A stretch of DNA of 39,920 nt from a virus. The notes under the pieces were generated by a model. It saw only the letters and a list, made by a program, of their open reading frames with translations. It did not search any database and had not been told where the DNA came from. This document shows, one piece after another, positions 1-39,920 of the stretch. The stretch lies in IMG/VR virus record IMGVR_UViG_3300021375_000064, positions 1-39,920 of that record. One strand, written 5' to 3'. Position 1 is the first letter of the stretch. Each line of letters starts with the position of its first letter. Both the position numbers and the translations under genes were made by a program.

Positions 1-1
1 C

Positions 2-313
2 AGCACTGCGGTCGTTAAGCTGCCCCGAAATCTTTCACGAAAAGAATTAACTTATATGCTTACAGCGGTTGAGCGTAAAGCTATTCAACGGTACTTGAGA
101 GAGTACCCAGAGAGCGGAACTGAGGAGCAAAAAGATAGGTGGGCGACAGCGCAAGATGCGTGGCAGCTGTTTATGAACGGCGATCCTGTTGAGCGTGACC
201 TAATAGTTCCTGACATACACCCTACAATTCCGGTGTTTCTATTGCTGTTGAAATTCTTTGAAGCTAGAAAATTATTAGTGGTAGGCAGGGCGCAAGAATT
301 GTTTGATGCATAA
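2..313 (+). CDS. hypothetical protein, 5'-partial
   Basis: The reading frame is open to the left edge of the window, so the gene probably begins upstream. The first internal ATG, at 56, has no Shine-Dalgarno sequence in front of it. The visible part is about 103 residues, starts with a basic stretch and ends with a Leu-rich segment (PVFLLLLKFF) that is too short and too charged on its flanks to be a clear membrane helix. No family is recognised. It lies 20 bp before the holin-like gene and is probably the end of the tail or lysis transcription unit. The frame is continuous and its stop is followed closely by the next gene's ribosome binding site, which supports coding. The function is unknown. 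Confidence 0.5.
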   Translation, partial: STAVVKLPRNLSRKELTYMLTAVERKAIQRYLREYPESGTEEQKDRWATAQDAWQLFMNGDPVERDLIVPDIHPTIPVFLLLLKFFEARKLLVVGRAQELFDA

Positions 314-332
314 CATAGGATTCTGAAATGAC

Positions 333-647
333 ATGGCAGACGACGTTAATTTTTACCTCTTGTATGGTGGCCTTTTCCCGCTACTTTTCGGAGGTGGGGC
401 AGGACTTGTACGTTTTTTATTGGTTGGAAAACGCGCCGGAGAATATACGGGAACTTTATTTGCTTTATACACCATACCAGCAATCATATGTTCGTGCGGA
501 ATCAATCTTTCTTTTGCCGTTGAGTATCAGCGGTATATACCTGTCATTGATATTTTCGTAGGATTTTCAGCTCTGCACTTGATGGAATTGTCCGAGAAAA
601 TACTCAACAAAAAAATAGAGGCTTTCGTTGAAAAACACCTCAAATAA
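333..647 (+). CDS. holin-like small membrane protein
   Basis: This is a 104-residue protein with about three hydrophobic segments (roughly residues 8-30, 38-58 and 70-88) and a Lys/Glu-rich C-terminus. Size, topology and position at the head of a lysis cassette fit a class III (LydA-type) phage holin, which would permeabilise the inner membrane to let the endolysin act. The assignment rests on topology and context, not on a diagnostic motif. A good Shine-Dalgarno (AGGA, 317-320) is better spaced for an ATG at 328 in another frame than for the ATG at 333. The 333 frame is preferred because its protein is a well-formed membrane protein and overlaps the next gene by 20 bp. An alternative is an uncharacterised phage membrane protein. 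Confidence 0.55.
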   Translation: MADDVNFYLLYGGLFPLLFGGGAGLVRFLLVGKRAGEYTGTLFALYTIPAIICSCGINLSFAVEYQRYIPVIDIFVGFSALHLMELSEKILNKKIEAFVEKHLK

Positions 648-1245
648 GACAAGAGTCTTTCACTTTCTGATTGTGTTCGTATTCCTGTTCACGTTGGTTG
701 GTGCGGGTGCGCTTGTCCGGTCAACAATCGCCACAGAGCGAATGGCCAGAATGGAGCAAGAGAGCTTGCGCATTCAATCGGAACTGGCGGTGATTGTTGC
801 TAAATCGTCAAAACTGCAGGCCGAGGCTGCTCAGAAGAAAGCTCAGCTAGAGCTAGAGATAGCTGAAGTCAAAGCCAGACCATTCACTGACTATGTCAAG
901 TATGAAGCAATCACCGTTCAACGCACAGTCAGTGTCGGCGGCGGGTTTAGCGTTGCCAGCGTTAATGCAATCCTTCGCGACTTCGACGAAATCCAGTGGG
1001 TTGATTATATCCAGTGCTTTGTTGATGGCGGCTGGCACAGAATCGGTGCAGGATACGCAAGCAATCGGCTCAACGTGAAGGCGCGACCGCGAAAGAAAAG
1101 TGCTTGGGAGTGGAATGGCAAGTTGTCACCAGCCGCAGCAGGCAGAGACTGCCGCATAGTTTCGGACCAGAAAATACATGTAGAGCACGGAGAGACCAAA
1201 ACGAACACTTTCTATTCGGACTTATTCTCTGTTTCTCCTTTATAA
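628..1245 (+). CDS. membrane-anchored coiled-coil protein
   Basis: The start is a TTG preceded by a well-placed GAGG (617-620). The 205-residue product has a short basic N-terminus, one transmembrane segment (about residues 11-30), a long Glu/Gln/Lys/Ala-rich helix likely to be a coiled coil (about 37-85), and then a globular domain exposed to the periplasm (N-in topology expected). The N-terminal half resembles an inner-membrane spanin in architecture, but the C-terminal domain of some 120 residues is larger than is usual for one, so the spanin assignment is only a possibility. It overlaps the holin-like gene by 20 bp and is followed by a promoter and the HNH gene. No catalytic motif is recognised. 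Confidence 0.6.
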   Translation: MKNTSNKTRVFHFLIVFVFLFTLVGAGALVRSTIATERMARMEQESLRIQSELAVIVAKSSKLQAEAAQKKAQLELEIAEVKARPFTDYVKYEAITVQRTVSVGGGFSVASVNAILRDFDEIQWVDYIQCFVDGGWHRIGAGYASNRLNVKARPRKKSAWEWNGKLSPAAAGRDCRIVSDQKIHVEHGETKTNTFYSDLFSVSPL

Positions 1246-1251
1246 AGTAAT

Positions 1252-1280
1252 TTTACCCTGCGTCTGGGCGGAGATATAAT
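1252..1280 (+). promoter_or_regulatory. sigma70-type promoter, leaderless arrangement
   Basis: A -35 box TTTACC (1252-1257) and a perfect -10 TATAAT (1275-1280) are separated by 17 bp. The -35 region carries the motif TTTACCCTGCG shared with four other promoters in this window. The expected transcription start falls at or next to the GTG start codon at 1287, so a transcript from here would have essentially no leader. Confidence 0.5.
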
Positions 1281-1286
1281 CACGCT

Positions 1287-1703
1287 GTGAATATAATCGA
1301 AGAGTTTGCCGTTTATGCAGAAACTGTGGGATACCTTCATCGCAATAGGGACAGAATTCAAGTCCGTGTTCGAGAGCCAAGTAGCGTCATCACTACTGCT
1401 CGTGAAGCGTATAGTACCGCCAAAAATATGGGACTTTTTCGACGTGCCTGTAAGGACGAAGGAATATACATCTGCCTTCATTGTGGCGGCACTGATCATC
1501 TGCACATACACCATATTATCCCTGTTAGTGTTAGGCCTGACCTTGCTGACAACTTTGATAATATGTGCGTTTTATGCCGGAAGCATCATTTTGGAATCGG
1601 CCACATGGATCTCAATTGGCAAACGTATTGCGACGATCCCTATTACTATTCGACGGTCATTCACAAACTCACGATAAAGACTGAATCACATGTTCAAAAC
1701 TAA
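1287..1703 (+). CDS. HNH endonuclease-like protein
   Basis: The 138-residue protein has an HNH/treble-clef core in its C-terminal two thirds: CLHC at about 64-67, HIHHIIP at about 73-79, an Asn before CVLC at about 94-97, then KHH and GIGH. These are the Zn-binding Cys pairs and catalytic His-His of the HNH family, which cuts DNA in a metal-dependent way. The GTG start at 1287 lies six bases after a perfect -10 box and has no clear Shine-Dalgarno at normal spacing, so translation of a leaderless mRNA is likely. A later start inside the gene would still keep the HNH core. It sits in the lysis cassette and overlaps the peptidase gene by 14 bp. It may be a stand-alone homing nuclease. A hydrophobic reading frame lies nested within it in another frame. 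Confidence 0.7.
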   Translation: MNIIEEFAVYAETVGYLHRNRDRIQVRVREPSSVITTAREAYSTAKNMGLFRRACKDEGIYICLHCGGTDHLHIHHIIPVSVRPDLADNFDNMCVLCRKHHFGIGHMDLNWQTYCDDPYYYSTVIHKLTIKTESHVQN

Positions 1704-2079
1704 AGACAGCACCGTAAATTTAAAGCATTTACACCCATTTATGACGGCAGCATTGCCTGTTATTGGGGCCGTTGTCACCGAGTTTTTGGGCTATACTGCT
1801 GTCATAACCAGCGGTTGTGACGGAACACACTCCGGAATATTCCACCACCTCGGCTGCGCTACGGACTGGAGAATTTGGGACGAAGAGAATTCAGGACGAT
1901 TCATCGACCAAGAACGAAAATTGAAGTTGGCCGAAAAGATCCAGACAGCCCTCGACAATGAATTCGGTGAAGGCATATTCCGAATTTGGACGAAGCACGA
2001 CAGCCACCTTCACATAGATTTAAACGGCACGAGCCGCAGAGCACTTCTCTGGGAAACGCAAGTTTGGAGACAACCATGA
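1690..2079 (+). CDS. M15-type peptidase, probable endolysin
   Basis: The 129-residue protein carries the zinc-peptidase signature of the M15/VanY-like family: ITSGCDGTH followed by HHLGCATDWR (His53, Asp59), and SHLHIDL near residue 108 supplying the third metal ligand. Family members cleave peptide cross-links of peptidoglycan, and phage versions serve as endolysins at host lysis. The size matches minimal single-domain phage endolysins. There is no signal peptide, so release through a holin is expected. The gene overlaps the HNH gene upstream and is joined to the next membrane-protein gene by an ATGA overlap. One odd point: the usual Ser before the first His is replaced (GIFHH instead of a GS-H pattern). 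The peptidase fold is well supported and the endolysin role is inferred from context. Confidence 0.75.
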   Translation: MFKTKDSTVNLKHLHPFMTAALPVIGAVVTEFLGYTAVITSGCDGTHSGIFHHLGCATDWRIWDEENSGRFIDQERKLKLAEKIQTALDNEFGEGIFRIWTKHDSHLHIDLNGTSRRALLWETQVWRQP

Positions 2080-2420
2080 ATGAGAAAAAATACGAACCTA
2101 AGTTCAGCGACACTCCACCGCCGAACTTGCCTGACAGCTATCCGACTTGGGAGGAGGCTTTGGATTGGTCCTATCAGCGCGGCAAAGAATCAGGCATGCG
2201 CATTGCAGTCCCTGTCAAGAAGTCCAGCAACCAAAGCTCCACTATCGCATCAGCATACGGCATTTTGGCTGCGTGGACGCCTACAGCCATAGAGATAGGA
2301 CTGATGCTGTTTACAGGCGGCGAGTTTGTCGGTTGGGGTCCCGCCATCTCAGCAATCGGCACGGTGCTCGGGGTGAAAGGTGTCATCAGCGGTCGCAAGA
2401 AAGTTGGAGACATTCTGTGA
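2076..2420 (+). CDS. two-helix membrane protein of lysis cassette
   Basis: The start is the ATG at 2076, which overlaps the stop of the peptidase gene as ATGA. A longer frame starting at 1986 would run deep inside the peptidase gene and is not needed. The 114-residue protein has a Pro-rich soluble N-terminus and two hydrophobic segments in the C-terminal half (about residues 56-77 and 82-100) separated by a short GGEF turn, ending in a basic tail (SGRKKVGDIL). Topology and position between endolysin and lipoprotein genes suggest a second holin, an antiholin, or a similar membrane component of lysis. No conserved family motif is recognised. Confidence 0.6.
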   Translation: MNEKKYEPKFSDTPPPNLPDSYPTWEEALDWSYQRGKESGMRIAVPVKKSSNQSSTIASAYGILAAWTPTAIEIGLMLFTGGEFVGWGPAISAIGTVLGVKGVISGRKKVGDIL

Positions 2421-2881
2421 GTAAACAGAGAATTGGCGCTTATGTATTTGGCCTCTTGCTTGTCATTTTTGTCACGGCAATTCTGTCCGGCTGCGGCACA
2501 CGCGTTGTCATTGAGGGTTGCGGTGGAGCCTGCACAGTTCATATCAATGACAACAAAAACTACAAGTCTAACCAGAATCCGCCGGAAGGTGGCTTCGGAA
2601 ACGATTCACCGACAAACAACAATTTCGTCACGAAACTTTCTGAAGCTGCACCCAACATAGCCAAAGCGTTCGTTTCAATGCAATTGCAGGCCAGAGGAAT
2701 TCCTGTCAACCAAGCTGCAGCCATGACCGAGGGAAACTGCAGGGACAAGATGTGGAAGTTCTGGAAGACCAAGTGCGCTCCAATAACCACTGCACTCCAA
2801 CCCTCAAGCGACACCAACAGAACACCGATAACGCCAAAAGACGCACTGAACGCTCTCAGCGAGCAGTTGGGAATACAATGA
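2417..2881 (+). CDS. lipoprotein in lysis cassette
   Basis: The start is the GTG at 2417 in a GTGA overlap with the previous stop, preceded by GGAG at 2406-2409. The 154-residue product begins with a short basic segment, a hydrophobic helix and a lipobox ending in LSGC at about residue 26, which predicts diacylglyceryl modification at the Cys and signal peptidase II cleavage. The mature part has more Cys residues (GCGGAC, NCRDK, KCAP) and is rich in Asn, Pro and Thr, with no recognised fold. An outer-membrane spanin subunit (o-spanin) would usually be shorter, so this is either an unusual spanin component or another periplasmic lipoprotein. Confidence 0.6.
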   Translation: MSKQRIGAYVFGLLLVIFVTAILSGCGTRVVIEGCGGACTVHINDNKNYKSNQNPPEGGFGNDSPTNNNFVTKLSEAAPNIAKAFVSMQLQARGIPVNQAAAMTEGNCRDKMWKFWKTKCAPITTALQPSSDTNRTPITPKDALNALSEQLGIQ

Positions 2882-3024
2882 ATTCGACGGAGATTTTTAA
2901 GCGTGTCTTGGTTGCTTCATTGATAGCCATTTTGGCGTCTGGTTGCGGCATGCTTGTTCCGGACGCTTGGATTGAAGATAACGATTACGGATATGAATAT
3001 CCGAAGGATAAAGATGATGATTGA
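2878..3024 (+). CDS. small lipoprotein, possible o-spanin
   Basis: The 48-residue product starts at the ATG at 2878, in an ATGA overlap with the upstream lipoprotein gene. It has a hydrophobic signal helix and a lipobox ASGC at about residues 19-22, followed by a short mature peptide that is strongly acidic and Tyr-rich (ending KDKDDD). Size and lipobox fit a small o-spanin-like outer-membrane lipoprotein, although the mature region lacks the Pro-rich character often seen in o-spanins. The upstream longer frame is not needed. Confidence 0.55.
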   Translation: MNSTEIFKRVLVASLIAILASGCGMLVPDAWIEDNDYGYEYPKDKDDD

Positions 3025-3745
3025 AACACAAGAACAGGCTGTGGCATACGCCAAAGCTCTTCTGGCATTCGTTGAGTCGATTGAGTCAGGCGGCATTCCC
3101 GACCCTGTGGCGGTCGATGAGCCCAGCTCAGAAGAACTGGCTGAATTGGAAGAGCTGGCGATAATCGGGCAGTTGGAGCCGAGTGAAATTGCCTTGTTAA
3201 AGAAGCTATACAATAATCGGGAGCTGATTGAAAAAATTCGGGGGCGGAAGAAAAAGGATAAGCCGAACGAGCACGCACCGCTGTCTCCGCAATTGTTCGC
3301 TGAAGCTATGGATTATATCGCTCGTTATCCGGACATAGAAGAGCACACCCGCAATTACAAAAGAGAAGATGCCGCTGTGTTCGCTCGCAACCACTTTCTG
3401 AAGTTCGGCCCGACGGAGCCGCACAGAACTTGGGGAATTACTTCGGGCCCAAACCACCCAGACATCACAACACTGCCCAGAGGAATTCTCTGGAAACCGG
3501 ACTCCACTAGAGGGGTTCCGGCCTTGCTAACTCCATCCAAATGGGGTCAGGTTGATGTAGTTTTGCGTCGTCCGGATGGGAAAGTAATACCATTCAAGCT
3601 GGACAAGCGCGGCAAGACGAATCCAGACAGAGAGACTTATTTCTTCCACGGAACCAACGCCAAAACACTACCAAAAGGGTTGATTGTAGAAATCGGTCAC
3701 CACGCAACCGTGGTCGTGCAGGATCCTGTTCAGCGTTACGAGTGA
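3017..3745 (+). CDS. hypothetical protein
   Basis: The ATG at 3017 has AAGGA at 3004-3008 at good spacing, while an adjacent ATG at 3014 and a more distant start at 2954 are less likely. The 242-residue product has a helical, Glu-rich N-terminal region (about 1-85), a basic linker (RGRKKKDK) and a C-terminal domain of mixed predicted structure (about 100-242) with several Pro, Trp and Gly motifs. There is no signal peptide or membrane helix. It is the last gene of the plus-strand left cassette and overlaps the convergent minus-strand gene by 10 bp, with no visible intrinsic terminator between them. No family is recognised. Confidence 0.55.
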   Translation: MIETQEQAVAYAKALLAFVESIESGGIPDPVAVDEPSSEELAELEELAIIGQLEPSEIALLKKLYNNRELIEKIRGRKKKDKPNEHAPLSPQLFAEAMDYIARYPDIEEHTRNYKREDAAVFARNHFLKFGPTEPHRTWGITSGPNHPDITTLPRGILWKPDSTRGVPALLTPSKWGQVDVVLRRPDGKVIPFKLDKRGKTNPDRETYFFHGTNAKTLPKGLIVEIGHHATVVVQDPVQRYE

Positions 3746-3975
3746 ATGAAGTATTCCTCGCCGACAAACTCGTCGTCGATGCCTTTGCTTTTAATTAACC
3801 AGTCCGGCACGACCACCGACACAGGGTCGTGCCGTTCAACTGTCGCTGATTCTAAAGTGCAATAAGACTTTGGGAGCCAATGCTCCTCTCCATCTACCAT
3901 CAATAAAAATGCCTTGGGTGTTTGCGTGATGTATTCGCCGGAAACCCAGAATAATTTGGCTGGTGTTCTGCCCAT
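3736..3975 (-). CDS. small hypothetical protein
   Basis: The 79-residue product starts at the ATG at 3975, which shares one base with the stop of the helicase gene (TGATG) and has AGAGGA eight bases upstream. It contains the motif AFLLMVDGEEHWLPKS, a pattern seen in small phage proteins where a short beta-rich segment ends with WLPKS or WIPKS, then a C-terminal segment VVPDWLIKSKGI. It is the last gene of the long minus-strand transcript and converges on the lysis cassette. The function is unknown; because it is coupled to the helicase gene it may modulate the helicase/nuclease pair. Confidence 0.6.
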   Translation of the reverse strand: MGRTPAKLFWVSGEYITQTPKAFLLMVDGEEHWLPKSYCTLESATVERHDPVSVVVPDWLIKSKGIDDEFVGEEYFIHS

Positions 3976-5471
3976 CAATATTTCCTCTGTGTGTGTATAA
4001 GTATTTGCTCGCCAGTTTTCATTTTGGCTTGGTTGCTCGCCAGCATGTCCTCGTCTACGGTTCCGTTGGCAACGATGTCAAAGTAGTTGACATATCCATC
4101 GACCGTGCCGACCGTGCCGATCCTGTGACACCTATCTTCTGCCTGCATTCGTTTTTCTAGATCGTCGTTGTGGCTATAAAAAATAGCTGCATTCGCAGCA
4201 GTCAAAGTCAATCCTCTCGCGGCAGACTGCGGGTGCGCTAAAAAGACCTTTGCCTTGAATTTTTGGAATTGCTCGATGGAATACTCACGCTCCACGCGAC
4301 CGATGCCTCCGTGATATTCAACGCAGTCGTCTCCATACATCTCTTTGATGGCGCGTATTTCCTCTTTGAACCAAGCCCAAATGATTACTGAACCTTCAAT
4401 CTCTGTGGTAATTGTTCGCTTCAGCAGCGCCAAACGCGGATTGTCTTTGGGTTCTTTGTGTATGAGCAAAGGCTTGCCATTTTCTAAAATGAATCCTGAT
4501 ATTATCTGTCTCTGGAGCGTTCGTTTCGCTTCCACTCGCGGCGCAAACTCTTTTCGTTCTTCTTCAGTTTTTAGGCCGTTGAACAACTCAAGAAGCACAG
4601 TGTATTCATTCGTCACGGTATCGTAAATTTTCTGTTGCTTTGGCGGCAAATCATAGCCGCGTTGGATCCTGATTTTTTCCGGCAAGTCCAAGCAATCACT
4701 TTTCAATACGCGAAATGAATATGGCGCTATAAACTTCCCCAGCTCATCAAGATTCTTCCAGAGCTTTTGTCCATCCGCGTCTTCTTGGATAATTTGCGGC
4801 GCTCCTGCGTGGTGATTTCTGGCTGATATGTGCCTGACCAAATGGTGATCTTCGGGCAGCAATCGGGCGTATCTCGCAACAAATGCACGATAGGTTTTCT
4901 GAGGGAAAAATCCCTTCTTCAAGAATTCCCACTGGCTGTATGCATCGGTCGGCGCTTGCGGCACAGGAGTTCCGCTGAGAATTCTTCTCGCCGCCATTAA
5001 AGGAGCCAGTTTGTGAACGGCTGTCGTGCGGGTCGACTTTAAATTTTTGATGTCTTGAGATTCATCAACAACGCCAATGCACACATATTTTTTCAGGAAT
5101 GCGGATGCCGCAGCAAATCCTTTTTTCGTGTGGATGGAGTCTATGTTTATGGCAAACACACACAACGCTTGAGTCCCGTCCCCCATACGAGCAAGCTCTT
5201 TCTCCCAACCTTTCAAGCCTGCGCGATAGGTCGCCACCTCATAAGGGATTTCCAAAAGTTTGGGTATTTCTCTGAGAGTCCAATTGCTGTGAACGCCATT
5301 GGGAGCGATTATCAACAAGCCTGTTATCTTGTTCAGCTTCCACGCTCGTTCTGCGTCATGCAGCAGCATGAAAGTTTTTCCGGTGCCTTGTTCAGCCAGC
5401 AAAGCGAAGTATCGCTTGCCTAGTATTCTTTCGTGGCCTTCAATCTGATGCTCTAAAGGTTCCAACTTCAT
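3975..5471 (-). CDS. SNF2-like superfamily 2 helicase
   Basis: The 498-residue protein has the complete helicase core: motif I AEQGTGKT (residues 26-33), motif II DESQ (136-139), motif III ILSGTPV (about 164-170), and a C-terminal RecA-like domain ending in QAEDRCHRIG (about residue 455), typical of SNF2-type motif VI. Proteins of this kind are ATP-driven DNA translocases; in phages they are linked to replication and recombination. The gene starts in an ATGA overlap with the upstream PD-(D/E)XK nuclease gene, and together they form a likely functional pair. The length is close to minimal phage SNF2-like helicases, with no accessory chromatin-type domains. Confidence 0.85.
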   Translation of the reverse strand: MKLEPLEHQIEGHERILGKRYFALLAEQGTGKTFMLLHDAERAWKLNKITGLLIIAPNGVHSNWTLREIPKLLEIPYEVATYRAGLKGWEKELARMGDGTQALCVFAINIDSIHTKKGFAAASAFLKKYVCIGVVDESQDIKNLKSTRTTAVHKLAPLMAARRILSGTPVPQAPTDAYSQWEFLKKGFFPQKTYRAFVARYARLLPEDHHLVRHISARNHHAGAPQIIQEDADGQKLWKNLDELGKFIAPYSFRVLKSDCLDLPEKIRIQRGYDLPPKQQKIYDTVTNEYTVLLELFNGLKTEEERKEFAPRVEAKRTLQRQIISGFILENGKPLLIHKEPKDNPRLALLKRTITTEIEGSVIIWAWFKEEIRAIKEMYGDDCVEYHGGIGRVEREYSIEQFQKFKAKVFLAHPQSAARGLTLTAANAAIFYSHNDDLEKRMQAEDRCHRIGTVGTVDGYVNYFDIVANGTVDEDMLASNQAKMKTGEQILIHTQRKY

Positions 5472-5956
5472 TCGTCAGGCTCCTGCATTCTGGGGTTTAT
5501 GATTCGTTGTGTGTGTTTGCGTGCAGAGAACATAGCAGCAACGCCAATTATAGCTCGGAGCTTGCTGAAGAAGTCCGGCCAATCTTCCACACGACACTTC
5601 AATGCTGTGACTTCAGCCAAGGTTAAATACGCAGCATTCTTTCCTTTCAATATGTAAAGGTTTCTGTCTTGGTCTCGCCAAACGATGACTGATGCTTGAG
5701 CGAATTGGCGGCGACGTTTGTGCCAGTTGATCTGCTCAGCAGAGATGTCCGTCTTCCTCAAAAATACAGAAGTTGGACGATCTGGTCGGTGGACGACTTT
5801 GGTCTCTAGCCATATACTTCCTCCGCAGATCGTGTCTTCCATCAAGATGTCTGCCCAGCCGCGAGAAGCTAAATTCTCTATGCGTTCTAGGTTCACTTCA
5901 GGAGGAGCGTTTTTGCGCATCGCGGCATAAAAATTCTGTTCCGGTTTACTTGCCAC
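5468..5956 (-). CDS. PD-(D/E)XK (VRR-NUC-like) nuclease
   Basis: The preferred start is the GTG at 5956, which has AGAGAGG just upstream; a TTG at 5995 has no such site. The product is about 162 residues. It shows the nuclease pattern GWADILM, then WLETKV (the E-x-K catalytic pair) and a conserved EQINWHKRRR helix, followed by VIVWR. This order matches Holliday-junction-resolvase-like and VRR-NUC nucleases, which cut branched or flap DNA. The neighbouring SNF2-type helicase gene is translationally coupled to it. A Cys/Ala-rich C-terminal helix follows and then a basic tail. The fold assignment is fairly safe; substrate specificity is unknown. Confidence 0.75.
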   Translation of the reverse strand: MASKPEQNFYAAMRKNAPPEVNLERIENLASRGWADILMEDTICGGSIWLETKVVHRPDRPTSVFLRKTDISAEQINWHKRRRQFAQASVIVWRDQDRNLYILKGKNAAYLTLAEVTALKCRVEDWPDFFSKLRAIIGVAAMFSARKHTQRIINPRMQEPDE

Positions 5957-6188
5957 GAGAACCTCTCTTTGGTTGATTCCAGACCCAGCAAGCAACCAAA
6001 GGGACTGTGAATATGAATATGGAGTCCAAAAAGATGACTGCCAGAGTGTCTGCGGTGTTCGTTCCTGGAAATCGCTTGTGCATTCTCGCAGCGTTCTTCT
6101 TGAACTCTTTCAAATATGCTGCAGCAACCGTCAGGCTGATAACAAAGTTCCCAAAAAAACAAGCCCAAAAAATCTGATCAATCGTCAT
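5946..6188 (-). CDS. small two-helix membrane protein
   Basis: The 80-residue product starts at the ATG at 6188, preceded by GGAGG seven bases upstream; a GTG directly before it is less well spaced. It has two hydrophobic helices (about residues 5-24 and 46-66) joined by a basic, polar loop, and a basic C-terminus. It overlaps the 3' end of the polymerase gene by 11 bp and the start of the nuclease gene by 11 bp. No family is recognised. A membrane protein inside a replication operon could anchor replication factors or act as a superinfection factor, but this is speculation. Confidence 0.6.
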   Translation of the reverse strand: MTIDQIFWACFFGNFVISLTVAAAYLKEFKKNAARMHKRFPGTNTADTLAVIFLDSIFIFTVPLVACWVWNQPKRGSRGK

Positions 6189-9015
6189 CACGCTTCCTCC
6201 ACTTATTAAAGAAATCCGGTTGAGTCAACACTCTAATCTTGTCGATTAAAAGCATAGAGAAATTCGCCAACCATTTACCTTTCACTAGCACCCAGTCCTC
6301 ATCATCAATTAAATAATCCGCGAGCGGAATGCCGATGTCGTGCCAGCGATGAGTTTTCACTCTGAGCAGAACAGGCTTGCTGGTGGTGTCGTCAACGGCG
6401 AAAATGTCCAAAAACAAAGACTGTCCTTTGGCGTATGGTTTTCCGCCGCGTCTGTTGAGACGCACGGTTTCGTTTTCGTCTCGACGCTCCTTGCGGATTA
6501 TTTTACAGATGACGGTAGCCACTTCAAAGTCCTTCAAATCACCAAACTCTTTCAGCTGCGAATTGACAATGCGATACTTGGCAGGGTCATTGAATATATC
6601 AGACCATCGGTCGTGGGTTGGCGTCAAGGATTCAAATTTCAGCTTCCCACCATTCATCAAAGCAAGATCTTTTGGAGTGCTTTTCTCAGCCTCAGCTCTG
6701 GCAATTATCTGCTTGGCCTTTGCAGGCCCGACACCGTGAATGTTCTTGAGTCCTCCGACGAGCCTGCCTCCTAGAGCCGTCCAGTCCTCCACCAGCGGCC
6801 CCTTTGGGTCGAATGCTGTGTAAGAAATTCCCTCATCACGCAACTCTCGCAGCATCTCGATCACTTGGTCATCGTCTTTGGCGTTGCGCAATAGTGCTGC
6901 CGCGAATTGCAATGGGTGATAGGCTTTCATGTATGCACACCAATAGCTTATTATTGCATAGCTGACTGTGTGAGATTTGTTCATCCCCCAAGCGCCAAAA
7001 GAACAGATTTGCTCCCAGATGACTCCTGCAGTCTTTTCATCAATCCCGAGACGGCTGGTGCCTTGCACGAAGTCTTTTTTCTGCCTGCTGAAATGCTCAA
7101 TTCCTTTGCGGCCCGACATGGCTTTGCGGATTGCGGATGTCTCTGCCCAAGAAAACTCTCCCATTTCACGAACGATGGTCATGACTTGTTCTTGATACAG
7201 AACAACGCCGTGAGTCTCCTTCAAGTATCCCTCCATAGACGGGTGTAAATGCTTCGTTTCCTCCGTGCCTGCATTACGATTGATATAAGTGTTGGCAGCG
7301 CCGCCACCTAGTGGTCCAGGACGGGCCAAAGCAGTTATGTGGTCTATCTGCTTGAAGCTGGTGACAGGGATCTGAACTGACACACGACGCTGGGCTGCAC
7401 CCTCAAACTGAAAGAGTCCTGCGAATCGCTTATCGTTGAATACTTGAAAAACTTTCGGGTCGTCCATTTTCAAGCCGAAAAGTAGTTCAGAGTCGACGCA
7501 CCCTGCATCCTCGATGACACCTAGTGTTCTGAGCCCGAGAGCATCAATCTTCAACAAGTTTAAATATTCGGCGTCTGGCTTGTCGAGTTGCGCTATGCCG
7601 TCCCGAACTGTGCAAAACTGGGTGACGGGTTCATTAGACACCAGCACTCCTGCTGCATGAACGGATGTGTGCCATGCGTGATTTTCTGCAGCTCGCATCA
7701 CCAAAGATTCCGGATATCGCTTCACAAAGTCTTTTCCTGGTTCTGTGTTCTCTAGCGTGTCCTCCAACCCTTTTCCGAATCGAGAGTCACCGGATGAATA
7801 TTCAATCAGCACGTTCCGCACAGGAAAAGTTTCATAAGCAGGAATTCCAAGGCGCTTTCCTGTTTCGGCCATCACAGAGCGCGGCTTCAAACGAGAGATA
7901 TTGCCCAACCGAGCAACATAGTCACGGCCATACTTCTCAGCAAGATAATCAAAGACCATATATCGGCGCTTGTCAGAAAAATCTATGTCTATGTCAGGAA
8001 GATCTGCTCGATTCACATCAATGAAACGCTCAAAAATCAGTCCGTGAATTAACGGATCCACCTCAGTGATGTCCAAAAGATAACAGACCAGCGACCCAGC
8101 AGACGAGCCGCGAGCTGGTCCGACGAGCATTCGTTCTTTTGCCCAACGGACTAGATCCGAGACCACCAGAAAATAACTCTCGAATTTCTTTTCACCGATA
8201 ATTGAAAGTTCTTTTTCCAAGCGTTGTTGATAGGTCGGCGTCCACTCCTTGATGTGCTGTTTATTGAGCCGATTTTGACGTCCGTCCTCAACGAGTTGGT
8301 GGAGGTCTCCTTCAAAGTGGATCATCGGAGCCTTGGCCAAGGTTATGTGTCGTAATCTGTTAGCGACCGCCTGAGTGGTCTTGATGGCTTGATTCCACTC
8401 CTCATCACTCAAGAAGAATCGGCGCAAGTGCCTTTCGGCTTCCTCCATGGTGAGGAGGTGTTGTGGAGTCATCTTGCTGCCGCCTGTTATTGCTAGGAAT
8501 TCAGATCGGTGCTTTAAAGCTGGATAATCATTGTCGGAGGTGATTACGACGGATTTACCCGTTGCGCGTGCAAGCGCCAACGAAGTCTGCGTGGCGAGTG
8601 GCGACGCCGGATTGATGTCGATGAAATCGAAGGTCTCTGGATCTGTGAGCGCACACCCAGCGAATATGAATGAGTGTTCTCGCGCTTCCGCAATAGAATC
8701 CAAGCTGAAGTCGCCTTCTGACATCCACTGATAGAAATCTGATGGAGATTTGGCCAAGGCCCAAGCAACAGGCCGTGGTAATGACCTATCAGTCTCGTCT
8801 TCTGTAATTGGCCTAAACTCTGAACCAAATCCTGCGCAGAAATTCCGGTTTTCCGCAGCGCGTTCCCAGCGGCAATGTCCCCAAGTTCCATCGTCGACAA
8901 GTCCTCCAAATCCGCTGGCCAGCCGTTCGAGCTCATCTGCCACCAGCTCGATGGGGCCGAAGTTCCTCCGGAATGAAAACTCCGATCTCACCCTCAATTG
9001 TGGAAAGTTGTTCAT
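6178..9015 (-). CDS. dnaE: DNA polymerase III alpha-like (family C)
   Basis: The 945-residue protein is a replicative family C polymerase. Visible landmarks are the GPARGSSAGS loop (299-308), PDIDIDF with two catalytic aspartates (340-346), the third catalytic aspartate in LLKIDALGLRTLG (Asp491), FQFEGAAQRR, and a helix-hairpin-helix segment IHGVGPAKAKQI in the C-terminal third, followed by an OB-like region. The N-terminal PHP-like domain is present but its metal-binding histidines are largely lost (VRSEFSFR and VDDGTWGH in place of the canonical His-rich motifs), so it is probably inactive. It is about 200 residues shorter than bacterial DnaE, mainly at the C-terminus. It overlaps the DnaQ-like exonuclease gene by 83 bp, giving polymerase and proofreader from adjacent genes. 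It would copy the phage genome. Confidence 0.92.
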   Translation of the reverse strand: MNNFPQLRVRSEFSFRRNFGPIELVADELERLASGFGGLVDDGTWGHCRWERAAENRNFCAGFGSEFRPITEDETDRSLPRPVAWALAKSPSDFYQWMSEGDFSLDSIAEAREHSFIFAGCALTDPETFDFIDINPASPLATQTSLALARATGKSVVITSDNDYPALKHRSEFLAITGGSKMTPQHLLTMEEAERHLRRFFLSDEEWNQAIKTTQAVANRLRHITLAKAPMIHFEGDLHQLVEDGRQNRLNKQHIKEWTPTYQQRLEKELSIIGEKKFESYFLVVSDLVRWAKERMLVGPARGSSAGSLVCYLLDITEVDPLIHGLIFERFIDVNRADLPDIDIDFSDKRRYMVFDYLAEKYGRDYVARLGNISRLKPRSVMAETGKRLGIPAYETFPVRNVLIEYSSGDSRFGKGLEDTLENTEPGKDFVKRYPESLVMRAAENHAWHTSVHAAGVLVSNEPVTQFCTVRDGIAQLDKPDAEYLNLLKIDALGLRTLGVIEDAGCVDSELLFGLKMDDPKVFQVFNDKRFAGLFQFEGAAQRRVSVQIPVTSFKQIDHITALARPGPLGGGAANTYINRNAGTEETKHLHPSMEGYLKETHGVVLYQEQVMTIVREMGEFSWAETSAIRKAMSGRKGIEHFSRQKKDFVQGTSRLGIDEKTAGVIWEQICSFGAWGMNKSHTVSYAIISYWCAYMKAYHPLQFAAALLRNAKDDDQVIEMLRELRDEGISYTAFDPKGPLVEDWTALGGRLVGGLKNIHGVGPAKAKQIIARAEAEKSTPKDLALMNGGKLKFESLTPTHDRWSDIFNDPAKYRIVNSQLKEFGDLKDFEVATVICKIIRKERRDENETVRLNRRGGKPYAKGQSLFLDIFAVDDTTSKPVLLRVKTHRWHDIGIPLADYLIDDEDWVLVKGKWLANFSMLLIDKIRVLTQPDFFNKWRKRDDD

Positions 9016-9538
9016 GTAATTTCGTCTCTAAGATTATTTCGATAAGAGCATCAACGTCGTCCAACGCTCTGTGAGTTTGCTCTAACTTGCGGCCCATAAC
9101 GTATTTGTATAGGTCTGTCAGTTTCATTCTTCGGCCCCAGAACGGAGCGAAAAGCTGCACCGTGCAGATCAGAGTCTTCGGCCAAATTATTTCCGTCTCC
9201 TTCCCAGCCAAGCGCAACTCATGATATAAAAGATATGCGTCAAACGGCAAATTGTGAGCGACCAGAATGTCGGTGTCCAACAAGCGCAGAATTTCGTCTG
9301 CGGCACTCGCAAAACTCGGAGCCTCTCTCAACTCCGCATTGGTGAGTCCTGTGATTTTTGTTATGATAGGTTCTATGGGTCGTTGAGGATTAAACATGGA
9401 AACGAATTCTTTCCGCTCCATGGTTTTGGTATCGATGGTGACTGCCGCCAATTCGATTGCGCGTGGCTGCAGCTGCACCTTTGCATCAGGGTGCAGCGTT
9501 AAGCCTGTGGTCTCAAAATCAATCGCAGTTAGAAGCAT
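8933..9538 (-). CDS. dnaQ: DnaQ-like 3'-5' exonuclease
   Basis: The protein belongs to the DEDD exonuclease superfamily. Exo I is AIDFETTGL near the N-terminus, Exo II is VAHNLPFDAYLL in the middle, and Exo III is HRALDDVDAL near residue 160, giving the DEDDh set of metal and general-base residues. It would remove misincorporated nucleotides for the family C polymerase encoded just downstream, whose PHP domain looks inactive. The ATG at 9538 is preferred to the TTG at 9547. Its 3' end overlaps the polymerase gene by 83 bp in another frame, an unusually long overlap that may couple their translation. Length (201 residues) fits the catalytic domain of an epsilon subunit with a short C-terminal extension. 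Confidence 0.88.
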   Translation of the reverse strand: MLLTAIDFETTGLTLHPDAKVQLQPRAIELAAVTIDTKTMERKEFVSMFNPQRPIEPIITKITGLTNAELREAPSFASAADEILRLLDTDILVAHNLPFDAYLLYHELRLAGKETEIIWPKTLICTVQLFAPFWGRRMKLTDLYKYVMGRKLEQTHRALDDVDALIEIILETKLHEQLSTIEGEIGVFIPEELRPHRAGGR

Positions 9539-10076
9539 CGGCTTCAATACGAACGATGAATTTCAAGTCGAATCCAATATACCGTCGCGTGGAGAAAATC
9601 ACGTAATGATATTTGCGCCCACACTCTCTTAAAAAGGCGTTGTTGTGATTGGTGGTCCAAACTTCCTGAATGACTAGGAAGCCGTTGGCGGATAATTCAG
9701 CTCTATATTCAGCTAATTCTTCCATGGAGCAGTGCATGGCGATGTGGCTTGCCAGTCCTTCGCCATCCCTCCGCATTTTAGGTATGGCGAGGAAATTTTC
9801 CCCGCTAGTGTAATTCAGGGATTCCAATTCCAGCGGCTGTGTTATGTCGTGATAGGCAAAATTCAGCTTTGCGACATTCTCTTTACCCTTTTGTCCATAA
9901 ACGGCTCCAGTCGCGCTGACTTCATCAAAAACAGCGCTGTCGTCTCTCAAGCCTAAGAGCTTGTGTAAATATTCAACGCACCTTTGGTTTTCCCTTTGTA
10001 ATGCAGTCAAAGGAGCCCTTTTCGGGAATGTCATTGCTGAAAAAGCAACTTGATCAATTCTAAATCTTAAACTCAT
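9519..10076 (-). CDS. VOC/glyoxalase-like hypothetical protein
   Basis: The 185-residue protein has an N-terminal helical region and a C-terminal half whose pattern resembles a vicinal-oxygen-chelate module: LELESLNYTSG, then GLASHIAMH, a helix with EYRAEL, a strand FLVIQEVWTTNHNN, and a final FDLKFIVRI strand. His and Glu residues in those strands are at plausible metal-ligand positions. The family includes metal-dependent lyases and dioxygenases, but many phage members have no known activity. It lies between the SDR gene and the exonuclease gene in the minus-strand operon and overlaps the latter by 20 bp at the preferred start. The fold call is tentative. Confidence 0.5.
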   Translation of the reverse strand: MSLRFRIDQVAFSAMTFPKRAPLTALQRENQRCVEYLHKLLGLRDDSAVFDEVSATGAVYGQKGKENVAKLNFAYHDITQPLELESLNYTSGENFLAIPKMRRDGEGLASHIAMHCSMEELAEYRAELSANGFLVIQEVWTTNHNNAFLRECGRKYHYVIFSTRRYIGFDLKFIVRIEADASNCD

Positions 10077-10079
10077 AAA

Positions 10080-10766
10080 TTAAACTCCGTATGGGATATC
10101 ACACCCTGTTAAATATTTGTGGCGTTCTTTTTCCAACAACAGCCACACTATAAATTCCGCAACATTGTGAACGGGAGTCTCTTCACCAGTCAACAATCCA
10201 GCGAGCTGATAGGCTTGCGCTTCCTCCATCGTCCATCCGCGAGTCTCGCAGACTTGGTGGTCTATCATCTTGGACATTCCGGTCTCAGACAATTTGTTGG
10301 GGGAAACCGAAAACACCGTTATGTTGTGTTTTCGTGTCAACTCCCTCGCCAACTGCTTCGTGAGAATCAACGCAGCGCCTTTACTCGCATTATACGCTGC
10401 CGAACAGGTCATCGGCATGTGCGCTGCATTGCTAACGATATTCAAGACAGTTCCCTCAGACTCAATCAAGTGGGGCAGCAACGCCTTGGTCATCAAAAAG
10501 ATCCCCTTTGCGTTGACGTCCATCACAGAGTCCCAGTCGGCTTCGGAAAAATCCTCTAGCCAACCGATAAAGTTCACTCCAGCGCAGTTGACCAAGCAAT
10601 CAATCATCGCACCTTCTGGCAGTTGCGGCTTCTTCCGGACGTCGCCGCCAGTCACCAAGTCATATCGATAAACGACCTTGCCGTGTTCTTCAAGCCTATC
10701 AGCGATGGCTCTGCCTAGTCCAGATTCTGAGCCAGTCACCAAAAAGCTGTTCATTGTTCTATTCAT
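10080..10766 (-). CDS. short-chain dehydrogenase/reductase
   Basis: The 228-residue protein is a classical SDR. It has the dinucleotide-binding TGSESGLG (11-18), the NCAG motif (60-63), the catalytic Ser in NIVSNAAH (Ser112), and YNASK (Tyr125, Lys129), so the full active site is present. SDRs carry out NAD(P)H-dependent oxidation or reduction of alcohols, ketones and sugars. The usual PG after the active site is replaced by SPNKL. The substrate cannot be inferred. An SDR is uncommon in a phage replication operon; neighbours ThyX, an FAD-binding oxidoreductase and a HAD phosphatase suggest a link to nucleotide or sugar-nucleotide metabolism, but this is inference. Confidence 0.85.
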   Translation of the reverse strand: MNRTMNSFLVTGSESGLGRAIADRLEEHGKVVYRYDLVTGGDVRKKPQLPEGAMIDCLVNCAGVNFIGWLEDFSEADWDSVMDVNAKGIFLMTKALLPHLIESEGTVLNIVSNAAHMPMTCSAAYNASKGAALILTKQLARELTRKHNITVFSVSPNKLSETGMSKMIDHQVCETRGWTMEEAQAYQLAGLLTGEETPVHNVAEFIVWLLLEKERHKYLTGCDIPYGV

Positions 10767-10767
10767 A

Positions 10768-11139
10768 TTATTTAAGTTCCGTTCGTTCTTTTAAGATGGT
10801 TTCGATCATCGCGGCATACACCGCTAGATCATGGATTGAGTCTTGGTGGGAAAGGCCGCTGATTGCGAATCGACTCAACTTCACAATCATCAGCGACCAC
10901 AAGTGAAAGACAACGTGGTCTTCCGACGACTGCTGGAGATCCCCTGCGTCTTTTCCATGCAAGACAGTCATCAACTCCCCGACCATCTCATAATTGTTCC
11001 CGTACACCGCATTGCGCTGCCGAAACGTCCTCGCCATATTCTCCAGCGTGTCTGCTGTCGGGCAGGAGGCTGGTTTGACGGGTTGCGGTTTGTCCTGATC
11101 AATTTCTTCTTCGAATCTCGCTGCGCTGCTACTGCTCAT
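10768..11139 (-). CDS. DUF6378-like helical protein
   Basis: The 123-residue protein has a low-complexity acidic and Pro-rich N-terminus and a helical C-terminal domain with RQRNAVYGNNYEMVGEL, then VVFHLWSLMIVKLSRFA and SIHDLAVYAAMIETIL. The YG motif followed by a K-x-x-R helix and a D-x-A-x-Y-x-A helix is the pattern of DUF6378 and related phage families grouped with all-alpha nucleotide pyrophosphatases and nucleotide-modification-associated domains. A role in nucleotide metabolism is possible but unproven. It starts in an ATGA overlap with the HAD gene and ends two bases before the SDR gene. Confidence 0.6.
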   Translation of the reverse strand: MSSSSAARFEEEIDQDKPQPVKPASCPTADTLENMARTFRQRNAVYGNNYEMVGELMTVLHGKDAGDLQQSSEDHVVFHLWSLMIVKLSRFAISGLSHQDSIHDLAVYAAMIETILKERTELK

Positions 11140-11654
11140 TGGAATACCACGTGTGTTGTTTTGCTTGTGAAAGGCGTCTTGTCAATTCGCCGGAGAAATT
11201 CATCTGTGTGTGGACGCACAAGTAATTGCTCGACCAAAGGAATTTTAACGTGCATGTACATGTCACAGACGTCACGCCGATCGTCATAGGCCGCAATTGG
11301 GTCATAGCCATTACACCGGAGCATTGCTGTAACTGAACCTTTCAAAATTGGTGATGTCCAAGTGCACCAAGCAGGCCTGCTCACGATTTTCGGTCTCGTG
11401 CCGAAGTGTTCTGCAAACCAAGCCATCCGACGCTCTTCATACTCAGCAGGTGCAGCAGTCACCAAAACCACCGGAACGTCCATTTCAAAAAACCGATCTT
11501 TGTTTGCTGGTTCGTCGTGGATGGCTTCCATGTGATAGTCGTGAAATCGTTTGTGCAAGTCGGGCTCATCCCACTTAATTAGATCCATCCGCCAAGCATC
11601 ATCACTCAGGCAGTTATCTATGTCGAAGATTCGGATTTGCTTATTGGTTGTCAT
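11136..11654 (-). CDS. HAD-like phosphatase (PNK-type)
   Basis: The ATG at 11654 has CGGAGG seven bases upstream, so it is preferred to the longer frame starting at 11729. The 172-residue product has HAD motif I IFDIDNCLSDD (Asp10 and Asp12 of the DxD pair), motif II VLVTAAP, and a motif III/IV segment AYDDRRD. This matches phosphatase domains of the polynucleotide kinase type and the small nucleotide phosphatases common in phages; there is no kinase domain. Likely substrates are 3'-phosphates of nucleic acids or nucleotides. It lies between ThyX and the DUF6378-like gene, coupled to the latter by ATGA. Confidence 0.75.
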   Translation of the reverse strand: MTTNKQIRIFDIDNCLSDDAWRMDLIKWDEPDLHKRFHDYHMEAIHDEPANKDRFFEMDVPVVLVTAAPAEYEERRMAWFAEHFGTRPKIVSRPAWCTWTSPILKGSVTAMLRCNGYDPIAAYDDRRDVCDMYMHVKIPLVEQLLVRPHTDEFLRRIDKTPFTSKTTHVVFQ

Positions 11655-11865
11655 CTGAAACCTCCGTCTCTGTCGGATTGATGTTTGCGCGTTGCGAGAA
11701 TGACGTGATGTTCTTCTCTGGAATTTCATGACGGTCTCCGCCGATAGTCCTTATTATCAGCAACTCAGCGTCATGATTGATAACAACTTGGGTCACGCTT
11801 GTTACTGGAATAAGTATAGTTGTGCGCGGCTTTCTGGTCGTGACAACCAACCACTCTGCATTCAC
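11641..11865 (-). CDS. small hypothetical protein
   Basis: The 74-residue product starts at the GTG at 11865, in a GTGA overlap with the ThyX stop, and overlaps the HAD gene by 14 bp. It is mostly beta in predicted character: TTILIPVTSVTQVVINH, then LLIIRTIGGDRHEIP, with a disordered acidic C-terminus. The pattern resembles a small SH3-like or Sm-like barrel but no family is recognised. Tight coupling on both sides supports it being a real gene. Confidence 0.55.
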   Translation of the reverse strand: MNAEWLVVTTRKPRTTILIPVTSVTQVVINHDAELLIIRTIGGDRHEIPEKNITSFSQRANINPTETEVSDDNQ

Positions 11866-12584
11866 TTAACACCTCTCATCGAGTCAACGATCTTCAGCAA
11901 CTTGCCTTTGGTTAACAGGTCGCCGCCGAATTGCTCCTCGGCAAACTCTTCAATTTTATCGAAGAAGTCCACACCCTCATTCGGAAAGATGAAGTCGTAT
12001 GCCCAAGGGTGAACGTCCAGAACCGCGTCCATCATTCCGCGAGCGACGCGGCGATATTCCCCTTGGGTTCTGCCGCCAAGACGCGAGCGCAAAAGGTCGG
12101 CAAGGTTGCGCAAGTTGATTTTCATCACGATGTTGGTCGCGATGTTGGTCGGGAGGATGCCGCGTGCGTCTTCAGCGGCTGCACCCAATTCCAATTGCTT
12201 TTGGTAAGACTTGCGAATCTCTGTGTTGATTCGATCAACCTCATCCCGCAACACCGGAGACGCGATGTAACGATCCGGCATGATGTATTCGTAATCGCAC
12301 ATATTGGTCACGCGCATGCTCTGTTGAGCGAATGACGCAACCCGAGTGCGCACCAGTTGGTGTGTGAACGCTCGACTAACACCAGAAATCAAGAATGTGT
12401 AGTCCACAAATTCATGGCTGCTGCGGATTGTTCGAGCGATGTAGTGAAGCTCCTCCTGCATCCGTTCTGGGCTCCAGTTCTTGATCTCTTCCATCAAATT
12501 CGGATCAAGCTCCAGTCGTGTGTTTTTAGTAAACGCCAAAAGTTCCTTGGCGTTAAAAGTTTGACTCATTAATTGCACTTTCAT
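11862..12584 (-). CDS. thyX: FAD-dependent thymidylate synthase
   Basis: The 240-residue protein is ThyX, which makes dTMP from dUMP using methylenetetrahydrofolate, FAD and NADPH. The signature region reads QLVRTRVASFAQQSMR (about 76-91), a variant of the family motif RHRxxSxNxxSxR in which the His is Thr and the Asn is Ala-Gln; other conserved parts include LRNLADLLRSRLGG and the C-terminal R-x-x-x-R helix. The length is typical. It would support rapid phage DNA synthesis or supply a modified pyrimidine. The ATG at 12584 has only a weak Shine-Dalgarno; an internal ATG at 12569 is possible. It lies downstream of the FAD-binding oxidoreductase gene. Confidence 0.88.
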   Translation of the reverse strand: MKVQLMSQTFNAKELLAFTKNTRLELDPNLMEEIKNWSPERMQEELHYIARTIRSSHEFVDYTFLISGVSRAFTHQLVRTRVASFAQQSMRVTNMCDYEYIMPDRYIASPVLRDEVDRINTEIRKSYQKQLELGAAAEDARGILPTNIATNIVMKINLRNLADLLRSRLGGRTQGEYRRVARGMMDAVLDVHPWAYDFIFPNEGVDFFDKIEEFAEEQFGGDLLTKGKLLKIVDSMRGVK

Positions 12585-12616
12585 TTTCGTTTGCTCGTTG
12601 TTGGTTGTTGGTTGAA

Positions 12617-13510
12617 TTAAAATGGTACGTGATCTTTCCTGCGATGATATTCACTCCCCATCAACTTTTTGATCACTTGTATGTCGTCTGCCGCATCATC
12701 CAGCAGAATGTTTCTCCAAGTAGCGAACCTCCCAAGAAGATACGCTCCGGTTTCGTTGGTGTATTCATAACAGACGCTTTGACGAATGCGCTTGGGCAGC
12801 GGCACGATTTTACCGTAGCGCTGATTGGTCGTGTCCATTAAAGTCGCTTCGGCATCGAGACCGAATGCATTTAGTGCGTCCACCAACGAGTCTGCCCGTG
12901 GCAGTTCAAAGTCATCGGTCATCTCCAGAGTCAACACACCTCCCGTAATAGAAGCTCTATACAGAGGCGTGTCTGCGTCTGGGAAATATATCGTTTGGTA
13001 AAGGTCGGTGTTGCTAATTTTATATCGCGCAACGCCGATGCTTCTGAAACTTAATTCTTCTTCCAGCCGGATGCTTGTGGGCTCCAGCGCAGCGTTTAAG
13101 GGGATCGTCACGACATCACCTTTGCTCACATAACGACTTTCGCAATTCCAAATTATTCTGCTTCCTACTTGATCGACCAGCTGCTCATAGAAGTCGTCCG
13201 GAGCGATGAATCGCGTAACAGGATCCAGATTCCAAATGCTCCTGTCGCCGCAATTCTCTCCAGTGACTTTAAAGGCATATTGATTGGCCAAGCGAATAGA
13301 CGGATTCACAAACGCGCCATTAGAATAAATGCCCTTGCGCACAGCAACATTCTTGAAAGGAATTCCCGTCAAGTGAGAAACCTTTTCAGTGCGGAATCGC
13401 AGCAATGCTTTATGCAAAACTCGCGGCCCCGCTTCCATTTCCAGCACGGACGCTTTCGGCCAAGCGTGGGCCGCGATTAAGCCTGTGAGACCAGCACCTA
13501 CAATGTTCAT
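12617..13510 (-). CDS. FAD/NAD(P)-binding oxidoreductase
   Basis: The ATG at 13510 forms an ATGA overlap with the upstream gene and has GGGAGAG in front, so it replaces the longer frame at 13567. The 297-residue protein begins directly with a Rossmann FAD-binding motif NIVGAGLTGLIAA and an acidic end to the second strand (VLEMEAG). The C-terminus contains GAYLLGRFATWRN followed by LLDD, similar to the second FAD-contacting segment of amine-oxidase/UDP-galactopyranose-mutase-like flavoproteins. The middle part is divergent. The substrate is unknown. Its position next to ThyX raises the idea of modified thymidine or of redox support for ThyX, but neither is shown. Confidence 0.7.
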   Translation of the reverse strand: MNIVGAGLTGLIAAHAWPKASVLEMEAGPRVLHKALLRFRTEKVSHLTGIPFKNVAVRKGIYSNGAFVNPSIRLANQYAFKVTGENCGDRSIWNLDPVTRFIAPDDFYEQLVDQVGSRIIWNCESRYVSKGDVVTIPLNAALEPTSIRLEEELSFRSIGVARYKISNTDLYQTIYFPDADTPLYRASITGGVLTLEMTDDFELPRADSLVDALNAFGLDAEATLMDTTNQRYGKIVPLPKRIRQSVCYEYTNETGAYLLGRFATWRNILLDDAADDIQVIKKLMGSEYHRRKDHVPF

Positions 13511-13695
13511 CGATCTCTCCCGTGGAGCTTGCAATAAGAACTGTTGGGTAAATGCTTGCGTTTGCACTGGTCGTACCCGAGAATGGAATTCCGGCGCACT
13601 TCCTCAGCGCAACGCTCATAGTCCGGCTCGTTGCCTTGCAAATTTTTCTTGCAGACGCCGTATCGCTTATAATACGCAGATTTGCTGTGGCTCAT
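13507..13695 (-). CDS. small Cys-rich basic protein
   Basis: The 62-residue product starts at an ATG overlapping the preceding stop (ATGA, 13692-13695). It is basic and has Cys at about 15, 29, 44 and 55 plus His58 in a final YCKLHGRDR, a C-x2-H pattern that suggests a small zinc-binding fold for nucleic-acid or protein contact. The first Cys pair is not closely spaced, so zinc binding is not certain. It sits between a predicted winged-helix-like gene and the FAD-binding protein gene. No family is recognised. Confidence 0.55.
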   Translation of the reverse strand: MSHSKSAYYKRYGVCKKNLQGNEPDYERCAEEVRRNSILGYDQCKRKHLPNSSYCKLHGRDR

Positions 13696-13916
13696 GCAGC
13701 CACCGCCAACCAGCCACCGCTGATCATTCGACGAACCAGAGGTTGCGTGTCATAGCCGAAACGCTCGTTCAAATCCCCGATAGTCGGGCAGCCTCCTAAA
13801 TCCAACACGGCAGTCACGACGGCACGCGGCTCGGAGGCTGCTTGGAGCTTGGTTGAAGGAGCTTTTGAACTCACGTAAATCTTGGTCTGTGGTGTATATG
13901 TTAATGGTCTTGGCAT
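13692..13916 (-). CDS. small winged-helix-like protein
   Basis: The 74-residue product begins with a basic, polar N-terminus and has a C-terminal helical part: AVVTAVLDLGGCPTIGDLNERFGYDTQPLV in pieces reads as three helices, ending with a short strand GGWLAVA. This layout (helix, helix-turn-helix, beta hairpin) resembles a minimal winged helix and could bind DNA. AGGA lies seven bases before the ATG. It is the first gene after the promoter at 13958-13985 and is coupled to the Cys-rich gene by ATGA. Confidence 0.5.
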   Translation of the reverse strand: MPRPLTYTPQTKIYVSSKAPSTKLQAASEPRAVVTAVLDLGGCPTIGDLNERFGYDTQPLVRRMISGGWLAVAA

Positions 13917-13957
13917 TTCATTTTCCTGTCAGTGTATTAGTTCTGATCTGTAATTCG

Positions 13958-13985
13958 ATTATAACCTTGCAAAACGCAAAGTCAA
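13958..13985 (-). promoter_or_regulatory. sigma70-type promoter, TTKACNNTGCG family
   Basis: On the minus strand TTGACT (13985-13980) and a perfect TATAAT (13963-13958) are separated by 16 bp, followed by an untranslated region and the gene at 13916. The -35 region reads TTGACTTTGCG as in other promoters here. The spacer contains TTGC-GTTTT-GCAA, a small inverted repeat that may be an operator. It would start a transcript for the wHTH-like, FAD, ThyX and downstream genes. Confidence 0.6.
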
Positions 13986-14266
13986 GGAAACTCGTGTTGA
14001 TTTCTCCAGCTTATTTCTCGATATCGCTCCTCCCAGTCAATGTCACAAGTTGGGTGATGGTCGCAAAAACGGGTTCCTTTCCTGTGAGGGTAGTGAAGCC
14101 CATTGCAGCGACAAGTGATTTGCGGCGTTGCTCTTTCATATCTCAGTGTGTGGTGGCCGCACGCAGGGCATTTTGGGCGTCGAATATAGTCATCAAACTT
14201 CCGTTTCAAAGTCACAACCCTGCGGCAATGCTTGCGATTGGTGCATCGGTGTCTGAATCCGGCCAT
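13982..14266 (-). CDS. zinc-ribbon protein
   Basis: The ATG at 14266 overlaps the D5-type helicase stop as TAATG, so the upstream in-frame start at 14299 is not used. The 94-residue product is very rich in Cys, His and Arg. Pairs include C-x4-C around HRCTNRKHC, CPACGHH, then CRC and CDHHPTC, giving two or more likely zinc sites. A nucleic-acid-binding role is plausible and fits its place downstream of the primase and helicase genes. Its 3' end overlaps the -35 element of the promoter at 13958-13985. Confidence 0.65.
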   Translation of the reverse strand: MAGFRHRCTNRKHCRRVVTLKRKFDDYIRRPKCPACGHHTLRYERATPQITCRCNGLHYPHRKGTRFCDHHPTCDIDWEERYREISWRNQHEFP

Positions 14267-15831
14267 TACATAACCTCGGTCACAACAACGCCTGACCACA
14301 TCCGAGTTGCATTCTCAGGGTGGCGGCGGATTTTCAATAATGGATACCCAAGTTCATTGCGAGAGTCTTCCGACTCTTCCAACCCTTCAAGCACCCGCTT
14401 AAATTCTCTGGAGCTTACAGCTTTATAGCCGTTGCTCCGAGTCCATTCGGCATACACCTTATAAAAGAATTGCCTCCCAACCATGTCATCTTCGCCGCCA
14501 GACGAGCACCATTCGTCGTCCAGCAAGAATCCGAGCACCGTGTTGTTCTCAACTTTCCAGTCCCGCATGCGGTCTCCAGAATCATCGGTGATGAAGTCTA
14601 GTCGTCCGTCGTGGAGCAGCGATTCGCCTTTTAGCATGAAAGCAACCAACGCATCAAACTCGTCGCTGATGATATTCTCTGCCAAGTCGTTCTGTCGATT
14701 TTTTTGCTTGGTTGTGTGGGCGAAATTCAGAATGCTCCAGCGGCGATAAAATGCTTCATTACGCAAAAACGTGCGAGGCATTTCATTGGTGTTGAATACG
14801 TGCGAGGCTTTGGATCGAAAAGTGAATGGGTCGCCATACAATCTGCGACCTGTCAATATTGCTTCGTCGCCGACCACAGACAGAAACTCTGTGCCGAGCA
14901 GCTTTTTGTGATTAAGCTCGCCAGCCAAGTTCAATCGCTTGCCAGCCAACACTCCAATTTCGGTCGCTTTGTCCCAAGAGTCCGGCCCGATAGAACTGGT
15001 CAAGTCGGAAGAGATCAAGGACGCCAACAACTTTTGCGCTGTAGTCTTGCCGGAAGCTGTCGGGCCAAACCACAACAACGCCTTTTGGATTCTGGCAGTC
15101 AACCCAAAAACGGACGCAAACAAGTGCTGAGAGAACAGCTCCTTTCTGACTTCCGACTTAACGTCCCAAGGAGGGAAAGAGTCGTCGATGAATTTATCCA
15201 GTTTGGGTGATGGTTTGTCTTCCGGTGCAGCTAGTTTGAGACGGCACATATGCGCTGCGTTCAGCGGCTCGCGTTTGAGTTCTCCGGCCTCATAGAATAC
15301 AAACTCATCACCAATCGCGGCTCCCACAGGCCTGTCGTCGAATCTCCAGTTTGGGTCGCGTGCTAATGTAACTGCGAGCTTGGCGATGCCTTTATAATCA
15401 TTGCGGCTTTTGCAGGTCGGGCCCTCCCAAGATGATATGACGTCAATCACTTCTTCTTCTGTGACTTCGTGCCAGATCAATTCGTCGTCTAGCCGCCAGA
15501 GTCTGCCGAGATCCCCGACATAAGTGTTGGTTGTTAATAGACGCCTTGCCCACTGGCCGTGCGTTTCAGGCCCGACATCATCAACGCCGTGAATCAACTC
15601 CGTGACCATGCGCCGCATTGCAGCGACGGGTGTAGAGAATCGGCGCGCCAAAAGTGAAGTCAGCGGCCCGATCGTCGTCTCCGTGAGGGATCCGTCTGCA
15701 GCGAGCTCAACCAACCGATTGCGCCAGAAGGTTTCAAGGTTATCCAACGCCATGCCAGCCCAACGAACTATCTCAGACTCCAAAGAGAAAGCGTCCTCGA
15801 CCGACGGAAGATTATCGAACTCATCAGTCAT
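14266..15831 (-). CDS. D5-like SF3 replicative helicase
   Basis: The 521-residue protein has an N-terminal helical domain, a D5-N-like linker region, and a superfamily 3 helicase core with Walker A GPTASGKT (256-263), a Walker B-like segment LNLAGELN near 300, and motif C-like HVFNTNEMP (sensor Asn). This is the phage/plasmid primase family often called P4/D5-type. It would unwind DNA at the phage origin. The primase part appears to be in a separate gene just upstream (16066-17031), so helicase and primase are split here. It overlaps the upstream small gene by 8 bp and the zinc-ribbon gene by 1 bp. The C-terminus (GYKAVSSREFKRVLEG) resembles the winged-helix tail of the family. Confidence 0.85.
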   Translation of the reverse strand: MTDEFDNLPSVEDAFSLESEIVRWAGMALDNLETFWRNRLVELAADGSLTETTIGPLTSLLARRFSTPVAAMRRMVTELIHGVDDVGPETHGQWARRLLTTNTYVGDLGRLWRLDDELIWHEVTEEEVIDVISSWEGPTCKSRNDYKGIAKLAVTLARDPNWRFDDRPVGAAIGDEFVFYEAGELKREPLNAAHMCRLKLAAPEDKPSPKLDKFIDDSFPPWDVKSEVRKELFSQHLFASVFGLTARIQKALLWFGPTASGKTTAQKLLASLISSDLTSSIGPDSWDKATEIGVLAGKRLNLAGELNHKKLLGTEFLSVVGDEAILTGRRLYGDPFTFRSKASHVFNTNEMPRTFLRNEAFYRRWSILNFAHTTKQKNRQNDLAENIISDEFDALVAFMLKGESLLHDGRLDFITDDSGDRMRDWKVENNTVLGFLLDDEWCSSGGEDDMVGRQFFYKVYAEWTRSNGYKAVSSREFKRVLEGLEESEDSRNELGYPLLKIRRHPENATRMWSGVVVTEVM

Positions 15832-16075
15832 ATGTTTGTTCCTTGCATTGCTTCATGATCTGAGCAGCAACGTAACGGTTCTGGACAAAAGCAATGCACT
15901 CTTCGCCGAAGAAAAGATTGATGGTTCCTTCACAACCCTTGGCGGTGACCTTAATATAAGTGAAGTGTGCCAGCTCTCGTTTTTGCTTTTGGGTTTTCAG
16001 CCTGATCGTGGCTTCATTTAAAGCGATTGCTGTCCGCGTCGACCACAACGTGAGCAGATTCAATATCAGTTGCAT
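15824..16075 (-). CDS. small hypothetical protein
   Basis: The ATG at 16075 lies inside the 3' end of the primase gene, with GGAG about eight bases upstream. The longer in-frame start at 16144 would overlap the primase gene more than needed. The 83-residue product is basic, with an amphipathic N-terminal helix (LILNLLTLW) and a beta-rich middle (HFTYIKVTAKG, INLFFGEECIAFV). No family is recognised. Its tight position between primase and helicase genes suggests a replication role. Confidence 0.55.
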   Translation of the reverse strand: MQLILNLLTLWSTRTAIALNEATIRLKTQKQKRELAHFTYIKVTAKGCEGTINLFFGEECIAFVQNRYVAAQIMKQCKEQTYD

Positions 16076-17031
16076 TGTTTTTCTCCAGCCATCAAAAGCT
16101 CTTCTGTTATTAATTCGTGGGCCCATGCGGTAAACTCGTTCCAAGTTTTATCAGCGCAATGGCCATGGTGGCACCGGAAAGCACCGTGATAATCGTTCTC
16201 TGGACTGGGCCAATGAATTGAGGAGCCTGTGTCTACCCTGTCTGAATGATCGTCAATGAATGGGCATATAACGTCATACCAACCGTCATAGTTGCCGCGT
16301 TCTGTGTGGTATTCCTTTATTGCGCCAGCGTCTCTCAACCAGCGCAGAAGGCCTCGGAAGTAATCCATTTTGATGTCGCGTTCAGGATCTTTCACCTTCA
16401 GGACTTTTTGTTCTTTGAATGCTGGCTTCAGGCTTAATCGCAATGCACTAGCCAAGCCGTCCATCGACCACAGCGGCCCGACGCCATCCTCCAGCCGACA
16501 CCGCCAGCCGCCATACTTGCGCTTGCCGTTAATGAATCCAGGAAGTCGGAAGACGCGATTGACTCCTTTCATCCCAGGATCTTTGCCGTCGGCAAGACGC
16601 TTGCGCACAAAGCCATCCAGCAACGCCGACACACGGGCCTTGTCTGGTTCTGGGGTTTCCAAAACGAACATCCACTGGTAATTGTCTGGTGATGTTTCGA
16701 GCTTAAATGTAGGTTCAATCCCTTTCAACACGGATGCAGGGACTTTGGTGCCGATGTCGTCAATCATCACCACACGACAACTATTAAACAGATCCTGTCT
16801 GCGGCGAAATTCACCACGCTCGTTGCGATGAAAGGTTGAGATGGCCAAATAGCCGTTGGTGTGCTCGGGACTGATTGGCAGCTGGTCGCCGGAGCGCCAT
16901 GGGGTGGGCCGCCACTTACCTTGAATGTCATCATACGGATCACCTTTAAAACCGCAGAAGATAAAGCGCTCCTCTGGGGTGGTGCCGCCTGTTGTGGCTG
17001 ATAAAAATTCGAGAAATTCTAAGGGTTCCAT
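16066..17031 (-). CDS. AEP-type / RepB-like primase
   Basis: The ATG at 17031 has TTGGAG six bases upstream and lies just after a strong terminator, so it is preferred to the in-frame start at 17058, which lies in the hairpin tail. The 321-residue product fits the archaeo-eukaryotic primase fold of mobile elements: a VVMIDDIGTK strand with the D-D metal site, then TSPDNYQWMFVLE with a possible further ligand, and GVNRVFRLPGFINGK, a hallmark of RepB/prim-pol-like proteins. The C-terminal third has a His/Cys segment (FRCHHGHC) that may bind zinc. It would make primers for the phage polymerase and work with the D5-like helicase encoded downstream. Confidence 0.78.
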   Translation of the reverse strand: MEPLEFLEFLSATTGGTTPEERFIFCGFKGDPYDDIQGKWRPTPWRSGDQLPISPEHTNGYLAISTFHRNERGEFRRRQDLFNSCRVVMIDDIGTKVPASVLKGIEPTFKLETSPDNYQWMFVLETPEPDKARVSALLDGFVRKRLADGKDPGMKGVNRVFRLPGFINGKRKYGGWRCRLEDGVGPLWSMDGLASALRLSLKPAFKEQKVLKVKDPERDIKMDYFRGLLRWLRDAGAIKEYHTERGNYDGWYDVICPFIDDHSDRVDTGSSIHWPSPENDYHGAFRCHHGHCADKTWNEFTAWAHELITEELLMAGEKQCN

Positions 17032-17042
17032 TTCAACTCCAA

Positions 17043-17082
17043 TAAAAAAGGGCCGCACCTAAACGAACAAAAGTGCGGCCCT
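17043..17082 (-). terminator. intrinsic terminator in primase leader
   Basis: On the minus strand a perfect 10-bp stem (17082-17073 with 17058-17049, sequence AGGGCCGCAC and its complement) with a 14-nt loop is followed directly by TTTTTTA. This is a canonical rho-independent terminator. It lies after the SSB-like gene and before the primase start codon, and downstream of the promoter at 17124-17151. Confidence 0.88.
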
Positions 17083-17123
17083 CAAACTCAACAACGAGAA
17101 TAACCCTTAGAAGGTTAAACTCA

Positions 17124-17151
17124 ATTATGACTATATAGGACGCAAAGTAAA
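17124..17151 (-). promoter_or_regulatory. promoter upstream of primase operon
   Basis: On the minus strand TTTACT (17151-17146) and CATAAT (17129-17124) are spaced by 16 bp. The -35 region reads TTTACTTTGCG as in the sibling promoters. It starts immediately after the stop of the SSB-like gene. The transcript would run into the terminator at 17082-17043 before reaching the primase gene, suggesting attenuation or antitermination. Confidence 0.5.
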
Positions 17152-17152
17152 C

Positions 17153-18022
17153 CTAGAAATCGTCCTCCTCTCCATGAACACTAGACGCATCAGCCGATTC
17201 CGGAGCAGAGTCGTTTTCTCGCTGCACCTCAACCTTACCAGCCCGACAGAGCTTGTAAAAGTCCACCGCAAAACGGACCAATTCCGGATCTTCGATGAGT
17301 CCTGCATAAGCGAATTTTATGCCATACCAGCTACCTTGATCGTTGCTCTCCGGTTGGGTTGTGATGTCAAGACGGTGGGCGAATAATGGCAGTCGCTGTT
17401 GGCCATTCGGCGTCTTCTGATACTTCTCAGAGAGCATCGTGATCAAGCGGCGCGACTTTTTGATCTGGGTGCTGGATACGGGATAGAGCACTTTATTCAC
17501 CGCTCCATTGGGCGTTATGAATAGGCCGTAATGATTGTGGGTTTCTTCTAAACGATCTGAAGTTCCAGGACGCTTATCGGTTCCGATGTCAATCTCTCCA
17601 CGATCGTTTTTGAAGTATATGCGGCCATCCACCTTGCTCACTTCTTCACTGCTCAAAAGGCCTCCCAACTCAGCGGAAGTGTATTCACCTTTGTATCCGC
17701 CGTCTGAGCCGCGGGGCGACCAGCGAATAAAACGGACATTGTGATAGCAGCTAATGAATTGGCAACCTTCTTCACGACCGGAAACGAATTCATTGGACAC
17801 GGTATTAAGAAACATGCCTGCCTTTGCGTCTTTATTGAATTCGGGTTTGGTTTCGTCAACTTGCGGCGAGTTGCTTTGGATGATTCGCAAAAATGGTATT
17901 GCGTATGAATGCTCACCAGCCTCCTCGAATCCGGCGTCTACGAAATCAGTGAATAGATCTGCCGTCACGAGAGCGTTGTCTGATGCGTTTTTTGCTGCTG
18001 GGGTCTTTGAGTTTTTAGCCAT
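17153..18022 (-). CDS. putative ssDNA-binding protein
   Basis: The 289-residue protein has a central beta-rich region with aromatic residues (CYHNVRFIRW, GSWYGIKFAYAGL) and a disordered C-terminus that ends in an acidic tail with terminal Phe (GEEDDF). Such tails are characteristic of bacterial SSB and T7 gp2.5-type proteins, where the tip recruits replication partners. N-terminal Ser/Ala-rich residues are disordered. No recognised OB-fold signature is visible, so the SSB call rests on the tail, the size and the position next to primase and helicase genes. A strong terminator after the gene would allow high expression of this gene relative to the primase. Confidence 0.5.
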   Translation of the reverse strand: MAKNSKTPAAKNASDNALVTADLFTDFVDAGFEEAGEHSYAIPFLRIIQSNSPQVDETKPEFNKDAKAGMFLNTVSNEFVSGREEGCQFISCYHNVRFIRWSPRGSDGGYKGEYTSAELGGLLSSEEVSKVDGRIYFKNDRGEIDIGTDKRPGTSDRLEETHNHYGLFITPNGAVNKVLYPVSSTQIKKSRRLITMLSEKYQKTPNGQQRLPLFAHRLDITTQPESNDQGSWYGIKFAYAGLIEDPELVRFAVDFYKLCRAGKVEVQRENDSAPESADASSVHGEEDDF

Positions 18023-18069
18023 GGGGTTATTACCTGTTGGTTGGTTGTGTTAAAAAATTGTTCGGGTCT

Positions 18070-18609
18070 TTATTTAATCTTCACCCAATCGAATGAATTC
18101 ACTGTAAAGGCGCTGGTGGGAAGTTCTTCGCCTTTTTCAATCATCTCGTTGCCCCAAGCTTTCAATCTTGCTGCGTGGAGTGATTCAGTCAAAGAGAAGT
18201 TGGTGCAGTCATCTTGGATTTCTTCCGCCACACGATCGGCGTCGTCGCCTTCAACCACCAGCTTTTTCGTGATGATGTCGTCGTGGCCATTAGCTCTTAA
18301 CCACGCGATGGCTGCAGCCAGCTTCTTGGCTGGGGAACTAACTTCAGTGACGCGAGCCAAATCCATCTGCGGGCCGTCTTTGAGTTTTATAGAGTCTAAT
18401 CCGAGCTCGCCCATAATTGCAGGCAGGAGTGTAGACTGAACGAGATTGAGTTTTTGCTTTATTTCTGCGACTTCAAAGTTTGCCGCAGTCAATTTGTCTG
18501 CTAGTTCTGAAGCGTATTTGGTCAGTGCGGATAATTGTTGGGTTGGGGATAGGTCTTTTAAAGACTCTGGTTTCAGGTCAGTGGCCTGTGCGATTGGGGT
18601 TTCGGGCAT
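18070..18609 (-). CDS. hypothetical early protein
   Basis: The start chosen is the ATG at 18609, which has GAGA six bases upstream. In-frame starts at 18621 and 18684 have no Shine-Dalgarno. The 179-residue protein has a long predicted helical segment (about 18-75, with LADKLTAANFEVAEIKQKL) that may form a coiled coil, then a compact domain with AAIAWLRANGHDDIITKKLVV, and a C-terminal segment with DWVKIK. The second half resembles a widespread phage protein of unknown function. It is the first gene of the minus-strand block, behind the promoter at 18652-18680. Confidence 0.6.
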   Translation of the reverse strand: MPETPIAQATDLKPESLKDLSPTQQLSALTKYASELADKLTAANFEVAEIKQKLNLVQSTLLPAIMGELGLDSIKLKDGPQMDLARVTEVSSPAKKLAAAIAWLRANGHDDIITKKLVVEGDDADRVAEEIQDDCTNFSLTESLHAARLKAWGNEMIEKGEELPTSAFTVNSFDWVKIK

Positions 18610-18651
18610 ATCAGTTCTCATTAATTGGTTGAGGTGTATTTCAGGAATCGG

Positions 18652-18680
18652 ATAATCGCTCCTATCAGGCGCAAAGTCAA
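18652..18680 (-). promoter_or_regulatory. promoter of minus-strand replication block
   Basis: On the minus strand TTGACT (18680-18675) and GATTAT (18657-18652) are spaced by 17 bp. The -35 region TTGACTTTGCG matches the other members of the family in this window. The -10 box is weak apart from the conserved second A and final T. It faces away from the plus-strand early promoter at 18703-18751, so the two form a divergent control region. Confidence 0.5.
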
Positions 18681-18702
18681 ACATTATTTTCGTTATTCGT
18701 CG

Positions 18703-18751
18703 ATTATTTTGTAATATAATGCTTGCGTTTCGTTTCGTTTGACCTTATAAT
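18703..18751 (+). promoter_or_regulatory. early promoter cassette, copy 1
   Basis: The cassette has a near-palindrome ATTATTTTGTAATATAAT (18703-18720), a -35 TTGCGT (18723-18728), a 17-bp spacer and a perfect -10 TATAAT (18746-18751). A 13-bp inverted repeat (TTGCGTTTCGTTT, 18723-18735, and its complement 18763-18775) surrounds the -10 and probable start site, as an operator would. The leader and RBS region (up to the ATG at 18792) closely match copy 3. Confidence 0.75.
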
Positions 18752-18791
18752 TAAGCCTCATTAAACGAAACGCAAAACGAGGATCTCAAAA

Positions 18792-19424
18792 ATGCAAAAC
18801 TTCAAAACCGCAAAAGAAGGTGCAGTCAGACTAAACGAAACTAATGACTGTGCAGTGAAAGCTGTTTGCATCGCCGCTGAAGTTGATTATGAGGCGGCCC
18901 ACGCTGCACTGAAAGTGCAAGGCCGAAAAAACCGCAAAGGCGCACAACTCCACATGATTATCAATGCGGTGGAGTCTTTAACAGGCAATCGTCCAATACT
19001 GAACCACTTATCTCAGCGCCGCACGGTAAAAACACTAACACGAAAAGAACCAAGATTGAAAAGAGGCAATTGGATCGCACTCACCAAGAATCACGCATTG
19101 GCGGTGGTTGATGGTGTGGTTGAAGACTGGACTGCAGAGCGCGGCAACTTAGTAAATAGGTTAATTGAAGTGGTTCCGAATAAGACCGCAGCGCCAAAAC
19201 CAACCCAACCAAAACCAACCCAACCAACCCAACCAAAATCTGCACCAACCAACGCAGCGCAATTCGTTCAAAATAAAGTAAAAGCCAATGGCGTTATTTA
19301 CCGATCGGTTCGTCAGGCATTCGCTCACCTTAACTTAGAAGACAAAAAGCACCAAGCGTTCCGATTAATTCTGAAGCGGGATCGAGTCGCTACATTCGGC
19401 GGATACACATTCGAAATTATATAA
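18792..19424 (+). CDS. papain-like fold protein with shared C-terminal module
   Basis: The 210-residue protein has three parts. Residues 1-130 resemble a papain/transglutaminase-like fold: NETNDCAVKAV with Cys20, KNHALAVVDG with His101, and Asp107 or Asp112, which could form a catalytic Cys-His-Asp triad. Residues about 131-155 are a Pro/Thr/Gln/Lys linker built from KPTQP repeats. Residues about 165-210 form a small module (YRSVRQAFAHLNL then DKKHQAFR) that recurs in the protein encoded at 20076-20504. An early, strongly expressed cysteine-peptidase-like protein could modify host proteins; this is inference. GGAT lies in front of the ATG. Confidence 0.7.
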   Translation: MQNFKTAKEGAVRLNETNDCAVKAVCIAAEVDYEAAHAALKVQGRKNRKGAQLHMIINAVESLTGNRPILNHLSQRRTVKTLTRKEPRLKRGNWIALTKNHALAVVDGVVEDWTAERGNLVNRLIEVVPNKTAAPKPTQPKPTQPTQPKSAPTNAAQFVQNKVKANGVIYRSVRQAFAHLNLEDKKHQAFRLILKRDRVATFGGYTFEII

Positions 19425-19472
19425 TTATTTTGCAATATAATGGTTGCCTTTCAATCCGGAAAGGCATATAAT
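19424..19472 (+). promoter_or_regulatory. early promoter cassette, copy 2
   Basis: A near-palindrome ATTATTTTGCAATATAAT (19424-19441, starting on the last base of the previous stop codon) is followed by -35 TTGCCT (19444-19449), a 17-bp spacer and a perfect -10 TATAAT (19467-19472). The spacer contains an 8-bp inverted repeat TGCCTTTC / GAAAGGCA (19445-19452 and 19459-19466). The downstream sequence CTCATTAAACGAAACG is the same as in copies 1 and 3. Confidence 0.8.
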
Positions 19473-19503
19473 CAAGTCTCATTAAACGAAACGAGAAAAC
19501 ACA

Positions 19504-19767
19504 ATGGCCAATTTAATTCCTTCAAAAAAAGTTCACAGCACAATCCTATTCATGGGCGAGGAGTTCGACTCTGCGGAATATCGCGAAATTACACTCATCG
19601 GTAAATACGAAGGTGAAGCATTCCACGAGTCCCTAGTCTGCACTGAAGAAGGTTGGGTAATGGAAGGTGGTGGAGCGACTGCAGGCGAAGTTTTAAATGA
19701 CATGGACGCCGGACTGCTCAGAGTTACGGAGATGCACACAGACTTAACAATGAACGAAGAAGCTTAA
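19504..19767 (+). CDS. small hypothetical early protein
   Basis: The 87-residue acidic protein has a beta-rich layout (HSTILFMGEEF, YREITLIGKYEGEAF) and a short helix near the C-terminus (AGEVLNDMDAG). No family is recognised. It is driven by its own copy of the repeated promoter cassette and is followed by a third copy, so it is a single-gene unit. Size and acidity fit small phage early proteins that inhibit or redirect host enzymes, but nothing in the sequence shows a target. Confidence 0.65.
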   Translation: MANLIPSKKVHSTILFMGEEFDSAEYREITLIGKYEGEAFHESLVCTEEGWVMEGGGATAGEVLNDMDAGLLRVTEMHTDLTMNEEA

Positions 19768-19815
19768 TTATTTTGCAAAATAATGCTTGCCTTTCAATCC
19801 GGAAAGGCATATAAT
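19767..19815 (+). promoter_or_regulatory. early promoter cassette, copy 3
   Basis: This copy has the perfect 18-bp palindrome ATTATTTTGCAAAATAAT (19767-19784, starting on the previous stop codon), -35 TTGCCT (19787-19792), a 17-bp spacer with the same TGCCTTTC / GAAAGGCA inverted repeat, and a perfect -10 TATAAT (19810-19815). The leader down to the ATG at 19856 is nearly identical to that of copy 1. Confidence 0.82.
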
Positions 19816-19855
19816 CAAGTCTCATTAAACGAAACGCAAAACTAGGATCTCAAAA

Positions 19856-20050
19856 ATGTATCAAGCTCAAACACTCAACCAAACAGCGATTTCTAAAGTA
19901 GCAGAGTTAACAGGTGCAACCGTTCGAGAAATCGAAATGGACGTTCTTGACGGTGTAACCGCTGTCGTTGAGATGTACGAAGATATCGTTTTTGCTCCAA
20001 CAACTTCTATCTCAAGCCAAGTAATGTCCATGGGCGTTCGCTTAGCTTAA
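19856..20050 (+). CDS. small hypothetical early protein
   Basis: The 64-residue protein is mainly helical in predicted character (AISKVAELTGATVREIEMDVLDG) with a Ser/Thr-rich C-terminus. It has the same RBS region as the gene at 18792 (GGATCTCAAAAATG). No family is recognised. It is driven by the third promoter cassette; the next gene, 25 bp downstream, may be co-transcribed with it. Confidence 0.6.
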   Translation: MYQAQTLNQTAISKVAELTGATVREIEMDVLDGVTAVVEMYEDIVFAPTTSISSQVMSMGVRLA

Positions 20051-20075
20051 TACTCACCCAACCGGAGAATTTAAA

Positions 20076-20504
20076 ATGAAAGCACCTGAAATCAAAGATC
20101 TAGAATCGCTCACAGGCCCGCAGCTGGTCGCGTTATTTAACCAAATGAACCCAGACGCAAAACCGATCAAAAGATTCGCAGACCGCAAAACCGCAATCGC
20201 CCGAATAATGAAGTCGGCGCCTGTGAAAACCGAAGTCGCAGTCGAAAAAGCCATCGCGGCACACTACAGTGATCGTGGCATGGGCCAAGTCCGAGCGTGG
20301 GCGGATCCAAAATGCCGACAACGCCGATCCACCAAAAATGCGGTGGACGTGGACGGAATGGAATTCGGTTCGGTGCGCAAAGCATTCAAATATCTAGGTT
20401 TGCCGGACAAAAAGCACCAAGCATTCCGACGCGATTTAAAAGCAGCCGGCTCTCTGGAATGGACTGACGGTGAAATCAATTATTTCTTTTCTGTAATACG
20501 CTAA
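20076..20504 (+). CDS. hypothetical protein with shared C-terminal module
   Basis: The 142-residue protein has an N-terminal helical motif LTGPQLVALFNQMNP then IKRFADRKTAIARI, a pattern found in many phage proteins of unknown function. A basic middle region follows. The C-terminal 50 residues (FGSVRKAFKYLGLPDKKHQAFR) clearly match the C-terminal module of the papain-like protein at 18792-19424: SVR-x-AF-x2-L-x-L-x-DKKHQAFR is conserved. The module may be a small DNA- or protein-binding domain. CCGGAG lies about 10 bases before the ATG. Confidence 0.65.
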   Translation: MKAPEIKDLESLTGPQLVALFNQMNPDAKPIKRFADRKTAIARIMKSAPVKTEVAVEKAIAAHYSDRGMGQVRAWADPKCRQRRSTKNAVDVDGMEFGSVRKAFKYLGLPDKKHQAFRRDLKAAGSLEWTDGEINYFFSVIR

Positions 20505-20512
20505 TCAACTAA

Positions 20513-20537
20513 GGTCGCTGGGACTCACTCAGCGGCC
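20513..20537 (+). promoter_or_regulatory. hairpin in leader of DUF932 gene
   Basis: GGTCGCTG (20513-20520) pairs with CAGCGGCC (20530-20537), with one G-U pair and a 9-nt loop. No U-tract follows, so it is not a normal terminator. It lies 22 bases before the ATG at 20560, where it could protect the mRNA or affect translation. The role is unproven. Confidence 0.35.
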
Positions 20538-20559
20538 AACACCCCAAGAGGACTCAACA

Positions 20560-21351
20560 ATGTTTATTCACACAGCCCCAATGTCAATGGAAGAAATCCG
20601 CCGCGTTGCTCCTGCCGTCTTCGGCAAATATCCTGCAGCCGGACGCACTGATCGTTACCGCATGATCGATTCCGCTGGCGTCATTGAGCGATTAGGTGCT
20701 CACGATTATTTACCAATGGACGCGGGACAGGACAAGCCCACACGACGCGACCCGATGACTGTGCGTCACATGGTGCGGTTCGTTCACAAAGACAACTTTG
20801 ACCGTCAAGCCGTCCAAGGGGAAACGGTGCCGCAGATTCTATTCTGGAATTCCCACAACGGACGAACCAAGGCGCGATTAACGCTGGGCATGTATCGATT
20901 CGTTTGCGCCAACGGCATGGTTTGCGGAACTGACACAGCGGTGATCGCCGTTCCTCACTCTATGGAGGCTGCCAACAAAGCCATCATCGACGGGATCACG
21001 ACTATAGATGAGGAACAGAAGAAGCAGATTGCCTGCATTGATGGCTGGGATAAAAAGGAGTTGACCGATACTGCTATGCACGCCTTTGCTGAAAAGGCGC
21101 TGGAATTGCGCTTTGGCGCGAATTCGGTGAATTACAGCAGCACCGACGCTCTGCAGGCAATTAGAAGTGAGGATGAAGGCCGCACGTTGTGGAAAGTGCT
21201 CAACCGCGTCCAAGAAAACTTAACCACTCGACCCTTGTCCGGTGTGAATGGGAATGGCCGCTCGGTCGTCTCACGCCCGATCAACGGGATTGAGAGTGAC
21301 TTGAGGGTGAACAGGGCCCTTTGGGATCTTGCGGCTGCGGTTGCGGCTTAA
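20560..21351 (+). CDS. DUF932 (DUF945)-like protein
   Basis: The 263-residue protein matches the phage/plasmid DUF932 family: HNGRTKARLTLGMYRFVCANGMV in pieces (HNGRTKARLTLG, YRFVCANGMV) and LWKVLNRVQENLT are typical elements. Members are common on phages and plasmids and their function is not established. It is the largest of the plus-strand early genes and has AAGAGG before its ATG. A small hairpin (AGGCC / GGCCT, 21359-21374) follows its stop codon. Confidence 0.8.
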   Translation: MFIHTAPMSMEEIRRVAPAVFGKYPAAGRTDRYRMIDSAGVIERLGAHDYLPMDAGQDKPTRRDPMTVRHMVRFVHKDNFDRQAVQGETVPQILFWNSHNGRTKARLTLGMYRFVCANGMVCGTDTAVIAVPHSMEAANKAIIDGITTIDEEQKKQIACIDGWDKKELTDTAMHAFAEKALELRFGANSVNYSSTDALQAIRSEDEGRTLWKVLNRVQENLTTRPLSGVNGNGRSVVSRPINGIESDLRVNRALWDLAAAVAA

Positions 21352-21392
21352 ATTTAACAGGCCACGGACGGCCTTTCATAGAGGTAATTATT

Positions 21393-21740
21393 GTGACTGA
21401 ATTTAACGAAAAACTAGCACGAGAAACATTGGCGTTCATTAAAGCCAATCCCGCCGAATGGGACCAAACCAGTTTTTTGCCAAGACCGCGACCGGACGGG
21501 CCCTGCTGCTTTGCAGGATTGGTGGCGCGCAACGAGATGAGCTGGGAAAGCTGGCTGAGCATGTGGGAAGACAGTGACTTGGACGTGCCGTTTATTGCCG
21601 CTGAGTTGCTGGGTGTGGAATTCTCCATAAATGGAGAAACCCCACTTTTCAAAGCAGCAAATTCAATAGAAGATCTAGAGCACATCATCAACGGCCTCGC
21701 TGCCGAAGCAGACACCAAAACTACGGAGACCTTGCTATGA
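21393..21740 (+). CDS. hypothetical protein
   Basis: The start is the GTG at 21393, with GAGG at 21381-21384. The frame open from 21321 would overlap the DUF932 gene and encode a Gly/Cys-rich stretch unlike a real N-terminus. The 115-residue product is acidic and has a helical N-terminus (FNEKLARETLAFIKANP), a Trp-rich middle (MSWESWLSMWED) and a C-terminal helix. The pattern RPDGPCCFAGLVAR followed by a helix recalls small phage proteins of unknown role. It is coupled to the next gene by an ATGA overlap. Confidence 0.6.
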   Translation: MTEFNEKLARETLAFIKANPAEWDQTSFLPRPRPDGPCCFAGLVARNEMSWESWLSMWEDSDLDVPFIAAELLGVEFSINGETPLFKAANSIEDLEHIINGLAAEADTKTTETLL

Positions 21741-22063
21741 GCAGAATAGAATGTGCGTACGTGAAAAATTATTACAAAGTTCCTGCGGAGATTGGCCGTC
21801 TCGTCACCGTGAACGGTCGAGACGGGATTATCGCAAAGGATCGTGGACATTACATCGGAGTTAACTTCGACGACGATAAGCCTAGAGTTATTTGTAACTG
21901 CCACCCGACATGGAAAGTCGAATACAAAGGAATTGGCACGGTTCGCTGCTTAACAAAAAGTCAAAAGCGATACAGAAGATTTTTAGAGCACGGCGATTGC
22001 TTTGACAGTTTCATCGATTTCTGCCGCTGGGACGCCGAGCCAGCCAGAAGCTGGAACCAATAA
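21737..22063 (+). CDS. conserved-type hypothetical phage protein
   Basis: The 108-residue product starts in an ATGA overlap. The first half, YYKVPAEIGRLVTVNG then GIIAKDRGHYIGVNFD, is a recognisable pattern in phage proteins, probably a small SH3-like barrel. The C-terminal half (KSQKRYRRFLEHGDC, then FIDFCRW) is helical and basic. The function is unknown. It belongs to the plus-strand early group. Confidence 0.65.
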   Translation: MSRIECAYVKNYYKVPAEIGRLVTVNGRDGIIAKDRGHYIGVNFDDDKPRVICNCHPTWKVEYKGIGTVRCLTKSQKRYRRFLEHGDCFDSFIDFCRWDAEPARSWNQ

Positions 22064-22083
22064 CCCCATCCTATAGGTGATAT

Positions 22084-22431
22084 ATGAATATTAAATTGAA
22101 CGAGTGGTTGCCGTGCGTTGATTCGCGCTATGAAGCAAAGGTTTTTAGTGACAACGGAGAGGAGGCTCACCGCTACATCGGAGTTATTCGTTACAATCCA
22201 AGTTACGCACCAGAAATAAACCATGAGAAGCCGGTGTCGTGGGCGGATAGTGGAGCGTCAACTAATAGCATGGCTTACAACATCAAAATACCGCGTTACG
22301 AAACTGTGCTGATTAAGATACCAGAAGGAGCGGAAAGAGTCGGCCTTGAATTTTCCGATGGCCACGGGGATATTCTGGAAGAATGGGCGGGGAGCGTCGA
22401 AGAATGGCTAGAAGCAAATGGGATGGAGTAA
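22084..22431 (+). CDS. hypothetical protein
   Basis: The 115-residue acidic protein has AGGTGA ahead of its ATG. Predicted strands (RYIGVIRYNP, YETVLIKIPEG, RVGLEFSDGHG) suggest a beta-sandwich-like fold, with a short C-terminal helix. No family is recognised. It lies between two small unknown genes of the early group. Confidence 0.55.
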   Translation: MNIKLNEWLPCVDSRYEAKVFSDNGEEAHRYIGVIRYNPSYAPEINHEKPVSWADSGASTNSMAYNIKIPRYETVLIKIPEGAERVGLEFSDGHGDILEEWAGSVEEWLEANGME

Positions 22432-22435
22432 TTAT

Positions 22436-22699
22436 ATGCAAATAACAGACGAATACATTAATAAGCTGTTTGAGGGAACTGACTTCGGAACGCCGATAAA
22501 TAACTCTGTTTTAGAAAAGCGTAAGACTTTGCGAGGAGCTTTGGCAAATCAGACGATGGGGTTTTGGTCTGGATCTACGATGTATCGGTTGATGATCCGA
22601 GGTGGTTTTTTAATTGACGCCCCGAGCGAATCAAAAAAGAAATTGACGTTGCTGGGTGAAGCGTTTATAGACGAGGTTCTTGATAATGAAATCCAATAA
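22436..22699 (+). CDS. small hypothetical protein
   Basis: The ATG at 22436 is preceded by GGATGGAG and follows the upstream stop, so it is preferred to the ATG-like start at 22418. The 87-residue product has a layout of helices and a basic beta hairpin (TMYRLMIRGGFLID, then KKKLTLLGEAFIDEV) like a winged helix. It could be a DNA-binding early regulator, but no family is recognised. Confidence 0.5.
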   Translation: MQITDEYINKLFEGTDFGTPINNSVLEKRKTLRGALANQTMGFWSGSTMYRLMIRGGFLIDAPSESKKKLTLLGEAFIDEVLDNEIQ

Positions 22700-22729
22700 A
22701 CCGATAACACTACTACAGAAGGTGAATAA

Positions 22730-22918
22730 ATGTATGCAATAAAGCACAAAAGAGAGTTCGCATTCCGCTTTCCGTCCAATACGCCTAAGCAGCTGGAGGT
22801 TCGTTTGCAGCGGTGGGCTGCGTATGAGAAGGCGAGGAAACCACGCAACTCTAACTGGACTCTGGAGGACTGCATGAAGAATTATGAGCGGGTGCATATT
22901 AAGATAACAACCATCTGA
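22730..22918 (+). CDS. small basic hypothetical protein
   Basis: The 62-residue basic product has AGAAGGTGA ahead of its ATG. It begins with an alternating aromatic and basic segment (YAIKHKREFAFRF), followed by helices (KQLEVRLQRWAAYEKARK). No family is recognised. It is the last gene before the terminator at 22931-22963. Confidence 0.55.
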   Translation: MYAIKHKREFAFRFPSNTPKQLEVRLQRWAAYEKARKPRNSNWTLEDCMKNYERVHIKITTI

Positions 22919-22930
22919 TGTGTGTTGTGA

Positions 22931-22963
22931 GGTCTGCGGTTTAACGGTTGCAGGCCTTTTTTT
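22931..22963 (+). terminator. intrinsic terminator of early unit
   Basis: GGTCTGC (22931-22937) pairs with GCAGGCC (22950-22956, one G-U pair) across a 12-nt loop, followed by seven T residues. It ends the plus-strand early transcript. Confidence 0.8.
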
Positions 22964-22978
22964 GCCTATTATTCGTGG

Positions 22979-23305
22979 AGTCAACTTGGCCTGTGGTTTT
23001 CCCAATTCAGCCCAAAGTTCCAGCCAGAACCACTTTCGCCGATTTCCTCCATTTCATCGACTTAGCCGCGTGTAATCGGGAAGTTGGCCCAAAGTGTACA
23101 AGTTGACTGGTGTTGGCCGCGTGCAGGTGATTGATATATAAGGGAAAGGCCAATAGGCCAATTTAAGTCTATTTTTAAATAATAACTAATTTATATATAA
23201 AGAGGGAAGGGAATAGGAGTATATACACCGTCTCCCTATATAAATAAAGTTTTGTTTTCAAATTGGCCTATTGGCCGGAGCGCTGATTGCGGCTGTCGTT
23301 GGGGG
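22979..23305. other. structured non-coding region with TTGGCC motifs
   Basis: This stretch between the early terminator and the packaging genes has no convincing gene. It holds seven copies of TTGGCC (either strand) at 22986, 23084, 23113, 23148, 23156, 23263 and 23271, a 10-bp inverted repeat AGTCAACTTG (22979-22988) with CAAGTTGACT (23099-23108), and an AT-rich core of about 100 bp. Position just before HNH and terminase genes fits a cos or pac site; iterated motifs next to an AT-rich core also fit a replication origin. Confidence 0.45.
23148..23276. repeat. 17-bp perfect inverted repeat around AT-rich core
   Basis: GGCCAATAGGCCAATTT (23148-23164) is repeated exactly in inverted orientation at 23260-23276, separated by 95 bp of mostly A/T sequence. 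Each arm carries two TTGGCC motifs in direct orientation 8 bp apart. The arms could bind terminase or an origin-binding protein, or form a cruciform. Confidence 0.85.
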
Positions 23306-23334
23306 TTTACGATGCGCCAGTTTAAGTGGATAAT
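23306..23334 (+). promoter_or_regulatory. promoter of packaging genes, leaderless arrangement
   Basis: TTTACG (23306-23311) and GATAAT (23329-23334) are spaced by 17 bp, and the -35 region has the shared TTTACGATGCG motif. The ATG at 23341 is six bases after the -10 box, the same distance as between the -10 box at 1275-1280 and the GTG at 1287. The expected transcript is leaderless. Confidence 0.5.
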
Positions 23335-23340
23335 CAGCCC

Positions 23341-24084
23341 ATGCAGAAGAGACAAACAATATGCAATAAGATCGGTTGTGCCAAGTTGACACGCAGCTCT
23401 TATTGCGAAGACCACACCAAGGCGTCAACCTATGACCGGAAGCGTGGCACCCCAGCAGAGCGCGGCTATGACCCCAAGATATGGAAGCCGTTGCGTGCAG
23501 CGTTGTTTGCCAGAGATCCTTACTGTCGCAATTGTCTAATCAAGAAGTCCACCGACGCGGCCCACATCAGGCCTAGGAAGAGCAAGGAGGATGATACACT
23601 GGGCAACCTAAGAGGGTTGTGTCATAGTTGTCATAGTCATGAGACTGTTATGATGGATGGAGGTTTCGGCAGGGATGCTGTTGGGTCTCGTGCTTGCAAT
23701 ATGGTAATCATTGCTGGTGCACCCAATACAGGCAGGCGTCGTTTGGCGGCGGAAAGATGGCCGCGTCATAAAGTGTTCACTTCATTCCCATTGGATAGCT
23801 TTGAGGGTATTGTTGAAGCGCGCCATTGGGCGCAGATATATCGATCAGACATAGACACAGTTAGTATTGCGGCGCGCTTTGGTGGTGATGTCTGCTGCAT
23901 TCTTTATGCACCCAACCCAGCGTTGAGAGAGCGACTTGCTGGAGCGCATCAGGCAGAGGTGATAACGTGCCACTTCAGTCCTGAAGACGAAGTGATCTCT
24001 ACACCAGCTGTCAAGGCTGTCAGTGATTGGTGGACAGTTAGCTTTGAACCTAGTGGTGTGGACTCAGGAAGATACGGTGTTTAA
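23341..24084 (+). CDS. HNH endonuclease with P-loop-like C-terminal domain
   Basis: The 247-residue product starts at the ATG at 23341; an in-frame GTG at 23326 would lie upstream of the predicted transcript. The N-terminus has a small Cys/His finger (CNKIGC then YCEDH), followed by an HNH core: YCRNC, then DAAHIRPR, and NLRGLCHSCH. HNH proteins beside terminase genes are needed for cos cleavage in several HK97-type phages. The C-terminal half (from about residue 120) starts with a degenerate phosphate-binding loop, IIAGAPNTGRRRLAA, where the usual Lys is Arg, and looks like an inactive kinase/ATPase-type domain. The fusion is uncommon. Confidence 0.8.
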   Translation: MQKRQTICNKIGCAKLTRSSYCEDHTKASTYDRKRGTPAERGYDPKIWKPLRAALFARDPYCRNCLIKKSTDAAHIRPRKSKEDDTLGNLRGLCHSCHSHETVMMDGGFGRDAVGSRACNMVIIAGAPNTGRRRLAAERWPRHKVFTSFPLDSFEGIVEARHWAQIYRSDIDTVSIAARFGGDVCCILYAPNPALRERLAGAHQAEVITCHFSPEDEVISTPAVKAVSDWWTVSFEPSGVDSGRYGV

Positions 24085-24230
24085 TTCATTCATTCATTGC
24101 CGTCCTGACACACAGCAAGTCAACGATGCATTCAAGGGGGAGGGCGGGTCAATCCTTTTCAACCAGCCATCAGTAGCACCGCCGCCCCACCATTCACACA
24201 CAACTCCTGATAAATTCACTGAGGAATGAC

Positions 24231-24737
24231 ATGGCAAATAAGGTTCCGACCAACATCTTGAAATTACGCGGCGCAGAAAAAGGCCACGGGGATCGAATCA
24301 AAGCTCGTGAAGGCGAGATAGAAGATAATCGCGAGGTTGGTGGGCCTCCGTCTTATTTGAGCACCGCCGAGAAACGCACATTCAGCGAATTGAAGCGAGA
24401 AATCTATCCTGGATTGCTTTCCGGTTCCAGCAGAACAGCTCTCGCGGCTTTGGCCAAGCTCGTCACACGAATGAAAGCCGATGCTGCTGCAGACGCTGTG
24501 AATGCAGTTGAGTTGCGGCAAGCACTCGGAGACTTCAAGGGAGAGCGCGAGAATGACGACCCTGCGTTGTGCCAGTTGCTGTCCGCTTTTGTTTCATTCA
24601 TGACGCACAGCAGACCGATGACGACAGCTGAATTCTCCCAATTACGATCCATGTTCGGCAAGTTCGGGCTCACCCCGATTGACGCAGTGGGCTTGAAGCC
24701 TGCGGGGAAAGGTGTCGGTGCCAAACCAAAATTCTGA
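24231..24737 (+). CDS. terS: small terminase subunit (P27-like)
   Basis: The 168-residue protein starts with PTNILKLRGAEKG and has PPSYLSTAEKRTFSEL, then a Ser-Gly-Ser-rich turn and helices, ending in FGLTPIDAVGLK. This order (PxxL-x-LRG, PSYLS, LGLTP near the end) is the P27-type small terminase pattern. The protein would bind phage DNA at the packaging site and deliver it to the large subunit. GAGGA lies ahead of the ATG. It overlaps the large terminase gene by 26 bp. The 146-bp gap upstream contains no convincing gene. Confidence 0.82.
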   Translation: MANKVPTNILKLRGAEKGHGDRIKAREGEIEDNREVGGPPSYLSTAEKRTFSELKREIYPGLLSGSSRTALAALAKLVTRMKADAAADAVNAVELRQALGDFKGERENDDPALCQLLSAFVSFMTHSRPMTTAEFSQLRSMFGKFGLTPIDAVGLKPAGKGVGAKPKF

Positions 24738-26433
24738 TTCACTGCTGGGCGTTTTCGCGAATGCCCCGTATATTACAAAGGCTCTGATTTATGCGTACGA
24801 CGTCATCCACGAAAGAAAGCCTGCGTGCAAGCAAGAAAAGCAAGCTTCACAGCGATTCGTTGACGATCTTGGTCGCACTGGCGACGACTGGCCGTGGTTC
24901 TTTGATGTCGCAAAGGCAGAAGACCCTTGCGAGTTTATTGAGAAACTGCCACACACCAAGGGCCGTTGGGCACGCGGCCAAAACACAATCACTCTGGAAG
25001 GTTGGCAGTGTTTCATTATCGTTAATGTTTTTGGCTTTGTGGACGAACATGGTTTGCGACGGTTTCGCGATGTATACGCCAAGATCCCTCGAAAGAATGG
25101 CAAGTCGTTATTAGCAGCAGCCGTCGCGCTGTATATGTTTCTCAAAGACGATGAGTTTGGGGCTGAGGTTTACTCCGGCGCGACAACAGAAAAGCAAGCT
25201 TGGGAGGTTTTCAAGCCTGCCAAATTGATGTGCCAGCGCGCTCCAGGATTGCAGGAGCAGTTTGATATTGACATCAACGCGAAGAATATGGCCATCCTGT
25301 CAGACGCCAGCAAGTTCGAGCCTCTGATCGGAAATCCTGGAGACGGATCAAGCCCTTCTTGCGCTATAGTTGATGAATATCACGAACACGTGTCCAACGA
25401 CTTGGTTGACACCATGGAAACGGGCATGGGTGCTAGAGAACATCCACTCATGCTTAAAATCACCACAGCAGGATCAACGCAAGGAGGCCCCTGCCACACA
25501 GCAGAATTGGAATACTGCGACATTCTTAGTGGAATTTTTCGTGACGACAGAGCGTTCATCATCATTTTTGGCGTGGATCCGGAAGATGACTGGACCACTG
25601 AAGAAGCATTGATCAAGGCGAATCCCAACATTGATGTGTCTGTGAGCAAGGAATTTCTGCGGAATGAACAGGCAAAAGCGATTCGCTCCCCTTTGCGGCA
25701 AAACACATTCCGCAGAAAGCACTTAAACATTTGGGTGGGTGCTGCAGCTGCATTTTTGAATCTAGAGGATTTCATGAAGTGCGCAGACCCGACGCTGAAA
25801 ATAGAGGATTTTGATCAACACGAATGTTCATACGTCATCGATTTAGCGTCTAAAATCGATATAATCTGCACTTTGCGCCTTTTTCACGAGTATAGGAACG
25901 GAGAATTGCATTATATCGCTTTTCCTAAATTTTATTTGCCGGAGGAGGCTGTTTTCAGCGAGAATACAGGTAAATATGAATCTTGGGTTAATGCAGGCTA
26001 TCTTGAAACGGTTGATGGCAGTGAATTGGACATCGGTGAATTTCAGCAAACCATCGAAGATGACCTCTCCGGCTATATGGTTGGTGAATTGGTTTATGAT
26101 CCTTGGAGAGCAGTTCAACTTGCACAATACTTTGAGAAGCAGGGGATCCAAACTGTTGAATTTAGGCAGAACAAGCAAAACTTTTCTCCAGCTATGTATG
26201 AGCTGGAGGCCGCTATCACCTCGAATCGTCTTCACTACAGCCCGAATCCGGTTCTTGAATGGATGTGCGGAAACCTTGTCGCAAAGGCGGACGCTTATGA
26301 TTTGCTCGTGCCTGTGAAACAGTTAGTCACGAGCAAAATTGATGGGGCTGTTGCTCTGTTGATGGGCATTGGCAGATTGATGTTCAAGGAAGATTCTGGG
26401 CTGGATGATTATTTAAACTCGGTGAACAAGTGA
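24712..26433 (+). CDS. terL: large terminase subunit
   Basis: The 573-residue protein has the packaging ATPase: Walker A-like IPRKNGKS (about 125-132), Walker B CAIVDEYHEH with Asp221/Glu222, and TTAGS as coupling motif (251-255). The RNase H-like nuclease follows, with SYVIDLASKIDI (Asp377) and a late Asp in KIDGAVALLMG. The pattern is that of HK97-type terminases. The start is a GTG at 24712 within the small terminase gene, preceded by a GGGG-containing stretch. It would pump DNA into the prohead and cut the concatemer. Its stop overlaps the portal start as GTGA. Confidence 0.93.
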   Translation: MSVPNQNSDSLLGVFANAPYITKALIYAYDVIHERKPACKQEKQASQRFVDDLGRTGDDWPWFFDVAKAEDPCEFIEKLPHTKGRWARGQNTITLEGWQCFIIVNVFGFVDEHGLRRFRDVYAKIPRKNGKSLLAAAVALYMFLKDDEFGAEVYSGATTEKQAWEVFKPAKLMCQRAPGLQEQFDIDINAKNMAILSDASKFEPLIGNPGDGSSPSCAIVDEYHEHVSNDLVDTMETGMGAREHPLMLKITTAGSTQGGPCHTAELEYCDILSGIFRDDRAFIIIFGVDPEDDWTTEEALIKANPNIDVSVSKEFLRNEQAKAIRSPLRQNTFRRKHLNIWVGAAAAFLNLEDFMKCADPTLKIEDFDQHECSYVIDLASKIDIICTLRLFHEYRNGELHYIAFPKFYLPEEAVFSENTGKYESWVNAGYLETVDGSELDIGEFQQTIEDDLSGYMVGELVYDPWRAVQLAQYFEKQGIQTVEFRQNKQNFSPAMYELEAAITSNRLHYSPNPVLEWMCGNLVAKADAYDLLVPVKQLVTSKIDGAVALLMGIGRLMFKEDSGLDDYLNSVNK

Positions 26434-27695
26434 GCAATTTGAATTTATTTTCTACATTGATAGGCCAATTTACGAATGTTGGTGGGTTATCAGGACCCGA
26501 CTCCGGCAGCCAGAACACAAGCCCAAGAAAGAGGAGCACGGACGCAAGCATCAACGTCAGCGACGAAAGAGCGATGCAGCTTTCTGCCGTTTGGGCTTGC
26601 ACTCAACTCATAGTGAATTCTGTTTGTTCACTGCCTTTGAAATTCTATAGATCCGGTGACGACGGCTCCACTGAAGTCAGCCGGAACCATCCTCTGCGAA
26701 TGCTTTTTGATGGGCGGCCCAATAGAATCATGAAGCCGCGAGACTTCAGAAAAGCCATAACAACGCAGCAATGCCTCTGGGCGAATGCCTATGCAGAGAT
26801 AACATTTCGTGATAATGGTGAGCCGATCTCCATTTATCCTTTGCGTCCTGGACGAATGACTCCTGTGCTGCTGAATGGAGAACTCACTTATCACTACCAG
26901 ACACCTTCTGGGCTTGTGGTGTATGCAGCCAAATCGATTATGCACTTGAAAGGGTTGGGCTCCGATGGCGTGGTTGGTTTTGAACGCAACAATTATGCAC
27001 GAGAAGCTTATGGATTGGCAGTCAGTGCCGACGTTTACGCAGCCAAGCAGTTTGCCCATTCCGGTCGGAGTGGCGGCGGATACCTCATGTTTGATACGTT
27101 TTTGAATAGAGTCCAGCGTGAGCAAGCGACAGAACTTTATGGCAACATCAGCTCCACAGCGTATGAAAAGGGAAAGCCTTGGTTGTTGGAAGGTGGTGTG
27201 AAGTATATGCCGGATGATGTTGAGCCGGACAAGATGCAAATGATCGAGACGAGAAAGATGCAGGTTTCAGAGATCTCTCGATTTTTCGGCGTTCCGGAAG
27301 TCTTGATCGGCGGCGGGTCTGCAGTCAGTGCGTGGCCAGCGAGCTTTGAGCAACAACTTCTTTCATTCATGACATTCACCCTTCAGGATTACATTGATGA
27401 GTGGGAGCACGCAGTTAAGTATTCTTTGATTCGTGAGCGAGGAATCTACGCCGACCATGACGTGACAGGATTCATCAAAATGGATTCAGCGGCCAAAGTT
27501 GCTCTTCATTCCAGTTGGGTTCAGAACGGAATTAAGACCAGAAACGAGATCAGAAAGATTAACGGCGACCTCGCAATAGATGGGGCTGATGATTTAACGG
27601 CGCAATCCAACTTGACTCCTTTGGACAAATTAGGGACAATACCACTACAAAGTAATTCGTCCCAGACCGATTCCACACAACCTGTGAAGCAATAA
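26430..27695 (+). CDS. portal protein (HK97 family)
   Basis: The 421-residue protein has typical HK97-portal features: AMQLSAVWACTQLIVNSV near the N-terminus, NAYAEITFRDNGEPISIYPL, a conserved LKGLGSDG, and QVSEISRFFGVPEVLIG in the stem/crown region, ending in a Ser/Thr/Gln-rich tail. It would form the dodecameric ring at one vertex through which DNA enters and leaves. The GTG start overlaps the TerL stop. Length is as expected for the family. Confidence 0.92.
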   Translation: MSNLNLFSTLIGQFTNVGGLSGPDSGSQNTSPRKRSTDASINVSDERAMQLSAVWACTQLIVNSVCSLPLKFYRSGDDGSTEVSRNHPLRMLFDGRPNRIMKPRDFRKAITTQQCLWANAYAEITFRDNGEPISIYPLRPGRMTPVLLNGELTYHYQTPSGLVVYAAKSIMHLKGLGSDGVVGFERNNYAREAYGLAVSADVYAAKQFAHSGRSGGGYLMFDTFLNRVQREQATELYGNISSTAYEKGKPWLLEGGVKYMPDDVEPDKMQMIETRKMQVSEISRFFGVPEVLIGGGSAVSAWPASFEQQLLSFMTFTLQDYIDEWEHAVKYSLIRERGIYADHDVTGFIKMDSAAKVALHSSWVQNGIKTRNEIRKINGDLAIDGADDLTAQSNLTPLDKLGTIPLQSNSSQTDSTQPVKQ

Positions 27696-27696
27696 G

Positions 27697-28392
27697 ATGA
27701 GTACAAAATTAGTTTTTAAGGCGCTGCCCATTCAGTCTGCGAACTTCGAGATCAAAAGTTCCGCAGACGGCAAAACGGCGACGATTAAGGGATACGCATC
27801 CACATTCGACAATGTGGATCTGGATGGCGACGTTATTCGCAAAGGCGCTTTTGCCGAATCCATCAAAGGCGGCGGACGCTTTCCGATGTTTGTTAATCAC
27901 GACCATTATGCAATTCCTGTGGGCGGATTTGACTCTCTGAAAGAAGATGACCAAGGATTGTATGTTGAAGGTGCGATAAATCTCGGCCACCGAGACGGCC
28001 CTTCATTGAAGTCTGCCGTTGAGAACAATGACATGCCTGCATTCTCGATCGGCTTTCAGATCCCCGCCAAAGGCGCGATGTGGATTGAAGAGCCGGAAGA
28101 AGGCGGCCCAGACCGTGAGATTGTGAAAGCGAATCTCAAAGAAATTTCAATTGTCACGTTTCCTGCTAATCCTGCAGCGAAGATCGACAGTGTGAAATTC
28201 GATTTAAATTCTTTCCCGCATGACTTTGAGTCGTGTACGGATCGGGACGTGGAGCATTACCTGAGAGATTTAGGCTTCTCCAAGTCATTAGCCGTGGCCA
28301 TCGCTACACGCAAGTTTAAGCAGAGTGACTCTGTTTTTAAGCCATCCAGCGTTTTAGATTTAGACTCAATATTCACCATTCCACAAAGGTAA
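27697..28392 (+). CDS. prohead protease (S78-like)
   Basis: The 231-residue protein belongs to the HK97-type prohead protease family. Visible active-site parts are MFVNHDHY (His68/His70 region), PAFSIGFQ (Ser117) and KEISIVTFPANP (Glu149), giving a Ser-His-Glu type arrangement at the right distances. It would trim the N-terminal scaffold-like part of the capsid protein and destroy itself during maturation. The start codon follows the portal stop by one base. Confidence 0.9.
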   Translation: MSTKLVFKALPIQSANFEIKSSADGKTATIKGYASTFDNVDLDGDVIRKGAFAESIKGGGRFPMFVNHDHYAIPVGGFDSLKEDDQGLYVEGAINLGHRDGPSLKSAVENNDMPAFSIGFQIPAKGAMWIEEPEEGGPDREIVKANLKEISIVTFPANPAAKIDSVKFDLNSFPHDFESCTDRDVEHYLRDLGFSKSLAVAIATRKFKQSDSVFKPSSVLDLDSIFTIPQR

Positions 28393-28397
28393 CCCAA

Positions 28398-29609
28398 ATG
28401 GGAACTCAAGTTAGTTATCAGGATCCAGACGGCACGCTTAACATTGTTAAGTTTGAAGCTGCACTGGTTGAAAAGCACGGCGAACTTTTGACTGTTTTTG
28501 AAAAAGCGGAAGAAGAAGCTAAAAATGCAAACGCCCTCTCCGCCGAAACCAAATCGGCTGTTGAAGGCATTGCGTCAGAACTGAACAGCCTTTCAGACGC
28601 CATTCAAGAGCTTCAGCAGAAGACTGCCGGAGAAACCGATTCGGACGATGTTCAAGAAGCGCTCGGCAAGCGATTCCTCGAGACTGATCAGTGTAAGGCG
28701 CTGATGGAAGGTCGTCAAGGTTCTGCGCGCATGGACATGAAAGCTGCAATCATTAACGCCACAGGCCAGAATCAGCCGTTGGTTCCTTCAGACCGTTTGT
28801 CTGGAATCAATGCGGTTCCGAATCGAATGATGACCATTCGTGATTTGCTGCCGACCACAACAACCACCAGCAACTTGGTCGAGTTCGTTCGTGAGAACGT
28901 CTTCACCAATAGCGCGGCAACAACCGTGGCCGGATCACCTCAACAGTTTGAAAATGTAACTAAGCCCGAGTCGAGCATCACGTTCACTTTGGCCCACGAA
29001 GCAATTCAGACGCTGGCGCATTGGATTCCTGCTTCTAAGCAGGTTCTTGACGATGCACCGCAGCTGATGAGTTATATTTCTGGTCGTCTGGTGTATGGCT
29101 TAAAATTGTACGAAGAGAATCAATTGCTTAATGGCACAGGAGCCAATGGTCAATTGAACGGCTTGCGAACTCAAGCAACAGCTTATGTTCAAAGCTCTTC
29201 TCCTCACACAACCAACGAAATTGACGTTATCCGTGACGCAATTCGGCAGGCTCAAGTTTCTGAGTATATGCCGGACGCAATCGTTCTTAATCCGCAGGAT
29301 TGGTACGACATTGAGATTCGCAAAGTTGGTAGTGCGGATGATCGATATGTTATTGGTAATCCTCGTCAGCTTATGGGCTCTCCACTTTGGGGACTTCCTG
29401 TCATTGTTACGAATTCAATGACGTCTGGAAACTTCCTGTTGGGCTCATTCCAAATGGGCGCTGAAATCAAGGATCGTGAGCAGAGTTCTGTTGAAGTCTC
29501 TCGTGAAAACTCTGATAACTTTGTTAAGAACATGGTTACCATTTTGGCGGAAGAACGATTGGCGTTGATCGTTTATCGCACAGAGTCTCTGATCACAGGC
29601 ACTTTATAA
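28398..29609 (+). CDS. major capsid protein (HK97 fold) with N-terminal scaffold region
   Basis: The 403-residue protein has an N-terminal helical, Glu/Ala/Gln-rich region (about 1-100) that looks like the delta domain of HK97 gp5, which acts as internal scaffold and is removed by the protease encoded just upstream. The mature part includes typical segments such as TLAHEAIQTLAHWIPASKQ, VYGLKLYEENQLLNGTG and ADDRYVIGNP. GGTAA lies before the ATG. A strong terminator follows at 29635-29665. The cleavage position is not certain; the region around residues 95-115 is expected. Confidence 0.93.
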   Translation: MGTQVSYQDPDGTLNIVKFEAALVEKHGELLTVFEKAEEEAKNANALSAETKSAVEGIASELNSLSDAIQELQQKTAGETDSDDVQEALGKRFLETDQCKALMEGRQGSARMDMKAAIINATGQNQPLVPSDRLSGINAVPNRMMTIRDLLPTTTTTSNLVEFVRENVFTNSAATTVAGSPQQFENVTKPESSITFTLAHEAIQTLAHWIPASKQVLDDAPQLMSYISGRLVYGLKLYEENQLLNGTGANGQLNGLRTQATAYVQSSSPHTTNEIDVIRDAIRQAQVSEYMPDAIVLNPQDWYDIEIRKVGSADDRYVIGNPRQLMGSPLWGLPVIVTNSMTSGNFLLGSFQMGAEIKDREQSSVEVSRENSDNFVKNMVTILAEERLALIVYRTESLITGTL

Positions 29610-29634
29610 TCGAAAGCCTCACGGCGAAACCCAA

Positions 29635-29665
29635 GAAGCCTCTGGAACGTCAGAGGCTTCTTTTT
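29635..29665 (+). terminator. intrinsic terminator after capsid gene
   Basis: A perfect 10-bp stem GAAGCCTCTG (29635-29644) with its complement (29651-29660) and a 6-nt loop is followed by five T residues. It would raise the ratio of capsid protein to downstream products. Confidence 0.92.
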
Positions 29666-29676
29666 GCAGGTGGAAA

Positions 29677-29955
29677 ATGAAAATAAGATTCGTAAGCAAC
29701 CCCATCACCCCGCACGGCTCTTTCAGCAGAGGCGAAATTATTGATTCTTCTCAATATCCGGAAGCCTTTCTCATGCATCTCGTGCATGATTGCGGCGCAG
29801 CGGAATTCATTGATGCTCCTGTCGCAGCTATACAGAACAAGCTCGACCCCGCATTGAAAAGAGAGCTCAAAAAAAAAGAGGATTCACAGTCGCAGCCACA
29901 GGCCCGAGCCTCAAAAAAGAAAGCGTCGAAAAAGCGGCCAAACACACCCAAGTAA
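29677..29955 (+). CDS. small head-region protein; possible frameshift donor
   Basis: The 92-residue product starts at an ATG with AGGTGG upstream. The first 50 residues (IRFVSNPITPHG, then EAFLMHLVHDCGAAEF) resemble small phage head-region proteins with a short beta-barrel-like core. The C-terminal 40 residues are highly charged and low-complexity (Lys, Ser, Gln). Codons 65-67 are AAA AAA AAA within a run of nine A residues (29869-29877). A -1 shift there joins the protein to the MptE-like reading frame; without it translation ends at 29955. Confidence 0.65.
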   Translation: MKIRFVSNPITPHGSFSRGEIIDSSQYPEAFLMHLVHDCGAAEFIDAPVAAIQNKLDPALKRELKKKEDSQSQPQARASKKKASKKRPNTPK

Positions 29956-30464
29956 TTTTAGTCAACGACGCATACAAGTTGCTTCCTGATGGCGATTACT
30001 TGTATGCGTGTGACAACCGTTGGTGGCGATATCACAAAGATGCAGTCCAAGCGCAATTCAGCGGCAAAAAGTATTATCCAGTTGATGCCGACCGCCAAAA
30101 CCTCATAGATCCGCACATCGTTGCAGATCTCGATATGTTTGGGGTTGCAGCTTCTTTTGGAGGAGGGTTTGATCCCACACAAATCAAGTACGGGCCGCGA
30201 GACGGCTCTGCCAACAGCACTTACCAAGCATTAACACTTGCGTTCCTCCTAGGAGCTGAGTATGTGGTTCTGTTGGGCCTCGATCTTTCGGCAGGCCATT
30301 TCTTCGGCGACCACCCACCGGAAATACGCGGCCCGAATGAACACTCCCGCCAGAAGAATGCATTCAAGACGTTTCCCAAAGACAAACAAGTTTTCAATGC
30401 CTCCCCAACAAGTAAACTAGATGTTTTTCCGAAGTATACTTTGAGCGAAATATTTGATGATTAG
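29877..30464 (+). CDS. MptE-like (DUF115-type) protein, reached by -1 frameshift
   Basis: This frame encodes FTVAATGPSLKKESVEKA directly after the A9 run, then VILVNDAYKLLPDGD, YACDNRWW and FLLGAEYVVLLGLDLS. The ATGPSL nucleotide-binding loop and the following strands are those of MptE/DUF115-type Rossmann proteins found in glycosylation loci. Between the in-frame stop at 29811 and the TTG at 29979 there is no ATG, GTG or TTG, so the conserved N-terminus can only be made by a -1 shift from the 92-residue gene (fusion of about 262 residues), by an ATT start, or if the A-run length is a sequencing error. A start at the TTG at 29979 would lose the GPS loop. Confidence 0.6.
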   Translation, partial: RGFTVAATGPSLKKESVEKAAKHTQVILVNDAYKLLPDGDYLYACDNRWWRYHKDAVQAQFSGKKYYPVDADRQNLIDPHIVADLDMFGVAASFGGGFDPTQIKYGPRDGSANSTYQALTLAFLLGAEYVVLLGLDLSAGHFFGDHPPEIRGPNEHSRQKNAFKTFPKDKQVFNASPTSKLDVFPKYTLSEIFDD

Positions 30465-31119
30465 AGACTTGTATGCAGGAAAGCGCAGCAAGAACAGACT
30501 GGGAGTTATTGTCGGCACAGGCCCCTCTCTGGATGAGGCTGATGTTAAGCTTGCTCGTGCAATGGGAGTTCCTTTGTTTGGGGCCAACCGAGCCGCAGAG
30601 CTGGGAATGGATGTTGTGTTGGGTTGCAACACGCAGTTTTGGGACAGATATTATTTGTGGTATGAAGGCATGAATTGCGACTTGTGGTCCACTCGTCCGG
30701 ACGCTCTTAGCAATAGGTGGCCTGAAGTTCGATACATCCGAGAAGTCTGGCGAGACGGAATTTCGGTTGTTAATTCTTGCATTCACGCGCACCACGGATC
30801 AGGGCCGCAGATCTTTAATCTCGCGTACCACTATGGGATTCGAACCTTTTTACTGATAGGTTGGGATATGCGATACGGCGGTAAGATCTCAGACACAAAT
30901 TATGAAGAGCCTCGTCATTTTTTCGGTGAATATCCACCCTGCCTTCAGCATTGGCCGAAGACAGGCCCGAATGGCGAGCTTACAGGATTAATCAAGGCGA
31001 TGGAAACTATCGATCCGGAAAAATATGCAATAAAAGTTTTCAACTGCACGCCAAATAGCGCGTTGACGCACTTTCAATCAGAAGACTTCACGGAGGCTGT
31101 TCATGCCTATTGCTCATAA
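30457..31119 (+). CDS. MptE-like (DUF115-type) protein, second copy
   Basis: The 220-residue product starts at the ATG at 30457, overlapping the previous stop by 8 bp. It has LGVIVGTGPSLDEAD at the N-terminus, the same nucleotide-binding loop as in the preceding gene, then FGANRAAEL and GISVVNSCIH, and FLLIGWDMRYGG followed by a His-rich segment. The two proteins are probably distant paralogues. Such proteins are found next to glycosyltransferases in phages and bacteria; their biochemical role in phages is not settled. A small role in glycan transfer to virion proteins is an inference from neighbours. Confidence 0.7.
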   Translation: MIRDLYAGKRSKNRLGVIVGTGPSLDEADVKLARAMGVPLFGANRAAELGMDVVLGCNTQFWDRYYLWYEGMNCDLWSTRPDALSNRWPEVRYIREVWRDGISVVNSCIHAHHGSGPQIFNLAYHYGIRTFLLIGWDMRYGGKISDTNYEEPRHFFGEYPPCLQHWPKTGPNGELTGLIKAMETIDPEKYAIKVFNCTPNSALTHFQSEDFTEAVHAYCS

Positions 31120-31849
31120 AGAACCTTTGAATGTGTGGTGTGTGTTTTGGGGAACCAAATACAGTCCCGCTTATGTTTATGCGCTGAGAGAGGCTCTGGA
31201 AGTTAATCTCAGAGTCCCATTCATTTTTCGTTGTATGACTGATGAAGATCTCCCTTTCATTGATTGCGTGCCTTTTCCGGACAAAAACTTGGAAGGTTGG
31301 TGGAATAAGATGCAATTATTTGCCTCTGACACCAAAAGAAACTTATACTTTGATCTTGACGTCATCATCACTGGGAGTTTAATTTACCTTGAGCAATATT
31401 TTCAATACAAATTCGATTTTTCTGCGCCATCAAATTGGGCGGCGTCTGGTTTTGGCGGCATACAGTCTTCTGTTATGGCTTGGGATCATAGACCTGACAT
31501 CTGGGAAGCTTTCAACCGAAACCGAGAAGAGAATGTCAGTTCTCTTTATGGGGATCAAGAATTTATATATCAGTATCTTGGGGAGGATTGGAATCGGATT
31601 GAAGGCATTTATTCATTCAAGTATCACTGCCTTCAGTCTCTTCGCGGCGACGAGCGTGTTGTTGTTTTCCACGGCAAGCCTGACCCCCATGAGACCGTAA
31701 ATACATGGACGTGGCAATATACTATAACCCTGCGCAATCTCATCAGTCTGATCACGGAATTTGGCTTGCTAGAGGCCTTGAAGCGTTGGGACATAAAAGT
31801 TATCTCACAGCCCAAAGGAGACCGATCAGAGGAGCTCACATCCATATAG
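31103..31849 (+). CDS. GT-A-type glycosyltransferase
   Basis: The 248-residue protein has CGGAGG before its ATG. It has the features of a GT8-like GT-A enzyme: LEGWWNKMQLF, the metal-binding DxD in LYFDLDVIITG, a GFGGIQSSVMAW acceptor/donor loop, GDQEFIYQYL, and VVVFHGKPDPHE near residue 190, which usually marks the end of the domain. The 50 residues beyond that point overlap the next gene in another frame by 145 bp and look atypical, as if an earlier stop was lost. The enzyme would transfer a sugar from a nucleotide donor, possibly to a virion protein. Confidence 0.78.
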   Translation: MPIAHKEPLNVWCVFWGTKYSPAYVYALREALEVNLRVPFIFRCMTDEDLPFIDCVPFPDKNLEGWWNKMQLFASDTKRNLYFDLDVIITGSLIYLEQYFQYKFDFSAPSNWAASGFGGIQSSVMAWDHRPDIWEAFNRNREENVSSLYGDQEFIYQYLGEDWNRIEGIYSFKYHCLQSLRGDERVVVFHGKPDPHETVNTWTWQYTITLRNLISLITEFGLLEALKRWDIKVISQPKGDRSEELTSI

Positions 31850-32388
31850 TTTCTGGGCCATACTGGATGCTTCCTGTTTTCAACAGACTCAAGAAGAAGT
31901 ATAATGTGCTCTGGTTGGATCGCAGCCTTATGCGTCCTGATCCCTTTCACGTTTCTCTCGGTTGGCTTCTTCCGCAAGGAGGAAGAGCGTTCCCTCAAGG
32001 CAAAGGTCGTAAAAAGCTACGACTCGCCTCGATGAAGCGCGGCCATCGGACGCTGTGCTTGGTTGATTACGGGAAATCGCCTGTTAAGCCAGACGCAGAC
32101 ACCATAAGGTATCACCCAGACCAAGTGACGCCGACAGAGTCTTTGAAGAAAGTTCTTGAGTGCCACGACGCAGCTTTCGGCGAGTCTAGCAGTTCATTGG
32201 TGAAAGCTGCACTGATGGGCTTGCGAGTTCACGCGGCAGATCCCAACCATATTTTAAATCAACCCGATTGGGCCAGCACTCTGCCTTATGCAGACTGGTC
32301 AGAAGCTGAAATTTCCCGAGGAGAGCCATGGGCACTATTACTACCATTATTGAGCCAACTGCAGAGCCAGTCACTATTGCAGAGCTGA
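31705..32388 (+). CDS. putative GT-B-like glycosyltransferase
   Basis: The 227-residue protein begins VAIYYNPAQSHQSDHGIWLARGLEALGH, in pieces a strand, a loop and a helix (GIWLARGLEALGH) typical of the N-terminal domain of GT-B enzymes, and later has FGESSSSLVKAALMGLRVHA, which resembles the donor-binding ESxSxxxxEA-like helix of such enzymes. It is shorter than most GT-B proteins. The start overlaps the GT-A gene by 145 bp and the end overlaps the connector gene by 61 bp. Its last 20 residues are Leu/Gln/Ser-rich and probably unimportant. The fold assignment is tentative. Confidence 0.55.
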   Translation: MDVAIYYNPAQSHQSDHGIWLARGLEALGHKSYLTAQRRPIRGAHIHIVSGPYWMLPVFNRLKKKYNVLWLDRSLMRPDPFHVSLGWLLPQGGRAFPQGKGRKKLRLASMKRGHRTLCLVDYGKSPVKPDADTIRYHPDQVTPTESLKKVLECHDAAFGESSSSLVKAALMGLRVHAADPNHILNQPDWASTLPYADWSEAEISRGEPWALLLPLLSQLQSQSLLQS

Positions 32389-32891
32389 GTCAGGCTTTGC
32401 GCGTAGACCAGAGTGATGATGACGCACGACTTGCGATGCTGATTTCCGTTTCACGGCGGTGGGTTGAGCAATTCACTGGATATTATTTGATGCCCCAAGT
32501 TGTTGAGCTTTCATTACAATCATTCCCCAACGCTATTTTTCAGCTGGGTGTTTGGCCAATCATTTCGGTTGACTCTGTAAAGTATGACGACACAGGATCT
32601 CCTCAAACAGAACAGACGCTCACAGAAGGATCAGATTATTTAATTGATCTTGTGACTCTTAATGGACAGCTCTGTGCAGTCAATGGGTGGCCTGCTGTTG
32701 CCGCCAAGTTTAATCCTGTGCGTATAAGGATGACGGTCGGGCATGCGCTGGCTGGTTCACCGGAGGTCTCTACGGTTCCTGATTTTTTTCGTGAAGCTCT
32801 TATGGCCTATGCGGGATATCTGTATGATGATGAGAGTTCTATGAAAGACTTGGCAGAGCAGATCTTGATCCCTTACAGGATGCTGTCGTGA
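32328..32891 (+). CDS. head-tail connector (gp6-like)
   Basis: The 187-residue protein has GAGGAG before its ATG. It shows the typical order of a gp6-type connector: an N-terminal EPVTIAELSQALRVDQSDDD helix, LISVSRRWVEQFTGYYL, LGVWPIISVDSVKYDD, and MTVGHALAG near the C-terminus with a final helical FFREALMAYAGYLYDD. It would form the ring under the portal. The next gene starts in a GTGA overlap. Confidence 0.85.
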   Translation: MGTITTIIEPTAEPVTIAELSQALRVDQSDDDARLAMLISVSRRWVEQFTGYYLMPQVVELSLQSFPNAIFQLGVWPIISVDSVKYDDTGSPQTEQTLTEGSDYLIDLVTLNGQLCAVNGWPAVAAKFNPVRIRMTVGHALAGSPEVSTVPDFFREALMAYAGYLYDDESSMKDLAEQILIPYRMLS

Positions 32892-33256
32892 AACAGAGGA
32901 AGCCTCTTCACAAAAGACTTCGGCATAGAATTCGCATAGAAGTCGCCACAGAAACTAAATCTGCGACAGGCGCTGTGAGCAGAACTTGGGCTGAACACAA
33001 AACGGTTTATGCAGAAAAACGAACTGTCGGCGGCAACGAGTTCAACCCGACAGGTTTGGAGCTCAATAAGATTTCGGTGATATTTGGAGTTCGTTGGAGC
33101 GCAGCGCTGGAGCCGATAATTGGCTTGGAGCACGACGCCAGAATTGTTGATTTAGCAACCAACCTGATTTATGAAATTGTTCCTCCGATAAATCACATCA
33201 ATGGACAAAGACGCAAGATTGAGATCTCTGCAACCAACATAAACGCCGAAATCTGA
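32888..33256 (+). CDS. head-tail adaptor (head closure)
   Basis: The 122-residue product begins with a basic segment and has LRHRIRIEVAT, RTWAEHKTVYAEKR, ISVIFGVRW and a final NGQRRKIEIS. These are the hallmarks of the small SPP1 gp16/HK97-type head-tail joining family, a beta-barrel that closes the portal channel. The GTG start is coupled to the connector gene and the stop overlaps the next start as TGATG. Confidence 0.85.
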   Translation: MKQRKPLHKRLRHRIRIEVATETKSATGAVSRTWAEHKTVYAEKRTVGGNEFNPTGLELNKISVIFGVRWSAALEPIIGLEHDARIVDLATNLIYEIVPPINHINGQRRKIEISATNINAEI

Positions 33257-33747
33257 TGACAGGAAAAATCAAACTGGTTGGAGTGAAAGCTACAGCACAG
33301 CGACTGAAGAAGTTGAGCGCTGAAGTGCGCAAAAGGCACGTGGACACCTCATTGCGTAAAGGCGCGAATGTCGCTAAAGTTGCTGTTCAGACTGAAGCTC
33401 CGGTTGATACAGGAAAACTCAAAGCCTCGATTGTCGTTCGTCGCTCTGCCAAGGATAGTAATCCTGGAGCGACCACGTATCACACAGGAGTGCTTTTGAA
33501 TGCTTGGTATTTCCCTCTTGTGGAATTTGGCACTTCAAGCCACTTGATTAAGACGAAAAAAAAGAGCATACTTGCATCCAGCAACGCCAGTTCTGCAGGG
33601 CCTGCAAAGCCCCAATTTTTTGGCACTGCTGTTAGGCATCCAGGATCTGCAGCGACGGGATTTTTTCGTCGTGGTTGGGCGAAGTCCCGCAAGCAGTCTA
33701 TGGACGCTACATTAAATTTATTGAAGAAAAGGTTGGGAACCAAGTGA
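33256..33747 (+). CDS. HK97 gp10-like tail completion protein
   Basis: The 163-residue protein matches the gp10-like family: a helical N-terminus with QRLKKLSAEVRKRHVDTSLRK in pieces, APVDTGKLKASI (a family landmark), WYFPLVEFGTSSH and the C-terminal FFRRGWAKSRK helix. It takes part in joining or terminating the tail. The ATG is linked to the previous stop by one base (TGATG), and its own stop lies in a GTGA overlap with the next gene. Confidence 0.87.
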   Translation: MTGKIKLVGVKATAQRLKKLSAEVRKRHVDTSLRKGANVAKVAVQTEAPVDTGKLKASIVVRRSAKDSNPGATTYHTGVLLNAWYFPLVEFGTSSHLIKTKKKSILASSNASSAGPAKPQFFGTAVRHPGSAATGFFRRGWAKSRKQSMDATLNLLKKRLGTK

Positions 33748-34109
33748 GCTTTGAAGCTTCTGTTTACACATCACTTTCCGGCTCTGTTGATGTCACAGCA
33801 CTTGTTGACGGAAGGATTTTTCCGTCCGTTGCGCCGGAGGACACTTTGATGCCTTGTGTTGTTTACACGGTGTTGAATGACATGCCTCTGGAAACTTTGA
33901 ACGGGCCCACCAACTTATCTGACGCGAAATTGCAACTGGATTGCTTCAGCAACAATTATGATCAGGCTCTTGATCTGGTTGCGAAGTGTATGACGGCAAT
34001 ACGCGGCGACATGACAGTCAGACGTGCGACTCGCGTTGTTATTTATGAGTCGCATCTTAAACTGTATCGGCAAACTGCCGATTTTGACCTGTGGATTTCC
34101 TCCACTTAA
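33744..34109 (+). CDS. tail terminator-like protein (DUF3168 type)
   Basis: The start is the GTG at 33744 in a GTGA overlap; the longer frame from 33675 only extends into the gp10-like gene. The 121-residue product begins SFEASVYTSLSG and has ALVDGRIFPSVAP, MPCVVYTVLND, and AKLQLDCFSNNYDQALDLV, the pattern of DUF3168/gp17-like tail terminator proteins, which stop tail-tube polymerisation at the right length. The length is normal for the family. Confidence 0.82.
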   Translation: MSFEASVYTSLSGSVDVTALVDGRIFPSVAPEDTLMPCVVYTVLNDMPLETLNGPTNLSDAKLQLDCFSNNYDQALDLVAKCMTAIRGDMTVRRATRVVIYESHLKLYRQTADFDLWISST

Positions 34110-34132
34110 CTTGACACACAAAGAGTATTATT

Positions 34133-34546
34133 ATGCCATCAACAGCTATTAAGTCCCAAGGCGCTACGCTTGGTCGAGGTGATGCAGCGAGTCCGGAGGT
34201 TTACACGGCAATCGCTAACATCCAGTCATTTAACCTTTCCGGCGTCGAGGCGAATGATATTGACGTTACAGACCTCTCGTCTACAGGAAAAGAATTTTTG
34301 CAAGGGCTGGAAGATCCTGGCTCCGTGGACATAACAGGGTTTTACGACTCTGCCAACACATCCCACCAAGCTATTCGGGATGCTGTCGGTGGATCAACAG
34401 TGACCAATTATCGAGTCACTTTGAGCGATTCATCAACCATCACGTTCGCGGCACTGGTGCAGTCTTTTGCATTAGACATCGCTGTGGATGGAGCTGTTGA
34501 ATTGAGCGCCACACTGAAAATATCCGGCGGAATTACATACGCCTAA
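34133..34546 (+). CDS. major tail tube protein
   Basis: The 137-residue protein has features of lambda gpV/HK97-type tube proteins: an N-terminal QGATLGRGDAA, then VEANDIDVTDLSSTGKEFLQGL, PGSVDITGFYDS and a C-terminal DIAVDGAVELSATLKISG. It would form the stacked rings of the tail tube around the tape measure. AAAGAG precedes the ATG. Its place right before the chaperone pair is the usual order. Confidence 0.88.
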   Translation: MPSTAIKSQGATLGRGDAASPEVYTAIANIQSFNLSGVEANDIDVTDLSSTGKEFLQGLEDPGSVDITGFYDSANTSHQAIRDAVGGSTVTNYRVTLSDSSTITFAALVQSFALDIAVDGAVELSATLKISGGITYA

Positions 34547-34576
34547 CACCCACACTAAACACCAAAAGGTTTTAAT

Positions 34577-34885
34577 ATGAAGCAAGTGAAAGTCGGAATT
34601 CCTCGTCGCCAAGGTCCATTCTCTCTTGAGAAATTGAGGATTGCGGATCTTGACACGTTCGTTAATAAGACGCAGACTGCGGGCCTCGGTTCTCAGATGC
34701 TCACCTTGCTGACGTTGACTTTGGTTGACAAAAAGGGCAAGCGTGTTTTTGATGACGAGGAGCAAGCAGAAGCTGCATTGGGCGCGGCTTCAATTTTGGA
34801 TTTGGGAATGCAGTCGTTTGAGTATAGTGAATTGAACAAACTCGCTGACATAAGCAAGCGATTAGAGGCAGCCCAAAAAAACTGA
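34577..34885 (+). CDS. tail assembly chaperone, short form (G-like)
   Basis: The 102-residue product begins with basic residues and contains FSLEKLRIADLDTFV and a helical C-terminus, consistent with lambda gpG-like tail chaperones. The gene ends CAA AAA AAC TGA, so the canonical -1 heptamer A AAA AAC (34876-34882) directly precedes the stop. Zero-frame translation gives this short form. AAAGG lies before the ATG. Confidence 0.82.
   Translation: MKQVKVGIPRRQGPFSLEKLRIADLDTFVNKTQTAGLGSQMLTLLTLTLVDKKGKRVFDDEEQAEAALGAASILDLGMQSFEYSELNKLADISKRLEAAQKN
34876..34882 (+). other. -1 ribosomal frameshift site
   Basis: The heptamer AAAAAAC is in the correct phase (A AAA AAC) at the end of the G-like gene, one codon before its TGA stop. 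A -1 slip continues as CTG ATT AAA into the 34942-35199 frame without a stop. This matches the conserved lambda G/GT arrangement. Confidence 0.9.
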
Positions 34886-35199
34886 TTAAAGACCCACTCC
34901 GGCGGTCGATAAATCGCACAGCGAGGAATCGCGGCGTTGGGGTGAGTCAGCTTAATCTGTCAGTTGAGGACTTTATTGAATCAACTGCCTTCGACCAGAT
35001 AGATCCACCACAATCTGAAAGGTTGGAGTTTATGCTTGCGAATCTGACTTCCATTCTGGTCAATTCGTTTTCGAAAAGGAAGACGAGGCCTTCGGACTTT
35101 ATGGTTGACACGCTCTTGGCCCGAGAGCATGAAGCCAACGCCGATTTGGATGAGAAAATAATGGCAACTTTCAAGGGGATCAAGAGTGGCGAGAGGTAG
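34882..35199 (+). CDS. tail assembly chaperone, frameshift extension (T-like)
   Basis: This frame is open from the slippery site and encodes a basic linker (LIKDPLRRSINRTARNRG) followed by SVEDFIESTAFDQIDP and a helical domain ending in KGIKSGER. As an extension of the short chaperone it gives a fusion of about 207 residues, corresponding to gpGT, which binds the tape measure protein during tail assembly. An internal GTG at 34942 could in principle start a separate 85-residue protein, but the position and slippery site favour the fusion. It overlaps the tape measure gene by 14 bp. Confidence 0.85.
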   Translation: MIKDPLRRSINRTARNRGVGVSQLNLSVEDFIESTAFDQIDPPQSERLEFMLANLTSILVNSFSKRKTRPSDFMVDTLLAREHEANADLDEKIMATFKGIKSGER

Positions 35200-38140
35200 G
35201 CTGGGCAGTTGGTCTGTATCACTGGAACTTGAGTTTGCTCGGTTCCGGAGTGAAATGGCGAAAGTCAACACTCACATGCAGACGTTTGCTCGCAAGATGG
35301 ATCGAATCGGCAGGTTTGCTGGATTCGGTCTTATCGGCTATCAGGCTCTGAGGATGGGTCGTGCTGTAGTCACAGCAGGCTTGGATTTGGAGCGTATGAA
35401 TTCCGCGATGAAAACCGTTTTCGGTTCTCAGCAGGCGGCAAATTCTGAGATGACTTTTCTTCGAGAGAATGCCAACAGGCTCGGCCTTGAATTTCAAGCT
35501 CTCTCCTCTGGTTATGCCAAGCTTGCTGCTTCGGCAGAAGGCACTACACTAGCAGGCCAAGGTGTCCGCGACATCTTCTCTTCCACTACAGAGGCAGCTC
35601 GTGCTTTGGGCTTGTCTAATGAAGAAGTTGAGGGGACACTTCGTGCATTAAGCCAGATGCTTTCCAAAGGCAAGGTTCAGGCAGAGGAATTGCGCGGCCA
35701 ACTCGGTGAACGACTTCCTGGAGCGTTCCAAGATGCTGCACGTGCGATGGGAGTCACCACAGGGCAGCTGGACAAAATGCTCCAGAAAGGTGAAGTGCTC
35801 GCAGAGGACTTACTTCCTAAGCTCGCAGAAGTTTTACACGAGAAGTATGGCAAGGCTGCAATGGACGCTTCTGAAGGAGCAATCGCTTCATTCGGCAGGT
35901 TCAACAATGCGATTTTTGAGATTAAAGTTGCTCTTTCAGATCTTCTAATTCCTGTTCTTGCAGAGCTCGCTGATTGGTTCGTTTTCCTTTGGGAAAAGAT
36001 GAAAACTCTTGCCGCAGTCGCCAAGATAGGGTTTGGTGCTATTAAAGACACGGCGCTGGACTTGGCAGGCTCTCTCGGTTTGGTTAATGAAGCCACGACT
36101 GAATTGTCTCGCAACATCCACCACATGTCTTTGGGCGAGATGGAAAAAGAGCTTGCGGTCGTCAATGAACGAATGATCGGAATATCCACTTCCATGCGTG
36201 CAATGGCTGAAGCAAACGGCACGCAGACGTTCGTCTATAAAAATCTCCAGTCAGAGATGGACGCCTTGGCAGACCAAGCCGAAATTCTTGGCGACGGAAT
36301 ACAAGAAGTTGAAAAGAAAGGTCTCAGCTTCAATGACGCTGGCGTCATAACCATAGATATTGTTGAGGGTATGGGCAAGGAAGTCAAAAAGACTTCAGAC
36401 CTTTTCAAGAGGAATTTCACTGTAGGGATTGATTCCGCCACTAGTGCGCTGGATCGTTTTTGGGATGATTTGCATGCTGTCGGTGGTGCGATTGAGGACA
36501 ACAGCCAAACGCTGCACAACCTCAATGTCGGTCTGGAAATAGGTGCTTTGAGTTGGGACGCCTATTCAGAAGCGATGTTTGATGCAGAGAGTGATACCGA
36601 AGACCTGACTGCCGCGACCAAGGAAACTGTCTCAGAGCTTTTTAATCTGAAAGACGCCTTGGACGAATTGCAAGGGAATATTCAGGAGGGCTTCTCCGAT
36701 CTTTTCAGCGACATTCTTGCAGGAAAAGGCATTGATTCATTCAAAGATTTCTTCAGTAAAATTTTCGATCTGTTTAAGAAGATGCTTGCTGATATGGCTG
36801 CAGCTTGGTTGACGTCGAAAATTTTCGGCGGAACACTGAATATGAACGGTGGCGGCGGGTTTGGCGATTTCTTTTCCGGCCTCGGTAAAAAAGGTCTCGG
36901 TAAATATATCAATGGCGGCGGAATCAATGGCGCTTCCAGCGGCAATAGTCCTGTAACCGGAAGCACGAGTGTGTTGAGCAGATTCACCAACGGGTTTAAG
37001 GGGACAAGCTCTAGCGGTGCTGGGGGTAGTGTTCCGGTGAATCTTACGGGTGCCAGTTCTAGCGCAGCGAGCGCATTGAGCATCGGCACTTCTATCGGCA
37101 CACCCACTGCAGCTATAGGAGGAGCCGGAACAGGCATCACCTCCGGCTATGGCGTTGCCGCCGGATCTACAACCACAGCAGGCACAGGCGCAGCAACTGG
37201 TTTCGGCGCAGCAGCAGGGGCAGCATTCGTGCTCGCGATTGGGGCCTTCGGCTTCGGCAAGCAAGCGAAAAGCGAAGCTCGAAAGCAAGAAGCCAATCGC
37301 GAATTCCACAGCGGCGTCCAGCAGCAAGGATTCAACGTACCTCTCACAGAAGTTAATTCTTTCCGTGGTGCGATGGAGGGTGTGAATGGCCAAGCAGACG
37401 CTCTCTTTTTAACTATGAACACAGGATTCAAGTCTACATACAGAGCATTGCTAGAGAATAATTTGGCTCTGGATTTGCAAGGCGCAAAATACGACGAGCT
37501 CGGCAATGAACTTTTCAAAGTCACAGGCAACGTCGAAGGAATAACCCAAGCACTTCAAGACGCAAGCGTGACGGGATTTGAGACTGCAGCCGATTTACAA
37601 GGCGCGATCGGCAAGGGCATCAATCAGATGAAAGTCTCTGTGACTGGCGATTTTGCCGCCATCCAGTCTGCGATGCAGGCGGCAGCAGCGACAGGCGTCG
37701 GTTCGTTTCTTAACTTGCAACAGACAGCCACAGGAGCCAGCGCGACCATACACGGTGATTTGGCTAAGTGGGCCGATTATTTGCAGGGTGTTGTTAATGA
37801 TTCAATCGGTCTCGCGGTGAATGGCGTCGGCCAACTGGAGAGTGGCGCTCAGAGCGCAACCAGCGCATTCAAACGTCTCGCTGCTGCAGCCTCCTCTGTC
37901 AGCGTTTCTGGTGGTGCGCCACGGCAAGGGCTGGACACTTACGCGACTGGCGGCATCGCAAACAAAGCATCCATATTCGGCGAAGCTGGACCAGAGGCAG
38001 CCGTTCCTCTGCCTGACGGCCAAACCATCCCCGTGACCATCTCTGGTGGTGGTGATGGAGGTAGTGCCGTTCTGCTGAAAAAGATACTCAACGCGATAGA
38101 TCGATTATCAACGAATAGACAATTCGGTTTATCACAGTGA
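35186..38140 (+). CDS. tape measure protein
   Basis: The 984-residue protein starts at a GTG with AAGGGG upstream. Residues about 70-240 are the conserved tape-measure N-terminal domain (LENANRLGLEFQALSSGYAK-like segment, then GTLRALSQMLSKGKVQAEEL and RLPGAFQDAARAMG). The middle is long and helical. Gly/Ala/Ser-rich segments with hydrophobic stretches occur near 550-700 (AAAGAAFVLAIGAFGFG), as in proteins that insert into the host membrane during DNA injection. The C-terminus has the common GEAGPEAAVPLP motif. By the usual scale of about 0.15 nm per residue it would set a tail near 150 nm, consistent with a siphovirus. Confidence 0.92.
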   Translation: MARGRLGSWSVSLELEFARFRSEMAKVNTHMQTFARKMDRIGRFAGFGLIGYQALRMGRAVVTAGLDLERMNSAMKTVFGSQQAANSEMTFLRENANRLGLEFQALSSGYAKLAASAEGTTLAGQGVRDIFSSTTEAARALGLSNEEVEGTLRALSQMLSKGKVQAEELRGQLGERLPGAFQDAARAMGVTTGQLDKMLQKGEVLAEDLLPKLAEVLHEKYGKAAMDASEGAIASFGRFNNAIFEIKVALSDLLIPVLAELADWFVFLWEKMKTLAAVAKIGFGAIKDTALDLAGSLGLVNEATTELSRNIHHMSLGEMEKELAVVNERMIGISTSMRAMAEANGTQTFVYKNLQSEMDALADQAEILGDGIQEVEKKGLSFNDAGVITIDIVEGMGKEVKKTSDLFKRNFTVGIDSATSALDRFWDDLHAVGGAIEDNSQTLHNLNVGLEIGALSWDAYSEAMFDAESDTEDLTAATKETVSELFNLKDALDELQGNIQEGFSDLFSDILAGKGIDSFKDFFSKIFDLFKKMLADMAAAWLTSKIFGGTLNMNGGGGFGDFFSGLGKKGLGKYINGGGINGASSGNSPVTGSTSVLSRFTNGFKGTSSSGAGGSVPVNLTGASSSAASALSIGTSIGTPTAAIGGAGTGITSGYGVAAGSTTTAGTGAATGFGAAAGAAFVLAIGAFGFGKQAKSEARKQEANREFHSGVQQQGFNVPLTEVNSFRGAMEGVNGQADALFLTMNTGFKSTYRALLENNLALDLQGAKYDELGNELFKVTGNVEGITQALQDASVTGFETAADLQGAIGKGINQMKVSVTGDFAAIQSAMQAAAATGVGSFLNLQQTATGASATIHGDLAKWADYLQGVVNDSIGLAVNGVGQLESGAQSATSAFKRLAAAASSVSVSGGAPRQGLDTYATGGIANKASIFGEAGPEAAVPLPDGQTIPVTISGGGDGGSAVLLKKILNAIDRLSTNRQFGLSQ

Positions 38141-39588
38141 CTGTCGCGAGTTTTTTAGCAGACAAGGACGCACCGCGAGTGTTGCTTGTAGATTTTGATA
38201 GGTTCGTAGAATCCAGCTCTCCGCAAGTTGTCACCTCACGCCACAGCTCACACGCTTTTTTGGACAGAACCAACAATCGCTTGTACAAAGAGACTGTTGT
38301 CGGCGAGCCGTTTTTTAAATGGAGTATGTCTGAGGCATTTTCCGGAAGCTCGCTGAGAAATTTCGGTCGAATTGATTTTTCCAACGCTGATGAATTTTTT
38401 GATTCATTCATCAACGATTCGTTTGGCGGCAGAGCCATAACGCTGCGCATCGGTTCTCCGGACTGGGTGGTCGCAGACTTTCACACGATATTCACTGGAG
38501 TGATTGAGTCTGCAGCTTTTCCTGACGATGAAACTTTTTCTCTTGTGATTCGTGATCAGACAGCGTTGTTTGATAAAACACTTCAAGTCGATCGCATAAC
38601 AGAGGAAGGTGATCTCACAGACAAATTCGTGCCTCTCTGTTATGGAGCCGTCAAAAGCATCAGGCCCATTCGAGTTCCGTTGGGCACCAGTCCGCAGACA
38701 TACAAGTGGATTATCCACGACAGCGCAGTCACAGACGTTTGCGTTCAGCTTTATGACAAAGGAAAGCCCAGCACGCTGGTGGTCACCAAGAACAACGCCG
38801 ACGCCAGCTTCACTCTTTCCGCAGAGCCTGAAGGAGACTTGACGGTGGACGCTGTCGGTGATTCTGCCGATCAAATCGGAGAGATCATAACTGATATTGC
38901 AACGCGGGTCGGCGCAACAGTCAACGCAGCGTCCATGTCTGCATTGACCGCAGCCGTTCCGTATGATCTGGGAATTTATATCACTAATGAACTGACTGCT
39001 CGGAGAGCTCTTGATTCGCTGCTTCCTGCTGGTTGGCGTTATCACGACAACCGCGATGGAGAGCTGGTTGCAGGACTGCTCGCAGACTTCGGCTCTCCTG
39101 CGGGTTCCGTTTTGACCATTGATAATTTGGAGACTCGCGGCGATCTTCTGGTGACGATCCATGATGAATCAGTCACCGGAGAAATTGCCATAGGATATGA
39201 TAGGAATTATACACCCACGACGTCATTCGACGAGACTGCTGAAGAGGATCGCAAAGAGTTTTTGAAAGAGGCATACAGAACTGTTGAGGTGTCTGATGCT
39301 TCTGTCGCATTGCAATACTTACTTGCTACACCTCCGCCGGAGCAAGAAACGTACATATTATCAGAGGCTGATGCCACCACGGAAGCCAATAGGTTGTTGA
39401 CGCTGTTCAAGGTTCGCCGCTATACTTATGACGTGGAGTGTTTTCTCGGGCCCTTGCAGCTTAACTTGGGTGATGTGGTGACGCTGAAAGACAATCGATT
39501 CGGCCTTTCGGCAGGAGTTCCCTGCGTTGTTGTTGGCATTCAGGAGTTTTATTTGGATAATCTGGTGAGGTTAGTTCTTTGGCGCTAG
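38137..39588 (+). CDS. distal tail / baseplate protein
   Basis: The 483-residue protein begins at a GTG in a GTGA overlap with the tape measure stop. It contains a beta-rich N-terminal domain (RVLLVDFDRFV, then WVVADFHTIFTGVIESAAF, a pattern of phage tail-tip proteins), a central region with RRALDSLLPAGWRYHDNRDG and a C-terminal beta segment with LNLGDVVTLKDN. The order after the tape measure, the size and the VEC-like LNLGDVV element fit distal tail or baseplate hub proteins that bind the tail tube to fibres. The exact equivalent in lambda-like phages is not clear. Confidence 0.7.
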   Translation: MTVASFLADKDAPRVLLVDFDRFVESSSPQVVTSRHSSHAFLDRTNNRLYKETVVGEPFFKWSMSEAFSGSSLRNFGRIDFSNADEFFDSFINDSFGGRAITLRIGSPDWVVADFHTIFTGVIESAAFPDDETFSLVIRDQTALFDKTLQVDRITEEGDLTDKFVPLCYGAVKSIRPIRVPLGTSPQTYKWIIHDSAVTDVCVQLYDKGKPSTLVVTKNNADASFTLSAEPEGDLTVDAVGDSADQIGEIITDIATRVGATVNAASMSALTAAVPYDLGIYITNELTARRALDSLLPAGWRYHDNRDGELVAGLLADFGSPAGSVLTIDNLETRGDLLVTIHDESVTGEIAIGYDRNYTPTTSFDETAEEDRKEFLKEAYRTVEVSDASVALQYLLATPPPEQETYILSEADATTEANRLLTLFKVRRYTYDVECFLGPLQLNLGDVVTLKDNRFGLSAGVPCVVVGIQEFYLDNLVRLVLWR

Positions 39589-39920
39589 AAAAAGCAATTC
39601 TCTTGGGCGTCAATAAAATTAGCACAATCACGGCAGACAGTGAAGCTGGAGAGTTTGTTGCGGAGAATATGATCAATCAGCAGCCTTCAGAAATTTGGCA
39701 GGCTGCCGGACTTCCATCTCCGAATTCTATTCAGATAAGCGGTTCTCTTGGAGGGATTCAGATCACCAATGGAGTCGCCATTTCAAACTCCAACCTAACA
39801 GTCGAGACTCTTCGGCTGGAACTTTCAACCGATGATGCTTTTTCGGACGTTGTATTTGATGTGAGTTGGGACTTCACAGACCCTCTTTATGGTTGGGGTG
39901 AAGGCGATTGGGGAGACACA
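39579..39920 (+). CDS. tail-tip / baseplate protein, 3'-partial
   Basis: Translation from the TTG at 39579, which has GGTGAGG upstream and overlaps the previous stop by 10 bp, gives an open frame to the window edge (114 codons): ALEKAILLGVNKIST, then PSEIWQAAGLPSPN, GGIQITNGVAISNSNL and GWGEGDWGD. The beta-rich pattern with Ser/Asn-rich turns is typical of tail-tip proteins. It is cut by the window end, so the family is not assigned. Confidence 0.7.
   Translation, partial: MALEKAILLGVNKISTITADSEAGEFVAENMINQQPSEIWQAAGLPSPNSIQISGSLGGIQITNGVAISNSNLTVETLRLELSTDDAFSDVVFDVSWDFTDPLYGWGEGDWGDT

Follow-up and report, generated by a model that had tools for sequence, protein, structure and literature searches.

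A programmed −1 frameshift, most likely at the level of the ribosome, is the probable origin of two proteins that share one start codon in a virus record of 39,920 bases (the window, analysed at its full length), and from sequence comparison we assign this reading a probability of about 0.85. Most ribosomes would finish translation of a small gene at the stop codon at 29955 and thereby release a protein of 92 residues consisting of a compact N-terminal domain and a basic tail. Some ribosomes would slip back by one base at the motif A_AAA_AAA within a run of nine A and continue in the frame of an MptE-like domain, giving a product of 262 residues that joins this N-terminal domain through a short linker to a domain with GT42/MptE fold. 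We infer both the translational mechanism in this virus and the product ratio, in which the fusion would be the minority product. Because the −1 frame lacks a usable start codon, slippage is the only evident route to the domain, and about 50 diverse phages and prophages, including Pseudomonas phage D3, seem to produce it solely in this way, judging from their gene arrangement.

The window carries the late operon of a tailed phage in the order terminase, portal, protease, HK97-type capsid protein, the gene pair with the slip site, a second MptE-like gene, glycosyltransferase, possible GT4-like gene, head-tail connectors, major tail protein, tail chaperone and tape measure; the features from the capsid gene to the possible GT4-like gene are on the plus strand. 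In the interval between the gene for the major capsid protein (HK97 type, 28398–29609; Pfam Phage_capsid 1.4e-46, phrog_10 major head protein 7.8e-65) and the small gene (29677–29955, 92 codons in frame 0), a hairpin (29633–29665) with a perfect stem of 12 bp and a T run behind it resembles a terminator. Of 45 lineages, 35 have a GC-rich hairpin behind the capsid gene, 16 of them with the T run, and this element is probably a conserved terminator or attenuator; if it causes termination, it would reduce transcription into the small gene. The −1 frame with the MptE/GT42-fold domain (29877–30464, 195 codons plus stop; phrog_4603 1.6e-30) is followed by the second MptE-like gene (30454–31119), which provides a contrast within the window, as it has its own start codons (TTG 30454, ATG 30457). 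To the same cassette belong a glycosyltransferase gene (31103–31849; phrog_1962 2.2e-16) and a possible GT4-like gene (31705–32388), for which a weak match to Pfam Glyco_transf_4 was below the cutoff (E 0.069). This candidate GT4-like gene begins within the glycosyltransferase gene, sharing 145 bases (31705–31849) with it, likewise at −1, but has an ATG. Further downstream, the tail assembly chaperone gene (34577–34885) ends in A_AAA_AAC (34877) with the −1 frame open past its stop, which looks like the usual G/GT frameshift site.

The original prediction, made from the letters of the window, described a 92-codon open reading frame (29677–29955, frame 1) that contains the A9 run at 29869–29877, where frame 0 reads CTC AAA AAA AAA GAG, and these coordinates hold. 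It was likewise correct that the sequence FTVAATGPSL begins directly after the A run in the −1 frame, and that no ATG, GTG or TTG occurs in this frame between the TGA that closes it on the 5′ side (29811–29813) and a TTG at 29979. A −1 slip after AAA AAA AAA gives a fusion of 67 + 195 = 262 residues, as had been calculated. Two alternatives were offered for this arrangement, a programmed frameshift or a wrong homopolymer length. Homopolymers are prone to errors, A9 is the longest run of A or T in the window (the next longest has 8), and a genome with A10 would join both frames into one continuous gene. However, a stretch of 901 bases that spans the site, with the A9 run, recurs at 100% identity in two IMG/VR contigs (3300000117_001866 and 3300021378_002915) that come from other datasets. 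Since both probably belong to the same virus species, they test the base calls and not the biology, but the closest non-identical relative (L126, 39% amino acid identity), which has a different small gene, also contains A9 and no start codon. The out-of-phase arrangement moreover recurs without homopolymers in isolate genomes, e.g. in D3 and in prophages of P. aeruginosa, so that we consider a sequencing or assembly error very improbable. The programmed frameshift is in turn strongly supported by the conservation of the out-of-phase arrangement without start codon and of slippery motifs throughout the family, including lineages with the non-homopolymeric motifs C_CCA_AAG, C_CCU_UUN and G_GGA_AAG.

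Relatives were gathered from phage records, viral contigs and bacterial genomes with the MptE-like domain as query, and after removal of sequences with more than 80% amino acid identity, 46 lineages with the domain next to a capsid gene remained. The comparison among homologous phages that the original prediction had suggested showed that in 45 of these 46 lineages, which are not fully independent of each other, the domain is read in −1 relative to the gene before it. Automatic calls of another phase for two lineages were tracing artefacts that were resolved by reading the codons. In 37 of the 46 lineages, the stretch from the in-frame stop to the GPS motif of the domain is free of ATG, GTG and TTG; start codons account for 9 of 1539 codons in the −1 frame compared to 131 of 3078 codons in the two remaining frames (Fisher p 2e-14). 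In several lineages, the stop that closes the −1 frame is only 9–20 codons away from GPS, on its 5′ side, and coincides with the A run or immediately precedes it. Tetraselmis virus S20 and the Pseudomonas phages Psp6 and D3 have the same order of capsid gene, small gene and MptE-like frame in −1, and their deposited annotations start the second gene too late, within the conserved domain, and list the two parts as genes of their own. Among 155 loci with a hit to the small domain, no natural in-frame fusion of both domains was found.

An independent start of the MptE-like gene, either at a rare start codon (ATT, ATC or CTG) or by ribosomes that re-initiate close to the stop of the small gene, would make slippage dispensable, and the window indeed contains an in-frame ATT at 29853, a few codons 5′ of the A run. 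One lineage (L024) has a TTG just past the stop of the small gene and the annotation of Psp6 begins at a GTG beside the stop. Against this explanation, the lineages share no conserved start position, and in four of them the −1 frame opens only 4–12 codons before the conserved first strand of the domain. In 8 of 52 lineages, a start codon is located no more than 20 nt from the upstream stop, and re-initiation there would cut off the conserved GPS loop. The same applies to the window, where the first strand and the GPS loop are encoded upstream of TTG 29979, the first possible start, so that initiation at this codon would break the fold and the whole domain needs the frameshift. Together with the evidence from D3 described below, these observations make an independent start improbable.

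For the analysis of slippery motifs, the capsid-adjacent lineages were combined with seven lineages without a detected capsid gene, which were added because the arrangement was seen in them, to a set of 52. Heptamers of the type X_XXY_YYZ or C_CCY tetramers, in frame and located between the −1 stop and GPS, are present in all 52 lineages, compared to a mean of 19 and a maximum of 30 after codon shuffling, although the C_CCY class was defined post hoc, after inspection of the data. In the other two frames, a heptamer or C_CCY tetramer is present in 16 and 22 lineages. In-frame heptamers alone occur in 35 of the 52 lineages (shuffled: mean 9.7, maximum 17). In phages with low GC content, the site is A_AAA_AAA or A_AAA_AAG, and the −1 stop often coincides with the run or immediately precedes it; C_CCA_AAG is found in D3 and one further lineage, C_CCU_UUN in S20 and five others, G_GGA_AAG in two lineages, and about one third of the lineages have only the weaker C_CCY tetramer. 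In measurements in E. coli, C_CC.A_AA.G, G_GG.A_AA.G and A_AA.A_AA.G were ranked highest, with C_CCA_AAG, the motif used by D3, as the best known, and C_CC.U_UU.N as well as the tetramer C_CC.Y were also prone to shifting (PMC4066793). Plain folding of the RNA downstream of the site revealed no conserved stimulatory structure (mean z −0.64 versus −0.42 in control windows). Shine-Dalgarno-like sequences were detected in 21 of 52 lineages compared to 8 of 52 in the control. The AGAGAG at 29860–29865 was not convincing as a stimulator of the Shine-Dalgarno type.

The distribution of these motifs also bears on the possibility that the RNA polymerase instead of the ribosome slips. Stuttering on A9 would yield messages with A10 that fuse both frames and are read straight through into the MptE-like frame, and long A runs are known sites of transcriptional slippage (PMC5009743). 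Besides the window, eight lineages contain A8–A9 at this position. However, five others have just 6–7 A at the same place, and further relatives replace the homopolymer by C_CCA_AAG, C_CCU_UUN, G_GGA_AAG or C_CCY; a run of about 8–9 or more A is thus a property of the window and not of the family as a whole, in which many members have A6–A7 or no run. The in-frame phasing of the heptamers is a hallmark of the ribosomal mechanism. The phasing of the sites, together with the many that are not homopolymers, therefore favours ribosomal slippage, and transcriptional slippage appears unlikely as the general explanation, although it may contribute at the A9 of the window itself.

Coding constraint was analysed in 51 D3-type sequences, in all of which the C_CCA_AAG heptamer is invariant. 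Before the heptamer, variable sites favour the third codon position of frame 0 (43 of 84), whereas after it they favour the third position of the −1 frame, both in the overlap (23 of 41) and beyond (98 of 145), and this switch of frame at the heptamer is significant (Fisher p 0.001 and 3e-11). Upstream of the slip site, no coding constraint is detectable in the −1 frame, which excludes an upstream start such as the GTG/TTG at −66 in D3; this codon is not conserved and is absent from four D3-type sequences. Within the −1 frame, 134 synonymous and 58 nonsynonymous changes indicate purifying selection. The lack of a start codon in the window would also be compatible with a decayed MptE-like gene that leaves the small protein as sole product. 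Given the purifying selection, the −1 frame that is intact with its invariant residues in 52 sequences and the confidently predicted fold, decay is hardly conceivable.

The AlphaFold model of the −1 domain has a mean pLDDT of 92.1. In a Foldseek search restricted to the PDB, neither the small domain nor the enzyme-like domain had a clear match; with a second aligner, the best matches of the −1 domain were CstII (Z 11.6), HPPK from M. jannaschii (Z 10.1) and SteA (Z 9.8), and the remaining matches were far lower, at Z about 4. The alignment to CstII with bound CMP comprised 180 of 192 residues with an rmsd of 3.7, at 14% identity and with a weak profile match (E 0.016). With 20.3 bits, the match to the MptE-like family PF01973 was below the gathering cutoff of 34.6. 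According to the model, the −1 domain has a CstII-like fold, which does not imply sialyltransferase activity. It has the fold and the GPS and SG motifs in common with CstII of Campylobacter jejuni (GT42) and with phrog_4603, annotated as 'alpha-2,3-sialyltransferase'.

The product of ordinary termination of the small gene consists of the N-terminal domain (residues 1–45), a linker and the basic tail. Residues 1–40 were modelled with pLDDT values of 94–95, compared to about 55 for the linker leading to the slip site. Close relatives of the 92-residue protein were absent from phage records, and viral contigs yielded just the two identical contigs; a tblastn search of phage records with the small domain of one relative also found nothing. 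Relatives of the small domain match phrog_2616 or phrog_7993 and, weakly, DUF7210, all of unknown function. Structure comparison indicated a weak resemblance to the N-terminal domain of ribosomal protein L9 and to GINS domains, and there was a sequence match to 3anw_B (E 3e-5). The tail that is specific for the short product (29878–29955) overlaps the enzyme-like domain and is basic, as was likewise noted for the frame-0 tails of D3 and six other lineages; in several lineages, it ends in an RGRPRK-like (AT-hook-like) motif. Selection may act on this basic tail too.

Homologues with their own start and without a slippery run, which the original prediction had named as evidence against a frameshift, do exist, but only outside the capsid-adjacent position and in a few relatives such as L024 and L221. 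Most MptE-like relatives outside this position possess a start codon near GPS, and own starts are also seen in a few alphaproteobacterial relatives. The single real exception among the 46 capsid-adjacent lineages is L024, in which the two genes are separate (1363–1640) and the TTG follows just after the stop of the small gene; in a quick tree, it is placed beside a frameshift lineage. A whole-genome survey of two classes added the own-start relatives L220 and L221 and one that closely matches L119. The quick tree implies no fewer than 12 transitions between the slip state and the own-start state, 2 of which are enforced by branches with good support. Since L024, L220 and L221 do without a frameshift, the fusion is not required in every lineage, and these three represent natural comparison cases for the frameshift-free state. 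The same MptE/GT42-like domain with its own start codon is found in pmgN-pmgO of phage P1, gp10 of PAJU2, Klebsiella phage Eowyn and Cronobacter phage JK004, where the homologue is not annotated in the deposited record despite an ATG. In P1 (2835–3594), pmgN overlaps pmgO, which has ATG starts and is at +1 of pmgN, in contrast to −1 in the capsid-adjacent family.

Extensions of head proteins by −1 slippage are known from 10A/10B of T7 and T3 and from the major head protein of Lactobacillus phage A2, in which a fraction of a head-region protein likewise receives a C-terminal extension (PMC5009743). These extensions are Ig-like or short and are attached to a major capsid or tail protein, whereas here the parent is the small gene that follows the capsid gene, extended by a domain with the GT42/MptE enzyme fold. 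The G/GT tail assembly chaperones share the −1 slip at a heptanucleotide, the long minor fusion and the location in the late operon. In contrast, G/GT is an unrelated gene between the major tail protein and the tape measure, while the site described here directly follows the capsid gene, and this gene pair is devoid of a tail-chaperone domain. No description of a frameshift in this gene pair was found in the main texts of the papers searched, which included few subscription journals. Relative to this literature, the gene pair, its spread and the enzyme-fold extension may be new, whereas frameshifted head and tail extensions as such were already known.

Going by gene position and fold only, the N-terminal domain would carry the enzyme-like domain to the assembling head, beside the glycosyltransferase cassette, so that virion proteins would be modified. 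As a more general idea, with chances slightly short of even, we propose that tailed phages equip a small head-associated protein with a glycosyltransferase-like enzyme and set a minority ratio by frameshifting, thereby modifying the virion. The same tentative proposal regards this as a widespread class, in which lineages swap A_AAA_AAR, C_CCA_AAG, C_CCU_UUN, G_GGA_AAG and C_CCY and keep the −1 architecture. In the late operons of tailed phages, the gene pair appears to be, besides the tail chaperone, a second site of frameshifting with wide conservation, and it would yield an enzyme-fold fusion. Frameshifting would explain the truncated appearance of the annotated genes in D3, Psp6 and S20. 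The natural sites at one homologous junction, from C_CCA_AAG to bare C_CCY, constitute a test series for the rules of bacterial −1 slippage, and in phage D3, the function of the MptE/sialyltransferase-like gene in the head region would become directly testable.
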